This document shows, in pieces, positions 1 through 64,000 of a stretch of 64,000 nt of DNA. Positions within the stretch are counted from its first letter, which is position 1. Every line of letters starts with the position of its first letter. The stretch covers positions 2,195,501-2,259,500 of the forward strand of contig NZ_CP049107.1 in the NCBI RefSeq assembly GCF_011044255.1. The letters are read 5' to 3'. The notes beneath the pieces were generated by a model. It saw nothing but the letters and a program-made list of their open reading frames with translations. It was not told the origin of the DNA and searched no databases. A program made the translations under genes and the position numbers. The DNA comes from Rhizorhabdus phycosphaerae (GTDB lineage Bacteria > Pseudomonadota > Alphaproteobacteria > Sphingomonadales > Sphingomonadaceae).

Positions 1-126
1 GTCAGCGCAGGGGTGCGTGTTCGGAACCTGTTCGACGAAGTCTATCCGCGCGCAACCTATGGCACCACCCAGTGGGTGCTCGGCGATCCGCGCAACGTGG
101 AGTTCACGATCAATGCTGCGTTCTGA
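1..126 (+). CDS. TonB-dependent receptor, C-terminal fragment (gene starts outside the window)
   Basis: Frame 1 is open from the first base to a TGA at 124-126 and encodes 41 residues. They contain VRNLFDEVYP and end in a phenylalanine, which is the usual last strand of a TonB-dependent outer-membrane receptor barrel. Such receptors import siderophores, cobalamin or carbohydrates. The next gene starts 14 bases inside this one, so the two are probably translationally coupled. The PepSY neighbour suggests iron-siderophore uptake rather than B12, but the substrate cannot be read from this fragment. Confidence 0.8.
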   Translation, partial: VSAGVRVRNLFDEVYPRATYGTTQWVLGDPRNVEFTINAAF

Positions 127-1603
127 CGCAGCATTGAAAAGGGGAAAGCGGTGGCTCTACTGGAGCCACCGCTGGACCGGAATCGTCCTGTGTGCGCTCT
201 TCGCGATCTGGTTCCTGTCGGGCGTGGTGATGATGTACGTCCCCTTCCCCTCCTTCCGGGATGCGGAGCGTGTCTCGCGAGCGGCACCGATCGACTGGGA
301 GCAGGTCAAGGTCCGCCCGGATGAGGCGCTGTCCAAGCTGGGTGCCCCCATGTTTCCGGACGATATGCGCCTTGAGATGACGGGGCACGAACCCGTGTAT
401 CGGATAACCGACAAGGATGGCCGGCACGCGGTTTCGGCGCGGACTGGCGCACTATTGGGGCCGGTCGGCCGCAACCGGGCCATCGACATTGCCGAGGCGA
501 TGACGGGGGCCGCCGCTGAATCTGCGGAGCTGGTGGAGCACGACCAATGGGTGGTGACGAGGGCCTATGCGAAGATCGCCCCCTTCTGGCGGGTCCGGAT
601 GGCCGATGGCCTGGGCACGGACACGTATGTTGCGCAGAAGACCGGAGAGATCGTCCAGAACACCGATCGCCGGGAGCGCTTCTGGAACTGGCTGGGTGCC
701 GTACCGCACTGGATCTATTTCGAAATGCTCCGGATCTGTCAGGAACCCTGGCGGCAGACGGTGATCTGGACATCGGGCATCGGCACCATCGGCGCGATCA
801 CGGGCATGTGGATCGGCATCCTGCGCCTCCGGATGAGGACGCGATACAGGTCCAGTTCCGTCAGTCCCTATCGGGGCTGGATGAAGTGGCACCACATCGC
901 CGGGCTGATCGGGGGCGTGTTCCTCATCGGCTGGATATTCAGCGGCTGGATATCGATGAGCCCCTTCGGGGCAATGGGCCAAGGCGGCGCCGAAATCGGC
1001 GAGCGCTACGCCGGAGAGCAGCCTCCCCGCTTCGCCTCCACCAACCTCGCGGCGCTCGCCAGAATGGCGGAGGGCGCGCGTGAGTTGCGCTTCCTCACCA
1101 TCGGCGGTCGGCCGACGATCCTGGCCGTCGATGCGGAGAATCGCGGCAGGGCGCTGGATGGCGTAACCGCGGCCCCGGTTCGTCACAGCCTGGAAGCGCT
1201 GACGAAACTGGCCAGACGATCTGTCAGAGAGGGCCAGCTGGTGGAAACGGCCTTGCTCACGCAATATGACCTCTACTGGTATGCGACGGGCGATCTGCGC
1301 CACGACGACCGGCCGCTGCCGGTGCTGCGGCTGGCCTTCGATGACCCTCAGGCAAGCTGGCTGTACATCGATCCCTCGACGGGCGTGCTGCTCGGCCACT
1401 CCATCCAGGGACGCCGCACCTATCGCTGGCTGTTCAGTGCCCTGCACAGCTTCGATCTGCCGATATTGCTCGAATATCGGCCGTTGCGAGATGGGCTGAT
1501 GATCCTGCTGTCGATTGCGGGGCTGATCGTGTCGATCAGCGGCATTGTCGTAGGTTGGCGTCATCTGCGCAAGAAGCGGTCGTCCGAGCGGGGAAAGGTA
1601 TGA
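113..1603 (+). CDS. PepSY-associated transmembrane protein
   Basis: This 496-residue inner-membrane protein belongs to the PepSY_TM group, often found beside TonB-dependent siderophore receptors and possibly acting in periplasmic reduction or release of the imported metal. Four hydrophobic helices are visible: one at the N-terminus (WTGIVLCALFAIWFLSGVVM), two in the middle (around VIWTSGIGTIGAITGMW and WHHIAGLIGGVFLIGWIFSG) and one near the C-terminus (LMILLSIAGLIVSISGIVVGW region). PepSY-like periplasmic segments separate them. The ATG at 113 is chosen because MLRSDAALKRGKRWLYW leads straight into the first helix and overlaps the receptor stop. An upstream ATG at 17 would only read receptor sequence out of frame. 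The family is firm; the role is inferred from context. Confidence 0.85.
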   Translation: MLRSDAALKRGKRWLYWSHRWTGIVLCALFAIWFLSGVVMMYVPFPSFRDAERVSRAAPIDWEQVKVRPDEALSKLGAPMFPDDMRLEMTGHEPVYRITDKDGRHAVSARTGALLGPVGRNRAIDIAEAMTGAAAESAELVEHDQWVVTRAYAKIAPFWRVRMADGLGTDTYVAQKTGEIVQNTDRRERFWNWLGAVPHWIYFEMLRICQEPWRQTVIWTSGIGTIGAITGMWIGILRLRMRTRYRSSSVSPYRGWMKWHHIAGLIGGVFLIGWIFSGWISMSPFGAMGQGGAEIGERYAGEQPPRFASTNLAALARMAEGARELRFLTIGGRPTILAVDAENRGRALDGVTAAPVRHSLEALTKLARRSVREGQLVETALLTQYDLYWYATGDLRHDDRPLPVLRLAFDDPQASWLYIDPSTGVLLGHSIQGRRTYRWLFSALHSFDLPILLEYRPLRDGLMILLSIAGLIVSISGIVVGWRHLRKKRSSERGKV

Positions 1604-1730
1604 CGGAGGCCGTGCGGATCCGATCGCGGCGGGTTACCGATGGCGCGGTGCAATGAAGGATTGGCCTGCGCTTCGATTCCGATTATGCGCCATGTCGGGC
1701 CGATCGATTTTGTTCGGCTCATAGATCGCG
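1604..1730. other. Intergenic region upstream of the cobalamin riboswitch
   Basis: This stretch separates the PepSY gene from the riboswitch. It should hold the promoter of the cobalamin operon, but I cannot pick out convincing -35/-10 boxes. No coding sequence is supported. Confidence 0.4.
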
Positions 1731-1935
1731 CTGGTGCCCGAAAGGGCTTAAAATGGGAATGCGGTGCGGGAGCCAATCCCAAATCCGCAGCTGTCCCTGC
1801 AACTGTGAGCGGTGAGCGAGGTGCCATCGTCGGCCGACCTTCGGGTAGGCGGACAGTCACTGGGAAGGCCTTAGGGCCCCCGGGAAGGCCGTGCACCAAG
1901 CTGTGACCCGCGAGCCAGGAGACCTGCCAACGCAC
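1731..1935 (+). promoter_or_regulatory. Cobalamin (AdoCbl) riboswitch
   Basis: The conserved blocks of the cobalamin riboswitch occur in order. They are a GGTGCCCGAAAGGGC opening stem, GGGAATGCGGTGC, a CCCTGCAACTGTGAGCGG block (B12-box region), CACTGGGAAGGCC, and the diagnostic GAGCCAGGAGACCTGCC near 1912-1928. It lies upstream of cobW-cobN-cobO, which fits feedback control of cobalamin synthesis. When coenzyme B12 binds, such elements normally reduce expression downstream. The identification is by motif; the exact ends are approximate. Confidence 0.93.
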
Positions 1936-2178
1936 CGGTCGCTCTTGCCTTGATCCAGGGGATGGTCACGGCACGGTTTCTCTCCGTCTGAGCGACGAAC
2001 GATGCGGCGGGTGCCGCACGGTTGCGTGACAACGGGTGCCTTTGGCGCCCGCCCGTCGTCGCGCGCCGGCCGTTCGGCAATCGAACGGTAAGCCCCGCCA
2101 CCGCTGCTCAGGTGCCGGGAGAGTCCCGATGAAGGCCATTGCTGTCGATCCGTCCGCTGCCCGGCGGAGTGCTTGCGC
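1936..2178 (+). promoter_or_regulatory. Long leader between the riboswitch and cobW (probable expression platform)
   Basis: About 240 bases separate the riboswitch core from the cobW start codon, and no open frame here resembles a protein. A hairpin CGGGTGCC-TTT-GGCGCCCG lies in the middle (about 2034-2052), and the Shine-Dalgarno region of cobW is poor. The segment probably holds the switching hairpins that regulate termination or translation. This is inferred from position and not demonstrated. Confidence 0.4.
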
Positions 2179-3225
2179 ATGAGCAGGATACCGACGACCG
2201 TCATCACCGGCTTCCTGGGGGCGGGAAAGACGACGCTGATCCGGCATCTCCTGGAGAATGCCAAAGGTCGCCGGCTCGCGCTGATCGTCAACGAATTTGG
2301 TGATGTCGGAGTCGACGGCGAACTGCTCCGCGGCTGCAACGAAGAGGCCTGTCCCGAGGACGACATCGTCGAGCTGGCCAATGGCTGCATCTGCTGCACC
2401 GTCGCCGACGATTTCCTGCCGACGATGCTGAAGCTGCTCGATCGCCCCAACCCGCCCGAGCATATCATCATCGAAACCTCCGGCCTGGCCCTGCCCAAGC
2501 CGCTGGTAAAGGCGTTCCAGTGGCCCGACATCCGCACCCGCGCGACCGTCGACGGCGTGCTCGCCGTGATCGACGCCGACGCGGTGTCGGCGGGACGCTT
2601 CGCGAGTGACGAGGCGGCCTTGGCGCTCGCCCGTGCCGCCGATCCGACACTCGACCATGACAGCCCGCTCGAAGAGCTGTTCGAGGACCAGCTCGCCTGT
2701 GCCGACCTGGTCATTCTCAACAAGGCCGACCTGGTCGACACTGGCAAGCTCGGCCAGATCGAAAACGATATTTCGGCAGATACGCGCAGCGGCGTGAAGG
2801 TCATCCGGGCCAGTCATGGCGCGGTCGATATCGGGGTTCTGCTGGGCCTGGTCGCTGGCGCCGAGGATGATCTCGACACCCGCCCGTCGCATCATGACGC
2901 CGACCCCGATCATGATCATGACGATTTCGACAGCTTCGTACTGAAGGGCGGCGATATCGATCGGATCGAGCCGCTCCTGGCCGCCATGTCCGAGATCATC
3001 GAGACGCATGACATATTGCGGATCAAGGGCCTTGTCTCGGTCGCCGGCAAGCCGGCCCGGATGGTCATCCAGGCGGTCGGCCCGCGCATCCAGCATCATT
3101 ATGATCGAAGCTGGAAAGCCGAGGAGGTCCGTCAGTCACAGCTCGTCGTGATCGGTCAGAAAGGTATCGATCAGCCAGCGATAGAGGCAGCGTTGCTGGC
3201 ATTGCTGAACGGCGCCAGCGCCTGA
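2179..3225 (+). CDS. cobW: CobW-family GTPase of cobalamin biosynthesis
   Basis: This 348-residue cytosolic GTP-binding metallochaperone belongs to the G3E/COG0523 family. It has Walker A GFLGAGKTT (11-19), the metal-binding CxCC motif GCICC (Cys70, 72, 73), the guanine-specificity NKAD (181-184) and a His/Asp-rich stretch (HHDADPDHDHDD, about 238-249) that probably binds metal. CobW is thought to supply cobalt to the CobNST chelatase, and cobN follows directly with a TGATG overlap. The ATG at 2179 is preferred over an in-frame TTG two codons upstream. Regulation is probably by the riboswitch upstream. Confidence 0.93.
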   Translation: MSRIPTTVITGFLGAGKTTLIRHLLENAKGRRLALIVNEFGDVGVDGELLRGCNEEACPEDDIVELANGCICCTVADDFLPTMLKLLDRPNPPEHIIIETSGLALPKPLVKAFQWPDIRTRATVDGVLAVIDADAVSAGRFASDEAALALARAADPTLDHDSPLEELFEDQLACADLVILNKADLVDTGKLGQIENDISADTRSGVKVIRASHGAVDIGVLLGLVAGAEDDLDTRPSHHDADPDHDHDDFDSFVLKGGDIDRIEPLLAAMSEIIETHDILRIKGLVSVAGKPARMVIQAVGPRIQHHYDRSWKAEEVRQSQLVVIGQKGIDQPAIEAALLALLNGASA

Positions 3226-6200
3226 TGCATCTTCTGGCCGCCACACCCGGGACGGTTTCGAACGGCGACGAGGCGATCGATCTCGCCCAGTCGCCGGGCG
3301 AGATCATAGTCCTGACGATGGCGGACAGTGATCTGGCATGCTTTTCGCGGGCGGCCGAAGCGCTTGGTGACGGGGCGCCGTCGATCCGGCTCGTCAACCT
3401 GCTCCAGCTCAGGCACCCCTATTCGGTCGACCTCTATGTCGAGAAGGTGATCGCGCATGCGAAGTTCGTCTGCGTGGTGCTGCTCGGCGGCAAGGCCTAT
3501 TGGCCTTATGGCGTCGACGAGATCGCGCGCGTGGCGCGCGAGCGAGGAATCGCCTTCGTGGCGATCGCCGACGGCCGCGAGCCCGACCCGACGCTCGATG
3601 CAGCTTCGACCTTGCCCGACGACATTCGCGAACGACTGCGCGCCTATCTGCGGCAGGGCGGGGTCACGAATGCGACGAACTTCCTGCGCCACGCCGCGCA
3701 GCTGATTGGGCTCGATGCGGGGCGGCCCGATGATCCGATCCCGGTCGCCGATGCCGGCTTGCATCTGCACGGGCATGAGCGGCCGTCGCTCGATGATGTG
3801 CGGGCCCGCTGGGTGGTGGGGCGGCCGGTCGCACTGGTCACCTTCTATCGGGCGTTGACCATCGCCGGCACGCTTGAGGCGGTGGACGCGCTGGTCTCTG
3901 CGCTTGAGGCGCGAGCGCTCAACGTAGTCGCGGTCTATGTCCGGTCCTTGCGCGAGCCCTTCGCGATCGACTGGTTGCGCGGCGTGATCGGAGAGACCGC
4001 CCCGGATGTGATCCTCAACGCGACATCGTTCGCCGCGTCGTCACCCGGCGATGATCGCCTGGGCGCCGTGCTCGAGCAGGCCGATTGCCCGATCCTGCAG
4101 ACCGTCTTCGCCGGGGTCGAGGAAGGCGCCTGGCGTGACAGCGCCCGTGGTCTCGGCGTGCGCGATCTGGCGATGAATGTCGCGCTGCCCGAGGTCGACG
4201 GCCGGCTGTTCACCCGCGCCATCGCCTTCAAGGCGTCCGAGCGGTTCGACACGCGTACCGAATGCGGCATCGTCGTTCCAAGGATTGCGCCGGATCGGGT
4301 CGCCTTCGTCGCCGATCTTGCGTCCGGCTGGGCCCGGCTGCGGCGAACCCCCGCCGCCGACCGGAGGATCGCGCTGATCCTCGCCAACTATCCCAATCGC
4401 GATGGCCGCATCGGCAATGGCGTGGGCCTCGATACGCCCGCAAGTGCCGGCGCGATCCTCGGCGCGCTGCGCCAGGCGGGCTATGATGTGGGCGATGCGC
4501 CAGGGGATGGCGCGGCGCTGATGCCGATCATGCTGGGGGGCGTGACCAACGCGCTCGACTCGATCGACCGGCCCGGCGAGATCGCCCTGTCGCTCGCCGA
4601 CTATCATGCGGCCTTCGGTGCGCTGCCCGAAGCCGTAAGGAAGGCGGTCTCCGAGCGCTGGGGCATGCCCATGTCGGACCCATTCATCCGCGACGGTGCT
4701 TTCCGCCTGGCGGTCCACCGCTTCGGCAATGTCGCAGTCGCGGTCCAGCCGGCGCGCGGTTACAATATCGATCCGAAGACCAGCTATCATGACCCGGCGC
4801 TGGTTCCGCCGCACGGCTATCTGGCGTTCCATTTCTGGGTGAACCGCCATTTTGGGGCACATGCGGTTGTCCATGTCGGCAAGCACGGCAATCTCGAATG
4901 GCTGCCCGGCAAGGCGCTGGCGCTGTCCGAGGCCTGTTTTCCCGAGGTCTGCGCGGGCCCGGTGCCGCAGCTCTATCCCTTCATCGTCAACGATCCGGGC
5001 GAGGGAACCCAGGCGAAAAGACGGATCGGCGCGGCGATCATCGATCACCTGACTCCGCCGCTGACGCGCGCCGAGAGCTATGGCCCTCTCAAGCAGCTCG
5101 AGGCGCTGGTCGACGAATATTATCTCGCGGCCGGCATGGATCCGCGCCGTATCCACCATCTCAAGGGCGAGATCCTGAACCTCGCGCGCTCGCAGGGGCT
5201 CGACACCGATGCCGGTGCGATAGGCGATGGCGACGATGCGCTGGCCGCACTCGACAACTATCTGTGCGAGCTCAAGGAAATGCAGATCCGTGATGGACTG
5301 CATGTGTTCACGGAATCTCCCGTGGGCCGGTTGCGCACCGATCTTCTGATCGCCCTGTCGCGGACGCCGCGTGGCTACGACCTGCCTGGCCAGGCCTCGC
5401 TGCTGCGTGCTCTTGCCGATGATCTGGGGCTCGGTTTCGATCCGCTCGATTGCCGGATGAGCGATCCGTGGGAGGGGGGCAGGCCCGTAGAGCTCGAAGA
5501 GCTTTCGGAGGACCTCTGGCGTACGCTGGGCGACACGGTCGAGCGGCTGGAACTGCTGGCTATCGCCCTGGTCGAGGGGCGGCCCGCTCCCGGCCCGGCA
5601 TCCGAAGCCGTGATGGATATGGTACTGGGAGATCTGTCGCGTCGGGTCGATGCGTGCGGAACCGCCGAACGGAACGCGCTCCTCGCCGGGCTCGATGGCC
5701 GCTTCATTCGCCCCGGGCCTTCCGGCGCGCCCACACGGGGACGCCCCGATGTGCTGCCGACCGGCCGCAATTTCTACTCGGTCGACACGCGATCGGTGCC
5801 GACCGCCACGGCATGGGAGTTGGGCCAGCGTTCGGCGCAGCTGCTGGTAGAGGATTACCTCCAGCAGGAAGGCGAATATCCCAGGGCGATGGCGCTAAGC
5901 GCCTGGGGCACGGCCAACATGCGGACTGGCGGCGATGACATCGCTCAGGCGCTCGCCCTGATGGGCGTTCGGCCGCGCTGGGACTGGACGTCGGGCCGGG
6001 TGATCGGATTCGAGGTGATGAAGGTCACCGAGCTGGGCCGTCCACGCGTGGATGTCACCTTCAGGGTCTCGGGCTTCTTCCGCGATGCCTTTCCCGAGCA
6101 GATCGACCTGATGGACTCTGCCGCCCGGGCGGTGATGGCGCTGGACGAGCCGGCCGAGGACAATCCCGCCGCCGCGCGCTATCGCGAGGAGACCGCACGG

Positions 6201-6944
6201 TTGATCGCGGAGGGCGGCGATCCCAAGGCCTCGGCGCTGCGCGCGGGCTATCGCGTCTATGGCTCGAAGCCGGGGGCCTATGGTGCCGGTCTCCAGGCGA
6301 TGATCGACGAGAAGGTGTGGCACGACCGCGCCGATCTCGCGAACGTCTATCTCGACTGGGGCAGCTACGCCTATGGCTCCGGCGTCGAGGGCGATGCCGA
6401 GCGCGCGCTGTTCAGCGAGCGGCTGAGCCAGGCCGATGCCGTTGTCCAGAACCAGGACAATCGCGAGCACGACCTGCTCGACAGCGACGACTATTACCAG
6501 TTCGAGGGTGGGATCGCCGCCGCCGTCGAGCATCTGAAGGGCAGGCGGCCGCGCTCCTACCACAATGACCACAGCCGCCCGGAACGCCCGGTCATCCGCA
6601 CGCTGGAGGACGAGATCGGCCGGGTGGTCCGCGCCCGCGTCACCAACCCCAAATGGATCGCGGGCGTGATGCGCCACGGCTATAAGGGTGCGTTCGAGAT
6701 CGCGGCCTCGGTCGACTATCTCTTCGCCTTCGCCGCGACCACCCATGCCGTTCGCGATCACCACTTCGACGCTGTCCACGCAGCCTTCATCGAGGACGAG
6801 AGGGTTCGCGCCTTCATGGCCGAGGCCAATCCCGCCGCCTTGCGTGAAACCGCCGCCCGTCTCGCCGAGGCGCTCGACCGCGGCATGTGGAAACCCAAAT
6901 CCAACAGTGCGGGCATCTTGCTCGCCCAGCTCCAGGGAGCCTGA
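3225..6944 (+). CDS. cobN: Cobaltochelatase large subunit CobN
   Basis: This 1239-residue protein is the porphyrin-binding subunit of the aerobic ATP-dependent cobaltochelatase, which inserts cobalt into hydrogenobyrinic acid a,c-diamide together with CobS and CobT. Its length and the conserved block HVGKHGNLEWLPGK match CobN/magnesium chelatase H-type proteins. CobS and CobT are not in this window and must be encoded elsewhere. The ATG overlaps the cobW stop, and cobO follows after 2 bases, so this is an operon. Confidence 0.95.
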   Translation: MHLLAATPGTVSNGDEAIDLAQSPGEIIVLTMADSDLACFSRAAEALGDGAPSIRLVNLLQLRHPYSVDLYVEKVIAHAKFVCVVLLGGKAYWPYGVDEIARVARERGIAFVAIADGREPDPTLDAASTLPDDIRERLRAYLRQGGVTNATNFLRHAAQLIGLDAGRPDDPIPVADAGLHLHGHERPSLDDVRARWVVGRPVALVTFYRALTIAGTLEAVDALVSALEARALNVVAVYVRSLREPFAIDWLRGVIGETAPDVILNATSFAASSPGDDRLGAVLEQADCPILQTVFAGVEEGAWRDSARGLGVRDLAMNVALPEVDGRLFTRAIAFKASERFDTRTECGIVVPRIAPDRVAFVADLASGWARLRRTPAADRRIALILANYPNRDGRIGNGVGLDTPASAGAILGALRQAGYDVGDAPGDGAALMPIMLGGVTNALDSIDRPGEIALSLADYHAAFGALPEAVRKAVSERWGMPMSDPFIRDGAFRLAVHRFGNVAVAVQPARGYNIDPKTSYHDPALVPPHGYLAFHFWVNRHFGAHAVVHVGKHGNLEWLPGKALALSEACFPEVCAGPVPQLYPFIVNDPGEGTQAKRRIGAAIIDHLTPPLTRAESYGPLKQLEALVDEYYLAAGMDPRRIHHLKGEILNLARSQGLDTDAGAIGDGDDALAALDNYLCELKEMQIRDGLHVFTESPVGRLRTDLLIALSRTPRGYDLPGQASLLRALADDLGLGFDPLDCRMSDPWEGGRPVELEELSEDLWRTLGDTVERLELLAIALVEGRPAPGPASEAVMDMVLGDLSRRVDACGTAERNALLAGLDGRFIRPGPSGAPTRGRPDVLPTGRNFYSVDTRSVPTATAWELGQRSAQLLVEDYLQQEGEYPRAMALSAWGTANMRTGGDDIAQALALMGVRPRWDWTSGRVIGFEVMKVTELGRPRVDVTFRVSGFFRDAFPEQIDLMDSAARAVMALDEPAEDNPAAARYREETARLIAEGGDPKASALRAGYRVYGSKPGAYGAGLQAMIDEKVWHDRADLANVYLDWGSYAYGSGVEGDAERALFSERLSQADAVVQNQDNREHDLLDSDDYYQFEGGIAAAVEHLKGRRPRSYHNDHSRPERPVIRTLEDEIGRVVRARVTNPKWIAGVMRHGYKGAFEIAASVDYLFAFAATTHAVRDHHFDAVHAAFIEDERVRAFMAEANPAALRETAARLAEALDRGMWKPKSNSAGILLAQLQGA

Positions 6945-6946
6945 CG

Positions 6947-7555
6947 ATGAAGGAACGCACCGCAGAGCAACATGCCGAGAAGATGAAGAAGAAGCAGGCC
7001 GCCCATGACAGGATCGTCGCATCGAAGACGATCGAGAAGGGCCTGCTGATCGTCAACACCGGCAAGGGGAAAGGCAAGACCACCGCAGCGCTCGGCATGG
7101 TCGTCCGCGCGATCGGGCATGGAAAGAAGGTCGGCGTCGTCCAGTTCGTGAAGGGCGCGATGACGACCGGCGAGAAGGTCGTTTTCGATGCCTTTCCCGA
7201 CCAGATCGAGTTCAAGCCGATGGGCGAAGGCTTCACCTGGAACACCCAGGATCGCGCCCGCGACATGGCGATGGCGCGCAGCGCGTGGGACGAGGTCAAG
7301 CGCATGATAGCCGATCCGAGCTACGAGATGGTGCTCGCGGACGAGTTGAACATCGTCCTCCGCTACGACTATCTGCCGCTCGACGAAGTGCTCGAAGTAC
7401 TCGCGGCCAGGCCCGCGATGACCCATGTTCTCGTCACTGGCCGCAATGCGCCCGACGCGATGATCGAGGCCGCCGATCTCGTTACCGAGATGACGCTGAT
7501 CAAGCATCCTTTCCGCGAGCAGGGCGTCAAGGCGCAGGCAGGCATCGAATTCTGA
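6947..7555 (+). CDS. cobO: Cob(I)yrinic acid a,c-diamide adenosyltransferase CobO
   Basis: This 202-residue enzyme transfers the adenosyl group of ATP to reduced cobalt of corrinoids (CobA/CobO/BtuR family). An N-terminal Lys/Glu-rich segment is followed by the P-loop GKGKGKTT (39-46) typical of the family. The C-terminal HPFREQGVKAQAGIEF is the usual CobO ending. The gene lies two bases after cobN, as in many alphaproteobacterial B12 operons. Confidence 0.95.
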   Translation: MKERTAEQHAEKMKKKQAAHDRIVASKTIEKGLLIVNTGKGKGKTTAALGMVVRAIGHGKKVGVVQFVKGAMTTGEKVVFDAFPDQIEFKPMGEGFTWNTQDRARDMAMARSAWDEVKRMIADPSYEMVLADELNIVLRYDYLPLDEVLEVLAARPAMTHVLVTGRNAPDAMIEAADLVTEMTLIKHPFREQGVKAQAGIEF

Positions 7556-7713
7556 TGATTGCCCGCGCGGCGCCCAGCCCGGACGATCCGACGGCCGCCT
7601 CGATCGAGGCGCCTGCCTTGCGCATGGTGCCGACCGGCCATGGTGGGAAGGCTTGCGTTACCAGGAAAGGGAAAGGCGGAGCCGGCAGAGCCGCGCCTCT
7701 CGGACGGCCTATG
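7556..7713. other. Convergent intergenic region
   Basis: The region lies between the cobO stop and the stop of the minus-strand binding-protein gene. The plus-strand frame beginning ATGATTGCC at 7555 continues antisense through the next gene and has no family features, so I do not call it. No clear terminator is seen. Confidence 0.4.
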
Positions 7714-8556
7714 TCAGCGTGCGCGGGTGGGAGTCTGCTGCGCGGCGACCACCTGCTCCGCAAGGCTGCGTGCTGCCTCGACATAGGCTGGCCCGCCGCA
7801 GACCGTCCACGCCTGCGGAAGCCGAATGCGCGGAATGTCTCTGAGGGCGGGATGGTGAAGCATTTCGGTACCCTGGTCTCGTACCCGCTCGGTCGCGCTC
7901 TCGACGATCAGATAATCGGGATGAGCCGCGACCAGTTGCTCGATGGAGAGCTGCGAGAGTGCGGGCTTGCCGAGCTTGCCGGCCAGGTTGATCAGCCCGA
8001 CGCGCTGCATCAAGTCGTCGATCAGGGTACCGGTTCCCGTCATGTACCCGCGCCGCTGATAATAAGCGGCGACCCGGCCGCTACGGACGCGGGGCAGAGC
8101 GGCAAGTTCCGCGTTCATCCGTCGGATCATGGCCTCGCCACGTTCGCGATGGCCGACGGCCGCAGCCACATCGCGGATCTGGCCGATGATCGCATCGTAG
8201 CTCTCGGCCGGGGACAGATCGAGCGTAGGATAGTGCTGCTTCGCGATCGCCGCCCGCGTCCCGTTGCGCCGGCCGGGTGCTGCGACGATCAGATCGGGTT
8301 CGAGCGCGATCACATCCTCAGCCGAGCCGCGTGTCATCGGCATATGGGTAGCGGCGCGTGCGCCAGCCGACATGTCCGGATCGCGCGCGAACCTCGTCAG
8401 CGCCGTGATCTGGCCGGGATCGGCCAGCGCCAGCAGATATTGGTCGGCGCACAGATTGAGCGAGACGATCCGTTTCGGCGGCGCCGCCGACTTCGGCAAA
8501 GGCGCCGTGGCCCCAACGCAGGCAAATGCTGCAACCGCAAACAGGAGTTTTCGCAT
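7714..8556 (-). CDS. Periplasmic binding protein of a cobalamin-type ABC importer (BtuF-like)
   Basis: This 280-residue exported protein has an N-terminal signal peptide (MRKLLFAVAAFACVGA) followed by PPKRIVSLNLCADQYLLALADP. That is the typical first strand of helical-backbone metal/cobalamin receptors (PF01497, BtuF/FecB). It should capture cobalamin, or another chelated metal, in the periplasm for the BtuC/BtuD-like pair encoded divergently just upstream. The substrate is inferred from the adjoining cob genes. A siderophore is possible, since BtuF and FecB proteins look alike. Confidence 0.85.
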   Translation of the reverse strand: MRKLLFAVAAFACVGATAPLPKSAAPPKRIVSLNLCADQYLLALADPGQITALTRFARDPDMSAGARAATHMPMTRGSAEDVIALEPDLIVAAPGRRNGTRAAIAKQHYPTLDLSPAESYDAIIGQIRDVAAAVGHRERGEAMIRRMNAELAALPRVRSGRVAAYYQRRGYMTGTGTLIDDLMQRVGLINLAGKLGKPALSQLSIEQLVAAHPDYLIVESATERVRDQGTEMLHHPALRDIPRIRLPQAWTVCGGPAYVEAARSLAEQVVAAQQTPTRAR

Positions 8557-8660
8557 GGCTAGGTTTTAATCGATCGACACATGGTGACTCACCCCATGAA
8601 CAAGACGGCCCCGGGACACAAGCGTGACGGGGTGACCGATCCAAAGCGAGGTCCTTTTCC

Positions 8661-9659
8661 GTGAATATCGCCCGAAGACATGACCTTCTCGTACCGGGAT
8701 TGATCGCTATTCTCATGCTCGCCGCGACACTGTCATTGCTGATCGGCACCGCGCCGATCGGGCAGGCGCGTCTGCTCGCGGCGCTCGGCGGCCATGGTGA
8801 CCGGATCGCCGAAACCATCCTGTTCGAACTGCGCCTTCCCCGCATGCTGCTGGGCCTTGCCGTCGGCGCGATGCTCGGTCTCGCTGGTGCCGCGCTCCAG
8901 GGCTATCTGCGCAATCCGCTGGCCGAGCCCTCGGTGCTCGGCGCGTCCAACGCCTCGTCGCTGGGTGCGGTCGGGGCGCTTTATTTCGGCTTGGCCGATC
9001 TTCATCCGGCGGTGCTTCCGGTCCTCGCGATCCTGACCGGCCTCGCCGCGCTGTTCCTGCTGTTCGCGCTGGCCGGCCGCTCGGAAAGCCCGCTGACCCT
9101 GGTGCTGGCCGGCATTGCTGTCGCGACATTGGCTGTCGCGGGAATCAGCCTCGCCCTGAACCTGTCGCCCAACCCGTTTGCCGCGATGGAGATCACCACT
9201 TGGCTGCTCGGGTCCCTCGAGAACCGATCCTTCAGCCACATCTGGCTGGCATTGCCCTGTATCGCGGTCGGAACGGTGCTGTTGATAATCGACGGTCGCA
9301 CGCTCGATGCACTGACCCTCGGTGAAGACAATGCGCGCGCACTTGGCGCCGACCTTCGCAAGACGCGGCTGCGCTTGCTGATCGGCGTCGCGATCGGGGT
9401 CGGCGGCGCGGTCGCCGTATCGGGGGCGATAGGCTTCGTCGGGCTGATCGTGCCGCATCTGGTCCGCCCGTTCACCGACCGATCGCCCTCCGCGATCCTG
9501 CTGCCGTCGGCGCTGGCGGGTGCCGCGCTGCTGATGCTGGCGGATGTCGGCGTCCGCCTGGTCCCGACCAGCAATGAGCTCAAGCTGAGCGTGGTCACTG
9601 CCATCATGGGTGTTCCGGTCTTCCTCTTCCACCTCCTCCGGGAGAAGCGCATATGGTGA
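8661..9659 (+). CDS. FecCD/BtuC-family ABC transporter permease
   Basis: This 332-residue polytopic inner-membrane protein has the FecCD hallmarks: RLPRMLLGLAVGAMLGLAGAALQG near residues 65-90, NPLAEPSVLG, and the C-terminal GFVGLIVPHLVR coupling segment. It would form the pore for cobalamin or metal-chelate import. Start is a GTG at 8661 with GCGAGG upstream. The 3' end overlaps the ATPase start by 7 bases. The gene is divergent from the binding protein, with about 100 bases of shared promoter region. Confidence 0.9.
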   Translation: MNIARRHDLLVPGLIAILMLAATLSLLIGTAPIGQARLLAALGGHGDRIAETILFELRLPRMLLGLAVGAMLGLAGAALQGYLRNPLAEPSVLGASNASSLGAVGALYFGLADLHPAVLPVLAILTGLAALFLLFALAGRSESPLTLVLAGIAVATLAVAGISLALNLSPNPFAAMEITTWLLGSLENRSFSHIWLALPCIAVGTVLLIIDGRTLDALTLGEDNARALGADLRKTRLRLLIGVAIGVGGAVAVSGAIGFVGLIVPHLVRPFTDRSPSAILLPSALAGAALLMLADVGVRLVPTSNELKLSVVTAIMGVPVFLFHLLREKRIW

Positions 9660-10426
9660 AGATCCAGATCGAAGCGGCGTCTGTTTCGATCGGCCGCCGG
9701 GCCGTGCTGCAGGACGTCAGCGCGACCTTCGAGGGTGGCTCGCTGATCGGGATCATCGGCCCCAATGGCGCTGGCAAGTCCACGCTTGCGCGGGCGATCC
9801 TCGGCCTTCTTCCCGTCGCCTCGGGCCACATTCGTATCGACGATCGGGATGTCGCGACGATGGACCGACCGACTTTGGCTCGGACCATCGCCTATCTGTC
9901 GCAAGGCCAGACTTTGCATTGGCCCTTGTCGGTCGAGCGGTTGGTGGCCTTGGGGCGGCTGCCCTATCTGGCACCGTTGTCACGGCTGTTGCCGGAAGAT
10001 GCCGCAGCGATCGACCGGGCGATCCAGCTCGCCGACGTCGGCGGGCTCCGCCAGCGGATCGCGACCGAGCTGTCCGGCGGCGAGCGAGCCCGGGCGCTGC
10101 TTGCGCGCGCGCTGGCGGTCGAGGCCCCGGCGCTCGTGGTCGACGAGCCGCTGGCCTCGCTCGACCCGGGCCACCAGCTCGAGGTCATGGACCTGCTGAA
10201 GCGGCAGGCCGGTTCCGGCACGCTGGTCATCGCGATACTCCACGATCTCACCCTGGCGGCGCGCTATTGCGATCGCTTGCTTCTGCTCGGGCAGGGGCAC
10301 CTGATCGCCGACGGCACGCCGGCTGACGTCCTGACCGAAGACCGCCTGGCATCGGTCTATGGCATCACCGCATCGATCGACCGCACGAGCGCCAACCCCG
10401 TCATCATTCCGCTGAGCCGCATCTGA
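9653..10426 (+). CDS. ABC transporter ATPase of the cobalamin/metal-chelate importer (BtuD-like)
   Basis: This 257-residue ATPase has Walker A GPNGAGKST (36-44), the signature LSGGE (141-145), Walker B ALVVDEP (161-167) and a switch His in ILHDLT. The sequence style matches FecE/BtuD importers. It overlaps the permease gene, so the two are co-translated. Confidence 0.92.
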   Translation: MVKIQIEAASVSIGRRAVLQDVSATFEGGSLIGIIGPNGAGKSTLARAILGLLPVASGHIRIDDRDVATMDRPTLARTIAYLSQGQTLHWPLSVERLVALGRLPYLAPLSRLLPEDAAAIDRAIQLADVGGLRQRIATELSGGERARALLARALAVEAPALVVDEPLASLDPGHQLEVMDLLKRQAGSGTLVIAILHDLTLAARYCDRLLLLGQGHLIADGTPADVLTEDRLASVYGITASIDRTSANPVIIPLSRI

Positions 10427-10636
10427 TGCGCCGCTCGCGATCCTCTGCTCAAGGGCTCGTCTGCCAGCGCGTCCCTCGGCCGCGCAATACAGGCGGCAAC
10501 GGCAGTGCCCCGGGGGTCCGGAGAGCGCCAGAGATCATCGGGAAGACCAGCCAATATCGGCCCTTAGACCGAGGCACGCGCTTGCCGGTCGAGACTACGT
10601 CCCTTCAATTTCTCAATTCAGCGGAAGGAGTTTGCG
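10427..10636. other. Intergenic region before the CbiM-like gene
   Basis: These 210 bases contain no supported gene and no second cobalamin riboswitch (the GCCAGGAGACCTGCC block is absent). A good Shine-Dalgarno, GGAAGGAG, lies just before the following ATG. Confidence 0.4.
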
Positions 10637-11317
10637 ATGCACATCGAGCCTGGAGTCGTCAGTAGTGCCAAGATCGTTCTGAGTTATGCGACGGCGGTGT
10701 CCGCATTCGGCCTTGCCGGCAAGCTGGCCCTTGACAGCATTAGGCAAAATGGCGGGATCGGCAGCCTGCTGGCACGCAGTGTGATCACCACCGCACTTGT
10801 CCTCGGCTTCTTTCAGTTCCTGCCCCATCATCCCGTCGGCGTATCCGAGGTGCATCTGATCCTCGGGTCGACGCTTCTCCTGATCTTCGGCCCTGGCGCT
10901 GCGGCGATCGGGCTCGCCGCGGGGCTGCTGATGCAGGGCATGCTGTTCGCGCCGGCCGATCTGCCGCAATATGGGATGAACGTCACGACGGTGCTGGTGC
11001 CGCTGTGGGGAATCAGCCGCCTCGCGAACAGGATCGTTCCGGCCGGCACTGCCTATGTCGATCTCGACTACCGTCAGGCGCTGTCCCTATCGATGGCCTA
11101 TCAGGGCGGAATTGTCGCCTGGGTCGCTTTCTGGGTGCTCTACGGGCAAGGATTTGGCGCTGCCACGATGGCCAGCATCGGCACCTTCGGACTGGCCTAT
11201 ATGAGCGTCGTCCTGATCGAGCCGGTGATCGATCTCGCCGTTCTGGCGGGAGCCAAGGCCGGCAGACGCCTGACCATGGGATCGCTCTTCAACATCCGGC
11301 TGCATCAACCGGCCTGA
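10637..11317 (+). CDS. CbiM-like energy-coupling-factor substrate component
   Basis: This 226-residue membrane protein starts MHIEPGVV, the N-terminal His motif of CbiM/NikM (PF01891), in which the first residues ligate Co2+ or Ni2+. About six hydrophobic helices follow, with HHPVGVSEVHLILGS as a conserved block. CbiM normally works with CbiN, CbiQ and CbiO. None of these is adjacent, so this is a solitary or differently partnered cobalt importer. Its location after the B12 uptake genes supports cobalt as substrate, which is an inference. Confidence 0.82.
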   Translation: MHIEPGVVSSAKIVLSYATAVSAFGLAGKLALDSIRQNGGIGSLLARSVITTALVLGFFQFLPHHPVGVSEVHLILGSTLLLIFGPGAAAIGLAAGLLMQGMLFAPADLPQYGMNVTTVLVPLWGISRLANRIVPAGTAYVDLDYRQALSLSMAYQGGIVAWVAFWVLYGQGFGAATMASIGTFGLAYMSVVLIEPVIDLAVLAGAKAGRRLTMGSLFNIRLHQPA

Positions 11318-11383
11318 CGCGGGCGCCTTTGCGCCTGCGGACCTGCAATACGGGGGGCGACGGTTTTTGCCGACAGGCTTGAA

Positions 11384-11405
11384 CCTCGCCCCCACCAAGG
11401 CGAGG
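11384..11405. terminator. Possible hairpin between convergent genes
   Basis: CCTCGCC and GGCGAGG form a 7-bp stem around an 8-base loop between the CbiM-like gene and the convergent TetR gene. There is no clear U-tract, so function as a terminator is uncertain. Confidence 0.3.
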
Positions 11406-11414
11406 CATAGTGCT

Positions 11415-12047
11415 CTACACCGGATGCTTTTCACCCGGCCGATCCAGCCCCTTCAACAGGAGATCGACGATCTCCGCGGCTAGCTTTTCCGGGCTCTCGG
11501 CGCCGTCCGGCTTGTACCAGCGGGCGGGCCAGTTGATCGCGCCGGCCACCGTGAAAGCGGCGATCTTCACGTCGACCGGCGCGATCGACCCGTCCTCGAC
11601 CGCCTGCGCGATCAGCCCGCGCAATTCGCCATCGATCTCGCGCTTCATCGCGCGATAGCGCGGCAGGCTTTCGGCCGACAGCGCCTCCTCTCCCGTCCGG
11701 ATAACGCAGCGGCCGAAATCGTTCATGTTGATCTCGGCATAGCGCCGCAGGAATTTCGCCAGCCGGTCGCGCCCCGTTCCCGGTTCCGCGCGGGCCTGTG
11801 CCGCCGCCTCGAGCAACTGTTCGAGCCCGATCGTCAGGCACTCCAGCAGCACCTGATCCTTGCTCGACAGATAATGATAGATGGTGCGCTTGGACACGCC
11901 CAGGCTCGCCGCGACATCGTCGAGCGAGGTCGCGAAGAAGCCCTTCTCGTTGAACATCCGTACTGCGGCCCTGAGCACTGCGGCGCGCTTGGCCGCGCGG
12001 TCGGCCAGCCTCTGCTCGGCCGAACGAAAAGGGGTCACGTCTTCCAT
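11415..12047 (-). CDS. TetR/AcrR-family transcriptional regulator
   Basis: This 210-residue regulator has an N-terminal helix-turn-helix (RAAVRMFNEKGFFATSLDDVAASLGVSKRTIYHYLSSK) typical of TetR, followed by a ligand-binding domain with the TetR_C style of KstR2/FadR-like proteins. The ATG at 12047 is preferred over an upstream in-frame ATG at 12089, which lies inside the palindromic operator candidate. It is divergent from the SDR-led degradation operon, so it probably represses that operon and itself until an acyl-CoA intermediate binds. The ligand is inferred. Confidence 0.9.
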   Translation of the reverse strand: MEDVTPFRSAEQRLADRAAKRAAVLRAAVRMFNEKGFFATSLDDVAASLGVSKRTIYHYLSSKDQVLLECLTIGLEQLLEAAAQARAEPGTGRDRLAKFLRRYAEINMNDFGRCVIRTGEEALSAESLPRYRAMKREIDGELRGLIAQAVEDGSIAPVDVKIAAFTVAGAINWPARWYKPDGAESPEKLAAEIVDLLLKGLDRPGEKHPV

Positions 12048-12086
12048 GCGCGGGCTGATTGACACCAAACCCGAAGATGCGCAATA

Positions 12087-12098
12087 CACTCATGAGTG
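12087..12098. promoter_or_regulatory. Palindromic operator candidate for the TetR regulator
   Basis: CACTCATGAGTG is a perfect 12-base inverted repeat located between the divergent TetR and SDR genes, 36 bases before the SDR start. Position and symmetry fit a TetR-dimer operator. No binding data exist here. Confidence 0.55.
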
Positions 12099-12133
12099 CA
12101 TATTAATCTCATAAGTTTCTTGAGGAGCTGAGC

Positions 12134-12901
12134 ATGGACGTTCGGGGTATCGCCGCAATCGTGACGGGGGGCGCCTCCGGGCTCGGCGGAGCGACAGCCG
12201 AACGCCTTGCCACGGCGGGCGCGAAGGTCACCATCTTCGACCTCAACCATGATCTGGCCCGCAGCCGTGCGGCCGCGATCGGCGGCCATTTCGCCGTGGT
12301 CGACGTGACCGACGAGAAGGCCGTCGAGGATGCGATCGCCGAGGCCGAAGGCCTGCACGGCAAGGCGCGCATCCTGGTCAACTGCGCCGGCATCGGTCCG
12401 CCCGCCAAGGTGATCGGCCGCGACGGCTCGGCGCTGCCCCTGCCCGACTTCTCGAAGATCATCACGGTCAACCTGCTGGGCAGCTTCAATACGCTGTCGA
12501 AGTTCGCGGCGCGCATCCACGACGCCGATCCGATCGGCCCGGACGGCGAACGCGGCGTCATCGTCAACACTGCCTCGGTCGCGGCCTATGACGGGCAGAT
12601 CGGCCAGGCCGCCTATGCCGCATCGAAAGGCGGCATCGTCGGCATGACCCTGCCCATCGCGCGCGAGTTCGCCCGCTACGGTATCCGCGTGATGACGGTC
12701 GCGCCGGGCATCTTCTGGACCCCGCTCCTCGCGACACTGCCGCAGGAGGCGCAGGACTCGCTGGGCCGGCAGGTGCCCTTCCCCAGCCGCCTCGGCCAGC
12801 CGACCGAGTTCGCGCAGCTGGTCGAAAGCATCGTCCAGAACCCCATGCTCAATGGCGAAACGATCCGCCTCGACGGAGCGATCCGGATGGCGCCGCGATG
12901 A
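12134..12901 (+). CDS. SDR-family 3-hydroxyacyl-CoA dehydrogenase (type 2-like)
   Basis: This 255-residue NAD(P)-dependent short-chain dehydrogenase has the nucleotide-binding TGGASGLG (11-18), NCAG, and catalytic Ser148, Tyr161 and Lys165 (YAASK). The sequence resembles 17beta-HSD10/3-hydroxyacyl-CoA dehydrogenase type 2, which oxidises 3-hydroxyacyl-CoA esters. It is the first gene of a tightly overlapping operon (ATGA overlap with the next), divergent from TetR. It probably performs the third step of a beta-oxidation round. Confidence 0.9.
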   Translation: MDVRGIAAIVTGGASGLGGATAERLATAGAKVTIFDLNHDLARSRAAAIGGHFAVVDVTDEKAVEDAIAEAEGLHGKARILVNCAGIGPPAKVIGRDGSALPLPDFSKIITVNLLGSFNTLSKFAARIHDADPIGPDGERGVIVNTASVAAYDGQIGQAAYAASKGGIVGMTLPIAREFARYGIRVMTVAPGIFWTPLLATLPQEAQDSLGRQVPFPSRLGQPTEFAQLVESIVQNPMLNGETIRLDGAIRMAPR

Positions 12902-13689
12902 ACGATGCCGGCCCCGTCCGCCTGTCGATCGCCGACGGCGTCGCGCGGGTCACGCTGAACCGGCCAGAAGCCGGCAATGCGGTCGACATGCGCCTGGCGC
13001 AGGCCCTGCTGGATATCGCCACCCGATGCGAGGAGGACGACGCCATAAGATGCGTCTTGCTGTCGGGTGAAGGCCGGCTGTTCTGCGCGGGCGGCGATCT
13101 CGGCGCCTTTCGCGCGGCCGGCGACAAGGTGGATGTGTTTCTCGAGGAACTCGCGACCACGCTGCATGCCGCTATCGAACGCTTCGCCCTTATGGCCAAA
13201 CCGCTGCTCGTCCTCGTCAACGGGCCGGCGGCGGGTGCAGGGCTGAGCCTCGCTATCGCGGGCGACGTGGTGCTGTGCGCGCGATCGGCGCATTTCACGG
13301 CCGCTTATGGAGCCCTCGGCCTGACGCCCGATGGCGGGATGAGCTGGCTGCTTCCGCGCCTCGTCGGCCTGCGCAAGGCGCAGGAAATCATCCTGACGAA
13401 CAGGCGGGTCGGCGCGGACGAAGCCGAGCGCATCGGCCTCGTCACCCGGACGGTCGACGACGACCGGCTCGCCGAGGAAGGCCTGGCTGCAGCGAAAGCG
13501 CTGGCGGCCTCGGCGCGCGCCGCGCTGGGTGCCGCCCGCGCCCTGCTGCGCGACAGCTTCCAGACCGACCTGCAATCCCAGCTGGCCAGCGAGACGCGCA
13601 CGATCACGCGTGCCGGCGGCTCGCCCGAATGTCGCGAGGGGCTCGCCGCCTACCTCGCCAAGCGCATCCCTGATTTCAAAGGAGCATGA
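12898..13689 (+). CDS. Enoyl-CoA hydratase/isomerase family protein
   Basis: This 263-residue crotonase-fold enzyme has the oxyanion segment FCAGGDLGAF and the second oxyanion block NGPAAGAGLSLAIAGD. The catalytic region reads LGLTPDGGMSWLLPRLVG, with Asp at the position where hydratases often have Glu. That resembles isomerase-type members such as PaaG, so isomerisation rather than simple hydration is possible. It overlaps both neighbours and is co-regulated with them. Confidence 0.87.
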   Translation: MNDAGPVRLSIADGVARVTLNRPEAGNAVDMRLAQALLDIATRCEEDDAIRCVLLSGEGRLFCAGGDLGAFRAAGDKVDVFLEELATTLHAAIERFALMAKPLLVLVNGPAAGAGLSLAIAGDVVLCARSAHFTAAYGALGLTPDGGMSWLLPRLVGLRKAQEIILTNRRVGADEAERIGLVTRTVDDDRLAEEGLAAAKALAASARAALGAARALLRDSFQTDLQSQLASETRTITRAGGSPECREGLAAYLAKRIPDFKGA

Positions 13690-13691
13690 CC

Positions 13692-16605
<2,914 letters not shown>

Positions 16606-16626
16606 GCGCGGCCCCGGCGGCGAGGC

Positions 16627-18156
16627 TCAGGCGGCGTCCCCGCCCCTGAGCTCGTCGATCAGCCGCCGCTTCATCATCTTGCCGGTCGCCTCGCGCGGCA
16701 GTTCGGCGCGGAACAGGAACTGCCGCGGGGTCTTCACCCCGCCCAGCTGCTCGCGCGCGAAGCGGGTCAGCTCAGCCGCCAGCTCCGCATGATCTGCTGC
16801 AGCATCGGCCGGCTGGACGACGGCGACGACCCGCTCGCCCATTTCCTCGTCGGGCAGGCCGATCACCGCGATGTCGGCCACCGCCGGATGCGTCGTCAGG
16901 CGGTTCTCGATCTCCTGCGGATAGATGTTCACACCGCCCGATATGATCATGAAGCTCTTGCGGTCGGTGAGGTAGAGATAGCCGTCCCCGTCGACATGGC
17001 CGATGTCGCCGAGCGTCGCCCAGCCCTGCGGGCTATGCGCCTGCGCGGTCTTCGCGGGATCGTTATGGTAGGAGAAGGCGGGACCATCGGAGAAATAGAC
17101 CCCGCCGGTCTCGCCGACCGGCAGTTCGGTTCCTTCCTCGTCGAGAATGTGGATCGTGCCGAGCACGGCGCGTCCGACCGAGCCGGGTTTCGCCAGCCAT
17201 TGCTCGGCCGACAGCGCGGTGATGCCGCAGCACTCGGTCCCCGAATAATATTCGTGGACGATCGGCCCCCACCAGTCGATCATTGCCTGCTTGACCGGTG
17301 CGGGACAGGGTGCCGCAGCATGAACGACTGCGCGCAGCGACGACAGGTCATAGCCGTTCCGCACCGTGTCGGGCAGCCGCAGCAGCCGCACGAAATGCGT
17401 CGGAACCCAGGTCGCGTGGGTTATCCGATACCGTTCAATCAGCCGCAGCGCCTCCTCCGGATCGAACTTCTCCATGACGACCACGCAACCGCCAAGGCGG
17501 TGGATCGTCATCGCCCAGCGCAGCGGGGCTGCGTGATAGAGCGGCGAAGTCGACAGATAGACGCAATCCTCGCCCATGCCGTACAGCGCGGTGCCCATCC
17601 CCATCAGCGGCGTCGGAGCGTCGATCGGCCCCTCCGGCAGTGCGGGCTTGACCCCCTTGGGTCGACCGGTGGTGCCCGAGGAATAGAGCATGTCTGCGCC
17701 GGCGCTCTCGTCCGCTACCGGGCTCGACGGCAGATCGGCACAGGCTTCGCGCCAGGACGCAATCCCCAGTGCTGGCTGGTCGAACAGGAAGGCCTGCACG
17801 TCCGCCAATTCATTGCGTAGACCGGCGACCACCGACACGAGACGGTCGGAGGCGATCAACAGCCGCGCGCCGGAGTCGTGCAGGATATAGGCGACATCCG
17901 CGGGGCTCAGCCGGGTCGATATGCTGGTGAGATACAGGCCCGTCCGCTGGGCGGCCCAGCCGATGTCGAACAGCATCGCGTCGTTGTCCGCCATCACCGC
18001 GATCACGTCCCCGCGTCGCAGGCCGAGCCGGCGCAGCAGATGTGCGCCCCGATTGGCGGCGGCATCGAGCGCGGCATAGCTGATGGTCTCGCCGCTCTCG
18101 GCCATGATGACGGCCGGCGAAGCGGGCTTGCTCGCGGCGAAATGTGAGGGATGCAT
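16627..18156 (-). CDS. Acyl-CoA synthetase (AMP-forming)
   Basis: This 509-residue ANL-superfamily ligase has the P-loop YSSGTTGRPKGVK (158-170), the YSGTECCGIT block, the GDIGHVDGDGYLYLTDR hinge motif, and near the C-terminus the catalytic Lys in PREATGKMMKR. It activates a carboxylic acid to its CoA ester. The ATG at 18156 (MHPSHFAASKP) is chosen over one 13 codons upstream because the family N-terminus begins there. It is divergent from a TonB receptor and convergent with the beta-oxidation operon, which it could feed. Confidence 0.9.
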   Translation of the reverse strand: MHPSHFAASKPASPAVIMAESGETISYAALDAAANRGAHLLRRLGLRRGDVIAVMADNDAMLFDIGWAAQRTGLYLTSISTRLSPADVAYILHDSGARLLIASDRLVSVVAGLRNELADVQAFLFDQPALGIASWREACADLPSSPVADESAGADMLYSSGTTGRPKGVKPALPEGPIDAPTPLMGMGTALYGMGEDCVYLSTSPLYHAAPLRWAMTIHRLGGCVVVMEKFDPEEALRLIERYRITHATWVPTHFVRLLRLPDTVRNGYDLSSLRAVVHAAAPCPAPVKQAMIDWWGPIVHEYYSGTECCGITALSAEQWLAKPGSVGRAVLGTIHILDEEGTELPVGETGGVYFSDGPAFSYHNDPAKTAQAHSPQGWATLGDIGHVDGDGYLYLTDRKSFMIISGGVNIYPQEIENRLTTHPAVADIAVIGLPDEEMGERVVAVVQPADAAADHAELAAELTRFAREQLGGVKTPRQFLFRAELPREATGKMMKRRLIDELRGGDAA

Positions 18157-18367
18157 GGGACGCCTCTCCGTAGGGTGTGCGGCGTCCCGAGGCACGCGCG
18201 CTTATCGCGATCGCAAAAGCATCACCCGGTCCCCGCGAGGCAATATGGCGCGCAAGAAATGTCAAAAGCGGCGTCATTGCCATGTAAAGCCAGCGCGGGC
18301 GTCTTCCCCTACATCAGCGTCAGGACCAACGGCCGGAACAGGCCGGATCAACATGGAGGAGAGGTCT

Positions 18368-20623
18368 ATGCGCACTGCTTTCCGGACATTGTCCCTGCCC
18401 GCCTTTCTGGCCGCCGGCATTTCGATCGCCACGGTCGCCCAGGCCCAGACCTCTGCACCTCAGGCGGCGGATGCGTCGGTGACCGAGGATGTCGCCGACA
18501 TCGTGGTGACCGCGCAGCGCCGCTCGCAGTCGCTGCTGACCGTCCCGCTCGCCATTTCCGCGCTGAACGGCGACACGTTGCAGAACAAGGGCATCAGCAA
18601 TTCGGCCAATCTGGCGACGGCGGTGCCGAACCTGCAGGTCAGCAGCCCCTATGGCAGCACCCAGCCCAATTTCTCGCTGCGCGGCATTTCGGTCGCGAAC
18701 GAATATAACAGCAACCAGGCATCCCCGGTCGGCGTCTATATCGACGACGTCTATATCGCCGCGCGCACCAGCCACGGCATGGGCCTGTTCGACCTTGATC
18801 GCGTCGAGGTGCTGCGCGGGCCGCAGGGCACGTTGTTCGGGCGCAACACCACGGGCGGCGCGATCAATTTCGTGACCCGCGCGCCGAAGCTCGAGGGCAG
18901 CAACGGCTATTTCGAGGCAGGCTACGGCAATTTCGACACCTTCCGTGCCCAGGGCGCGGTCGAGACGACCATCGTCGAGGACCAGGTCGGCGTCCGCGTC
19001 GCCGGCAATTACGAAAAGGGTGACGGTCAGATCCGCAACGTGGCCGCAGGCGGCCGCGATGCGAACAGCGTCGACACGCTCCAGGGCCGTTTCTACCTGC
19101 GCGCCAAGCCGGGCAATGGCGGGCTCGACATCAAGATCCGCGCCTATGCGGGCCGTGATCGCGGAACCCAGGCCGGCGTGCACGGCCTGACCGGGCCCGC
19201 CACGCCGGGCCAGGGCTTCTTCAAGGTCGACGAGAACCGGATCGGCGACAACCGCACCGACGCCTGGGGCGTCGCGGCGAACGTCGCGCTGGAACTGACA
19301 CCCGAAATCACGCTGACCTCGATCACCTCCTATGACGGCGGCAAGCAGAATCTTCAGCAGGCGGCCGACGGCTCCCCGCTCGACGTGCTCGACATCAACT
19401 GGCGGTCCAACTTCCGCCAGTTCAGCGAGGAAGCGCGGATCAACTACGAGGGCGAGAAGCTTAAGCTGGTCGGCGGCGCCTTCTATGGCTGGGACCGCAC
19501 GATCACCGACAACCGTTTCAACATCGGCAGCGCCCTCGGGCCGGGCGTGAACGGCGGCTTCTTCCAGCATTACCGCCAGACCCGCCGCTCCTACGCCGCC
19601 TTCCTCCAGGGCGACTACGACCTGACCGACAAGTTGGTCCTGACGCTGGGCGCCCGCTACACCTGGGATCGCGCGCGCTATAGCGACGGCTTCGCCTATC
19701 TCTTCGCCGGCAACATCGGCGGCGCGGAAACCCCGCTCGCCTCGACCGTGCCCTGCACCGGCGTGCCCGGCACCTGCGCCTACAATCCCGCCGCCCGCTA
19801 TGCGATCTCCGGGCGCAACAACGCTCTCACCGGTCGCGTGGCGCTCAGCTACACGCTCGACAGCGGTACGCTGCTCTATGCCAGCTACAGCCGTGGCTAT
19901 CGCTCCGGCGCGTTCAACGGCGGCGGCTACACCTCATCGGTCGGCATCACCTACATCGATCCGGAACGGGTCAACGCCTATGAAGCGGGCATCAAGGGCC
20001 GCTTCCTCGACAACGCGCTGACACTGTCGGCCGCCGGCTTCTACTATGACTATAGCAACCAGCAGGTGCAGGACACCCGCCCCGGTCCGGTGTCCTTCCT
20101 GGTCAATGCGCCCAAGTCGGAAGTCTATGGCGGCGAGGTCGAAGCCACCTATCGCGTCGTGCGCGGCTTCGTGATCAACGCCTCGGCCGGCTATCTCAGC
20201 GCGAAGTACAAGACGCTCACGCTGCAGAACACCGATTTGTCGGGCAATTCGCTGCCTTTCGCCCCGCGCTGGACGGCGACGCTCGGCGCCGACTGGACGC
20301 TCTTCGACAATGGCACCGACAGCGTGACCTTCTCGCCGGTGATGAACTATTTCAGCCGGCAATATTTCTCGCCGTTCAACGCGACCAACGCGACGGGAAC
20401 GGGCCAGATCAATTCGGAGCTGCAGCAGGGCGGCTATGCGAAGGTCAATGCCTCGCTCGCCTGGACCCATGGACCGGTGCAGGTTCGCGGCTGGATCAAC
20501 AATGCGTTCAACCGCAAGATCTATACCTATGGCCTCGATCTGCGCGGGGCCGGCTTCCCTTATAATTTCCTGATCCCGGGCACGCCGCGCACCTTCGGCG
20601 TCGGCGCCCGCTACAGCTTCTGA
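18368..20623 (+). CDS. TonB-dependent outer-membrane receptor
   Basis: This 751-residue receptor has a signal peptide (MRTAFRTLSLPAFLAAGISIATVAQAQ), a TonB-box-like DIVVTAQRRSQ, a plug domain with VEVLRGPQGTLFGRNTTGGAINFVTR and a barrel ending in RTFGVGARYSF. The start at 18368 follows GGAGGAG at 8 bases. It is followed after 7 bases by a P450 gene, so it probably imports a hydrophobic substrate (terpenoid, sterol or aromatic) for that enzyme. The substrate is inferred from context only. Confidence 0.93.
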   Translation: MRTAFRTLSLPAFLAAGISIATVAQAQTSAPQAADASVTEDVADIVVTAQRRSQSLLTVPLAISALNGDTLQNKGISNSANLATAVPNLQVSSPYGSTQPNFSLRGISVANEYNSNQASPVGVYIDDVYIAARTSHGMGLFDLDRVEVLRGPQGTLFGRNTTGGAINFVTRAPKLEGSNGYFEAGYGNFDTFRAQGAVETTIVEDQVGVRVAGNYEKGDGQIRNVAAGGRDANSVDTLQGRFYLRAKPGNGGLDIKIRAYAGRDRGTQAGVHGLTGPATPGQGFFKVDENRIGDNRTDAWGVAANVALELTPEITLTSITSYDGGKQNLQQAADGSPLDVLDINWRSNFRQFSEEARINYEGEKLKLVGGAFYGWDRTITDNRFNIGSALGPGVNGGFFQHYRQTRRSYAAFLQGDYDLTDKLVLTLGARYTWDRARYSDGFAYLFAGNIGGAETPLASTVPCTGVPGTCAYNPAARYAISGRNNALTGRVALSYTLDSGTLLYASYSRGYRSGAFNGGGYTSSVGITYIDPERVNAYEAGIKGRFLDNALTLSAAGFYYDYSNQQVQDTRPGPVSFLVNAPKSEVYGGEVEATYRVVRGFVINASAGYLSAKYKTLTLQNTDLSGNSLPFAPRWTATLGADWTLFDNGTDSVTFSPVMNYFSRQYFSPFNATNATGTGQINSELQQGGYAKVNASLAWTHGPVQVRGWINNAFNRKIYTYGLDLRGAGFPYNFLIPGTPRTFGVGARYSF

Positions 20624-20630
20624 CCGGCCG

Positions 20631-21875
20631 GTGAGCGTCCCCGTGGCCACGACCACCGCCCCTGCGGATCTCAAGGATCCGGACCTCTATCTCGACCGGG
20701 TGCCGCACGACCTGTTCGATCGCCTCCGGCGGGAAAGTCCGGTCCATTGGAATCCGGAGAGCGATGGTCCCGGCTTCTGGGCGCTCACCCGCTATGCCGA
20801 CATAGTCGAGGTGTCGAAAAATCCCCGGCTCTTCTCGTCGGCCTATGAGAATGGCGGGCACAGGATCTTCAACGAGAATGAAGTGGGGCTGACCGGAGCG
20901 GGCGAGTCCGCGATCGGTATCCCCTTCATTTCGGTCGATCCGCCGCTCCATACCCAATATCGCAAGTTCATCATGCCGGCGGTCGCGCCGGGTCGGCTCG
21001 CCGGCATCGAGCAACGCGTGCGCGAACGCTGCGAAGCGCTGATCGCGCGCATCCCGCTCGGCGAGACGGTCGATATCGTCCCGCTGCTCTCCGCGCCGCT
21101 GCCGCTGCTCACCCTGTGCGAGCTGTTCGACCTGCCGTCGGACATGTGGGTCGATCTCTACCACTGGACCAACGCCTTCGTCGGCGAGGACGATCCCGAC
21201 TTCCGCCAGTCGCCCGAGGCGATGGCGAAGATCATGGGCGAGTTCCTCGCTTTCGCCCAGCGCCTGTTCGAGGAACGACGGGCAGCGCCCGGACAGGATC
21301 TCGCCACGCTGCTGGCGACGATGGAAGTGGACGGCGCGCCCGTGTCCTTCCGCGAATTCCTGGGCAATCTGATACTCGCCCTGGTCGGCGCGAACGAGAC
21401 GACGCGCAACTCGATCAGCCACAGCATCGCGGCCTTCTCCGACAGTCCGGGGCAGTGGGAGGCGATCCGCCAGGACCCCGACCTGCTCAAGACCGGCGTG
21501 CGCGAAATGGTGCGCCATGCCAGCCCGGTCATGCACATGCGGCGCACCGCCACCGCCGACACCGAGATCGGCGGGCAGAAGCTGCGCAAGGGCGACAAGG
21601 TGGTCATGTGGTACATCGCCGCCAATCGCGACGAGACTGTCTTCGCCGACCCGCACCGCTTCGACGTCACGCGGGGCAACATTCAGCATCTCGGCTTCGG
21701 CAGCGGACAGCATGTCTGCGTCGGTTCGCGCCTTGCCGAGATGCAGCTGCGCGTAGCCTTTGGCCTCCTCGCCTCGCATGTTAAATCCTTCGAGGTGGCG
21801 CAGCCGCCGCGTCGTTTCCGGTCCAATTTCATCAACGGCCTGAAAAATCTCGACGTGAGGCTGACACCCGCCTGA
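20631..21875 (+). CDS. Cytochrome P450 (CYP125/CYP142/CYP124-like)
   Basis: This 414-residue soluble P450 has I-helix GANETTR (253-259), ExxR at Glu292-Arg295 and the heme loop FGSGQHVCVG with Cys363. HMRRTA, MWYIAANRDE and SNFINGLKNL recall actinobacterial P450s that hydroxylate the terminal methyl of sterol or isoprenoid side chains. That likeness is from memory and unaligned. The start is a GTG at 20631. No ferredoxin or reductase lies nearby, so redox partners must come from elsewhere. The adjoining alcohol and aldehyde dehydrogenases could carry the oxidation on to the acid. Confidence 0.9.
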   Translation: MSVPVATTTAPADLKDPDLYLDRVPHDLFDRLRRESPVHWNPESDGPGFWALTRYADIVEVSKNPRLFSSAYENGGHRIFNENEVGLTGAGESAIGIPFISVDPPLHTQYRKFIMPAVAPGRLAGIEQRVRERCEALIARIPLGETVDIVPLLSAPLPLLTLCELFDLPSDMWVDLYHWTNAFVGEDDPDFRQSPEAMAKIMGEFLAFAQRLFEERRAAPGQDLATLLATMEVDGAPVSFREFLGNLILALVGANETTRNSISHSIAAFSDSPGQWEAIRQDPDLLKTGVREMVRHASPVMHMRRTATADTEIGGQKLRKGDKVVMWYIAANRDETVFADPHRFDVTRGNIQHLGFGSGQHVCVGSRLAEMQLRVAFGLLASHVKSFEVAQPPRRFRSNFINGLKNLDVRLTPA

Positions 21876-21893
21876 GGAGGGGAGAGGTCGACG

Positions 21894-22757
21894 ATGACGA
21901 GCCAGAGCTGGCACGACGAGGACATCATTGCGGATGCCCTGGGCCGCGCCCCCGATATCGAGCTGGGCAACGAACATGGCCGCTGGAGGCTGTGTCGCTG
22001 GCGGCAGTTCGTCGGCAGCTACACCCTGCCCGCTTTGCCCGATCCGATGTTCGTCGTGCACATTGCCGGCAAGCCCAATGTGCGGACCTGGGAGCGCGAC
22101 GGCTGGAGCGAGACCGCGTCGCTGCCGGGTTGCGCCACCATCGTTCCTTCCGGCCAGCCGACCGGCTGGCTGGTCGACGGCGAGCTCGACGTCGTGACCC
22201 TCAGCGTCGCATCCAACGATTTGCAGCGGGCGCCCGCGCTCGATCAGTTCAAGCGGATGCGCTTCGCCTTTTCGGACCCGCTCGGCGTCGCTCTGACACG
22301 CCAGGTTCTGGGCGAACTCTACGCACCGCACACGGCGGAGCGCGACGTCTATGTCAGCGCGCTGGTCGATGCGTTGAAGGCCCACATGCTGCGGGGTCCC
22401 GTCGCCTCCGGCAAGACCGAGATACCGACCGCCGCCTTCTCCTCCTATCGCATCCACCACATCATGAACGCGATCCTCGAGCGGCCCGAAGCCGATCACA
22501 GCCTGGAGGCGATGGCCGCGCAGGCCGGCGTCACGCCGACCCATTTCTGCCGGATCTTCAAGAAGGCGACCGGCGTCAGCCCGCATCAATATGTCATGCG
22601 CGCGCGGCTCGACCGGGCGCGCCAGATGCTCGAGCAGTCGGACACGCCGCTCGCCACGATCGCAGAGGGGCTGGGCTTCACCAGCCAGAGCCATTTCACC
22701 CGCGCTTTCCGCCAGTTTGCGGGCGAGACGCCCAGCGACTTTCGCCGACGCCGATAG
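21894..22757 (+). CDS. AraC-family transcriptional regulator
   Basis: This 287-residue protein has an N-terminal sensing domain without strong family marks and a C-terminal double helix-turn-helix of the AraC/XylS type (LEAMAAQAGVTPTHFCRIFKKATGVSPHQYVMRARLDRARQML, then IAEGLGFTSQSHFTRAFRQFAGETPSDFR). It starts 18 bases after the P450 with an AGGAGGGGAGAGG Shine-Dalgarno region and lies in the same direction as the dehydrogenases. It probably activates this catabolic operon. Confidence 0.92.
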   Translation: MTSQSWHDEDIIADALGRAPDIELGNEHGRWRLCRWRQFVGSYTLPALPDPMFVVHIAGKPNVRTWERDGWSETASLPGCATIVPSGQPTGWLVDGELDVVTLSVASNDLQRAPALDQFKRMRFAFSDPLGVALTRQVLGELYAPHTAERDVYVSALVDALKAHMLRGPVASGKTEIPTAAFSSYRIHHIMNAILERPEADHSLEAMAAQAGVTPTHFCRIFKKATGVSPHQYVMRARLDRARQMLEQSDTPLATIAEGLGFTSQSHFTRAFRQFAGETPSDFRRRR

Positions 22758-22768
22758 GAGAATAAAGA

Positions 22769-24235
22769 GTGGCAACCATCCAGGGTTTCGAAGATCTGCG
22801 TCTCCCCGCGCTGGAGTTGACCGCCGCAGGCGATCGGCTGCCGACGAGCGGAGCCATGGCGGATATCGACCCCTGCACCGGCGAGACTTTCGCCGAGATC
22901 GCATGCGCCGATGCGGCTCAGGTCGACCAGATCGTCCGCGCCGCCGAACGCGCCCTGCACGCGCCCGGCTGGAAAGATCTGTCACCGCTGGCGCGCGAGC
23001 GGCTGCTGCACCGCTTTGCGGACGCGATCGAAGCCGATCTGCCGCGCCTCGCCGCACTTGAATCGCTGGATACCGGCAAGCCGATCTCGGTCACCGAAGC
23101 GCTCGACATCCCCGTCGCGATCAACTGGCTGCGCGTCTATGCCGGCTGGCCGACCAAGCTCGCCGGTCGCGCGGGCACTTTGTCGACCACGCCCGGCGAC
23201 TATCATGTCTATTCGCGGCGCGAACCGGTTGGCGTCGTCGCCGCGATCACGCCGTGGAACTTCCCGATCGTACTGGCGATGTGGAAGATTGCGCCGGCGC
23301 TGGCCGCAGGCTGCACCGTGGTGCTGAAGCCCGCTCCCGAAAGTCCGCTGACCGCGCTGCGGCTGGTCGAACTTGCGCGACAGGCCGGCCTGCCCGAAGG
23401 CGTCTTGTCGGTCGTAACCGGCGACGCCGCGACGGGCGCGGCCCTCGTCGATCATCCGGCTATCGCCAAAGTCGCCTTCACCGGCTCGACAGCGACCGGC
23501 CAGTCGATCCTCGCCGCGTCGGTGCCATCGCTCAAGCGCGTCACCCTCGAACTGGGCGGCAAGTCGCCCTCGATCCTCTGCGCCGACGCCGATCTGGATC
23601 AGGCGATCCCGCAACTGGCGATGGGCTGCTTCTTCAACAGCGGGCAGGTCTGCTATGCAGGCACGCGCCTCTATGTGCACCGGTCGATCCAGGACCGGGT
23701 GATCGATGGCATCCTCGCCTTCGGCGCCGGCCAGCGGCTCGGCCCGAGCGCGGATCGGTCGAGCACCATGGGCCCGCTGATCAGCGCGCGCCAGCATCAG
23801 CGCGTCTCCGCCTTCGTCGATCGCGCGCGCGCCGCCGGCATCGAGACGCTGGCGGCCGATGTGGCGATGCCCTCATCCGGCTTCTATGTCGCGCCGACCG
23901 TGCTCCGGGACGTGCCCCCCGATGCGGAGATCGCGCGCCAGGAGGTGTTCGGTCCGGTGCTCGTCACCGCGCCCTTCGACGATGTCGAGGAGGCTGTCGC
24001 CCTCGCAAATGACAGCGATTATGGTCTGGCCGCCCATGTCTTCACCCGTGACCTGTCGACCGCGCATCGCACCGCCGCCAAGCTTCAGGCCGGCACCGTC
24101 TTCGTCAATTGCGTGCTGCTGGCCGACCCGGCCTTTCCGTTCGGTGGCATGAAAATGTCGGGCATCGGCCGCGAAAATGGCTCCGAGGTGCTCGACGCCT
24201 ATCTCGAACCCAAGTCCGTCATCGTCTCGCTATGA
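22769..24235 (+). CDS. NAD(P)-dependent aldehyde dehydrogenase
   Basis: This 488-residue ALDH-superfamily enzyme has PWNFP, the catalytic Glu261 in ELGGKSP and nucleophile Cys295 in FNSGQVCYAGTR. It oxidises an aldehyde to the acid. Start is a GTG at 22769 preceded by AGGAG. It lies between AraC and an alcohol dehydrogenase and probably takes that enzyme's product. Confidence 0.93.
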   Translation: MATIQGFEDLRLPALELTAAGDRLPTSGAMADIDPCTGETFAEIACADAAQVDQIVRAAERALHAPGWKDLSPLARERLLHRFADAIEADLPRLAALESLDTGKPISVTEALDIPVAINWLRVYAGWPTKLAGRAGTLSTTPGDYHVYSRREPVGVVAAITPWNFPIVLAMWKIAPALAAGCTVVLKPAPESPLTALRLVELARQAGLPEGVLSVVTGDAATGAALVDHPAIAKVAFTGSTATGQSILAASVPSLKRVTLELGGKSPSILCADADLDQAIPQLAMGCFFNSGQVCYAGTRLYVHRSIQDRVIDGILAFGAGQRLGPSADRSSTMGPLISARQHQRVSAFVDRARAAGIETLAADVAMPSSGFYVAPTVLRDVPPDAEIARQEVFGPVLVTAPFDDVEEAVALANDSDYGLAAHVFTRDLSTAHRTAAKLQAGTVFVNCVLLADPAFPFGGMKMSGIGRENGSEVLDAYLEPKSVIVSL

Positions 24236-24263
24236 CCCTCTCTCCCGCCCATTGAGGACATCC

Positions 24264-25367
24264 ATGAAGACCATCGCCGCAATCGCCCGCGAACCCCATG
24301 CCCCCTTCTCCATCGAGCCGATCGAGATCGAATCGCCGCGCGCCGGCGAAGTGCTGGTGCGGATTGCGGGCGTGGGCCTGTGCCACACCGACCTGATCAC
24401 GCGCGACCAGTTCATCCCCATCCCGCTCCCGGCCGTGCTGGGCCATGAAGGGTCGGGCGTAGTCGAGGCCGTCGGCGCGGGCGTGACCAAGGTCGCCCCC
24501 GGCGACCGCGTGGTCCTCAGCTTCGCCAGCTGTGGCCATTGCGCGCGATGCGAGGAGCATTACCCCTCCTATTGCCGCGACTTCCCGGTTCTGAACTATG
24601 CCGGCGGCCGCCCGGACGGCAGCTCGGGGCTCAGCATCGACGGCAAATCGCTCTCCTCCAACTTCTTCGGCCAGTCCTCCTTCGCCGGCCATGCGCTCGC
24701 CAGCGAACGCAATGTGGTGAAGGTCGAGGGCGACGATCTTCAGATCGAACTGCTCGGCCCCCTGGGCTGCGGCTTCCAGACCGGCGCAGGTGGCGTGATG
24801 CGGTCGCTCGCCTGCCCGACGGGATCGAGCATCGCGATCTTCGGCGGCGGCCCCGTCGGCCTCGCCGCCGTGATGGGAGCCGTCATCCAGGGATGCGCCA
24901 CGATCATTCTGGTCGAGCCGGTCGAAGCCCGCCGCCGCATCGCGCAGGAGCTCGGCGCGACCCATGTGATCGACCCGATGCAGGGCGACATCAGCGCCGC
25001 CATTCGCGCGGTCCTTCCCGAAGGCGTCGACTTCGCCTTTGAATCGAGCGGACGCGAGACCGTGGTCGAGGCAGCGCTGGCCAGCCTCGCCAGCCGAGGC
25101 ATGCTGGGACTGGTCGGCGTACCGTCCAGCCCGGAGAGCAGCCTGTCGGTCAACCTCGCCTCGCTGATCACCTATGGCCATCGGATCATAGGCATCATCG
25201 AGGGCGACAGCGATCTGGACGGCTTCATCCCCGAACTGGTCGCCCTCCATCGCGCCGGCCGCTTCCCGTTCGACCGCCTCATCTCCACCTATCCGCTCGC
25301 CGACATCAATCGCGCGATCGGCGAACAGGCCGCCGGCCAGTGCATCAAGGCGGTGCTGATCCCCTGA
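24264..25367 (+). CDS. Zinc-dependent alcohol dehydrogenase (aryl/allyl-alcohol type)
   Basis: This 367-residue MDR-family enzyme has catalytic zinc ligands Cys40 (CHTD) and His61-Glu62, and four structural zinc cysteines (90, 93, 96, 104). The Rossmann motif is GGGPVGLAAV. The pattern resembles benzyl/geraniol-type alcohol dehydrogenases. The ATG at 24264 starts 28 bases after the ALDH stop. It probably oxidises the P450-derived or imported alcohol. Confidence 0.92.
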   Translation: MKTIAAIAREPHAPFSIEPIEIESPRAGEVLVRIAGVGLCHTDLITRDQFIPIPLPAVLGHEGSGVVEAVGAGVTKVAPGDRVVLSFASCGHCARCEEHYPSYCRDFPVLNYAGGRPDGSSGLSIDGKSLSSNFFGQSSFAGHALASERNVVKVEGDDLQIELLGPLGCGFQTGAGGVMRSLACPTGSSIAIFGGGPVGLAAVMGAVIQGCATIILVEPVEARRRIAQELGATHVIDPMQGDISAAIRAVLPEGVDFAFESSGRETVVEAALASLASRGMLGLVGVPSSPESSLSVNLASLITYGHRIIGIIEGDSDLDGFIPELVALHRAGRFPFDRLISTYPLADINRAIGEQAAGQCIKAVLIP

Positions 25368-25433
25368 TCGGGCGGCCGGCAGCGCGCCTTTTGGGCGGCT
25401 ATAGGTCTTCGTATCGTACGGCTATGCAAGCAT

Positions 25434-25913
25434 CTAGAGACGGCTTTTGCGCACCGGGATCGCTGTCGTCTGCTTGATTTCGGAAAGCGTCACCGTCGAC
25501 TGGACGTCTTGTACGCCGGGCAGCTTCAGGATCACACGGAAAATGAACTGCTGATACCAGTCGAGCGATTCCGCGATGATCTTGAGCATGACGTCGCGCT
25601 CGCCGAAGATGGTGTGACATTCGACGATCTCGGGCGTGTTTTCGATCTTGCGGTTGAACTCAGCGCGGAGTTCGTCGCTGAGCGTTACCATCTTGAGCGT
25701 CGCGAAAATGTAGAGGCTGTCGCCGAACTTTTTGCGGTCGAGCACGGCCACCTGCCCGATAATATAGCCTTCGTCGCGCAGGCGCTGGAGCCGGCGCCAG
25801 CAGGGCGACTGCGAGAGGCCAACACGTTCCGCCAGTTCCGCCGTCGACAGCGCTGCGTCCTTCTGAATCTGCTCCAGAATCTTGATGTCGATCGGCGTCA
25901 GGGCTTCGGTCAT
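25434..25913 (-). CDS. Lrp/AsnC-family transcriptional regulator
   Basis: This 159-residue regulator has an N-terminal winged HTH (LTPIDIKILEQIQKDAALSTAELAERVGLSQSPCWRRLQRL) and a C-terminal RAM domain for amino-acid binding and oligomerisation. The ATG at 25913 is chosen from the family N-terminus. It is divergent, over about 270 bases, from the peptidase-OCD-amidohydrolase operon and probably controls it in response to an amino acid. Confidence 0.93.
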   Translation of the reverse strand: MTEALTPIDIKILEQIQKDAALSTAELAERVGLSQSPCWRRLQRLRDEGYIIGQVAVLDRKKFGDSLYIFATLKMVTLSDELRAEFNRKIENTPEIVECHTIFGERDVMLKIIAESLDWYQQFIFRVILKLPGVQDVQSTVTLSEIKQTTAIPVRKSRL

Positions 25914-26181
25914 GATATCCCCCAGGTACGGCCCAATATGTCCGAGAGCGGCCGTACTTCCACAACATAAATCTACCGGCGATGCGGGCAATGCCGGCTA
26001 AGCTTGCCTCATGCTGACCGATCTCCCCAGCACGGCAACGCCGCAGACGGGCGCGACGCGCACGGGCTCTGATGCGAAGGCGCCGAATTTTCTATGCAGA
26101 ATGGCCGCGCGCCGAACGGAACTTCGCATAATCATTTCGCGATGCAACACATAGATTGCGTAGTCGGAGGGTTTCTCGCGC
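25914..26181. other. Divergent promoter region of the peptide-utilisation locus
   Basis: These 268 bases between the AsnC-type regulator and the first S10 peptidase contain no supported gene. Both promoters and the Lrp binding sites are expected here, but I see no unambiguous boxes. Confidence 0.4.
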
Positions 26182-27678
26182 ATGAAGTTCGCAACAGCTT
26201 TCGGCGGCGCCGTTCTGGCTATCGGCATAGGACTGGGCGGCGTCATTGCGGCGCCCGCCGCAGCGGGGCGGAGCGATGTTCGGGGGGTGCTCGACCAAGT
26301 CGATTACGCTGCCGTGGTGACCCGGCACAAGGGTCGGTTCGGCGGGCAGACGATCACCTACACCGCGACGGTCGAGGGGCTGTCGGTGACGACCGCTGCG
26401 GCCGAGGGCGCGAGGATCGTCAGCTTCGCGTATACCCGTGACAGGTCCGATCCGGCGAAGCGGCCTGTGATGTTCCTATTCAACGGCGGCCCGATCGTCG
26501 CCTCTCAATATCTGCACATCGGGGGCATCGGTCCAAAGCGCGTGGCCTATCCGGACGATGTGAAGGCCGATCCATCGACCTTCGCCCTCGTCGACAATAT
26601 CTCCTCACCGCTCGACGCGGTCGACATGGTCTTCGTCGATCCGGCCTCGACCGGTTTCAGCCGGGTCGCACGGGGGACCGATCCCCGCGCCTATTTCTCG
26701 GTTAAGGCGGATGCGGCGCAGTTCGTCGCCTATATCCGCGCCTGGTTGAAGGCGCATGGCCGCGAACGGTCGCCCGTCTATCTGATGGGAGAAAGCTATG
26801 GCACCAACCGCGCGGCAGAGATCGCCGGGCAACTGGCCGACAGCGCCCAGCCGCTGAAGCTGGCCGGCATCTTCCTGTACGGGCAGGCCGCCAATATCGT
26901 CGAATATTCTCAGCGTCCCGCCAATGTCATCAGCTATGTCGCTTCGCTGCCGACGATCGCCGCGATCGCTTATTATCATGGTAAGGCCGACCGCAGGGGG
27001 CGCTCGCTCGAAACATTCCTCGCCGATGCACGCAGCTTCGCCAAGGGCGACTATCTGACCACCCTCTATCAGGGCAGCGCGGCGTCCGATGCCGACCGGC
27101 GCCGCGTCGCCGATCACCTCGCGGAGTTCAGCGGCATTTCCGCCGACTGGTATCTGGCCAATGATCTGAAGATCACCAAGGAGCGCTACCGGGTCGAACT
27201 GCTGCGCGACCGCGGACTGCTGCTGGGACGGTCGGACGCACGCTACACCGCGCCGATCACCGAACAGGGCAACGGCCCCGATCCCGCAGACGTGCTGGCG
27301 CACGCCGTGCAGCGCTTCATGCCGGTCTATCTGCGCGAGGACCTCAAGGTCGACTGGAAGAAACCCTATGTGCCGGCGGTCGAGATCGGCAGCCTCGACG
27401 ACTGGATCTGGGGCGACGGTTCCAGTCCCTTTGCCGACTGGCCATATTACAAGGGCATCAGCAAAATGATGCTCCTCAACCCTGATTTCCGCCTGCTGAT
27501 CGGGAACGGCATCTATGACACCCAGACGACGATGGGGGCTGCCGAACTGCTCGCGAACCAGTCGGGCTGGGATTCTGCCCGCGTGACGCTGCGCTATTAT
27601 GACGGCGGTCACACCGGTTATTCGGTGGCGGCCACGGCCAAAGCCATCGGCGACGATATCCGCGCCCTCGTTCGTTGA
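26182..27678 (+). CDS. S10-family serine carboxypeptidase-like exported protein (atypical oxyanion motif)
   Basis: This 498-residue protein has a signal peptide (MKFATAFGGAVLAIGIGLGGVIAAPAAA) and an alpha/beta-hydrolase domain of the S10 type. The nucleophile motif is GESYGT, an Asp occurs in GNGIYDTQTTMG and a His in YDGGHTGYS. The segment that is NGGPGSSS in active S10 enzymes reads NGGPIVAS here, so the oxyanion hole may differ. It begins an operon with genes for amino-acid metabolism, and its job is probably periplasmic trimming of peptides. Confidence 0.88.
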   Translation: MKFATAFGGAVLAIGIGLGGVIAAPAAAGRSDVRGVLDQVDYAAVVTRHKGRFGGQTITYTATVEGLSVTTAAAEGARIVSFAYTRDRSDPAKRPVMFLFNGGPIVASQYLHIGGIGPKRVAYPDDVKADPSTFALVDNISSPLDAVDMVFVDPASTGFSRVARGTDPRAYFSVKADAAQFVAYIRAWLKAHGRERSPVYLMGESYGTNRAAEIAGQLADSAQPLKLAGIFLYGQAANIVEYSQRPANVISYVASLPTIAAIAYYHGKADRRGRSLETFLADARSFAKGDYLTTLYQGSAASDADRRRVADHLAEFSGISADWYLANDLKITKERYRVELLRDRGLLLGRSDARYTAPITEQGNGPDPADVLAHAVQRFMPVYLREDLKVDWKKPYVPAVEIGSLDDWIWGDGSSPFADWPYYKGISKMMLLNPDFRLLIGNGIYDTQTTMGAAELLANQSGWDSARVTLRYYDGGHTGYSVAATAKAIGDDIRALVR

Positions 27679-27692
27679 CCCGGGAGATCATT

Positions 27693-28661
27693 ATGAGCAT
27701 CGCCTTTTACGACAGCGAACAGGTCGAGCGGCTCCTCGACTATCCCGGTTGCATCGCAGCGATGCGCGAGGCGATGCGCGGCCTGGCCGAGGCGAACAAG
27801 GCGCAGCCGCTGCGACAGATCGTTCCCATTTCCGAGAATGCGACCTTGGGACTGATGCCGGGCGACCTGCCCGCGATCGACCGGTTTGGTGCCAAGCTGC
27901 TCAGTATCGCCAAGGATCCCAACCGACCGGGGCGGTCTCGCCATCTGGGCGTCGTGGTCTCCTTTTCCGCCACCACTGGCGAGCTCGAAAGCATATGCGA
28001 TGCCCATGCGGTGACCGCGATACGCACCGCCTGTGCGACAGCGGCGGCGACCGATGCTCTTGCACGGCCGGATGCGCGCGTGCTGGCGATATTCGGTACC
28101 GGCCTGCAAGCCGAGACCCATGTCCGCGCGCTGAGCCATGTGCGCAACTTCGACCGCATCCTGCTGTGGGGGCGTTCGTTCGACACGGCGGGCGCGCTGG
28201 CTCGCAAGCTTTCGGCGGAACTCGGTGTGGCGGTGGAGCCGGTTTCCGAGGGACAGCGCGCGGCCGAGCAGGCCGACATAATTTGCACGGTGAGCGCCTC
28301 GGCCGAGCCGATCCTGCTGCGCGAATGGGTTCGCGATGGGACCCATGTAAACCTCGTCGGGTCCAGCCATCTAGGCCCGGCAGAGGTCGATGCGGCACTG
28401 GTCGTCGCCAGCCGCTACATCGCCGATTACCGGCCGGGCGTGTTGGCCCAGTCGGCGGAACTCGCCATAGCTCGAGAGGCGGGGCTCGTCACCGATGGCC
28501 ATGTCGTCGGCGAGATCGGGGAAGTCCATGCGGGCACGCTGGTCGGACGCGAAAGCGTCGAGCAGATCACGATCTATAAGTCGCTCGGCCACGTCGTGCA
28601 GGATCTTGCGGCGGCGGCCTATATTCACGCGCGCGCCACCGGTCGAGATCTCGTCGCATGA
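27693..28661 (+). CDS. Ornithine cyclodeaminase / mu-crystallin family protein
   Basis: This 322-residue NAD(P)-binding protein has the OCD family features FGAKLLSI, an IRTACATAAATDALARPDAR block and the Rossmann segment ILAIFGTGLQAETH-like (LAIFGTGLQAETHVRAL). Family members include ornithine cyclodeaminase, alanine dehydrogenase and ketimine reductases. The ATG at 27693 follows GGGAGATC. It lies 14 bases after the peptidase, so it probably processes an amino acid released by it. Confidence 0.9.
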   Translation: MSIAFYDSEQVERLLDYPGCIAAMREAMRGLAEANKAQPLRQIVPISENATLGLMPGDLPAIDRFGAKLLSIAKDPNRPGRSRHLGVVVSFSATTGELESICDAHAVTAIRTACATAAATDALARPDARVLAIFGTGLQAETHVRALSHVRNFDRILLWGRSFDTAGALARKLSAELGVAVEPVSEGQRAAEQADIICTVSASAEPILLREWVRDGTHVNLVGSSHLGPAEVDAALVVASRYIADYRPGVLAQSAELAIAREAGLVTDGHVVGEIGEVHAGTLVGRESVEQITIYKSLGHVVQDLAAAAYIHARATGRDLVA

Positions 28662-30763
28662 GGATACCGTTCCTCCATGTGCTGCTGGTGCCGTTGCTTG
28701 TCGGCATATCCGCTGCAGCCTTCGCCGCCACTGAGCGGCTTTCGATCGTCGCCAATGGCGAGCAGGTCGGATCGGTGGTGATCGACACCGACGGGGATCG
28801 CGCCGTCGTGGATTACAAGGTCGACAATAATGGCCGTGGCCCGAAGCACAGGGAGGAACTGAATTTCGGGCCGGATGGCATCCCCGTCGCATGGGCGATC
28901 AAGGGAACGTCCCTGATGGGCGGCGCGGTCGAGGAGAGCTACCGCTTCGCCAACGGTCGTGCCCTGTGGAGCAGCCAGGCCGACGCCGGCAGCGTGACCG
29001 CGAAACAACCGCCCCTCTATGTCGTCAACGACGGAAGCCCCTATGCGACCTGGGTCTATGCCCGCGCCGCGCTGGCCCGGCCCGACCATAGCGTCCCGGT
29101 GCTGCCCTCCGGCCGGATCGCGATGGAGAAGCTCCGGACCTTGAAGCTCGGCGAGGGCGACGCCGCAACAGAGGTCACCGCCTGGCGGCTCACCGGGGTA
29201 CAGCTCAACCCCAGCTATCTGCTGCTCGACAAAGACCTCGAGCTGTTCGCGGTGTTCGGACCCGGCACCGAAGGGACAACGGTCAGAGCCGGCTATGAGG
29301 CCGCCGTGCCCGTACTCGACAGGCTTGGGGTCGAGCTGGAGACCGAGCAGGCCCTGGCGCTCCAGCGGAAGCTCGCGCACCGCTTCGACAGCCCCGTCCG
29401 CATTCGCAACGTGCGGATCTTCGACCCCGACAGCGGCAAGCTCTCGCCCCTCTCGACCGTTGTCTTCATGCGCGACACGATCACGCAAGTGATAGCGGAC
29501 GATCACCTGCCGATTGCCGAGGACCAGGCGGTGATCGATGGCGAGGGCGGCACTCTCTATCCCGGCCTGCACGACATGCATTCGCACGCGACCCTGTCTT
29601 CGGGGCTGCTGTATCTGGCTGCAGGGGTCACCGCGACCCGCGACATGGGCAACGACAACGCATTCCTCCAGGATCTGCTGCAGAAGATCGACGCCGGACA
29701 GGTCGCCTGGCCCCGCATCCAGGCCAACGGGTTCATCGAGGGGCGCAGCCCCTATTCGGCCCGCCACGGGTTCATCCCCGGCTCGATCGACGAGGCGCTG
29801 AAGGACGTCCGCTGGTACGCCGATCGCGGCTATGCGGAGATCAAGATCTACAACTCCATGAGTCCGGACTGGGTCAGGCCGATCGCGGCAGAGGCCCATC
29901 GATTGGGTATGCGGGTCACCGGCCATGTTCCGGCTTTCGACACGCCCGACCGGGTTATCGAGGACGGCTATGACTCGATCGCGCACCTCAACCAGCTGAT
30001 GCTCGGCTGGATATTGCGGCCCGGGGAGGACAGTCGCACCACGCTGCGCCTGACCGCGATGGCGCGCGGCGGATCGCTCGACCTGCGATCGGAGCCGGTC
30101 CAGAAAACCGTGCGTCTGATGCAGCGGCGAGGCACCGCGCTCGACACCACGGTCGTCATTCTCGAGCAACTGATGATGAGCCGCGCGGGTCAGGTGCCGA
30201 TGGGGCAGGAAGACTTCCTCTCGCACATGCCGATCGGTTTTCAGCGTTATCGCAAACGCTCCTTCGTCACGATCGCCGACAAGGCCGAGGCCGACGCCTA
30301 TCAGGCTGGCTATGACAAGATGCTGGAGACGGTCGGCATGCTGCACAGGGAGGGGATTCGCCTGCTACCCGGTACCGACGACGCAACCGGCTTTTTCGTC
30401 CTGCGCGAGCTCGAACTCTATGTGAAGGCGGGGCTGACGCCGGCCGAGGCGCTGCGCACCGCGACCCTGGGTGCCGAGGAGTTCCTGGGCCGCGCCGATC
30501 GGCTGGGGACCATTGCCCGGGGAAAGCTGGCGGACTTCGTGCTGGTGCCCGGCGATCCGACCCGCGACATCGCCGCGATCCGGCGGCCGCGCATGGTCGT
30601 GAAGGGCGGAACGGTTTACTTCCCCTCCGAAATCTACACGGCGCTGGGGATCGAGCCCTTCACCATCGCGCCGGCCATTCGCCCCGCCTCGACGACCACA
30701 GGCCCCGGCAGCGGCAATGATGCCGTCGGATTCGGCTATGGGGATCACGTCCATGTGGATTGA
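28658..30763 (+). CDS. Exported amidohydrolase with an N-terminal extension
   Basis: This 701-residue protein has a signal peptide (MRIPFLHVLLVPLLVGISAAAFA). An N-terminal domain of about 220 residues follows that I do not recognise. Then comes an amidohydrolase barrel with the metal site HDMHSH (305-310), a Lys in EIKIYNSM, GHVPAF, SIAHLNQLM and a C-terminal Asp in PGTDDATG. It resembles imidazolonepropionase- or prolidase-like (Xaa-Pro/Xaa-Arg dipeptidase) amidohydrolases. Its start overlaps the previous stop (ATGA), so dipeptide hydrolysis in the periplasm is a reasonable inference. Confidence 0.88.
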   Translation: MRIPFLHVLLVPLLVGISAAAFAATERLSIVANGEQVGSVVIDTDGDRAVVDYKVDNNGRGPKHREELNFGPDGIPVAWAIKGTSLMGGAVEESYRFANGRALWSSQADAGSVTAKQPPLYVVNDGSPYATWVYARAALARPDHSVPVLPSGRIAMEKLRTLKLGEGDAATEVTAWRLTGVQLNPSYLLLDKDLELFAVFGPGTEGTTVRAGYEAAVPVLDRLGVELETEQALALQRKLAHRFDSPVRIRNVRIFDPDSGKLSPLSTVVFMRDTITQVIADDHLPIAEDQAVIDGEGGTLYPGLHDMHSHATLSSGLLYLAAGVTATRDMGNDNAFLQDLLQKIDAGQVAWPRIQANGFIEGRSPYSARHGFIPGSIDEALKDVRWYADRGYAEIKIYNSMSPDWVRPIAAEAHRLGMRVTGHVPAFDTPDRVIEDGYDSIAHLNQLMLGWILRPGEDSRTTLRLTAMARGGSLDLRSEPVQKTVRLMQRRGTALDTTVVILEQLMMSRAGQVPMGQEDFLSHMPIGFQRYRKRSFVTIADKAEADAYQAGYDKMLETVGMLHREGIRLLPGTDDATGFFVLRELELYVKAGLTPAEALRTATLGAEEFLGRADRLGTIARGKLADFVLVPGDPTRDIAAIRRPRMVVKGGTVYFPSEIYTALGIEPFTIAPAIRPASTTTGPGSGNDAVGFGYGDHVHVD

Positions 30764-32246
30764 CCGTGCCCTGATCGGGCTTGCGATCGGGCTGGCCACG
30801 CTGCCGGCAATCGCCGCCCCGCCCCAGGTGGCTGTTTCCGCCAATGCCCCGGCACAGCCACGCATCTTCCGATCGGAGGGGCGCGGGACATTCGGGGGGA
30901 CGACGCTGCGCTACAGCGCGGCGGTCGAGGAGTTCCTCCTGCCCGGCGCGAGCGTTTTCGTGACCAGCTATGTGCGCAACGATACCGGCGAGCCGGCCAA
31001 ACGGCCGGTAGTCTTTGCCTTCAACGGTGGGCCGGGCTCGTCATCTTTGTGGCTGCACCTCGGCCTTCTGGGTCCGCGCCGCGTCGACTTCGACGATGCA
31101 ACCCGGCCGCAGACCGTCGCGCCCTTCGCAACCGTGGACAACCCCGACAGTCCGCTCGATGTCGCCGATATCGTGCTGATCGACCCGCCGGGCACCGGCT
31201 ATAGCCGCGTCCTGTCCAGCGGCAGAACCACCGATTTCTACGGCGTGGAGCAGGATGCCGGCGCCCTGGTTCAGGTCGTTCAGCAGTGGCTGCGCCGCCA
31301 CGGCCGTATCAACTCGCCCAAATATATCGTTGCCGAAAGCTACGGCACGGTCCGCGCGGCGGTGATGGCGCGGATGATGGCGGGTGGCCCGACCCAGACC
31401 GGCAGCATGGATGGGCTGACGCTGAATGGCGTGGTTATGCTCGGGCAAGCGATGGACATGGCGCGTGGCGAGGGCGATCGCACCTATCTCTCCATTCTGC
31501 CGTCGCTTGCCGCCACCGCCTGCCATTTCGGCAAGGGGCCGGCGGGATGCAGCCCGGAGAGCCAGATCGAGGCGGCGAGGCGCTTCATCGAAACGACCTA
31601 TCTCCCGGCGCTGTACGCCGGCTCGCAACTGCCTGCCGACCGCAGGACGGCGGTCGCTCGCGAACTGGCATCGCTGGTGGGCCTAGAAGAAAAAGACGTG
31701 GTTGCCGCCGATCTGCGCATCGCGGGTGGTGCGTTCGCGAAGCTGCTACTGGCCGGGGACGGGAAGCGGCTCGGCCTCTACGATGCGCGCTTCACCTTGC
31801 CATTGCAGGGAGCGGACGGCGATCCGGTCGCGGACGATCCGGCGATGGGCCAATATGTGCCGGGCTTCGTCGGTGCCTGGGCCGACTATGCGGCCAAGGG
31901 GCTCAAGGTTGATCTGGACGTCCCCTATGAGCCGATCGCCTTTCGCGAGGTCAACGGCCGCTGGGATTATGGTTTCGGATCGGGGGTGCCGGTGGGAAGA
32001 AATTATGCGCTCGATCTCGCCACGGCCATGAACCGCAATCCGGCGATGCGGCTGATGGTCGGTACCGGCTATTACGATCTGGTGACCCCGCTGGGCGAGG
32101 CCGATTACGTGCTGGCCCATGCCGGCATACCGCTCTCCCGGACGAGCATCCGCCACTATGAATCGGGTCATGCGCCCTATCTGGGCGCCAGGGCCCGAAC
32201 CGCACTGGCCCGCGATCTGCGCGCCTTTCTGGTCGACGCCAAGTGA
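30753..32246 (+). CDS. S10-family serine carboxypeptidase (second copy)
   Basis: This 497-residue exported protein has a signal peptide (MWIDRALIGLAIGLATLPAIAA). The canonical S10 oxyanion motif NGGPGSSS is present, with nucleophile motif AESYGT, Asp in GTGYYDLVTP and His in ESGHAPY. It would remove C-terminal residues from peptides. The ATG at 30753 overlaps the amidohydrolase end. Unlike the copy at 26182 it keeps all expected catalytic features. Confidence 0.92.
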   Translation: MWIDRALIGLAIGLATLPAIAAPPQVAVSANAPAQPRIFRSEGRGTFGGTTLRYSAAVEEFLLPGASVFVTSYVRNDTGEPAKRPVVFAFNGGPGSSSLWLHLGLLGPRRVDFDDATRPQTVAPFATVDNPDSPLDVADIVLIDPPGTGYSRVLSSGRTTDFYGVEQDAGALVQVVQQWLRRHGRINSPKYIVAESYGTVRAAVMARMMAGGPTQTGSMDGLTLNGVVMLGQAMDMARGEGDRTYLSILPSLAATACHFGKGPAGCSPESQIEAARRFIETTYLPALYAGSQLPADRRTAVARELASLVGLEEKDVVAADLRIAGGAFAKLLLAGDGKRLGLYDARFTLPLQGADGDPVADDPAMGQYVPGFVGAWADYAAKGLKVDLDVPYEPIAFREVNGRWDYGFGSGVPVGRNYALDLATAMNRNPAMRLMVGTGYYDLVTPLGEADYVLAHAGIPLSRTSIRHYESGHAPYLGARARTALARDLRAFLVDAK

Positions 32247-33577
32247 CCGCGCCCGCCGATCGCGCGACGCTGCGCAAGAGTGTCGGACTCGTCGGCGTCG
32301 TCACCTTCGGTGCCGGCACCGCCATCGGGGTCTCGATCTTCTCCATTCTCCAGCCGACCGCCGCCGTCGCCGGATCGGGACTGCTCGCTGCGATCGGGGT
32401 CGCGGCGTTGCCGATGCTGGTCTTTGCGGTCGCCTATGCCTATCTCGGCTCGGCGCTTCCGGTGTCGGGCGCCTCCTACGAATGGCCGACGCGCTTCATT
32501 CATCCGGGTGTCGGCTTCATGATCGCCTGGCTGCGCGTTATCGCCAATGTCGGCGCCCTGACGATCCTGTCGCAGGTGATGGTCAGCTACCTCGGCATGG
32601 TCTTTCCGATACCGCTCAAACCCGCGATGGCGGTGGCGATAACCAGCGTCTTCGCGCTCAACTATGTCGGCGTGTCGATCGCAGCGAAGGTACAGGCGCA
32701 GCTGATGGCGCTGTTGCTGATCATCCTCGCCATCTTCGTCGGCACGGGCCTGCCGCATTTCGACCCCGTCCTCGTCGGCAATCCGCTCGATGCGCCACCG
32801 CTGGCGATCCTTGCCGTCGTGCCGCTGATGATCTCGCTGTTTCTGGGGATCGAGTCCGCCGTCGAGATCGGGGAAGAGGTGCGCGATGCGCAGCGCAACG
32901 TCCCGCTCGGTATCGCGCTTGCGATCGGCGTGACCGCGCTGGTCTATGGGCTCGTCGCGCTGACCGCGCTCGGCCTCATCGGACCGGCGAAGCTCGCGGT
33001 GAGCCAGGCGCCGCTGCTCGAGGCGGCGCAGGTGGTGCTGGGCGGTCTGGCGGTGCCGCTGATCGTCGGCGCCGCCTGCTTCTCGATCATCAAGTCGATG
33101 AACGCCGCCACGCTTACCTTCTCGCGCAGCCTGTTCGCCATGGGCCGCAACGGCGCTCTGCCGCGGGCGATCGGTGCGATCCATCCCCGCTTCGGGACGC
33201 CGCACCGGGCGATACTGCTCGGCTATGTCTGCGCCATGTCCGGGCTGTTCCTTCCGCCCAGCCTCATCTTCCTGCTGCTGGCGGTGAATGTCCCGACCAT
33301 GCTCAAATATATGGCCTGCTCCTACTCGGCTACGGTCGTGGCGCGCCGGCATCCGGAGATCCACGCCCGCTCGGCGCTGCGCCTGTCCCCCCGAACGGTC
33401 GTTGCTGTCGGCTATGCGGGGGTGATCTGTGCCTTTCTGGTCGGGATCTTCGGAATCGAAGCTGACCCCCGCCCCTATATGCTGGTCGGCGGCTGGCTGG
33501 TCGTCGGTCTGGTCTACTGGTTCGCCAAGGGCTGGTTCGAGGCGCGCGGCAAGGCCACCCGCGCTTTGGGCGGTTAA
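32243..33577 (+). CDS. APC-family amino acid permease
   Basis: This 444-residue inner-membrane protein has about 12 hydrophobic helices. The N-terminal GVVTFGAGTAIGVSIFSIL matches the first helix of APC transporters, and GASYEWPTRFI is the usual helix-2/3 block. Start is a GTG overlapping the peptidase stop (GTGA). It probably brings the released amino acid into the cytoplasm. Confidence 0.92.
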   Translation: MTAPADRATLRKSVGLVGVVTFGAGTAIGVSIFSILQPTAAVAGSGLLAAIGVAALPMLVFAVAYAYLGSALPVSGASYEWPTRFIHPGVGFMIAWLRVIANVGALTILSQVMVSYLGMVFPIPLKPAMAVAITSVFALNYVGVSIAAKVQAQLMALLLIILAIFVGTGLPHFDPVLVGNPLDAPPLAILAVVPLMISLFLGIESAVEIGEEVRDAQRNVPLGIALAIGVTALVYGLVALTALGLIGPAKLAVSQAPLLEAAQVVLGGLAVPLIVGAACFSIIKSMNAATLTFSRSLFAMGRNGALPRAIGAIHPRFGTPHRAILLGYVCAMSGLFLPPSLIFLLLAVNVPTMLKYMACSYSATVVARRHPEIHARSALRLSPRTVVAVGYAGVICAFLVGIFGIEADPRPYMLVGGWLVVGLVYWFAKGWFEARGKATRALGG

Positions 33578-33657
33578 GCGATCAAATTATGCGCAATGGC
33601 GCGCCGGCCTCACGAGATAGAATAATTAGTGCCGGCCGCCGGCGGTAGAGAGGCGTC

Positions 33658-34845
33658 ATGTCGAACCAGTTATCCACGCCAATGCCGACGCCTTCTTCCG
33701 AAGCGGGAAGCTATGCGGACTGGGTCCGTGCCGCGCTCGTCACCGCCCGCCAGCGCCAGGGCAATGCGGTCAGCCTTTTCGAAAGCTCGGTACCCGAACC
33801 GCGCGAGTTGCTGCGCCACACCGTGCTCGAGGCGGTCGAGCCCCAGTTTTCGCGCTATTATGTCAGCGCGTTCGGCGACGGAAATCCCTTCGTCCGCGAC
33901 ATGCTCGCCGAACGTTATGCGGTCGACCGCAACCAAATTCTTTGCACAACCGGTGCCACGGGAGGCCTGTCGCTGGTCTATCGCGCTTTCGTGAAGCCCG
34001 GCGACCATGTGCTGATCGAAACCCCGGGTTTCGACTTGTTCCGCCACCTGGCGGAGGCCTCTGGCGCTTCGACCGATTGCTTCCACCGCAGCGGTTCTGC
34101 GTTCGCGATAGATGTGACCGAGATCGAGGCACTGCTGCGCCCCAACACCCGGCTGGTGGTTCTGTCCGATCTGCACAACCCTTCGGGCATGGGAATTGCA
34201 CCCGGCGTGATGAGGGGCCTGGCCGAGCTCGCGGAGCGGCGTGGCTTTCTGCTGGTGGTCGACGAAGTCTATGGGGATTATGCCGCGCGCGAGCGGCGTG
34301 CAGGCCCGGCTTCGGCGCTGTCGCCGGCAGTCGTCAGCCTGTCGAGCCTGACCAAGATCTACGGCCTGGGCGTGCTGCGCTGCGGCTGGATCGTCGGTGC
34401 GCCGGAAGTGCTCGAGCCTCTGCGGCGCCTGAACGGTCGCGTGGAATTCGGCGTATCGACCTTGTCGCACGCCATCGCCGCGCACGTCCTGTCGAACGGA
34501 GCTGCATTCGAGCAGCATTCGAGCAGCTATGTCGAACGCTGCCGGCCGCGTTTTCAGACATGGTTCAACGACATGGTCGCCCAAGGCTTGATGGGTGGAG
34601 CGTTGCCGGATGACGGCTGCATCTGCTTCCCGTCGCTGACCGGCATCGCCGACAGCCGCGCCTTTTCGGAGTGGCTGATCGCGCGCTCCGGCGTGATCGT
34701 CGCGCCGGGCGAATATTTCGGCGCTCCCGGTCATGTCCGCATCGGCTTTTGCCAGGAGGACGGCAAGCTCGAAGCCGGGCTGCGGGGGCTGGAGGAAGGC
34801 CTTCGCACCTACGCACGGGACCGTGAGCCGATCGATCAGGCCTGA
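33658..34845 (+). CDS. PLP-dependent aminotransferase class I/II
   Basis: This 395-residue fold-type I aminotransferase has a TGATGGLSLVYRAF cofactor loop, DLHNPSGMG (Asn binding the PLP ring region), DEVYGDY and the Schiff-base Lys in SLSSLTKIYGLGVLRCGWI. The C-terminal substrate-binding Arg lies in GHVRIGFC. It starts 80 bases after the permease gene. It probably deaminates the imported amino acid. The exact substrate is unknown. Confidence 0.92.
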   Translation: MSNQLSTPMPTPSSEAGSYADWVRAALVTARQRQGNAVSLFESSVPEPRELLRHTVLEAVEPQFSRYYVSAFGDGNPFVRDMLAERYAVDRNQILCTTGATGGLSLVYRAFVKPGDHVLIETPGFDLFRHLAEASGASTDCFHRSGSAFAIDVTEIEALLRPNTRLVVLSDLHNPSGMGIAPGVMRGLAELAERRGFLLVVDEVYGDYAARERRAGPASALSPAVVSLSSLTKIYGLGVLRCGWIVGAPEVLEPLRRLNGRVEFGVSTLSHAIAAHVLSNGAAFEQHSSSYVERCRPRFQTWFNDMVAQGLMGGALPDDGCICFPSLTGIADSRAFSEWLIARSGVIVAPGEYFGAPGHVRIGFCQEDGKLEAGLRGLEEGLRTYARDREPIDQA

Positions 34846-35112
34846 GCCACCGCGGACTTGGCGACCAAGCCGGTAAATCTTGATCCAACTCGGCCGCTGT
34901 CGGCGAAAATCTATGCGCGAAGCCGGTCCGCAAACGCGAATCAGAATAAATATGGCGGGCGACGATGGCTAATTTGTTGCGGCCTCGGTGAGGGATGTTC
35001 GCAGGTCCGACGGCGATAGTCGCGGGCCGCGGACGGGCCGAGGCATAGCGCGCGAAGCGGCTGGTCCAAGGGGGGCGGCGGCGATCCGTGGGTTCAGTGG
35101 AGGTAAGAAAGA
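34846..35112. other. Intergenic region before the second TonB receptor
   Basis: These 267 bases contain no supported gene. A GGAGGTAAG Shine-Dalgarno region lies at the 3' end before the receptor ATG. A separate promoter for the receptor is likely but not identified. Confidence 0.4.
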
Positions 35113-37386
35113 ATGAAGACCTTTAAACATGCCATCTCCATGTCGGCAGCGGTCGTCGCTCTGGCGGCGTCGATGCCGGCCGTCGCGCAGGACATGCGCC
35201 CGGCGGACGACAACGCGGCGGGTGACATCGTCGTGACCGCGCAGAAGCGCGCCGAGCGCCTGATCGACGTTCCGGTCGCGATCAGCGCGATTTCCGCCGA
35301 CACGCTCACCTCGCAGAACATCAACCGCCTCTCCGAATATTTCGATCGCGTCCCCGGCCTTCAATATTCGAACCAGCGCGTCGCGGGTCTTGCGCTGCGC
35401 GGCGTTACCACCGGCGGCGCTACGGCACCGACTGTTGCCCTGCTCGTCGATGACGTACAGTTCGGCGGCACCACCGGCACCGGCCAGCCGCCGCTGCCCG
35501 ATTTCGATGCGAGCGCCGTCAGCAGAGTCGAGGTGCTGCGCGGGCCGCAGGGCACGCTCTACGGTGCATCGAGCTTGGGCGGACTGATCAAATATGTGCT
35601 CAAGGAGCCGGACCTTCAGGCCTTTTCCGGCCGGGTCGAACTGGGCGGCACCGCCGTCTCGCACGGCGATACCGGCTATGCGCTGCGCGGCTCGGTTAAC
35701 GTGCCGATCACCGACTGGCTGGCGGTATTGGGCAGCGGCTTCAAGCGGGAGGACGCCCCCTATCTCAACAACGCCAATCCGCAGGCGCTGAAAGCCAAGG
35801 ACGTCAACACGCGAGACGTCTGGGGCTTCCGCGGTGCGGCACTGATCAAACCTGCCGATAATTTCCGCCTCGTCCTTTCGGCGCTTCGGCAGAAGACCGA
35901 CGCGATGAACAGCGACCTCGCGATTACCGCCGGCGGCGTGCCGGTGTGCGTCGCCTGCACGCTCGCCGCAGCGCCGATCCCGGCGACCGCCCGGACCACG
36001 TTCGAGCCGGTTTATGGCGATCTGACGATCCGCTCGCTCGATTCGATCAACAAAGCCAAATTCCAGCTTTATTCGGCGCGCGGCGAACTCGAGCTCGGTG
36101 GCGTCACGTTGACCTCGATCAGCGCGTGGAGCCGGGCCGACAACGTCATCACCAGCGACGTAACCAATGTCTTCGGCGGCCTGCTGCGGTCGCTCTACGG
36201 CCTGTCGACGCGGCCGACCGTCCAGATCGCCAATGCCGACAAGACGCATAAATTCTCGCAGGAGGTGCGGCTCGGTGGCGACATCGGCACCAGTCTCACC
36301 TGGCTGGCCGGCGGCTTCTATACGGTCGAGCATGCCGCGACCGACCAGACGCTGATCGCCTCGGGCAGCCTGACCGCGACGCCCTATATCGGGACCGGCC
36401 CCGGCACCTATCGCGAATATGCCGGCTTCGGCGACCTGACCTGGCACGCGACCGACAAGCTCGATATCCAGGTGGGCGGCCGTTACGCGCACAACAAGCA
36501 GCATAACGAATCCACGCTGATCACCTCGGCCGAGACCGCACCGGTCTTCGGTTCGGGCACCACCATCGCGGATTCCAGCGACAACGCCTTCACCTGGCTG
36601 ATCTCGCCGAGCTATCATTTCTCGCGCGACATCATCGCCTATGCGCGCATCGCGACCGGCTATCGCCCCGGCGGTCCCAACATCGCCGCTCCGCCGTCGG
36701 TCCCCAAGTCGTTCGGTTCGGACAAGGTCATCAATTATGAACTGGGCTTCAAGGGCAAGGTCGTTCCCGGCCTGCTGACGATCGACCTCTCGCTGTTCCA
36801 GATCGACTGGAAGGACATCCAGCTCCAGGGCACCGACTCGATCAGCTCGCTCACCTTCCTGTCCAATGGCGGCAAGGCGCGCAGCCGCGGTCTCGAGTTC
36901 GCGACGACCCTGACCCCGTGGGCGGGCATGACGATCGACACCAACCTGACGTTCACCGACGCGACCCTGACCGAGGATCTGCCGACGATCGCCAATGCCA
37001 CCGGTCTGCGCGGCCTGGATGGCGATCGCCTGCCCTTCTCCGCCCGCGTCGCCGCCAACATCACCGCGAACCAAAGCTTCCCGCTCAGCGACCGGCTCGA
37101 GGGCACTGTCGGGTTCACCGTCGTCTATCTGGGCGATCGTGCGGGCACCTTCGTGACCAACGCGGCGAACGCCACCCGTCCCCGCATCGCCCTGCCGGGC
37201 TACACCACGGTCGACGTCCGCGGGGGCCTGACCTTCGACGAGGTGTGGGGCGCGAACCTCTATGTCCGCAACCTGTTCGACAAGCGCGGCGTGGCCGCAG
37301 CCGACAACCGCAACGGCGTCAACGTACCGACCGCGCTCTTCATCCAGCCGCGCACCTTCGGCCTGACGCTGACGCGATCCTTCTGA
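35113..37386 (+). CDS. TonB-dependent outer-membrane receptor
   Basis: This 757-residue receptor has a signal peptide ending AVAQD, TonB-box-like DIVVTAQKRAER and a plug with VEVLRGPQGTLYGASSLGGLIKYV. The barrel ends in FGLTLTRSF. The context of peptidases and an amino-acid permease suggests oligopeptide import. That is an inference, since receptor sequence alone does not define substrate. Confidence 0.94.
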   Translation: MKTFKHAISMSAAVVALAASMPAVAQDMRPADDNAAGDIVVTAQKRAERLIDVPVAISAISADTLTSQNINRLSEYFDRVPGLQYSNQRVAGLALRGVTTGGATAPTVALLVDDVQFGGTTGTGQPPLPDFDASAVSRVEVLRGPQGTLYGASSLGGLIKYVLKEPDLQAFSGRVELGGTAVSHGDTGYALRGSVNVPITDWLAVLGSGFKREDAPYLNNANPQALKAKDVNTRDVWGFRGAALIKPADNFRLVLSALRQKTDAMNSDLAITAGGVPVCVACTLAAAPIPATARTTFEPVYGDLTIRSLDSINKAKFQLYSARGELELGGVTLTSISAWSRADNVITSDVTNVFGGLLRSLYGLSTRPTVQIANADKTHKFSQEVRLGGDIGTSLTWLAGGFYTVEHAATDQTLIASGSLTATPYIGTGPGTYREYAGFGDLTWHATDKLDIQVGGRYAHNKQHNESTLITSAETAPVFGSGTTIADSSDNAFTWLISPSYHFSRDIIAYARIATGYRPGGPNIAAPPSVPKSFGSDKVINYELGFKGKVVPGLLTIDLSLFQIDWKDIQLQGTDSISSLTFLSNGGKARSRGLEFATTLTPWAGMTIDTNLTFTDATLTEDLPTIANATGLRGLDGDRLPFSARVAANITANQSFPLSDRLEGTVGFTVVYLGDRAGTFVTNAANATRPRIALPGYTTVDVRGGLTFDEVWGANLYVRNLFDKRGVAAADNRNGVNVPTALFIQPRTFGLTLTRSF

Positions 37387-37422
37387 CGCGCGCGGGGGCG
37401 TTGCTCCCGCGATGGAAAGGGA

Positions 37423-37453
37423 GATGCGCACATCCCGCATGTGCGCATCTTTT
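37423..37453 (+). terminator. Rho-independent terminator after the TonB receptor
   Basis: GATGCGCACA and TGTGCGCATC form a perfect 10-bp stem with a 7-base loop, followed by TTTT. It lies 36 bases after the receptor stop and 23 bases before the next gene's ATG, so the peptidase gene downstream is probably transcribed partly by read-through or from a promoter very close by. Confidence 0.8.
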
Positions 37454-37475
37454 CGGGGGCAGTATCGAGGGCGAG

Positions 37476-39254
37476 ATGGTGCACGGAACGACGATCAGGA
37501 ATTTTCTGACGGGCTTCTCGCTACCTTTTGCCCTGGGCGCGCCTTCCATGGCGGGTGCGGCGGAACGACACGGCTCCCTTGCCGTGACGCTGGCGCCAAT
37601 CGCCGCACCTGCCGCCCCGACGACCATCGGCTCCGTCGACGTCACTCTGCGATTCGAAGGGCTGGCTGTCGCCAGGGGCGAGCCGCTGCTGCGCCTGCCG
37701 TTGGTCAGCAGCAATGTCGACAGCGTCGCGACCGTCATTACGGCAATGACAGCCCATGACGCCAAGGGCCCCGTGGATCTGACCCCTCGTACCATCGACC
37801 TTCCCGAGACCGGCCTGCGCGATGCCGTCGGCGGTGGTCCGTCGCGCGAGTGGATAGCGGACAGGGCTGTGGAGGGCACGGTCACGGTTCGCTACAGCGT
37901 GCCCGCTCAGGCGACCCTCCCGCCGCGCGGACCTGCGCCGCCCTTCTCCTTCTCCGCCGACGGGGGCGGAGTGTCCGCCGCCGGTCACGTCTTCCTGCTC
38001 CTGCCGCCGGGCGAGCATCATTATCGGACCACCTATGGCTGGGACCTGTCCCGCGCGCCGAGGGGCAGCCGGGGTGTCAGTTCGCTGGGCGAAGGAACGG
38101 CGACGGCCGTCGAACCGCTCGACGGTGCCCAGATCCGCATGAGTTTCTTCATGGCCGGGCGGATCGGCACTTATCCGGCGAAGATCCCGAGCGGCGGTTT
38201 CTTCGGCGCATGGCAGGGGGTTCCCGCCTTCGATGCCGGCAGCCTGCTCGCCTGGACCGGTAGGCTCTACGACCATTATGCCCGCTTCTTCGGACAGAAG
38301 GCGTCGCCGCCTTATGGCGTGTTCCTGCGCTACAACCCGATCAACGCAGGCGGAGGCGTCGGTCTGTTCCGTTCCTTCGTGACGACCTTCGGGCGGGGCA
38401 AGGGATCGAACGCCGAGAAGATCAAGCTGACCCTGGCGCACGAGATGTTTCACACCTTCCAGCCTTTCATCGGCAATCCGGCGGGGCTGGAATCCTCCTG
38501 GTTCGCCGAGGGGCTGGCGACCTTCTACCAGGCGCGGCTGCCCTTCCGCTTTGGCATGATCGGGGCAGAGGCGTATCTGGCCGACATCAACTGGACGGCG
38601 GCGCGCTACTATAGCAGCGCGATGGCGACCGTCCCCAATGCGGAAGTGCCCAAGCGGTTCTGGGCTGACACCCGCGTCCGTACGCTGCCCTATGATCGCG
38701 GCATGCTCTATTTCGCGACGGTCGATGATGCGATGCGCAAGGGATCGCGCGGACGCAAATCCCTCGACGATCTCGTCTTCGCGATGCTCGCGCTCGAAAA
38801 GGCCGGCAAGGTCACCGATAATGGCGACTGGGAAAAGCTGCTTGCCGCCGAACTCGGCCCAGGAGCGGTCGACGCGTTCCGCGCCTTCCTCGACGGGGCG
38901 ATGCCGCTTCCGGCCTCCGACGCCTTCGGACCCTGCTTCCGCCGGACCACGGCAAAACTGCGGCGCTATGAGCTGGGTTTCGCGACCGACGTCCTGGCGC
39001 AGCCCAAGCGGATCGTTCGCGGCCTGCTGCCCGGATCGGCCGCGGCACGCGCGGGACTTAAGGATGGCGACGAGATCGTCGATCCCGTCCCCCAGGACGG
39101 AATCCAAGGCGAACAGACAGAGCAGATTCAGCTGAAGGTTCGCCGGGGCGACAGCCTATTCTCGCTTACCTACCTACCGCGCGGGGAGGTCGTCGATGCC
39201 TGGCAGTGGGAGCTTGTGCCCGACCGTGAGGGCAAAATGGGCTGCGCGCTCTAG
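37476..39254 (+). CDS. M61-like zinc metallopeptidase with C-terminal PDZ-like domain
   Basis: This 592-residue exported protein has a hydrophobic N-terminal signal (residues about 8-28) and a beta-rich domain at about 35-240. The gluzincin motif is HEMFH (322-326), with a third ligand Glu345 in WFAEGLATF. A C-terminal PDZ-like region contains RGLLPGSAAARAGLKDGDEI. This arrangement matches the M61 glycyl-aminopeptidase family. The ATG at 37476 gives a normal signal peptide. It completes the peptide-utilisation locus, probably cutting peptides in the periplasm. Confidence 0.88.
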   Translation: MVHGTTIRNFLTGFSLPFALGAPSMAGAAERHGSLAVTLAPIAAPAAPTTIGSVDVTLRFEGLAVARGEPLLRLPLVSSNVDSVATVITAMTAHDAKGPVDLTPRTIDLPETGLRDAVGGGPSREWIADRAVEGTVTVRYSVPAQATLPPRGPAPPFSFSADGGGVSAAGHVFLLLPPGEHHYRTTYGWDLSRAPRGSRGVSSLGEGTATAVEPLDGAQIRMSFFMAGRIGTYPAKIPSGGFFGAWQGVPAFDAGSLLAWTGRLYDHYARFFGQKASPPYGVFLRYNPINAGGGVGLFRSFVTTFGRGKGSNAEKIKLTLAHEMFHTFQPFIGNPAGLESSWFAEGLATFYQARLPFRFGMIGAEAYLADINWTAARYYSSAMATVPNAEVPKRFWADTRVRTLPYDRGMLYFATVDDAMRKGSRGRKSLDDLVFAMLALEKAGKVTDNGDWEKLLAAELGPGAVDAFRAFLDGAMPLPASDAFGPCFRRTTAKLRRYELGFATDVLAQPKRIVRGLLPGSAAARAGLKDGDEIVDPVPQDGIQGEQTEQIQLKVRRGDSLFSLTYLPRGEVVDAWQWELVPDREGKMGCAL

Positions 39255-39533
39255 ACGCCCCTTTTCGTCGCCGAGGAGAGGACCCGAGCCTGCCCGCGCA
39301 ACCCGCCGCTGACTCCCACCTTTGGCCTCGACGTTTCGTCGAACATCAACTCATTGCGGCTGGCGCAGAGCCGCCGCAACGTCGGACGCGGCAGGCCACG
39401 GCAATCCTTCGTTCTGCTGGCTGCCGGGATCAGGTCTTGGCGGGCGAAAGGCAAAAATCCGCCCAGATCTGCCTCAGAGCGCGTCGCTTAGCCAGGTCTC
39501 TAGCCGATCGGCGCGAACGCCGATAATTGAGCG
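39255..39533. other. Region between the metallopeptidase and the IS element
   Basis: About 280 bases without a recognisable gene. Short frames occur on both strands, but none has a family motif or a ribosome-binding site. It may contain a remnant disrupted by the IS insertion. Confidence 0.3.
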
Positions 39534-39555
39534 ACCCGAGAGATAGGTGACAGAC

Positions 39556-39576
39556 TGTACCGGAGACATGGGTGAC
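39556..39576 (+). repeat. Left inner terminal inverted repeat of the IS
   Basis: The 21-base repeat beginning TGTACCGGAGACATGGG pairs with 40780-40800 (17 of 21 identical after reverse complementing). Confidence 0.75.
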
Positions 39577-39609
39577 ACATCTCCCCTGCGATCGCAGGGG
39601 AGATGTGTC
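39574..39609 (+). promoter_or_regulatory. Perfect 36-base palindrome covering the transposase Shine-Dalgarno
   Basis: The left arm reads GACACATCTCCCCTGCGA and the right arm is its exact reverse complement, ending one base before the transposase ATG at 39611. The likely Shine-Dalgarno (AGGGGAG, 39596-39602) is inside the right arm. RNA entering from outside would fold it into an 18-bp stem and hide the ribosome-binding site. Confidence 0.7.
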
Positions 39610-39610
39610 G

Positions 39611-40792
39611 ATGCCGTGGAAGGAAGTCTCCGTGATGGACGAACGTCTGCGCTTCGTGGCCCGCATATTGGAGGGCGAGCCGATGACCGATGTGTGCCGG
39701 GAGTTCGGCATATCTCGCAAGACCGGCTACAAGATCGTCAGTCGGTACCGCGAGAATGGGCCGGTCGCGCTGTGTGACCGCTCCCGCCGTCCGGTTCGAT
39801 ACGCCAATCAGCTGCCCGACCAGATCGTACAACTGCTGATCGCGACCAAGAAGGATAAGCCGGGATGGGGTGCCCGCAAGATCCGGGAGTTGTTGGTGCG
39901 CAAGCTCGACGGGGATTATCGCGTACCGTCCGTCAGCACGGTTCACGCCGTGCTCGATCGCCATGGACTTGTTACCCGCGCCAGAAAGCGGCGAGGCAAG
40001 GCGTCCGGAACATCCTTGTCGCCCGGCCTCGCGCCGAACGAGCTCTGGTGCACCGACTTCAAGGGCGAGTTCAAACTCGGAAGCGGTCGATATTGCTACC
40101 CGCTCACGGTCACCGACCATGCGTCGCGCTTCCTGCTCGCCTGCGAGGCGCTGGAATCGACACGCGAAATGCCCGTCATCGAGAGCTTCGAGAGGCTGTT
40201 CAGGGAAAGAGGTCTCCCGGCCGCCATCCGCTCCGACAATGGCGTTCCCTTCGCCAGTCCCAACGGCCTCTACAACCTGTCCAAACTGTCCGTCTGGTGG
40301 CTCCGCCTGGGCATCACCATCGAACGGATCAAGCCGGGTCGCCCCCAGCAGAACGGCCGGCACGAACGCATGCATCGTACGCTCAAAGCCGAGGCGACAC
40401 GCCCGGCGCGCATGAACTTCCTACAGCAGCAGGACCGGTTCGACAGCTTCGTCACCGAGTTCAACCAAGAGCGCCCGCATGAAGCGCTCGGCATGAAATA
40501 TCCCGCCGAACTCTACACGCCCTCGACGAAACCTTATCAGGGCCTGCCCCCGGTCGAGTACCCGTTCCACGACCGCGACGTGCTCGTCACCGCCTGCGGG
40601 CGAATCTGCATGCACCGGAAAAAGGTCAACATCTCGACCGTTCTCGCCGGCCAGAAACTCGGCATCAAGGAAGTCGACGACGGAATATGGCTCGTCTCAT
40701 TCCTCGACTACGATCTCGGATATATCGACTTGGAACAGAAAACCCTGCAAACCATCGACAACCCGTTCGGCACGAGGTTGTTACCCATGTGA
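39611..40792 (+). CDS. IS481-family DDE transposase
   Basis: This 393-residue transposase has an N-terminal helix-turn-helix (TDVCREFGISRKTGYKIVSRY). An RNase-H-fold rve domain follows, with catalytic Asp149 (WCTDFKGEF), Asp209 (RSDNGVPF) and Glu252 (NGRHERMHRTLK). The gene seems intact. Its TGA (40790-40792) lies inside the right inverted repeat. An in-frame ATG at 39572 would add 13 residues, but it lies in the terminal repeat and has no ribosome-binding site. Confidence 0.93.
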   Translation: MPWKEVSVMDERLRFVARILEGEPMTDVCREFGISRKTGYKIVSRYRENGPVALCDRSRRPVRYANQLPDQIVQLLIATKKDKPGWGARKIRELLVRKLDGDYRVPSVSTVHAVLDRHGLVTRARKRRGKASGTSLSPGLAPNELWCTDFKGEFKLGSGRYCYPLTVTDHASRFLLACEALESTREMPVIESFERLFRERGLPAAIRSDNGVPFASPNGLYNLSKLSVWWLRLGITIERIKPGRPQQNGRHERMHRTLKAEATRPARMNFLQQQDRFDSFVTEFNQERPHEALGMKYPAELYTPSTKPYQGLPPVEYPFHDRDVLVTACGRICMHRKKVNISTVLAGQKLGIKEVDDGIWLVSFLDYDLGYIDLEQKTLQTIDNPFGTRLLPM

Positions 40793-40800
40793 CCGGAACA
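40780..40800 (-). repeat. Right inner terminal inverted repeat of the IS
   Basis: The reverse complement begins TGTTCCGGTCACATGGG and matches the left repeat. The transposase stop codon is embedded in it. Confidence 0.75.
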
Positions 40801-40839
40801 ATCCGTCACCCATGTCTCGGGTATGTACAAATGTGGAGA

Positions 40840-40930
40840 TGGCGGAGCGGGAGGGATTCGAACCCTCGATACGGTTTTGCCGTATACTCACTTTCCAGGC
40901 GAGCGCCTTCGACCACTCGGCCACCGCTCC
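40840..40930 (-). tRNA. tRNA-Ser (anticodon GGA)
   Basis: On the minus strand the acceptor arms GGAGCGG and CCGCTCC pair. The anticodon loop reads CTGGAAA (anticodon GGA), a long variable arm (TATACGGCAAAACCGTAT) marks a class II tRNA, and the T-loop GGTTCGAATCC is standard. The 3' CCA is encoded. It reads UCC/UCU serine codons. Confidence 0.95.
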
Positions 40931-41005
40931 GCGTGCACTGGAAGGCTGGCTCCCTAGCTTGGCGCGGCGGCTTCCGCAAGGCGCTGGAGCATGTATCATG
41001 CGGCC

Positions 41006-41959
41006 ATGATCGCAAAAGCCTGCCCTCCTCCGCTCCGCTCCCTCGCACTTGGCGTTGCGCCGCTCCTCATCCTGTCGGCTCTTGCGCCCCCGCTCGCCGC
41101 GGCAGCTGCGCCACCTGCGGCGAAGCCGCCCGCGACCGCCGGGGAAATCCTCGCCGCCAGTACTCCGGCCGACTGGCAGGCCTTCCCGGAGGCAGACCTG
41201 CTGCTGCTCGATTTCGATAGTGGCCGCCGCGTCGTGATCGCCCTCGCTCCGGGCTTCGCGCCGGTCCATGTCGACAATATCCGCAAGCTGGTCCGGGCCG
41301 GCTGGTTCGACGGGATCACGATCAACCGTGTCCAGGACAATTATGTCGTCCAATGGGGCGACGCCACCGAGAAGAAGCCGCTGCCGCCCGGCATCGTCTC
41401 GGCGCCGCCCGCCGAATATGAGCGACCGGCAACGGGGCTGGACGTCCGCCGCCTCCCCTATCCCGATTCCTATGCCGCCATGGTGGGGCATGCCGGGGGA
41501 TGGCCGGTCGCCGGTGATGGAAAGGGCCTCGCCTGGCTTCCGCATTGCTATGGAATGGTCGGCGTGGGCCGCAACATCGCGCCCGACACCGGCACGGGCG
41601 CCGAGCTTTATGTCGTCAACGGCCATGGCCCACGCCATCTCGACCGCAATATCGCAACCGTCGGCCGGGTGCTTTCGGGCATGGAGATACTGTCGGCGCT
41701 GCCGCGCGGCACCGAACAGCTTGGATTCTACAAGGAGGGCGAAGCGCGGCCCGCCATCCGCTCCGCGCGCATAGCGGCAGACATTCCGCCCGCCGAGCGG
41801 CCCCGCTTCGAGGTGATGAAGACCGGCGGCCCCGCCTTCGCCGCCTGGACCAAGGCGCGCGCGAACCGGCAGGATGTCTTCTTCAACCACCCCGCCGGCG
41901 GCGTCGACATCTGCAACGTCCTGCCGCCGGTCCGCCCGACCCCGCCCCTCACCCGGTAG
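41006..41959 (+). CDS. Exported cyclophilin-type peptidyl-prolyl isomerase
   Basis: This 317-residue protein has a signal peptide (about residues 1-35, ending in an Ala/Pro-rich stretch). A cyclophilin-like domain follows: [36 protein letters not shown] corresponds to the usual FxRVIxxFMIQGGD region. The sequence diverges from canonical cyclophilins, with insertions. The ATG at 41006 is preferred; an ATG at 40991 would lengthen the signal region. It would assist proline isomerisation during folding in the periplasm. Confidence 0.85.
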
Positions 41960-42054
41960 AGTGCCACCGGCTGGACCGGGAACCAGCAACGCTCGCGCCG
42001 GGCAAGGGCAGAGGCCCACATCGGCACTATCCCGCGCAGGGACCGGCGGATGAG

Positions 42055-42097
42055 AAAAGGGCCCGGAGGATAGTCCCCCGGGCCCTTCCTTTTTCCG
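42055..42097 (-). terminator. Bidirectional terminator between groEL and the isomerase gene
   Basis: AAGGGCCCGG and CCGGGCCCTT form a perfect 10-bp stem around an 11-base loop. It has TTTTT on the plus side and AAAA on the other, so it can end transcripts from both convergent units. Confidence 0.88.
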
Positions 42098-42164
42098 ATG
42101 ACCGGATGGTCGGCGGATTTCGCAGCGGCTGCGACGGACGGCGAACCGCCCGCCGCGAGGCCGC

Positions 42165-43859
<1,695 letters not shown>

Positions 43860-43882
43860 TCAGGAAAATCCGGTGTCGCGGC

Positions 43883-44170
43883 TCAGCCGACGACGCCCAG
43901 GATGTCGCTTTCCTTCATGATCAGCAGGTCTTCACCGTTGACCTTCACCTCGGTGCCCGACCATTTGCCGAACAGGATGCGATCGCCGGCCTTGACGTCG
44001 AGCGGCGTAACCTTGCCGTCGTCGCTCTTGGCACCGTTGCCCACGGCAACGACTTCGCCTTCCTGCGGCTTTTCCTTGGCCGTATCCGGGATGATGATGC
44101 CGCCGGCGGTCTTTTCCTCGGCCTCGACGCGGCGGACAAGCACGCGATCGTGCAGCGGACGGAAACTCAT
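43883..44170 (-). CDS. groS: 10-kDa co-chaperonin GroES
   Basis: This 95-residue protein starts [36 protein letters not shown], with the mobile loop [12 protein letters not shown] that contacts GroEL. The ATG at 44170 gives the family N-terminus; the GTG at 44179 would add three residues. It caps the GroEL ring during folding. The upstream CIRCE element predicts HrcA control. Confidence 0.98.
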
Positions 44171-44243
44171 GCGCTTCACCCTTTCCTAGCAACTCTCGAC
44201 GACGCCGGATGCGGCCCCGTCGATTCCATCAGATTGGAAACTT

Positions 44244-44270
44244 TTAGCACTCACTCATGGCGAGTGCTAG
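44244..44270 (-). promoter_or_regulatory. CIRCE element (HrcA operator) of groESL
   Basis: TTAGCACTC, 9 bases, then GAGTGCTAG: this is the conserved CIRCE inverted repeat with one change in the last base. It lies about 75 bases upstream of the groES start. HrcA repressor binding here gives heat-shock control. Confidence 0.95.
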
Positions 44271-44415
44271 CGGGGATATGTGAAGGCGGCACCCGGGAGT
44301 CAAGCGGGGATCCAGGTGATTTTTTTGCCGACACCGTCTGCGGCCTGCCGATCGCGGGTTCCTGTTCCCGCCGCCGGGGGATATTGGGAGCCGATCGCAA
44401 TTTTCGAAGCCGGTG

Positions 44416-46062
44416 ATGCAGAAACTCGTCCCACTGAAATATCCGGCCATCGCTTTCGCGCTCGGTCTGGCCTCCGCGCTCGGCTTCGCACCGCTGAACT
44501 GGTGGGTCATCACCCTGTTGTGCGTCGCCTCGCTGATGTGGCTGACGCTGCGGGCGGAGCGGCTGCGCGACGTCGCCTGGCGGGGCTGGAGCTTCGGCGT
44601 CGGCCACTTCACCTTCGGCAACAACTGGATCGCCCAGGCCTTCACCTATCAGGACGCGATGCCCCATTGGCTGGGCGGCGTCGCGGTCGTCCTGCTGGCC
44701 CTCTACCTCGCGATCTATCCGATGCTCGCCTGCATCCTCGCCTGGTCGCTCCACCAATTGCCCGCAGCGCTTCATCTGCGGAAAGTGCGGCTCGAGGGTG
44801 CGACCCGCCGCGCGAAACTCAAGGGACTGATCCCCGAAGGCATGGAGGCGCCCCAGCGTGCCGATGTCCCGACTCCCGCTGCGGCGGCCTTCGTACCGCT
44901 GTTCGCCGCAAGCTGGATCCTTACCGAATATATGCGGGCCACGCTGTTCACGGGCTTTGCTTGGAACCCGCTCGGCGCGGTGATGGTCGCGCCCGACAGC
45001 GCCGAACCCGCCTGGATCGGCCTCACCCGGCTGTTCGGCACCTATGGCTTCTCGGGATGGGTCGTCCTGCTGTCGGGCATCTGGCTCTTGGCAATCCTGC
45101 CGGGCACCAAGCGCCTCCGCTGGCAACGGGTCGGCTGGGCGTTGCTCGTGGCCATGCTGGCGCAGATTCTCTCGGCCTGGCTGCTGCGGCCGCTACCGCC
45201 CCGCCAAGGCCCCCTGCTCACGGTGGTCCAGCCGAACATCAACCAGAACGAGAAATGGGATCCGGCCCTCCAGCGCAAGAATTTCATCCGGCTGCGGACG
45301 CTGACCGGCCAGCCGGGCCCGGCACCCCGGCTGATCCTGTGGCCCGAGGCGGCGACTGCGGACTTCCTGGAGATCGATCCCGATGCGCGCGCCCGGATCG
45401 CGGCATTGCTCGGCCCCCGCGACCGCATCCTGCTCGGCGGGGACTCGCTGATCTTCGACCGGAGCGGGCAACTCACCGCCGCACATAACAGCCTGTTCGC
45501 GCTCGACTCACAGGCCCGGATCACCGGGCGCTACGACAAGGCCCATCTGGTGCCCTATGGCGAATATCTGCCGGCACGACCGATATTGTCGGCGATCGGG
45601 CTGTCGCGCCTCGTCCAGGGCAATGTCGATTTCCTGTCCGGGCCCGGGCCCGCAACGCTGGCCCTGCCCGGCTTCGGCAAGGCGGGCATCCAGATCTGCT
45701 ACGAGATCATCTTTTCCGGACAGGTCGTCGATGCGCGCAACCGCCCGGACTTCCTCTTCAATCCGTCGAACGACGCCTGGTTCGGCCGCTGGGGACCGCC
45801 CCAGCATCTCGCCCAGGCGCGCCTGAGGGCGGTGGAAGAGGGCTTGCCGGTGATCCGCTCGACGCCGACCGGCATTTCCGCCGTGGTCGATGCCGATGGC
45901 CGGATTCTCCACAGCCTGCCCTGGCGGCAGGCGGGAGCAATCAGCGCGACACTTCCGTCGCCACGCGAAGCGACGCCTTTCGCGCGCTTCGGCAATCTGC
46001 TGCCGATGCTGTTCGCGCTGTTGCTGGCAGCCGGCGGGCTGGGATTTGCCTTCCGCCGCTGA
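44416..46062 (+). CDS. lnt: Apolipoprotein N-acyltransferase Lnt
   Basis: This 548-residue inner-membrane enzyme adds the third acyl chain to the N-terminal Cys of lipoproteins. It has N-terminal helices and a nitrilase domain with catalytic Glu311 (LWPEAA), Lys375 (GRYDKAHLVPYGEY) and Cys428 (QICYEIIF). A last helix (LLPMLFALLLAAGGLGFAF) closes it. The ATG at 44416 is taken; a GTG directly before it is possible. It is divergent from groES. Confidence 0.95.
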   Translation: MQKLVPLKYPAIAFALGLASALGFAPLNWWVITLLCVASLMWLTLRAERLRDVAWRGWSFGVGHFTFGNNWIAQAFTYQDAMPHWLGGVAVVLLALYLAIYPMLACILAWSLHQLPAALHLRKVRLEGATRRAKLKGLIPEGMEAPQRADVPTPAAAAFVPLFAASWILTEYMRATLFTGFAWNPLGAVMVAPDSAEPAWIGLTRLFGTYGFSGWVVLLSGIWLLAILPGTKRLRWQRVGWALLVAMLAQILSAWLLRPLPPRQGPLLTVVQPNINQNEKWDPALQRKNFIRLRTLTGQPGPAPRLILWPEAATADFLEIDPDARARIAALLGPRDRILLGGDSLIFDRSGQLTAAHNSLFALDSQARITGRYDKAHLVPYGEYLPARPILSAIGLSRLVQGNVDFLSGPGPATLALPGFGKAGIQICYEIIFSGQVVDARNRPDFLFNPSNDAWFGRWGPPQHLAQARLRAVEEGLPVIRSTPTGISAVVDADGRILHSLPWRQAGAISATLPSPREATPFARFGNLLPMLFALLLAAGGLGFAFRR

Positions 46063-46064
46063 TG

Positions 46065-46358
46065 TCAGCCGTTAGGCCGGCATTCGATCGAGATCCGGGC
46101 ACGCGTGGGATCGGGCCAGCTCTCGGTCGCCGCGACATTGGCCGCATCCCTGGCATCGAGCCAGACCCGCGCGAGCCCCGTCATCGCGGCTTCGTTGCCG
46201 AAGAAGCCACCCTGGGCGTAATAATCCTTCTCGGCGGTACAGCCGTCGATACCAGCCTGTTCGAACACCCGCCGGGCAGCGGTGGTCGCACGGACTTCCT
46301 CCGCCGACGGGTCCCGCGGGCAGCCATAAAGCCAGTCGATCGCAACCTTGTAGGGCAT
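46065..46358 (-). CDS. Small conserved-type hypothetical protein
   Basis: This 97-residue product begins MPYKVAIDWLYGCPRDPSAEEVRATTAARRVFEQAGIDGC and has Cys, Trp and acidic residues spread evenly, with no signal peptide or membrane helix. I do not recognise the family. The ATG at 46358 is favoured over an upstream one at 46394 because a continuous protein-like composition begins there. It ends two bases after lnt, on the opposite strand. Confidence 0.6.
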   Translation of the reverse strand: MPYKVAIDWLYGCPRDPSAEEVRATTAARRVFEQAGIDGCTAEKDYYAQGGFFGNEAAMTGLARVWLDARDAANVAATESWPDPTRARISIECRPNG

Positions 46359-46511
46359 GATGCAGTTCCTCGGGGCGAATCCCCTCTTGTCCAAGCCTCG
46401 CTCATGAAACGAATCACCTTAATGTCCGGTATATTTCGGAGGATTTTAGAGTCGGGTTCCGAATCCTCGCGCCGCCTGCCGGTCGACGTCGCCCGTTGCG
46501 GACGGGAGCAA

Positions 46512-46575
46512 GCGGCGTTAAGGGCGATATAACGAACTCTTTATATCCTATCCGCCGCGAGCGCCTTATCAGGCG
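46512..46575 (+). promoter_or_regulatory. Structured leader upstream of metK
   Basis: Three helices can be drawn: GCGGCG (46512-46517) with CGCCGC (46553-46558), enclosing GATATAA (46526-46532) with TTATATC (46541-46547), then CGCCT-TATC-AGGCG (46562-46575), about 30 bases before the ATG. A SAM-sensing element is plausible for metK, but I cannot match it to a known class. The AT-rich part may simply be the promoter. Confidence 0.35.
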
Positions 46576-46605
46576 ACGATCATCCCAAGAGGTCAGTCCG
46601 TACCT

Positions 46606-47820
46606 ATGCGCAGCAACTATCTCTTCACGTCCGAAAGCGTGTCCGAAGGCCATCCCGACAAGGTCGCCGATCAGATTTCGGACGCCATCGTCGATCTCTT
46701 CCTGTCGAAGGATCCGGAGGCGCGCATCGCGTGCGAGACGCTGACCACCACTCAGCTGGTCGTGCTGGCGGGCGAGATCCGCTGCAAGGGCGTGTATGAG
46801 AATGGTGCCTGGGCCGCCGGCGCACAGGAAGAGATCGAGAAGACCGTCCGCGAGACGGTGCGCGAGATCGGCTATGAGCAGGACGGCTTTCATTGGAACC
46901 AGTTCCGCTTCGAGAATAATCTGCACGGCCAGTCGGCCCATATCGCGCAGGGCGTCGACGCCAGCGGCAACAAGGACGAAGGCGCCGGCGACCAGGGGAT
47001 CATGTTCGGCTTCGCCTGCGACGAGACGCCCGACCTGATGCCGGCCACGCTCTACTACAGCCACAAGATCCTCGAGCGCATGGCCGCCGATCGCCACTCG
47101 GGCGCAGCCCCCTTCCTCGAGCCCGACGCCAAGAGCCAGGTCACCCTGCGCTTCGAGAACGGCAAGCCGGCCGCCGCGACGGCGATCGTGGTTTCGACTC
47201 AGCATGGCAAGGGCTATGACGAGGGTGAGAAGGAAGCCGAACTCAAGGCCTATGTGAAGCAGGTCGTCGCCGACATCCTCCCGGCAGAGCTGCTGTCCGA
47301 CAAGACCGTCTACCACATCAACCCGACCGGCAGCTTCGAGATCGGCGGCCCCGACGGCGACGCCGGCCTGACCGGGCGCAAGATCATCGTCGACACCTAT
47401 GGCGGTGCCGCACCCCATGGCGGCGGCGCCTTCTCCGGCAAGGATCCGACCAAGGTCGATCGCTCGGCCGCCTATATCAGCCGCTATCTGGCGAAGAACA
47501 TCGTCGCCGCCGGGCTCGCTCGCCGCTGCACGATCCAGCTCGCTTATGCGATCGGCGTGTCCGAACCGCTGTCGCTCTATGTCGACACCCACGGCACTGC
47601 GCGCGACGGCGTGAACGACGCCGCGATCGAAGCCGCGATCCAGGGCATCGAGGAACTGGGCCGTTTGACCCCGCGCGGCATCCGCACCCATCTCGGCCTC
47701 AACAAGCCGATCTATCGCAAGACCGCAGCCTATGGCCATTTCGGGCGCAAGGCCGAAGGCGATCTCTTCCCTTGGGAGCGCACCGACCTCGTCGACAAGC
47801 TCAAGGCCGCGCTGGCCTGA
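46606..47820 (+). CDS. metK: S-adenosylmethionine synthetase MetK
   Basis: This 404-residue enzyme makes SAM from methionine and ATP. Family motifs: the N-terminal [21 protein letters not shown] with the ATP-binding His, [12 protein letters not shown], the metal/phosphate loop [18 protein letters not shown] and the C-terminal [11 protein letters not shown]. Length is normal. An AAGAGGTCAG region precedes the ATG. Confidence 0.98.
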
Positions 47821-47831
47821 CATCGTCCTGC

Positions 47832-47855
47832 TCCGGCCCGGGCGACCGGGCCGGA
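47832..47855 (+). terminator. Hairpin after metK
   Basis: TCCGGCCCGG-GCGA-CCGGGCCGGA is a perfect 10-bp stem with a 4-base loop, 12 bases after the metK stop. The following T-tract is weak (ATATTGTT), so termination is likely but not certain. Confidence 0.6.
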
Positions 47856-47920
47856 CATATTGTTCGGTAGCCGTTTCTTTCCTCTGGCGCAGCATGGCGG
47901 GAAGCGAGTAGGGCAGCGTC

Positions 47921-48511
47921 GTGACCTCGAGCGGAGCGCCCATTTCGGATCTCGCAGCCTTCCTGCGCGCCTGGGCACGGGATCCGCTCGGTATCGCCGC
48001 CGTGGCCCCGTCGGGCCCGTCGCTCGCCCGGCTGATCACCGCCCATATCACGCCCGAAATGGCGCCGGTGATCGAGCTTGGTCCCGGCACCGGCGTCTTC
48101 ACCAAGGCGCTGCTCGACCGCGGCCTGCAGCAATCGGACCTGATCCTGATCGAGAATGAGGCGGACTTCGCGCGCATGCTCGAAACGCGCTTCCCCCAGG
48201 CGCGTATCGTGCGCGGCGATGCGGCGGGCGTCCATCGCCACCGCGCCCTGTTCGCCGACCGCCTCGCCGGCGCCACCATTTCCGGCCTGCCGATCCTGAG
48301 CATGAACGTCAGTCAGCAGATGAAGATCATGCGGGGCTGCTTCGATCTCATGCGCCCCGGCGGCCGACTCTACCAGTTCAGCTACAGCCCGGTCTGTCCG
48401 GTGCGGAAGCCCGTCATGGAACGGCTCGGCCTCAAGGCCCGACGCTTGTCCAGCACGTTGCGCAATCTCCCGCCGGCCGCCGTTTATGAAATAGGTCGCG
48501 ACCATGAATGA
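47921..48511 (+). CDS. Class I SAM-dependent methyltransferase (PmtA/KsgA-like)
   Basis: This 196-residue protein has motif I VIELGPGTGVFTKAL followed by LILIENEADFARML. The pattern is shared by phospholipid N-methyltransferases and rRNA adenine dimethylase-like proteins. The length and the FLRAWARDPLGIAAVAPSGPSLARLI start fit small phosphatidylethanolamine methyltransferase-like proteins. The start is a GTG at 47921. Its end overlaps trmB by 8 bases. The substrate is uncertain. Confidence 0.82.
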   Translation: MTSSGAPISDLAAFLRAWARDPLGIAAVAPSGPSLARLITAHITPEMAPVIELGPGTGVFTKALLDRGLQQSDLILIENEADFARMLETRFPQARIVRGDAAGVHRHRALFADRLAGATISGLPILSMNVSQQMKIMRGCFDLMRPGGRLYQFSYSPVCPVRKPVMERLGLKARRLSSTLRNLPPAAVYEIGRDHE

Positions 48512-49184
48512 TCCGCTCTCGATCCGGCGCCTCTACGGGCGCCGGCAGGGGCACAAGCTGCGGCAGGGACAGGCGGAACTGGTCGAGCGGCTGCTGCCCG
48601 AGATCAGCGTGCCGGAAGCCGGCGCGCTCGACGCGCCCGTGCTGTTCGGCGACGACCGCCCGCTGGAACTGGAGATCGGCTTCGGCAAGGGCGAGCACAT
48701 GGCCTGGCAGGCCGACCAGCGCCGGGCCCATGGCTTCATCGGGTGCGAGCCCTTTCTCGACGGGGTGGTCGGCGCGCTGATGAAGATCGACGAGCTCGGC
48801 CTCGACAATGTGCGGCTGCACATGGGCGACGCGATCGACGTGCTCGAACGCCTGCCCGACGCCTCGCTCGAGCGCGCCTGGCTGCTCCATCCCGACCCCT
48901 GGCCCAAGGCGCGCCACGCCAAGCGCCGCTTCATGAACGACGGCCCGATCGGCCTGATCGCGCGCAAGATGAAGCCGGGCGGCGAGTTTCGCTTCGGCAC
49001 CGACCACCCCGTCTATGTCCGCTGGGCGATGATGGTGATGGGCCGCTCGCCCGATTTCGAGTGGCTGGGCGAAAGCCCGCGCGACTTCCTCGTCCGCCCC
49101 GACGACTGGCCCGAAACCCGTTACGAGGCCAAGGCGCGCGCGAAGGGGCATGAGGTCTGGTATTTTCGATATCGCCGCCGTTGA
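48504..49184 (+). CDS. trmB: tRNA (guanine46-N7)-methyltransferase TrmB
   Basis: This 226-residue enzyme methylates G46 in tRNA variable loops. Family signatures: LEIGFGKGEHM (SAM loop), FIGCEPFLDGVVG, LLHPDPWPKARHAKRRF and the C-terminal TRYEAKARAKGHEVWYFRY. The start ATG overlaps the preceding methyltransferase gene. It is convergent with the lasso-peptide cluster. Confidence 0.97.
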   Translation: MNDPLSIRRLYGRRQGHKLRQGQAELVERLLPEISVPEAGALDAPVLFGDDRPLELEIGFGKGEHMAWQADQRRAHGFIGCEPFLDGVVGALMKIDELGLDNVRLHMGDAIDVLERLPDASLERAWLLHPDPWPKARHAKRRFMNDGPIGLIARKMKPGGEFRFGTDHPVYVRWAMMVMGRSPDFEWLGESPRDFLVRPDDWPETRYEAKARAKGHEVWYFRYRRR

Positions 49185-49252
49185 TGCGCCAGGGCACGAT
49201 TCTACCGAGGTGAGCTGACATCCTTTGGGCCAGCCCATGGACGCTGCCCGCG

Positions 49253-50158
49253 CTACATTCCCGTGTGGCGAGGATCGCCTGTAAGCTGGCGGATCAGCGC
49301 TGGGGCTGCGTCAAGCCGGGCGATGTCGCGTGGTCGGCGGAGGACGTACAGGGGAACGGTGCGGAGCAGGGTCAGGCAGTGCTGCCAGTGCCGCCCGGAC
49401 AGCCCCATGGCCTCTACCATCTCCGGCCGGTAGGTGGCCTCGCCGACCAGCCGCTTGAGGGCATCGAGGCCGCAGATGCGGCGTACCTCCGGCTCTCCCC
49501 ATTCGAGCAGGAAAATCGCGTGGAGCGAGACCGGCGCCCTTCCGGTGCCGGCCACGGGCAGCTGGAACTTGTCGCGTCCGTCCAGAACAGGGGTCAGCTC
49601 CTCCGGAACCGCGCCGCCCAGCGCCAGCATCTCCCTCCAGAGCCGAAGGCGGGGCATCGAGGGATGGACCTGCGCGACCGGTGACGGATCGACCCGGCAG
49701 AGATCGTCGCTCACAAGACTATAGCCTTCCCGCAGGAGGCTTGCCGCCATGCTCGACTTCCCCGCCCCGGACGGCCCGCAGAAGGCCAGCGCGTTCTTGT
49801 CCCGGGCGACCACCGAGGCATGAAGGAGGAGGATGTCCCGCTGAAGGCAAAGGGCGTTCCAGGCGGTTCCGAGAAGGAAGGGCCGCCACTGGCTTAGGGG
49901 AACATCGGGCTCCGGAAAGACCGTAATGCGACAGCCATCCTCCACATGGAAGGTGGCGAAGCCGGAAATGACCAGCCAGAGATCGCGCCCCTCCGCAAGC
50001 GCACAGCTTGTGGCGGGAAGGCCCGGCTGCGCCTCCGCCAATGCGATCCGGACATCCTCACCCGCTCCGGGCTCCACCCGAAAGCTTTCCCATTCGGGAA
50101 CCTCGAAACCGCAGGCCAACCGGATGCCGGATAGCGCATAGACCCTGCCCTCGTTCAC
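49253..50158 (-). CDS. HPr-kinase-like P-loop protein of the lasso-peptide cluster
   Basis: This 301-residue protein has an N-terminal domain without clear matches and a C-terminal HPr kinase/phosphorylase-like domain. P-loop GPSGAGKSS spans 128-136, a preceding His lies in LLHASVV (113) and a Ser-Asp-Asp block in SLVSDDLCRV (150-155). In paeninodin-type lasso clusters such kinases phosphorylate the C-terminal Ser of the precursor, and this precursor ends in Ser. The GTG at 50158 gives a GTGA overlap with the cyclase stop, the same coupling style as two junctions upstream. An ATG at 50185 is possible. It is the last gene of the cluster. Confidence 0.85.
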   Translation of the reverse strand: MNEGRVYALSGIRLACGFEVPEWESFRVEPGAGEDVRIALAEAQPGLPATSCALAEGRDLWLVISGFATFHVEDGCRITVFPEPDVPLSQWRPFLLGTAWNALCLQRDILLLHASVVARDKNALAFCGPSGAGKSSMAASLLREGYSLVSDDLCRVDPSPVAQVHPSMPRLRLWREMLALGGAVPEELTPVLDGRDKFQLPVAGTGRAPVSLHAIFLLEWGEPEVRRICGLDALKRLVGEATYRPEMVEAMGLSGRHWQHCLTLLRTVPLYVLRRPRDIARLDAAPALIRQLTGDPRHTGM

Positions 50159-52038
50159 CGGACGCCTTCCTCTTCCAGCCAGCACAGGAACCGCCCCATG
50201 GTGAGACCGCCCACCAATATGCTGATGGGGGCGGCACGGTCTGCCAGCAGGTCCTCAGCGCACCGTCGCATCCGCCCAAGGTCGAGCGCCTCGCATGCTA
50301 GGGCGTTCTGATCCAGCCGTTCCAGATCGGCCATCAGCTGGCCGGGATGGGCCTTCAGCCGCGCCATCATATCGTACCCCTGCAGCCCCCGGATGCGAGA
50401 CGTGCGGATGCTCTCGGGCAGCAGCCCCCGCAACATCTCGCGCATCATGGTCCGCGGCTCGCCTTGGTGGTGGAACAGGCGATTGGGAAGCTGCAGGCAG
50501 AATTCCGCGACGCGCCGGTCCGCCAGCGGGTGCCGCCACTCAACCCCGGTGAGATGGGTGAAGGCATGATCCACAAGACCGATATCCTGGCGCTGGAGCA
50601 GATACAGCATCCTGTATCGCTCATCGGCCTGCGGCGGCGGCATGTAGGTGGAGAACCAGACCGGCCCCGCCGCATCCAGCTCCTGCGCGTCCGCAAAAGC
50701 GGGATGAACGGGGTGATGGTCACGCCACGGACGGGCCGTCGCGGCAAATGGATGTCCGCGAAACATAAGCATGCGCCGTCGCAGCGGCTCGGGCAGGAGA
50801 AGCCAACCCGCAGACAGCGCGCGACGCACGCTGAACTCCCGCACAAGGCCGGGCCAGTCCCGCGCGGCCAGGGCGGCGAGAAAGGGCGCTCCGCCGGCCC
50901 GGCTGGCGGTCAGATTCCCTTGCATGCCCGTCAGCATGACCCCGGCCCCGCTCTCGCGTGCCGCCTTCAGCGCGGTGATCATCCAGTCGAGATTGCCAAT
51001 ATTGGAAAAATGACGCTCCTGCACACGCACCATGTCGTCCGCGCCATCCAACGGATAGCCCGACTCGAAAGGCAGGATGCGGCTGTCGAGACCTGTGGAG
51101 CTGCTGGCGAGGTCCTGGACGAGGGTGCTCTCATCCGCCCGCCAGCCCTCTGGCGGGACGCCGGCGCCGGGCGCCGTAACATGGGTGAAGGCGAGGACAT
51201 GCGGGCGCGCCCGCACCGCAAGCGCAGCGATCCCGGCGGAGTCGAGCCCGCCGCTGAGCATGAGAGCTGCCGGTTCAGCCTGCGGCATTTGCTCATCCAC
51301 CACGCGGGCGAGGAGATCCCGCAACGCGACGGCATGATCTTCAAGGCTGCCGGTGGGCAAAGGGCGGGAAAGATCCACCTCCCACCATCGCCGGACCACA
51401 GCCGGCAGCCGGCCCTCCTTCTCCAGCACGCAGCCCGTCGGGAGACGCCGGATGCCGGCAAATAGCGTCACGTGGTCCTCGCCCGAAAGGCGGATGAGGT
51501 TCATGGCCAGCGTGTGCCGGTCCAGCCGACGGTCGACCCAGGGCAAGGCGAAGAGGCCGCGCGGCATGGTCGCAAAGGCAAGGCCATCGCCAGCCTCATG
51601 ATAATGCAGCGGCGGCCCGACGATGGCAGAACGGCCGAGCACGAGCCGCCGCGTCTGTGGCGCCCACGCCGCGAATGCGAAGGCTCCTGCGATCCGCGTC
51701 AGTGCCGACACATCCCAACGGCGCCAGGCGGCAAAGAGCAGACCGGCATCATCCTCTTCCTCAAGGACCACGCCCGCAGCCTTGAGCTCGGAGCACAGCT
51801 CGGCTCTATTGTCGATGCGCGCGTCCGCCGCAAAGACAAGACCCGTGCGGACGCATGTCATCGGCCGGTTCGTGGCGGGGCGTCGCGCGAGCCGACGGGT
51901 GCCCATGCCCGCCATGACATCGGCCCAGAGGCCACCAGCCTCATCGAAGGGCCCCGCCAGGGCGACGCGCATCCGGGCCAGAAGGCCTTCGCCCTCCGGC
52001 ACGCCGTCAGGGCGGACATAGCCGAAGAGCGCACTCAT
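50155..52038 (-). CDS. Lasso-peptide macrolactam synthetase (asparagine-synthetase-like cyclase)
   Basis: This 627-residue protein resembles asparagine synthetase B. The N-terminal region looks like a glutaminase domain, but residue 2 is Ser (MSALFGY) in place of the catalytic Cys of true amidotransferases. The synthetase domain has the PP-loop SGGLDS (262-267), used to adenylate the Asp/Glu side chain. In lasso clusters this enzyme closes the ring between Gly1 and Asp8. It overlaps the genes on both sides by 4 bases. Confidence 0.9.
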   Translation of the reverse strand: MSALFGYVRPDGVPEGEGLLARMRVALAGPFDEAGGLWADVMAGMGTRRLARRPATNRPMTCVRTGLVFAADARIDNRAELCSELKAAGVVLEEEDDAGLLFAAWRRWDVSALTRIAGAFAFAAWAPQTRRLVLGRSAIVGPPLHYHEAGDGLAFATMPRGLFALPWVDRRLDRHTLAMNLIRLSGEDHVTLFAGIRRLPTGCVLEKEGRLPAVVRRWWEVDLSRPLPTGSLEDHAVALRDLLARVVDEQMPQAEPAALMLSGGLDSAGIAALAVRARPHVLAFTHVTAPGAGVPPEGWRADESTLVQDLASSSTGLDSRILPFESGYPLDGADDMVRVQERHFSNIGNLDWMITALKAARESGAGVMLTGMQGNLTASRAGGAPFLAALAARDWPGLVREFSVRRALSAGWLLLPEPLRRRMLMFRGHPFAATARPWRDHHPVHPAFADAQELDAAGPVWFSTYMPPPQADERYRMLYLLQRQDIGLVDHAFTHLTGVEWRHPLADRRVAEFCLQLPNRLFHHQGEPRTMMREMLRGLLPESIRTSRIRGLQGYDMMARLKAHPGQLMADLERLDQNALACEALDLGRMRRCAEDLLADRAAPISILVGGLTMGRFLCWLEEEGVR

Positions 52039-53003
52039 GCCACCGGCTCCACGCGCTGCAGCAAGTCGGCATGATCAAAGTGGAGAAAGCAGCAGCGTTC
52101 GTCATGCAGCCCGGCGGCCACGGTCCAGCGGTTCTCGGAGAACTCGGCACCCATGGGATAGAGTACGCGTTCCGCGTCGCGGTTGAGGGGGAGCGCGTCC
52201 CCTGCGCGCCGGGCTGGCGCGCGCGCGATCGAAACCGGCGTGTGGCACAGGGGAGCGAAAGGGGGCGATGCCTGGAAGCCGTAGAAGCCCATTTCGTAGC
52301 GATGCAGCGGGCGGCCGCCCTTGTGACGCATAGCGTGGAGCACCCGTTTCCAGCGCGGCGCTGGCACCAGAAGGTGGAAGAAGGAATAGAAGACATCCCC
52401 CACCCGGATGGGCGGCGTTCCCCCGCGCGGTTCCGAGAGGCTGGCCAAGGGCGCCGTCCAGTCATGCCTCGCCATCATCTCGCTCTGCACGGATGCGCCG
52501 GCACGCAGATGGAGGCGAAGCACCACATGGGGCCGGATACTGTAGACAGCCAGAAGCGTGTCCCCGTCGGGGGAGAACAGCATCCAGTTCTTCTCGACTG
52601 GCCTTCGTCCTTCAAGCTCCAGCGGCTGCGCCGCGGCGCACGGGAGCAGCGAGTGCGGATCGATCTCGACAAGGAAGATGCTGTTCGGGCGTGGCCGGTC
52701 GCCGGTGTTGAAGTGAAGGAGCAAGCGGTCTCCCAGGGTGCAGAAGCGCGGATCGGCAAGCCACGCCCCGCCTTCGGCCAGATGGTCGGACAGCGGCTGG
52801 ACGCTGCCGGAGACCGGCTCCAGCGCCGCATCCAGGGCACAGATGGCGAGCCGCCGCCGCCCGTCCGCCAGCACCAGGCGATAGGCCATGATGCGGCGGC
52901 CGCCAAACGTCGTCATGCCCGGATTGAACATATGGACCGGCCCCCTAGCGGCGATGGTCCGCCAAGCCTCCGGCACGAACCGGTCGCGCGGCAGCACGAT
53001 CAT
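52035..53003 (-). CDS. GH130-like five-bladed beta-propeller protein
   Basis: This 322-residue protein has a repeated blade pattern and short motifs seen in GH130/GH43-type propellers: FNPGMTTFGGRRIMAYR, WLADPRF, EKNWMLFSPDGD, YSIRPH, GGTPPI, YSFFH and YPMGAEF. GH130 enzymes are mannoside phosphorylases or hydrolases. Here the protein lies between a pyruvyl transferase-like gene and the cyclase, so it may act on a sugar attached to the peptide or serve as a binding protein. That role is inferred, and catalytic residues were not verified. Confidence 0.72.
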   Translation of the reverse strand: MIVLPRDRFVPEAWRTIAARGPVHMFNPGMTTFGGRRIMAYRLVLADGRRRLAICALDAALEPVSGSVQPLSDHLAEGGAWLADPRFCTLGDRLLLHFNTGDRPRPNSIFLVEIDPHSLLPCAAAQPLELEGRRPVEKNWMLFSPDGDTLLAVYSIRPHVVLRLHLRAGASVQSEMMARHDWTAPLASLSEPRGGTPPIRVGDVFYSFFHLLVPAPRWKRVLHAMRHKGGRPLHRYEMGFYGFQASPPFAPLCHTPVSIARAPARRAGDALPLNRDAERVLYPMGAEFSENRWTVAAGLHDERCCFLHFDHADLLQRVEPVA

Positions 53004-53857
53004 CGCGCGCCCTCCTGCCGGTAGGGAAAGGCCGCGCGAAAAGGCTCGAGCTCAGGCGGCCTGGCCCACTGGCCTGTCCTGTCCCACCAGGCCTCCCCTG
53101 CCCCGACGGTTCGCACCAGGGCAATGTCGATGTCGAGGAGAGCCGCAAGGTCCTGCCACTTCGCCGGCGCATCGATGCCGTCATCCGCATAGGCGGCCCA
53201 AGGAGTGCCATAGGCCTGGCACAATATCGCCCCATGCAGGCTGCCGGTCAGGACGAAACGCGCCCCGGCCAGGGTGCGCACGCTGCTTTCCACGCCCCTT
53301 GGCCAAATGGCAGCAGACAACAGTCGCCCGGCGGCCTGCTGCAGCTTGGCGGACGTGAGGCGTCCCTGCCGCCGCACGACCCAGGGGGAGAGAATGGCGT
53401 CAGCCCCCGTTGCGGCGAGGCGCTCGGCGGGCAACTGCGTCCGCACGCGAAGGCAATGGGGGAGGACCAGCCGCAGGCCGTGTCGCATGGCGGGAGGCGG
53501 AAGAATCGCCGGCAACAGGAAGCCCGGGTCGGACTGCGGAAGAGTGCCGGACAGCCCAAGCGCCCGCGCGGTGAGAGGACCGCGCACGCCGTGGAATGTC
53601 AGCCGGTCCAGGTTGCGGTCAGACACCGATCCGCCTCGCCAGCCACATCCCCAAACATCGATCGGACCGGCGATCCGATCGAGATCGGCATCATCCAAAA
53701 GCGAGCCGATGACCAGCAGTGTCCGGCCGGCATTGGCCGCGGCCTCGGGGCGGGGCGCGCAGTCATGGCCAAAAGCACGCAGGATCAGGGGGACGAGCGA
53801 ATCTCCGAGATTGAGAACGAACGCATCCCGGCCCCAATAATGGCAGTTCAGGTACAT
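53000..53857 (-). CDS. Polysaccharide pyruvyl transferase-family protein
   Basis: This 285-residue protein starts MYLNCHYWGRDAFVLNLGDSLVPLIL, with the NxGD pattern of pyruvyl transferases, then LVIGSLLDDAD and GCGWRGG. GVRGPLTARALGL and the C-terminal FVLTGSLHGAILCQAYGTPWAAY follow; all belong to the CsaB/WcaK family (PF04230). Such enzymes add ketal pyruvate to sugars. The ATG at 53857 overlaps the glycosyltransferase end by 10 bases. Pyruvylation of a peptide-borne sugar is a hypothesis. Confidence 0.85.
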   Translation of the reverse strand: MYLNCHYWGRDAFVLNLGDSLVPLILRAFGHDCAPRPEAAANAGRTLLVIGSLLDDADLDRIAGPIDVWGCGWRGGSVSDRNLDRLTFHGVRGPLTARALGLSGTLPQSDPGFLLPAILPPPAMRHGLRLVLPHCLRVRTQLPAERLAATGADAILSPWVVRRQGRLTSAKLQQAAGRLLSAAIWPRGVESSVRTLAGARFVLTGSLHGAILCQAYGTPWAAYADDGIDAPAKWQDLAALLDIDIALVRTVGAGEAWWDRTGQWARPPELEPFRAAFPYRQEGAR

Positions 53858-54897
53858 GCGGCATCCACGGGACGGGCAAGACGCTGCTGCACCGCGTGCC
53901 ATACCTGTTCGAGGGAGATGCCCCGCATGCAAGGGTGGATGGCCAGCGGACAGACGGCATGTCCGCAGCCGGCGCAGGGAACCTCGAAGCGCAGCACGGT
54001 AACATCGCGCCCTATCGGGTCCCACGCCCCCACCACACAGCGCCCGCCCTGAATCTCGATAACGGGGACACCCAGGGCAGCGGCGAGATGGCTGGTGCCC
54101 GTGTCCAGGCCGACCACAAGATCGCAACGGGAAAGCAGGCGCGCGGTCGCGACGAGACTCAACGTCCCCGCGGCCACCAGTCCTTCCCCCCAACGCGCGC
54201 GCAGCCTTTCGGCCACCCCGCTTTCGGAGGGGCCGCCGCAGATGACCAATTCGTACCGCCCCTCGCGAATGAGACGCTCACCCAGGGCGATGAAGCGATC
54301 CTCCGGCCAGTGATTGGCCTGTGCTCGCGCCCCGGGACAGATGGCCACCAGCCTTCGTCCGGGCCGCGCATTGGCCGCGAGCCATGCATCGACATCGACA
54401 GCTGCCGGTGGGAGCAGTCGCGGCAGGTAAGGCGAAGCGGGGCATGGCAGGCCGGCAGCAGCCAGATTGGCGAGACGGCGGGCTGGCTCGTGCGGAGAAC
54501 TGTAGATGGGCTGGGCTTGTCCAGGAAGGCCCATGGGACGGCCGAGGCCCGCCAGACGACAGAAAGCGTCGAGCAATATCCGGGTGACGCGCCGGGGGGC
54601 GGAAAGATCTACATAGACGGCACGGTCCATGCCCAACCGATGGACCTTGCGCAGCAGGGCCAGCCAGCGCCAGACATGCCGCAGCCGCGGAAGGAACAGC
54701 AGCCCTTCCAGCCGACCCCAGCCGATGAGAAGCTCAGCCGGATGGGATGTGCCCGCAGGGGCGGGCCGCGTTAGAAGCCAATATTCGGCGTCCTCGCCGA
54801 AATGGGCCCGGACGGCGTGAATGGCGGGAAGGGCCGCGATGCCCGATCCGATGGTGGTCTGCCAGCCAAGAAGCAGGATAGGCCGCTTCTTTGGCAC
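53848..54897 (-). CDS. Glycosyltransferase family 9 (heptosyltransferase-like)
   Basis: This 349-residue GT-B-fold protein has an N-terminal GWQTTIGSGIAALPAIHAV and a C-terminal donor-site motif GLDTGTSHLAAALGVPVI (around 263-280). A Cys-rich tail (Cys308, 311, 316 and 323) is seen in some GT9 members. These enzymes usually transfer heptose or related sugars to LPS. Immediately downstream of the lasso precursor gene it is more likely to glycosylate the lasso peptide, by inference. Confidence 0.85.
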   Translation of the reverse strand: MPKKRPILLLGWQTTIGSGIAALPAIHAVRAHFGEDAEYWLLTRPAPAGTSHPAELLIGWGRLEGLLFLPRLRHVWRWLALLRKVHRLGMDRAVYVDLSAPRRVTRILLDAFCRLAGLGRPMGLPGQAQPIYSSPHEPARRLANLAAAGLPCPASPYLPRLLPPAAVDVDAWLAANARPGRRLVAICPGARAQANHWPEDRFIALGERLIREGRYELVICGGPSESGVAERLRARWGEGLVAAGTLSLVATARLLSRCDLVVGLDTGTSHLAAALGVPVIEIQGGRCVVGAWDPIGRDVTVLRFEVPCAGCGHAVCPLAIHPCMRGISLEQVWHAVQQRLARPVDAACT

Positions 54898-54923
54898 AAG
54901 CGGGTCGCAGCACTGAGCTTGCG

Positions 54924-55112
54924 TCAGCTGGCGCAGGTACTTCCGCCGTCGGTATTGAGAAAATTAGAACCGCCCGTCTGCGCGCGTGACATCTCCTCGA
55001 CCACGACCGCCGGCTTCACCCAAGCGGCCCGGGGCGCCATCTCTGTGCCGCAGGAAGCGGATGCCGAATTCCGGGATTGATCGGAAGATCCGGCGTTCAG
55101 GTTGGAGTCCAT
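54924..55112 (-). CDS. Lasso-peptide precursor (A gene)
   Basis: This 62-residue peptide has a leader with the RRE-recognition pattern W31-x-x-P34-x-V36 (matching YxxPxL), Thr46 at the -2 position and a predicted core GSNFLNTDGGSTCAS (48-62). Gly1 and Asp8 can form an 8-membered macrolactam, leaving a GGSTCAS tail with one Cys and a C-terminal Ser. The ATG at 55112 follows GAGGA at 8 bases; an ATG at 55133 (seven more residues) has a poor site. It lies between B2 and the glycosyltransferase. The core boundary is predicted, not known. Confidence 0.85.
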   Translation of the reverse strand: MDSNLNAGSSDQSRNSASASCGTEMAPRAAWVKPAVVVEEMSRAQTGGSNFLNTDGGSTCAS

Positions 55113-55182
55113 TCTCGGTTCCTCGTTGGGCATATTGTTGGACTTATTCTATCCCCGCTTCCGGAACGTTGCAATCTCAGGG

Positions 55183-55614
55183 CTACTCCTCAGTCGCTTG
55201 TAGGCCCCCAACACAAGAGCGGCGCATAGTCCGGCGCCTGATCCCCCCCACGACAGGGCCAATGGCAGATGTCAGCCAGACATGCCCGGTCAGCCCCCTC
55301 GCTGCGACCGTTGCTGCACCATAATGAAACCATGTGGGCACCCGGCGGCGGCGCAGCATGAGATGCGCGGCGATGGCCCGGTGAAAGCAGGAATCCCTCA
55401 ACATGCCCCGCCGCCAGACCCACAGGATTGCCGCCTGTATCGACGCGATGGCGATCGCCTGCTCCTTCGCTGGGGCCGGCGGGCTGGCGAGAGGGCGGGA
55501 GAGGAACGGCTTGAGGCGGCGGAACGGCAGGACGACCAGGATCAGGCGGGCCAGGGCGACAAAGACGACGGCCTCCAGGCGCAAGGCCCATCTTTGCCAG
55601 CAGCGCGCTGTCAT
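55183..55614 (-). CDS. Lasso-peptide B2 leader protease (transglutaminase-like)
   Basis: This 143-residue protein has an N-terminal hydrophobic segment (VVFVALARLILVVLPF) and a transglutaminase-like core with Cys76 (RDSCFHRAIAAHLMLRRRRV) and His111 (TGHVWLTSAIGPVVGG). The third catalytic residue, Asp, expected after the His, is not obvious. B2 proteins cut the leader after the Thr-x site. The ATG overlaps the B1 stop (ATGA), so B1 and B2 are co-translated. Confidence 0.87.
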   Translation of the reverse strand: MTARCWQRWALRLEAVVFVALARLILVVLPFRRLKPFLSRPLASPPAPAKEQAIAIASIQAAILWVWRRGMLRDSCFHRAIAAHLMLRRRRVPTWFHYGAATVAARGLTGHVWLTSAIGPVVGGIRRRTMRRSCVGGLQATEE

Positions 55615-55910
55615 GCCGCGGCGTGCGTAACGGCGAGCAGCCCCAGCTCTCTCAACGTATGGACAAGCTCTGCCACATCGTCGGCGCACTGCTGCGGCTC
55701 CACCACGAATGCCGTGCGCAAAGCTTCGCACAGCGCGCCGAACGTGATCGGCTCTGCCATGGCCATCCACGCATGGCGAGCAACGACGTTGAGCGAAAAC
55801 ACTTTCCCGGCCTCGGCCGAAATCATGATCAGCTCATTGTCGAGATCGCTAAACACGATGTTCCGCGCTCTGACCAGCAACGCATCATCTGGAAAGGAGG
55901 CTACCGACAT
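55611..55910 (-). CDS. PqqD-like RiPP recognition element (lasso B1)
   Basis: This 99-residue protein has the PqqD/RRE fold pattern: DLDNELIMISAEAGKVFSLNVVARHAWMAMAEPITFGALCEAL and CADDVAELVHTLRELGLL. It binds the leader of the precursor and brings it to the B2 protease and cyclase. It is the first gene of the cluster, and its stop overlaps the B2 start. No strong ribosome-binding site precedes its ATG. Confidence 0.9.
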   Translation of the reverse strand: MSVASFPDDALLVRARNIVFSDLDNELIMISAEAGKVFSLNVVARHAWMAMAEPITFGALCEALRTAFVVEPQQCADDVAELVHTLRELGLLAVTHAAA

Positions 55911-56377
55911 GGCCGAAACTGTCTCTATGTCGCTATCATATCACTAAAGGAGCATGGGGACTTGCCCCTACTATAGGGGGCGGCACATGACAATCATTCG
56001 CCCGGCACCACCCATATGCGTGCTGTCGAAGCCTGGACTGACCCGAGACCCGCTACGCAGCCGGGGCTCCCGCGAAGATTCATTCGACCTGGTATTTTCG
56101 GTACAGACGGCGGTAGGGCGCCGGGCTTGAATCAATAGGCCGTTTCTTGCAGGTGGCTCTCGTCTGACGGGGCACCAAGAGATCACATTCAGCCGAATCT
56201 GATTGTGCGAGAAAGCGGGACGCTGGAATCGCCCGCCTCTTTCCATCGGCTGCTCGCATACGAGTCCAGGAATCGTTCGGACCATAAGTCGTGCGTTTTC
56301 CGTCGCATCGGCGACTTACTGTTGCACTCACAGCAACAACGCTGACTTTTTACCTACATTGAAGGGGGGCCTCGCCG
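55911..56377. other. Non-coding region upstream of the lasso-peptide cluster
   Basis: About 470 bases between B1 and a truncated VOC gene. It should hold the promoter of the minus-strand cluster, but no clear -35/-10 pair was recognised. On the plus strand a 12-codon frame (55909-55947, MAETVSMSLSYH) has a perfect AAGGAGG 8 bases upstream. A 58-codon frame at 55954-56130 follows with AAGGAG only 1 base before its ATG. Neither is called as a gene. No mobile-element ends were seen. Confidence 0.4.
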
Positions 56378-56671
56378 GTGGTTCGCCGCTTCGACCGGCC
56401 CGACGGCTCGCTGATGCACGCTGAGCTGCGCATCGACGACAGCATCGTCATGATCGGCGGTGGCGCGACCCCATATCGCTCGTCGGAAGTCCATCTGCAT
56501 CGGTACGTTTCCGATGCCCAGTCCCCTTATGATCGGGCCATCGCAGCCGGCGCAGAGGCGGTTCAGACGCCGCTGCGCAAGGCAGATGATGACGATCTGC
56601 GGGTCGGGTTTCGCGACCCGGCCTGCCATATCTGGTGGGTTGCCAAGCAATTGGCCGCCCGGAAAGTCTGA
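56378..56671 (+). pseudogene. Truncated VOC-family (glyoxalase/bleomycin-resistance-like) gene
   Basis: The 97-residue frame starts at GTG and reads RRFDRPDGSLMHAELRIDDSIVMIGG and later [13 protein letters not shown], as in PhnB-like VOC proteins. These are normally about 150 residues and have an N-terminal strand-helix block absent here. An in-frame TGA lies about 15 bases before the GTG, so the 5' third is lost. It may mark an old recombination junction beside the lasso cluster. Confidence 0.7.
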
Positions 56672-56811
56672 GGCCCGTCAAAGCGAACTGCACGGGGTTG
56701 CAGGGAAGGTGGGCCTCTGCGATAGCAGCCGAGGGTGCTCGTCCGGGTGATGACGGGCAGGTTTCTTCGCTGGTCGGGCCGCCAGCGGGCAGTCCCATGC
56801 CCGGAGTTTCG

Positions 56812-57993
56812 ATGGTCCTCTCCCGCTTGAAACCGCGCAGCGCGCTTCGCCAGTTCTTCCATGGCCAGGCATCGGCCGGCCTGATGCTGATGGCCTGCGC
56901 CGCGCTGGCGCTGGTCGTCGCCAATTCATCGCTGGGACAGGCCTATGAGCACGCCCTGCACGCCTATCTCGGCCCCCTGTCGGTACAGCACTGGATCAAC
57001 GACGGGCTGATGGCGATTTTTTTTCTGCTGGTCGGGCTCGAGATAAAGAGGGAGGTTCTGGACGGGCAATTATCGTCCTGGCCCCGGCGCATCTTGCCGG
57101 GCCTTGCCGCCGCCGGCGGAATGGCCGCGCCGGCGCTCGTCTATCTGCTGCTGAACCCGGGGGCGTCGGCACATGGATGGGCCATACCGGCAGCGACCGA
57201 CATCGCCTTCGCACTGGGGGTTCTCGCCCTGCTGGGCAAACGGGTTCCCGTTTCCCTTCGCATCTTCCTGACCGCGCTTGCCATCATCGACGATCTCGGC
57301 GCGGTCATCATCATCGCCCTATTCTACACAGCGGACCTATCGCTGCCGCATCTCGCGGCGGCGGCGGGTGTCGCAACCCTGCTGTTCATGATGAACCGCC
57401 TCGGCATTCGTCGCCTCCTCCCCTATCTGCTCGTGGGCCTTGTCCTGTGGATCTTCGTTCTGGGGTCGGGCGTCCACGCCACACTGGCGGGGGTCGTCCT
57501 TGCCTTCGCGATCCCGCTGCAGGAATCGCCCGGCCGCCCGGACTCCGAGTCGTGCAGCCCGCTCCATCGGCTGGAGCACCGCCTGCACCTGCCTGTCTCC
57601 TTCCTGATCCTGCCGGTCTTCGGTCTGGCCAATGCGGGCGTGCGGGTCATCGGCCTTCCGCCGGAGGCTTTCACCGCACCCATCACGATCGGGGTCGGTC
57701 TGGGCTTGCTCGTCGGTAAGGTCGTGGGGGTATTTGGAACGTCCATCGTCGCCGTCCGGCTCGGCCTCGCGGACATGCCCGCCCATGCGACCCCGGCGCA
57801 ACTGGCGGGGACCGCCCTCCTCTGCGGCATCGGCTTCACGATGAGCCTGTTCATCACTCTGCTTGCCTTTGCCGGCCAGCCCATTCTGCAGGCCGAGGCG
57901 AAGATCGGAATCCTCGTCGGCTCGCTCCTGTCCGGCTTGCTGGGCTTCCTGCTTCTGCGCTTCACCCAGCGCGAGAAGGATCTGCCTGCCTGA
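56812..57993 (+). CDS. nhaA: Na+/H+ antiporter NhaA
   Basis: This 393-residue membrane protein has the NhaA signatures [36 protein letters not shown] (including the conserved AATDIAFA), [20 protein letters not shown] (Asp pair) and [10 protein letters not shown]. It exchanges Na+ for H+ and controls internal pH and sodium. The ATG at 56812 follows GGAG at 5 bases; an ATG at 56797 would add five residues. Confidence 0.95.
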
Positions 57994-58043
57994 TTGCGGG
58001 CCAATCAGGGCAGATCGCGCCCTGCGAGGAGGGGCGACGATCG

Positions 58044-58256
58044 TCAGGCCGCCAGCGGCCCCCTTGCAGGGCGAGCGGCCTCGCGACGCTTCCAGGCCCG
58101 TTCGTGGAAGAAGAAGGCAACGGCATTGACGCAGGGCTCTATCAGCGCAATCCCGCCGGCGACCTGAATCGATCCGGTCAGGGCATAGGCCACGCTGAAT
58201 CCGATCGTCAGGTGCAGCGACAAATAGGTCAGGGTCTTCAGCAGGTCGGTCGGCAT
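58044..58256 (-). CDS. DUF2061 small membrane protein
   Basis: This 70-residue protein reads MPTDLLKTLTYLSLHLTIGFSVAYALTGSIQVAGGIALIEPCVNAVAFFFHERAW, with two membrane helices and a C-terminal basic tail. The pattern is that of DUF2061 (PF09834), for which no function is known. The ATG at 58256 follows GCGGAG at a good distance. It is convergent with nhaA. Confidence 0.82.
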   Translation of the reverse strand: MPTDLLKTLTYLSLHLTIGFSVAYALTGSIQVAGGIALIEPCVNAVAFFFHERAWKRREAARPARGPLAA

Positions 58257-58572
58257 GAGCTTTTCTCCGCCCCCTTTATTGCGAATTATTCGCAAATAGA
58301 AAGCGGACAATAGCGATCAGGCCAAGTGAGGCGTTCAATCAGAGCGCGCTGATGACAGAATATCGCCTCGGCTATGGCGATCGCGCCACACCGCCCGAGG
58401 GCTCTGGGAAACGGCGATTATCCGCCGATTATGATGATGAAAATTGCTGCGATGCGTCATTGGCATCTTTGCAACGAAATGTTTCTATGGGTTTCGGGAT
58501 GCGTCGCTGGCACCACGCCCCATAAAAAACGGGACGCGCCAATGGCGCGTCCCGTCCTTGTCCTGCCGCGGT
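58257..58572. other. Intergenic region between the DUF2061 gene and the porin gene
   Basis: About 315 bases holding the DUF2061 promoter and the porin terminator (58524-58555). No further gene is supported. Confidence 0.4.
58524..58555 (-). terminator. Rho-independent terminator of the porin gene
   Basis: ACGGGACGCGCC and GGCGCGTCCCGT form a 12-bp stem. On the minus strand it is followed by six U residues (AAAAAA on the plus strand). It lies 17 bases past the porin stop. Confidence 0.9.
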
Positions 58573-59412
58573 TCAGAAAGCGGCGCTGACCGAGAATACG
58601 ACCTTGCCGCTCGCGATCGACGAACCATTCTTGGTCGAAGAGAAGTTCGGCAGAAGATAGGCCGACTCGCTCTTCGAAATGTCGGTGTCGATATAAGACA
58701 CGCCGAGCACGACCGGGCCTACGGCGACATCGGCACCGACGAGCCAGTCGAGATATTTGCCGGTCGGAGCAACGCTGGTTCCATTCGGACCCAGGCCCGA
58801 ATTGCCGTTCGAATAGCCAAGGTGGCCCTTCAGCGTGACAGGCGTGCTCGGGATCGCGCTGGAGATGTCGCCCCAGATGTAGAGATTGTCTTCCTTGTCG
58901 CCCGGAGCGTCCGGAACACCGGTGCCGTAGGATGCGCCGGTGAGATACCAGCGACCGAGGGCTTGCTGCTTCGGCGCATAAGCGACGCCGCCGAGAAGAT
59001 TGACCGGACCGGCCGTGCCGCTGACCTTCAGGAAGAGCTCGGCGAAATCGGTCTCCGAAGCGCCGCCCGGATACATGAACCAGGTCAGGCCGGTGTCGAC
59101 GGCGACGGCATCGTTGAGCTGGACCTTGTAGCCTGCGAACAGGTCGAGTTCCATGTTGGAGCCGCCGAACGTGCCCCAGCCCGAGAGGTTCGATCCCCAG
59201 GTGCCGGCATAGAAGCCGCTCTCATGGTTGATGGTGATACCGCCCTGAATCGCCATTTCCTTGTCGCTCTGCGACACGCCGCGGAAGCGGTAATCGGAAA
59301 CGAGACCGACACTGCCGGTCACTTTGAAGGCGGAGCTTTCCTCGTCCTGAGCGAGAGCCGGCGTGGCGGCCGCAAGAGCCAGGACTGCGGCGGTGAGTTT
59401 CGGAAAGCGCAT
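58573..59412 (-). CDS. TorF-family putative porin
   Basis: This 279-residue outer-membrane protein has a signal peptide (MRFPKLTAAVLALAAATPALAQ), a beta-barrel-like alternation of aromatic and small residues, SDYRFRGVSQSDKEMAIQGGITI at the start of the mature protein and a C-terminal Phe (VFSVSAAF). This matches the TIGR02001/TorF porin family. It lies near the SulP transporter and may allow anion passage across the outer membrane, which is speculative. Confidence 0.9.
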   Translation of the reverse strand: MRFPKLTAAVLALAAATPALAQDEESSAFKVTGSVGLVSDYRFRGVSQSDKEMAIQGGITINHESGFYAGTWGSNLSGWGTFGGSNMELDLFAGYKVQLNDAVAVDTGLTWFMYPGGASETDFAELFLKVSGTAGPVNLLGGVAYAPKQQALGRWYLTGASYGTGVPDAPGDKEDNLYIWGDISSAIPSTPVTLKGHLGYSNGNSGLGPNGTSVAPTGKYLDWLVGADVAVGPVVLGVSYIDTDISKSESAYLLPNFSSTKNGSSIASGKVVFSVSAAF

Positions 59413-59552
59413 AAAGACAATCCCCTTTTCGGTTTAGGATCGTCCCTCCTCATCGACGTGCGCCATCTCTATGCGGATCGCGTCTCCATTCGACGCGGCC
59501 ATTATGGAGAAGAGCTTCAGCAATACGTTTCTAGATTGTTACAAATTGTTTC

Positions 59553-59595
59553 TGAAAGCCAGCGTCACGCTCCTTGTTCGAGGAGCGTGACGCTG
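59553..59595 (-). terminator. Terminator after the SulP gene
   Basis: CAGCGTCACGCTCCT and AGGAGCGTGACGCTG form a perfect 15-bp stem with a 6-base loop, 27 bases after the SulP stop. The U-run is short (CTTTC on the minus strand). Confidence 0.7.
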
Positions 59596-59621
59596 TTGCA
59601 ACACCTAACGCATAGGGCAGG

Positions 59622-61139
59622 TCAGGCCGCCATTCTCCGCAGATGATCCTCGTCGCCGTCGACGCGCACGGCAGCGCCCCCCGAACGATGCCTGCGAACC
59701 CACTCGCCGATCATCTCGGCCATGCTGTGATCGATCGCCGGAACACCGCGCATGTCGAGATGCACCGGCCGCCCGCCGGGGATCGCCTCGAGCACCTTGG
59801 ACAGCTTCGGCAGGGCAACGAACGTCGCCGCCCCCTGAAGGCGCACTTCGCTCTCATTTCCAGTCTCTGCCGTATCGACCTTGAGCTTGAGCTTTCGGAC
59901 ATGCGGCAGCAGTTCGATCGCCGACAGGGCCAGGCCGACCAGAACGCCGGTCAGCAGGTCGGTCGCGACAACCATGACGAAGGTCGCGACCCAGATCATT
60001 GCCGGCAGCACGCCATGATATTTGAACAGATGGCGGACGTGCGAAACCGAAACGAGGCGCCAGCCGGTCACGACCAGCACGCCGGCCAGCGATGCCATGG
60101 GGATCTCCCGCAGCAGCCAGGGCAGGAGGGCGACGAACGCCAGCAGCCAGCCGCCATGGAGCACCGCCGACAGCCGGGTCATCGCGCCCGCCTGCACATT
60201 GGCCGAGCTGCGCACGATGACGCCCGTCATCGGCAAAGCGCCTGCGACGCCGCACAGGAAATTGCCCACGCCTTGCGCGCGCAGTTCCTTGTCATAGTCG
60301 GTCCGCACCCCATCGTGCATCCGGTCGACCGCAGCGGCAGACAAGAGCGTCTCGGCGCTGGCGATGAAGGCGATGGCGACTGCCGTCACCAGCAAGGCCG
60401 GCTGCATGATCTGCGCGACGAAGCTATCTCCGGGCAGGGCTACGGCAGCTACGATCGACTCGGGCACGTCCACCCGGGTGATCGAGAGGCCGAACGCCCA
60501 GGCCACCATCGTTCCCGCCAGGACCCCGATCAGCGCGCCGGGAACCAGCTTCATCGACTTGGGCCGCAGCTTTTCCCAGCCGATCATAGCTGCGATGGTC
60601 AGCAGGCCGATGGCGAAGGCGAGTTCGGCAGCCTCGATGTTGGAAGCCGACAATCCCAACATGCGGCCAGGCATGGCGGCAAGATTCTGCAGGCCGTTGG
60701 CAAGCGGCTTCGCGTCGAACAGGACGTGGAATTGCCCTACGACGATCAGCGCGCCGATGCCCGCAAGCATCCCGTGGACGACTGCGGGGGATATGGCACG
60801 GAACCACCCGCCCAACCGGAATACACCCGCCGAAAACTGGATCAGGCCGGCGAGGATGAGGATCGGGCCGAGCGCTGCCAGACCGAAGTCGCGAACGACT
60901 TCGAACACGATGACGGCGAGCCCCGCGGCGGGACCACTGACCTGGAGCGGCGATCCCGCGAGCAGGCCGACGACGATGCCGCCGATGATGCCGGTGATCA
61001 GCCCCTTCTCGGGAGGAACGCCCGAGGCGATGGCGATGCCCATGCAGAGCGGCAATGCCACGAGAAACACGACGATCGACGCCGTGAAGTCTCGCGACAG
61101 GGTCGCCCCCGAGAACAGGGAGGCGGGAGCGGCTTTCAT
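59622..61139 (-). CDS. SulP-family anion transporter with STAS domain
   Basis: This 505-residue protein has about 10-14 membrane helices, starting FTASIVVFLVALPLCMGIAIASGVPPEKGLITGIIGG and SGPAAGLAVIVF, both typical of SulP. The conserved FLCGVAGALPMTGVIVRSSANVQAGAMTRLS region follows. A short C-terminal STAS domain (about 420-505) has LDMRGVPAIDHSM. Its coupling to a carbonic anhydrase gene suggests bicarbonate transport (BicA-like) rather than sulfate. Confidence 0.9.
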   Translation of the reverse strand: MKAAPASLFSGATLSRDFTASIVVFLVALPLCMGIAIASGVPPEKGLITGIIGGIVVGLLAGSPLQVSGPAAGLAVIVFEVVRDFGLAALGPILILAGLIQFSAGVFRLGGWFRAISPAVVHGMLAGIGALIVVGQFHVLFDAKPLANGLQNLAAMPGRMLGLSASNIEAAELAFAIGLLTIAAMIGWEKLRPKSMKLVPGALIGVLAGTMVAWAFGLSITRVDVPESIVAAVALPGDSFVAQIMQPALLVTAVAIAFIASAETLLSAAAVDRMHDGVRTDYDKELRAQGVGNFLCGVAGALPMTGVIVRSSANVQAGAMTRLSAVLHGGWLLAFVALLPWLLREIPMASLAGVLVVTGWRLVSVSHVRHLFKYHGVLPAMIWVATFVMVVATDLLTGVLVGLALSAIELLPHVRKLKLKVDTAETGNESEVRLQGAATFVALPKLSKVLEAIPGGRPVHLDMRGVPAIDHSMAEMIGEWVRRHRSGGAAVRVDGDEDHLRRMAA

Positions 61140-61828
61140 TCTGCGGCTTCCTGAAGAAGGTCGGCGGCGAGGCGCTGAGCGGCCGGAAGCGCGACCGGAA
61201 GCGGCTTGTCGGCGGTCATCGGCGTGAACCGGCCGGTCTTGCCGTCGAGACCGAGCACCTCGCCCGCATGGATGTCGACAAACCAGCCGTGCAGGGCAAG
61301 CTCGCCACGCGCGATGGCGGATGCCACCGACGGGTGGGTACGCAGATGCGACAGCTGCGTCACGACATTCTCGAGGGCGATGATGCGGACCCGATCATTG
61401 TCGCCGGCCTGCGGATAGGCTTCGCTGGCGACCTTCTGCGCCGAATGCGAATGGCGCAGCCAGGCGGCGACATTCGGCATGCCTTCGAGCGACTCGGGGT
61501 TGGCCAGGGCCTTCATGGCCCCGCAATCGGAATGGCCGCAGACGATGATGTCGCGAACGCCCAACACCATCACCGCATATTCGACCGTCGACGAAACGCC
61601 GCCATTGGCTTGCGAATGCGGCGGGACGATGTTGCCCGCATTGCGGCATACGAACAGGTCGCCCGGAGCCGCCTGAACGATGAACTCGGGCACGACGCGC
61701 GAGTCGGCGCAAGAAATCATCAGAGCCTTGGGGCTCTGGCCATCCCGAGCCAGCTTGCCATAAAGGTCGCTATTGCTGGGAAATGTGTTGGACTGGAAAC
61801 TGACTACGCGTCCGATCAGCTCGTTCAT
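61136..61828 (-). CDS. Beta-class carbonic anhydrase
   Basis: This 230-residue zinc enzyme interconverts CO2 and bicarbonate. Zinc ligands are Cys40, His99 and Cys102, with the Asp42-Arg44 dyad in SCADSRV. CRNAGNIV and VCGHSDCGAM are standard blocks. Its stop overlaps the SulP start (ATGA), so both are translated together; the pair probably supplies bicarbonate for carboxylation. Confidence 0.96.
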   Translation of the reverse strand: MNELIGRVVSFQSNTFPSNSDLYGKLARDGQSPKALMISCADSRVVPEFIVQAAPGDLFVCRNAGNIVPPHSQANGGVSSTVEYAVMVLGVRDIIVCGHSDCGAMKALANPESLEGMPNVAAWLRHSHSAQKVASEAYPQAGDNDRVRIIALENVVTQLSHLRTHPSVASAIARGELALHGWFVDIHAGEVLGLDGKTGRFTPMTADKPLPVALPAAQRLAADLLQEAAE

Positions 61829-61952
61829 TTCTAGACTCCGAAATGTGCGCCGGGAACACGGCGGGAGCCTCGAATATCGAGCAGGGACTTTGCCGCGGCG
61901 CAGCGGTCCTGTTAAAAATCATTGCTGCCGGTGAAACGTTTCGCTGACGCGC

Positions 61953-63287
61953 TCAGCCGAGCTGTTGCGGTCCCTTGACGGGTATATCGATATCGGCCCG
62001 CAGACCGCCTTCCGGCCGATTGGCCAGGGTCAGGACGCCGCCATGCGCACCCACGATCCGCTCGACGATCGCCAGCCCCAGGCCCAGCCCCTCCGTGTTC
62101 CGTTCGCGCGCGGTGTCTAGCCTGACGAAGGGCTGCTTTGCGGAGTCGAGATCGGCTTCGGGAATGCCGGGTCCGTCATCCACGACCCGCAATGTCACCC
62201 GCTCCTCGCCGGGGATGAGCGACACCGTGACGTGCCGCGCGTGCCGCAACGCGTTGGACACGAGATTGTCGAGCGCGCGCTTCAGATCATAAAGGCGCAC
62301 ATAGGCGTCGAAATGCTCGGGCCCTTCGTAGCGCACGTCATGGCCATGATCGGTGGCATCGTCGACCACCGTTGCCGCCATGACCGCAATGTCCGAGCGG
62401 ACCCGGGGCTGCTCGGTCTCGTCGCCACCGAGAAAGGCCAGCAGCGAGGCAATCATAGTTTCCATCTCGACCGCATCGCGCTGGATCGCGTCACGCGCGG
62501 CGCTATCGCCGATCATGTCGATGCGCAGACGCAGGCGGGAAATAGGGGTGCGCAAATCATGTCCGACGGCAGCGAGCGCCTGGGTGCGATCCTGAATCAG
62601 GCGCTGGATCCGGTCCTGCATGGCATTGAAGGCCTTCACCACGCGCAGGACCTCGCCGGTCCCGACCTCGGGCAATATGATGCGATCGCCATAACCGTAG
62701 CGCTCTGCGGCCTGGGCCAGCATCCGGATCGGTTTCAGCGTGTTGCTGATCAGGAGACTCCCGATCACCAGCAGGGCGAGCGCGGGTACCAGCGCCAATA
62801 TCACCCGACCGATCGCAAGATCCCAACCGCTCACCACATCCCGCGTGCCGAAATATATCCAGCTGCCATCGGGCAGGGTCATGCCGCCCACGACCATCGA
62901 ATTGAGCCCCGGCGACTTCAATTGCAGCCGCATGTCGGCCTCGGCCAGCGAGGGCTCCCAGTTCACGATCTGGTCGCGCATCTCGCGCAGCTCCGGCGCC
63001 ATGCGCGGCGGCGGCGGCGGCAGGGACTCGCCCCAGCGCACGTCATAACGGTCGGTCGTCAGTAGCGAGGCCATGGCGGGACGCTCGCGCGGGGTGCGCT
63101 CGGCAATGAGCTTGCGCGTGATAACCAGATGCTCGGCCAGCCGATGCGCCTCGTCCTCACGCAGCGAGAACTGGCTCGCCCGCTCGTACAGCAGCGTGCT
63201 GGTGCAGAATTCGACCGTCACCGTGAGGAGCAGGATGATCAGGATCCGCCCCACCAGCCCGAGGGATGGGCGAACGAGGTGGATCAA
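61953..63287 (-). CDS. Sensor histidine kinase (EnvZ-like)
   Basis: This 444-residue inner-membrane kinase has two membrane helices (about residues 11-30 and 158-180) around a periplasmic sensor region. A HAMP segment follows, then the H-box VGHDLRTPISRLRLRID with His243. The N-box is DNLVSNALRHAR, and G-boxes DDGPGIPE and GLGLGLAIVERI complete the ATPase. It overlaps the response regulator gene by 4 bases. The signal is unknown. Confidence 0.95.
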   Translation of the reverse strand: MIHLVRPSLGLVGRILIILLLTVTVEFCTSTLLYERASQFSLREDEAHRLAEHLVITRKLIAERTPRERPAMASLLTTDRYDVRWGESLPPPPPRMAPELREMRDQIVNWEPSLAEADMRLQLKSPGLNSMVVGGMTLPDGSWIYFGTRDVVSGWDLAIGRVILALVPALALLVIGSLLISNTLKPIRMLAQAAERYGYGDRIILPEVGTGEVLRVVKAFNAMQDRIQRLIQDRTQALAAVGHDLRTPISRLRLRIDMIGDSAARDAIQRDAVEMETMIASLLAFLGGDETEQPRVRSDIAVMAATVVDDATDHGHDVRYEGPEHFDAYVRLYDLKRALDNLVSNALRHARHVTVSLIPGEERVTLRVVDDGPGIPEADLDSAKQPFVRLDTARERNTEGLGLGLAIVERIVGAHGGVLTLANRPEGGLRADIDIPVKGPQQLG

Positions 63288-63994
63288 CTGCGCGAGACCT
63301 CTGCGTTGAACATATATCCGACCCCCCGGACGGTGGTGATCGGAGCCTCCTTGCCCGCGCTCTGCAGCTTGCGCCGGAGACGGCTGACGAGAACGTCGAT
63401 GCTGCGGTCGGAGGCATCGCCGAGCCGTGTCCGCGACAGCTCGATCAGCCGCTCGCGCGCTATGACGCGCTGCGCATTATGAACGAAGCTGGACAGAAGA
63501 TCGAACTCGGCGCCGGTCAGATCGATGATGGCCCCCGTGGGCGAGGTCAGCTCGCGGCGCGGGAAATTGACGGTCCAGCCGTCGAACGATGCCTCATTGC
63601 GCCGGCTGACGTCGCTCTGCCGCTCCATGCCGCCACGCCGCAGCACCGCCCGAACCCGGGCCATCAACTCGCGCGTGCTGAACGGCTTGGGCAGATAATC
63701 GTCGGCACCGATCTCAAGCCCGATCACGCGGTCGGTCTCGCTGCCCTTTGCGCTGATGAAGATGATCGGCACGTCGCTTTTCTGGCGGACCTGCCGACAG
63801 AGCTCGATTCCGCTCGTGCCGGGCAACATGATGTCGAGCAGGATCAGGTCGACCGGCTCGGCATTGAAAATGATCCACATTTCCGGCGCGGTGGACGCCG
63901 GACGGACGGTGTAGCCGTTCTCCTGCAGCGCACGCGCGGTGAGGACCCTCAGCGACGGATCGTCTTCAACCAACAGGATGGTACTGGACGTCAC
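63284..63994 (-). CDS. OmpR-family response regulator
   Basis: This 236-residue protein has a receiver domain with the acidic pair at Glu10-Asp12 and phosphoacceptor Asp54 (LLDIMLP), Lys in YLPKPFSTREL, and a C-terminal winged-helix DNA-binding domain (LTGAEFDLLSSFVHNAQRVIARERLIEL, then DRSIDVLVSRLRRKL). It is the partner of the adjoining kinase. Its ATG lies 6 bases from the window edge, so the promoter is outside. Confidence 0.95.
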   Translation of the reverse strand: MTSSTILLVEDDPSLRVLTARALQENGYTVRPASTAPEMWIIFNAEPVDLILLDIMLPGTSGIELCRQVRQKSDVPIIFISAKGSETDRVIGLEIGADDYLPKPFSTRELMARVRAVLRRGGMERQSDVSRRNEASFDGWTVNFPRRELTSPTGAIIDLTGAEFDLLSSFVHNAQRVIARERLIELSRTRLGDASDRSIDVLVSRLRRKLQSAGKEAPITTVRGVGYMFNAEVSRS

Positions 63995-64000
63995 GGTCTT

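What the first reader, a model, noticed from the sequence alone, without database searches (positions are those of the whole stretch)
49253..55910. Compact lasso-peptide cluster with kinase and three sugar-type tailoring genes
Eight minus-strand genes, most overlapping, encode RRE (B1), B2 protease, precursor, GT9, pyruvyl transferase-like, GH130-like propeller, cyclase and HPr-kinase-like protein. Precursor, B1, B2 and cyclase define a lasso-peptide system. The interposed sugar enzymes, translationally coupled to the cyclase, are unusual. I know HPr-kinase-containing lasso clusters (paeninodin type), but not one combining GT9, PF04230 and a GH130-like protein.
Basis: partly seen in the sequence, partly recalled or inferred. 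Interest (0 to 1): 0.92.

Follow-up and report, generated by a model that had tools for sequence, protein, structure and literature searches.

The report
Lasso-peptide operon with sugar-modifying enzymes
A bacterium related to Sphingomonas has acquired a compact set of eight genes that should make a knotted (lasso) peptide carrying a phosphate on its last serine, and three of the genes encode sugar-handling enzymes of kinds not reported together in such clusters, pointing to an unusual sugar-decorated peptide whose structure can be tested directly.

Summary
Confirmed. Eight tightly packed minus-strand genes (55910 to 49253) encode B1 (RRE), B2, precursor, GT9, PF04230, a GH130-fold protein, lasso cyclase and an HprK/PEPCK-fold kinase. 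The precursor has the expected leader motif, Thr(-2), a G1-D8 ring and the C-terminal Ser found in all eight sphingomonad precursors compared. Most lasso loci fetched from the family carry this kinase, usually with sulfotransferase, PF14907 nucleotidyltransferase or ABC genes. None of the others has GT9. GH130-like plus PF04230 genes lie beside a lasso locus in only two further species (sister genus), and that GH lineage is separate. Elsewhere GH130-like and PF04230 genes are paired or fused without lasso genes, so the module was probably recruited from glycan synthesis. The operon is a 7.5-kb insertion at the 3' end of trmB, absent from the closest relative and flanked by a 90-nt imperfect trmB repeat. 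Caveats: B2 as sequenced leaves the homologous frame at a G7 run after its Cys and His; there is no exporter; donor sugars and attachment site are unknown. Best reading: a new variant of the phosphorylated/phosphoglycosylated (paeninodin/pseudomycoidin) lasso class; glycosylation of the peptide is inferred, not shown.

The parts
55611..55910 (-). B1, discrete RRE (PqqD-like leader-binding protein)
   Evidence: PF05402 48.8 bits, over cut-off; NF033536 E=1.9e-13
55183..55614 (-). B2 leader peptidase (transglutaminase-like); ATGA overlap with B1; leaves the homologous frame at a G7 run, 55243-55249
   Evidence: PF13471 and NF033537 over cut-off; Cys and His aligned with 10 homologues; a -1 step at G7 gives the homologous tail
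54924..55133 (-). precursor A: leader ...WVKPAVVVEEMSRAQTG, core GSNFLNTDGGSTCAS (ring G1-D8, C-terminal Ser15)
   Evidence: direct reading; aligned with 7 sphingomonad precursors, P41 and C-terminal Ser invariant
53848..54897 (-). GT9-family glycosyltransferase
   Evidence: PF01075 84.5 bits; donor-domain match to WaaF 1psw E=4.3e-7; only 3 of 298 genomes of the order match at E<=1e-15
53000..53857 (-). PF04230 polysaccharide pyruvyl transferase-like protein, ATG 53857
   Evidence: PF04230 32.5 bits, over cut-off; 40% identical to the Chloroploca protein next to a GH130-like gene
52035..53003 (-). GH130/GT108-fold five-bladed propeller protein
   Evidence: AF2 pLDDT 87.6; VIA Z 26.4 to GH130, 21.3 to GT108; invariant D84 (DPR), H210 and E137-KNW
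50155..52038 (-). lasso cyclase (asparagine synthetase homologue)
   Evidence: PF00733, PF13537; NF033535 E=1.6e-59
49253..50158 (-). HprK/PEPCK-fold precursor kinase; ORF open from 50185, likely GTG start 50158 (GTGA overlap with cyclase stop)
   Evidence: H122, K143, D160, D161 invariant among 11 kinases; model pLDDT 87.1, VIA Z 17.7 to PEPCK, Foldseek hits to HprK
49104..49193 (+). left repeat: 3' end of trmB at the island boundary
   Evidence: the repeat finder D1, 90 nt, 71% identical to the right copy
56036..56125 (+). right repeat: degenerate copy of the trmB 3' end carrying the tail seen in relatives
49172..56692 (.). inserted island; relative G551 has trmB and nhaA directly adjacent here
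   Evidence: blastn of window against L073: matches end at 49171 and resume at 56693, about 19 bp apart in G551

Best explanation
This is a horizontally acquired operon for a phosphorylated, probably glycosylated lasso peptide. Shown by sequence: gene content, order, precursor architecture, kinase motif, GH130 fold, insertion at trmB. Inferred: B1 binds the W.KP leader; the kinase puts one or more phosphates on Ser15 of the linear precursor; B2 cuts after ...QTG; the cyclase joins Gly1 to Asp8, giving a 15-residue lasso (calculated [M+H]+ 1412.57, +79.97 per phosphate). GT9, the GH130/GT108-fold protein and the PF04230 protein then build and cap a short sugar on the peptide, most likely at or near the phosphorylated C-terminal Ser: GT9 and the GH130/GT108-fold enzyme as sugar transferases, PF04230 as a pyruvyl-ketal (or related) capping enzyme. 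They take the place of the PF14907 nucleotidyltransferase or sulfotransferase of related clusters.
For: Core families pass curated cut-offs. C-terminal Ser is invariant in 8 precursors from kinase-type or related loci, the known signature of kinase-tailored precursors (PMC9266682, PMC8498205). Kinase catalytic His, Lys and Asp-Asp intact, HprK/PEPCK fold. The sugar genes lie inside the lasso operon, between A and C, with 4-nt overlaps, and the island holds nothing else, so they are not part of a longer polysaccharide locus. GH130 fold with conserved active-site Asp and His. In the order all 3 GH130-like-bearing species have a kinase-type lasso locus within about 10 kb, in two separate GH lineages; in the sister genus 2 of 5 cyclase-positive and 0 of 55 cyclase-negative species have it (Fisher p=0.006). 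Precedents: pseudomycoidin hexose on phospho-Ser (PMC9266682); glycosylated lasso peptides and GT-rich lasso loci (cited in PMC13352647 and PMC13381572).
Against: No product is known. GH130-like/PF04230 pairs exist without lasso genes. In the two sister-genus species the sugar genes sit in a larger polysaccharide region with a flippase, and those species share ancestry. B2 is frameshifted as sequenced and no exporter is encoded. GT9 donor unknown: HldE-like gene present, GmhA model finds nothing.
Confidence: 0.62

Rival explanations
1. The lasso and kinase genes make a phosphorylated lasso peptide, but GT9, PF04230 and the GH130-like protein act on a separate glycan (cell surface or exopolysaccharide) and share the operon for regulatory or self-protection reasons, or by chance of the transfer.
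For: GH130-like + PF04230 pairs or fusions lie in capsule/polysaccharide-type loci without lasso genes; PF04230 members usually act on polysaccharides (family name); G268/G966 loci adjoin polysaccharide genes and a flippase.
Against: In the window the three genes sit between precursor and cyclase with 4-nt overlaps, on an island with no other polysaccharide gene, no flippase or polymerase. In two GH lineages the association is with kinase-type lasso loci.
Confidence: 0.22
2. The island is decaying or silent: B2 is altered in its tail by a real frameshift, the exporter is lost, and no mature peptide is made.
For: B2 leaves the homologous frame at G7; no ABC transporter on the island, whereas 6 of the family lasso loci and those checked in the sister genus have one; the right trmB copy is degenerate.
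Against: The other seven genes are intact, with conserved catalytic motifs; B2 keeps its Cys and His; G runs are common sequencing-error sites, and the run is also a possible -1 slip site that would restore the homologous tail.
Confidence: 0.15

Closest known systems
Pseudomycoidin (Bacillus pseudomycoides; A, B1, B2, C, D, K and PF14907-type PsmN)
   Same: Kinase-type lasso cluster, C-terminal Ser, split B1/B2, enzymes adding sugar after phosphorylation (PMC9266682, PMC8498205)
   Different: No PF14907 gene and no exporter here; instead GT9, PF04230 and a GH130-fold protein, inside the operon between A and C
Paeninodin and the Sphingobium yanoikuyae SyanA/SyanK cluster
   Same: HprK-like kinase with His-Lys-Asp-Asp, precursor ending in Ser; Syan is a sphingomonad example (PMC9266682)
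   Different: No sugar enzymes reported for them in the reviews read
Glycosyltransferase-rich lasso loci and iteratively glycosylated lasso peptide (Sun et al. 2025, cited in PMC13381572 and PMC13352647; original not held)
   Same: Lasso cluster with glycosyltransferases modifying a Ser
   Different: Enzyme families not readable here; no GT9/PF04230/GH130 combination known to me
G268 and G966 lasso loci (sister genus, found here)
   Same: Kinase-type lasso genes next to PF04230 and GH130-like genes
   Different: Also PF14907, GT2s and a flippase (and an ABC transporter in G966); no GT9; sugar proteins 25-30% identical to the window's and from another GH branch
GH130 mannoside phosphorylases / GT108 mannosyltransferases
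   Same: Five-bladed propeller, DPR Asp and His conserved
   Different: 8-15% identity, no PF04041 hit for the window protein, extra invariant EKNW motif

Membership tests
Lasso-peptide biosynthetic cluster | RRE (B1) and B2 leader peptidase | tested here: met
   PF05402, PF13471, NF033537 over cut-off; B2 tail frame is uncertain
Lasso-peptide biosynthetic cluster | Asparagine-synthetase-like macrolactam cyclase in the same operon | tested here: met
   PF00733, PF13537; best NCBIfam model is the lasso cyclase NF033535, under its strict cut-off
Lasso-peptide biosynthetic cluster | Precursor with Thr(-2), N-terminal Gly and Asp/Glu at core position 7-9 | tested here: met
   AQTG|GSNFLNTD: Thr(-2), Gly1, Asp8
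Lasso-peptide biosynthetic cluster | Threaded macrolactam product | not testable with these tools
   needs expression and MS/NMR
Kinase-type (paeninodin/SyanK) phosphorylated lasso class | HprK-like kinase with His-Lys-Asp-Asp | tested here: met
   H122, K143, D160, D161 invariant in 11 kinases; PEPCK/HprK fold
Kinase-type (paeninodin/SyanK) phosphorylated lasso class | Precursor C-terminal Ser | tested here: met
   core ends ...TCAS; Ser invariant in 8 precursors
Kinase-type (paeninodin/SyanK) phosphorylated lasso class | Phosphate on that Ser | not testable with these tools
   needs MS
Pseudomycoidin type (K plus PF14907) | PF14907 nucleotidyltransferase in the cluster | tested here: not met
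   eight genes on the island, none PF14907
GH130 / GT108 | Five-bladed propeller of this clan | tested here: met
   VIA Z 26.4, rmsd 3.4 over 278 residues to 5b0q; Z 21.3 to GT108 6q4w
GH130 / GT108 | PF04041 sequence profile over its cut-off | tested here: not met
   window protein has no Pfam hit; a Rhodobacteraceae homologue passes, 27.4 vs 26
GH130 / GT108 | Active-site Asp (DPR) and His | tested here: met
   D84 and H210 align with the GH130 DPR and YH motifs and are invariant in the homologues aligned
PF04230 pyruvyl transferases | Family profile over its cut-off | tested here: met
   32.5 vs 25.3 bits
PF04230 pyruvyl transferases | Pyruvyl transfer activity | not testable with these tools
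   needs enzyme assay
GT9 LPS heptosyltransferase | NCBIfam equivalog cut-off for RfaC/RfaF/III | tested here: not met
   80.5 vs 134.6 bits for heptosyltransferase II

The most novel reading that the evidence does not exclude
The GH130/GT108-fold enzyme uses the phosphoserine of the lasso precursor in place of free phosphate, placing a mannose-like sugar on the peptide phosphate (replacing PsmN), GT9 extends it and PF04230 adds a pyruvate ketal: a capsule-like, doubly acidic glycophosphate tip on a ribosomal peptide made by enzyme types not known from RiPPs.
Probability: 0.12. Interest if true: 0.8.

Novelty: new variant of a known kind. Interest (0 to 1): 0.55.

Why it matters
If the three enzymes act on the peptide, lasso-peptide tailoring would gain two enzyme types not reported for RiPPs in the papers searched (a GH130/GT108-fold transferase and a pyruvyl transferase-like enzyme), and the known phosphorylated-Ser handle would be a general attachment point for larger glycans. 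With one small operon, defined overlaps and computed masses, the question can be settled by expression and mass spectrometry. It would also link lasso peptides with polysaccharide biosynthesis in sphingomonads, where their natural role is unknown.

Tried and rejected
Polysaccharide locus that merely includes lasso-like genes: rejected for the window, because the island holds only these eight genes. Phage or defence reading: no PADLOC hits for the kinase and sugar genes, no plasmid relative of the GH130-like protein. A two-indel repair of B2 (used as a hypothetical row) was dropped: one -1 step at G7 already gives the homologous tail. Closer complete relatives of the operon: none found in the 14 genus genomes (PF04230 protein), 398 family or 298 order genomes. 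GmhA by TIGR00441: no match; other GmhA-like isomerases not excluded. Papers: full-text searches for lasso peptides with pyruvyl transferase, heptose or mannose found no such cluster; the library lacks most subscription journals. The Zhu 2016, Zyubko 2019 and Sun 2025 originals are not held, so they are cited through reviews. The draws of genomes are samples, not all species.
Full report
What is there. Eight minus-strand genes run from 55910 to 49253: B1, B2, A, GT9, PF04230, GH130-like, C, K. B1 (PF05402), B2 (PF13471, NF033537), GT9 (PF01075), PF04230 and the cyclase (PF00733, PF13537) pass curated Pfam cut-offs, and the best NCBIfam models for B1, B2 and C are lasso models. The genes are packed: B1/B2, PF04230/GH130-like and GH130-like/C share an ATGA, and C/K share GTGA if K starts at 50158 (reading). 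This is far more than chance ORFs.

Precursor. A encodes MPNEEPRMDSNLNAGSSDQSRNSASASCGTEMAPRAAWVKPAVVVEEMSRAQTG-GSNFLNTDGGSTCAS. It has the (Y/W)..P leader motif, Thr(-2), Gly1, Asp8 and a C-terminal Ser. Candidate precursors from seven other sphingomonad lasso loci all end in Ser, the signature of kinase-tailored lasso precursors according to reviews (PMC9266682, PMC8498205). My search for candidates favoured Ser-ending peptides by score, so the invariance is somewhat enriched by that choice; the G966 and G141 candidates were found without that criterion.

Kinase. Pfam and NCBIfam HprK models hit below cut-off, but His122, Lys143, Asp160 and Asp161 are invariant in 11 homologues, matching the His-Lys-Asp-Asp motif shown by mutagenesis in lasso kinases (PMC9266682). 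The AF2 model (pLDDT 87.1) matches PEPCK (Z 17.7) and HprK chains, the superfamily of HPr kinase.

GH130-like protein. No Pfam hit in the window protein. A 7-sequence alignment gave a model of pLDDT 87.6; the top PDB matches are GH130 mannoside phosphorylases (Z 26.4, 278 residues, rmsd 3.4) followed by GT108 GDP-mannose-dependent mannosyltransferases (Z 21.3). The profile aligns the GH130 DPR Asp and the phosphate-side His with invariant D84 and H210 (the catalytic roles of these GH130 residues are from my own knowledge). GH130 and GT108 share fold and inverting mechanism, and GT108 enzymes are both transferases and phosphorylases (PMC8950772), so the name 'hydrolase' should not be read as function. 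A Rhodobacteraceae homologue passes PF04041, and an Acetobacteraceae one gives a weak hit to beta-mannosyltransferases PF12141 around the EKNW motif.

Where else the sugar genes occur. GH130-like plus PF04230 are neighbours in Chloroploca (42-43% and 40% identity, the closest relatives), and fused into one protein in Acetobacteraceae, Rhodobacteraceae and genome G736, which has export genes of a capsule type by reading; no lasso genes are near. So the pair is an established glycan module. In the window's own order it is rare: 2 of 298 order genomes, 1 of 398 in the family draw, 3 of 385 in the class draw. Both order hits have a kinase-type lasso locus beside it: the window, and G268, where B1, B2, C, K, a Ser-ending precursor and PF14907 precede GT2, PF04230, GH130-like and a flippase. 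A scan of all 60 held species of that genus found one more GH130-like gene, in G966, again next to a lasso locus; cyclase-positive species were 5 of 60, and both GH-positive ones are among them (Fisher p = 0.006; the two species share ancestry). The other three lasso loci in that genus lack the sugar genes but have K, PF14907-like and ABC-transporter homologues. The window GH and PF04230 proteins group with Chloroploca, the sister-genus GH with Rhodobacteraceae/G736, so the association with lasso loci probably arose twice. G268/G966 adjoin further polysaccharide genes, which weakens them as evidence for tailoring.

Lasso loci in the family. Of the loci fetched by cyclase similarity in the family draw (13 of 398 genomes), a kinase of this family is encoded at 10, plus the window and G268; sulfotransferase genes at 5, PF14907 at 6 (plus G268), ABC genes at 6. 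No other locus encodes a GT9 relative. The window operon is thus a kinase-type lasso operon with a different decoration cassette.

An island at trmB. In the closest genus relative, G551, trmB and nhaA are adjacent; the window has 7.5 kb between them. The boundaries carry a 90-nt, 71% identical repeat of the trmB 3' end (49104-49193 and 56036-56125). The left copy ends with a synonymous replacement encoding the same residues RYRRR; the right copy holds the tail sequence seen in relatives. This looks like site-specific insertion at the 3' end of a conserved gene. No integrase is on the island; in G398 an integrase-like ORF (by reading) follows trmB by about 100 nt.

B2 caveat. Against ten homologues, B2 loses the homologous frame at G7 (55243-55249), after the conserved Cys and His; a -1 step at G_GGG_GGG gives ...VVGGDQAPDYAPLLCWGPTSD, which resembles the homologous tails. 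Sequencing error, real frameshift and slippage cannot be told apart here.

How it probably works. Shown: gene content, motifs, folds, operon, insertion. Inferred from known systems: phosphorylation of Ser15 on the linear precursor, leader removal, G1-D8 closure. Inferred with less support: sugar transfer by GT9 and the GH130/GT108-fold protein and capping by the PF04230 protein, with the phosphorylated Ser as likely site by analogy with pseudomycoidin. Donors are open: an HldE-like gene lies just outside the window, but the GmhA model finds nothing.

Novelty. Glycosylated and GT-associated lasso clusters are known (pseudomycoidin; Sun et al. 2025 cited in PMC13352647 and PMC13381572). The combination here is not in any paper found, within the limits of an open-access library. 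I rate it a new variant of a known kind.

Noticed in passing
window 49104-49193 and 56036-56125; L073; L074: The trmB 3' end looks like an insertion hotspot in this genus: the lasso island is flanked by a trmB repeat, the closest relative has the empty site, and G398 has an integrase-like ORF right after trmB.
   Followed up: partly
window 55243-55249: G7 run in frame as G_GGG_GGG inside B2; a -1 step restores the tail seen in homologues. Error, decay or slippage unresolved.
   Followed up: partly
L006, L007, L009, L051: Single proteins of about 800-970 aa fuse a GH130-like propeller to a PF04230 domain in several alphaproteobacteria; invariant EKNW motif, weak similarity to fungal-type beta-mannosyltransferases (PF12141).
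   Followed up: partly
L040 (own genome C1:3130000-3149900): A second lasso-like locus in the same genome: cyclase, PqqD-like protein, sulfotransferase-like and cupin/JmjC-like ORFs (by reading) and a possible precursor ending ...DQDPNRVS; no kinase or B2 found by similarity.
   Followed up: partly
L087 (own genome C1:2181500-2195500, just left of the window): HldE-like kinase/adenylyltransferase gene next to TPR proteins with glycosyltransferase-like ends and a large adhesin-like ORF (by reading): possible protein heptosylation system.
   Followed up: no
L043, L088, L053, L089: In two species of the sister genus a kinase-type lasso locus with PF14907 sits inside a polysaccharide region between galE/Wzc-like genes and recG.
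   Followed up: partly
L005, L008 (Candidatus Chloroploca sp. Khr17): Loci with several sulfotransferase-like genes, GT2 and GH130-like genes, in L005 two of them flanking a PF04230 gene; probably a sulfated, pyruvylated polysaccharide.
   Followed up: no
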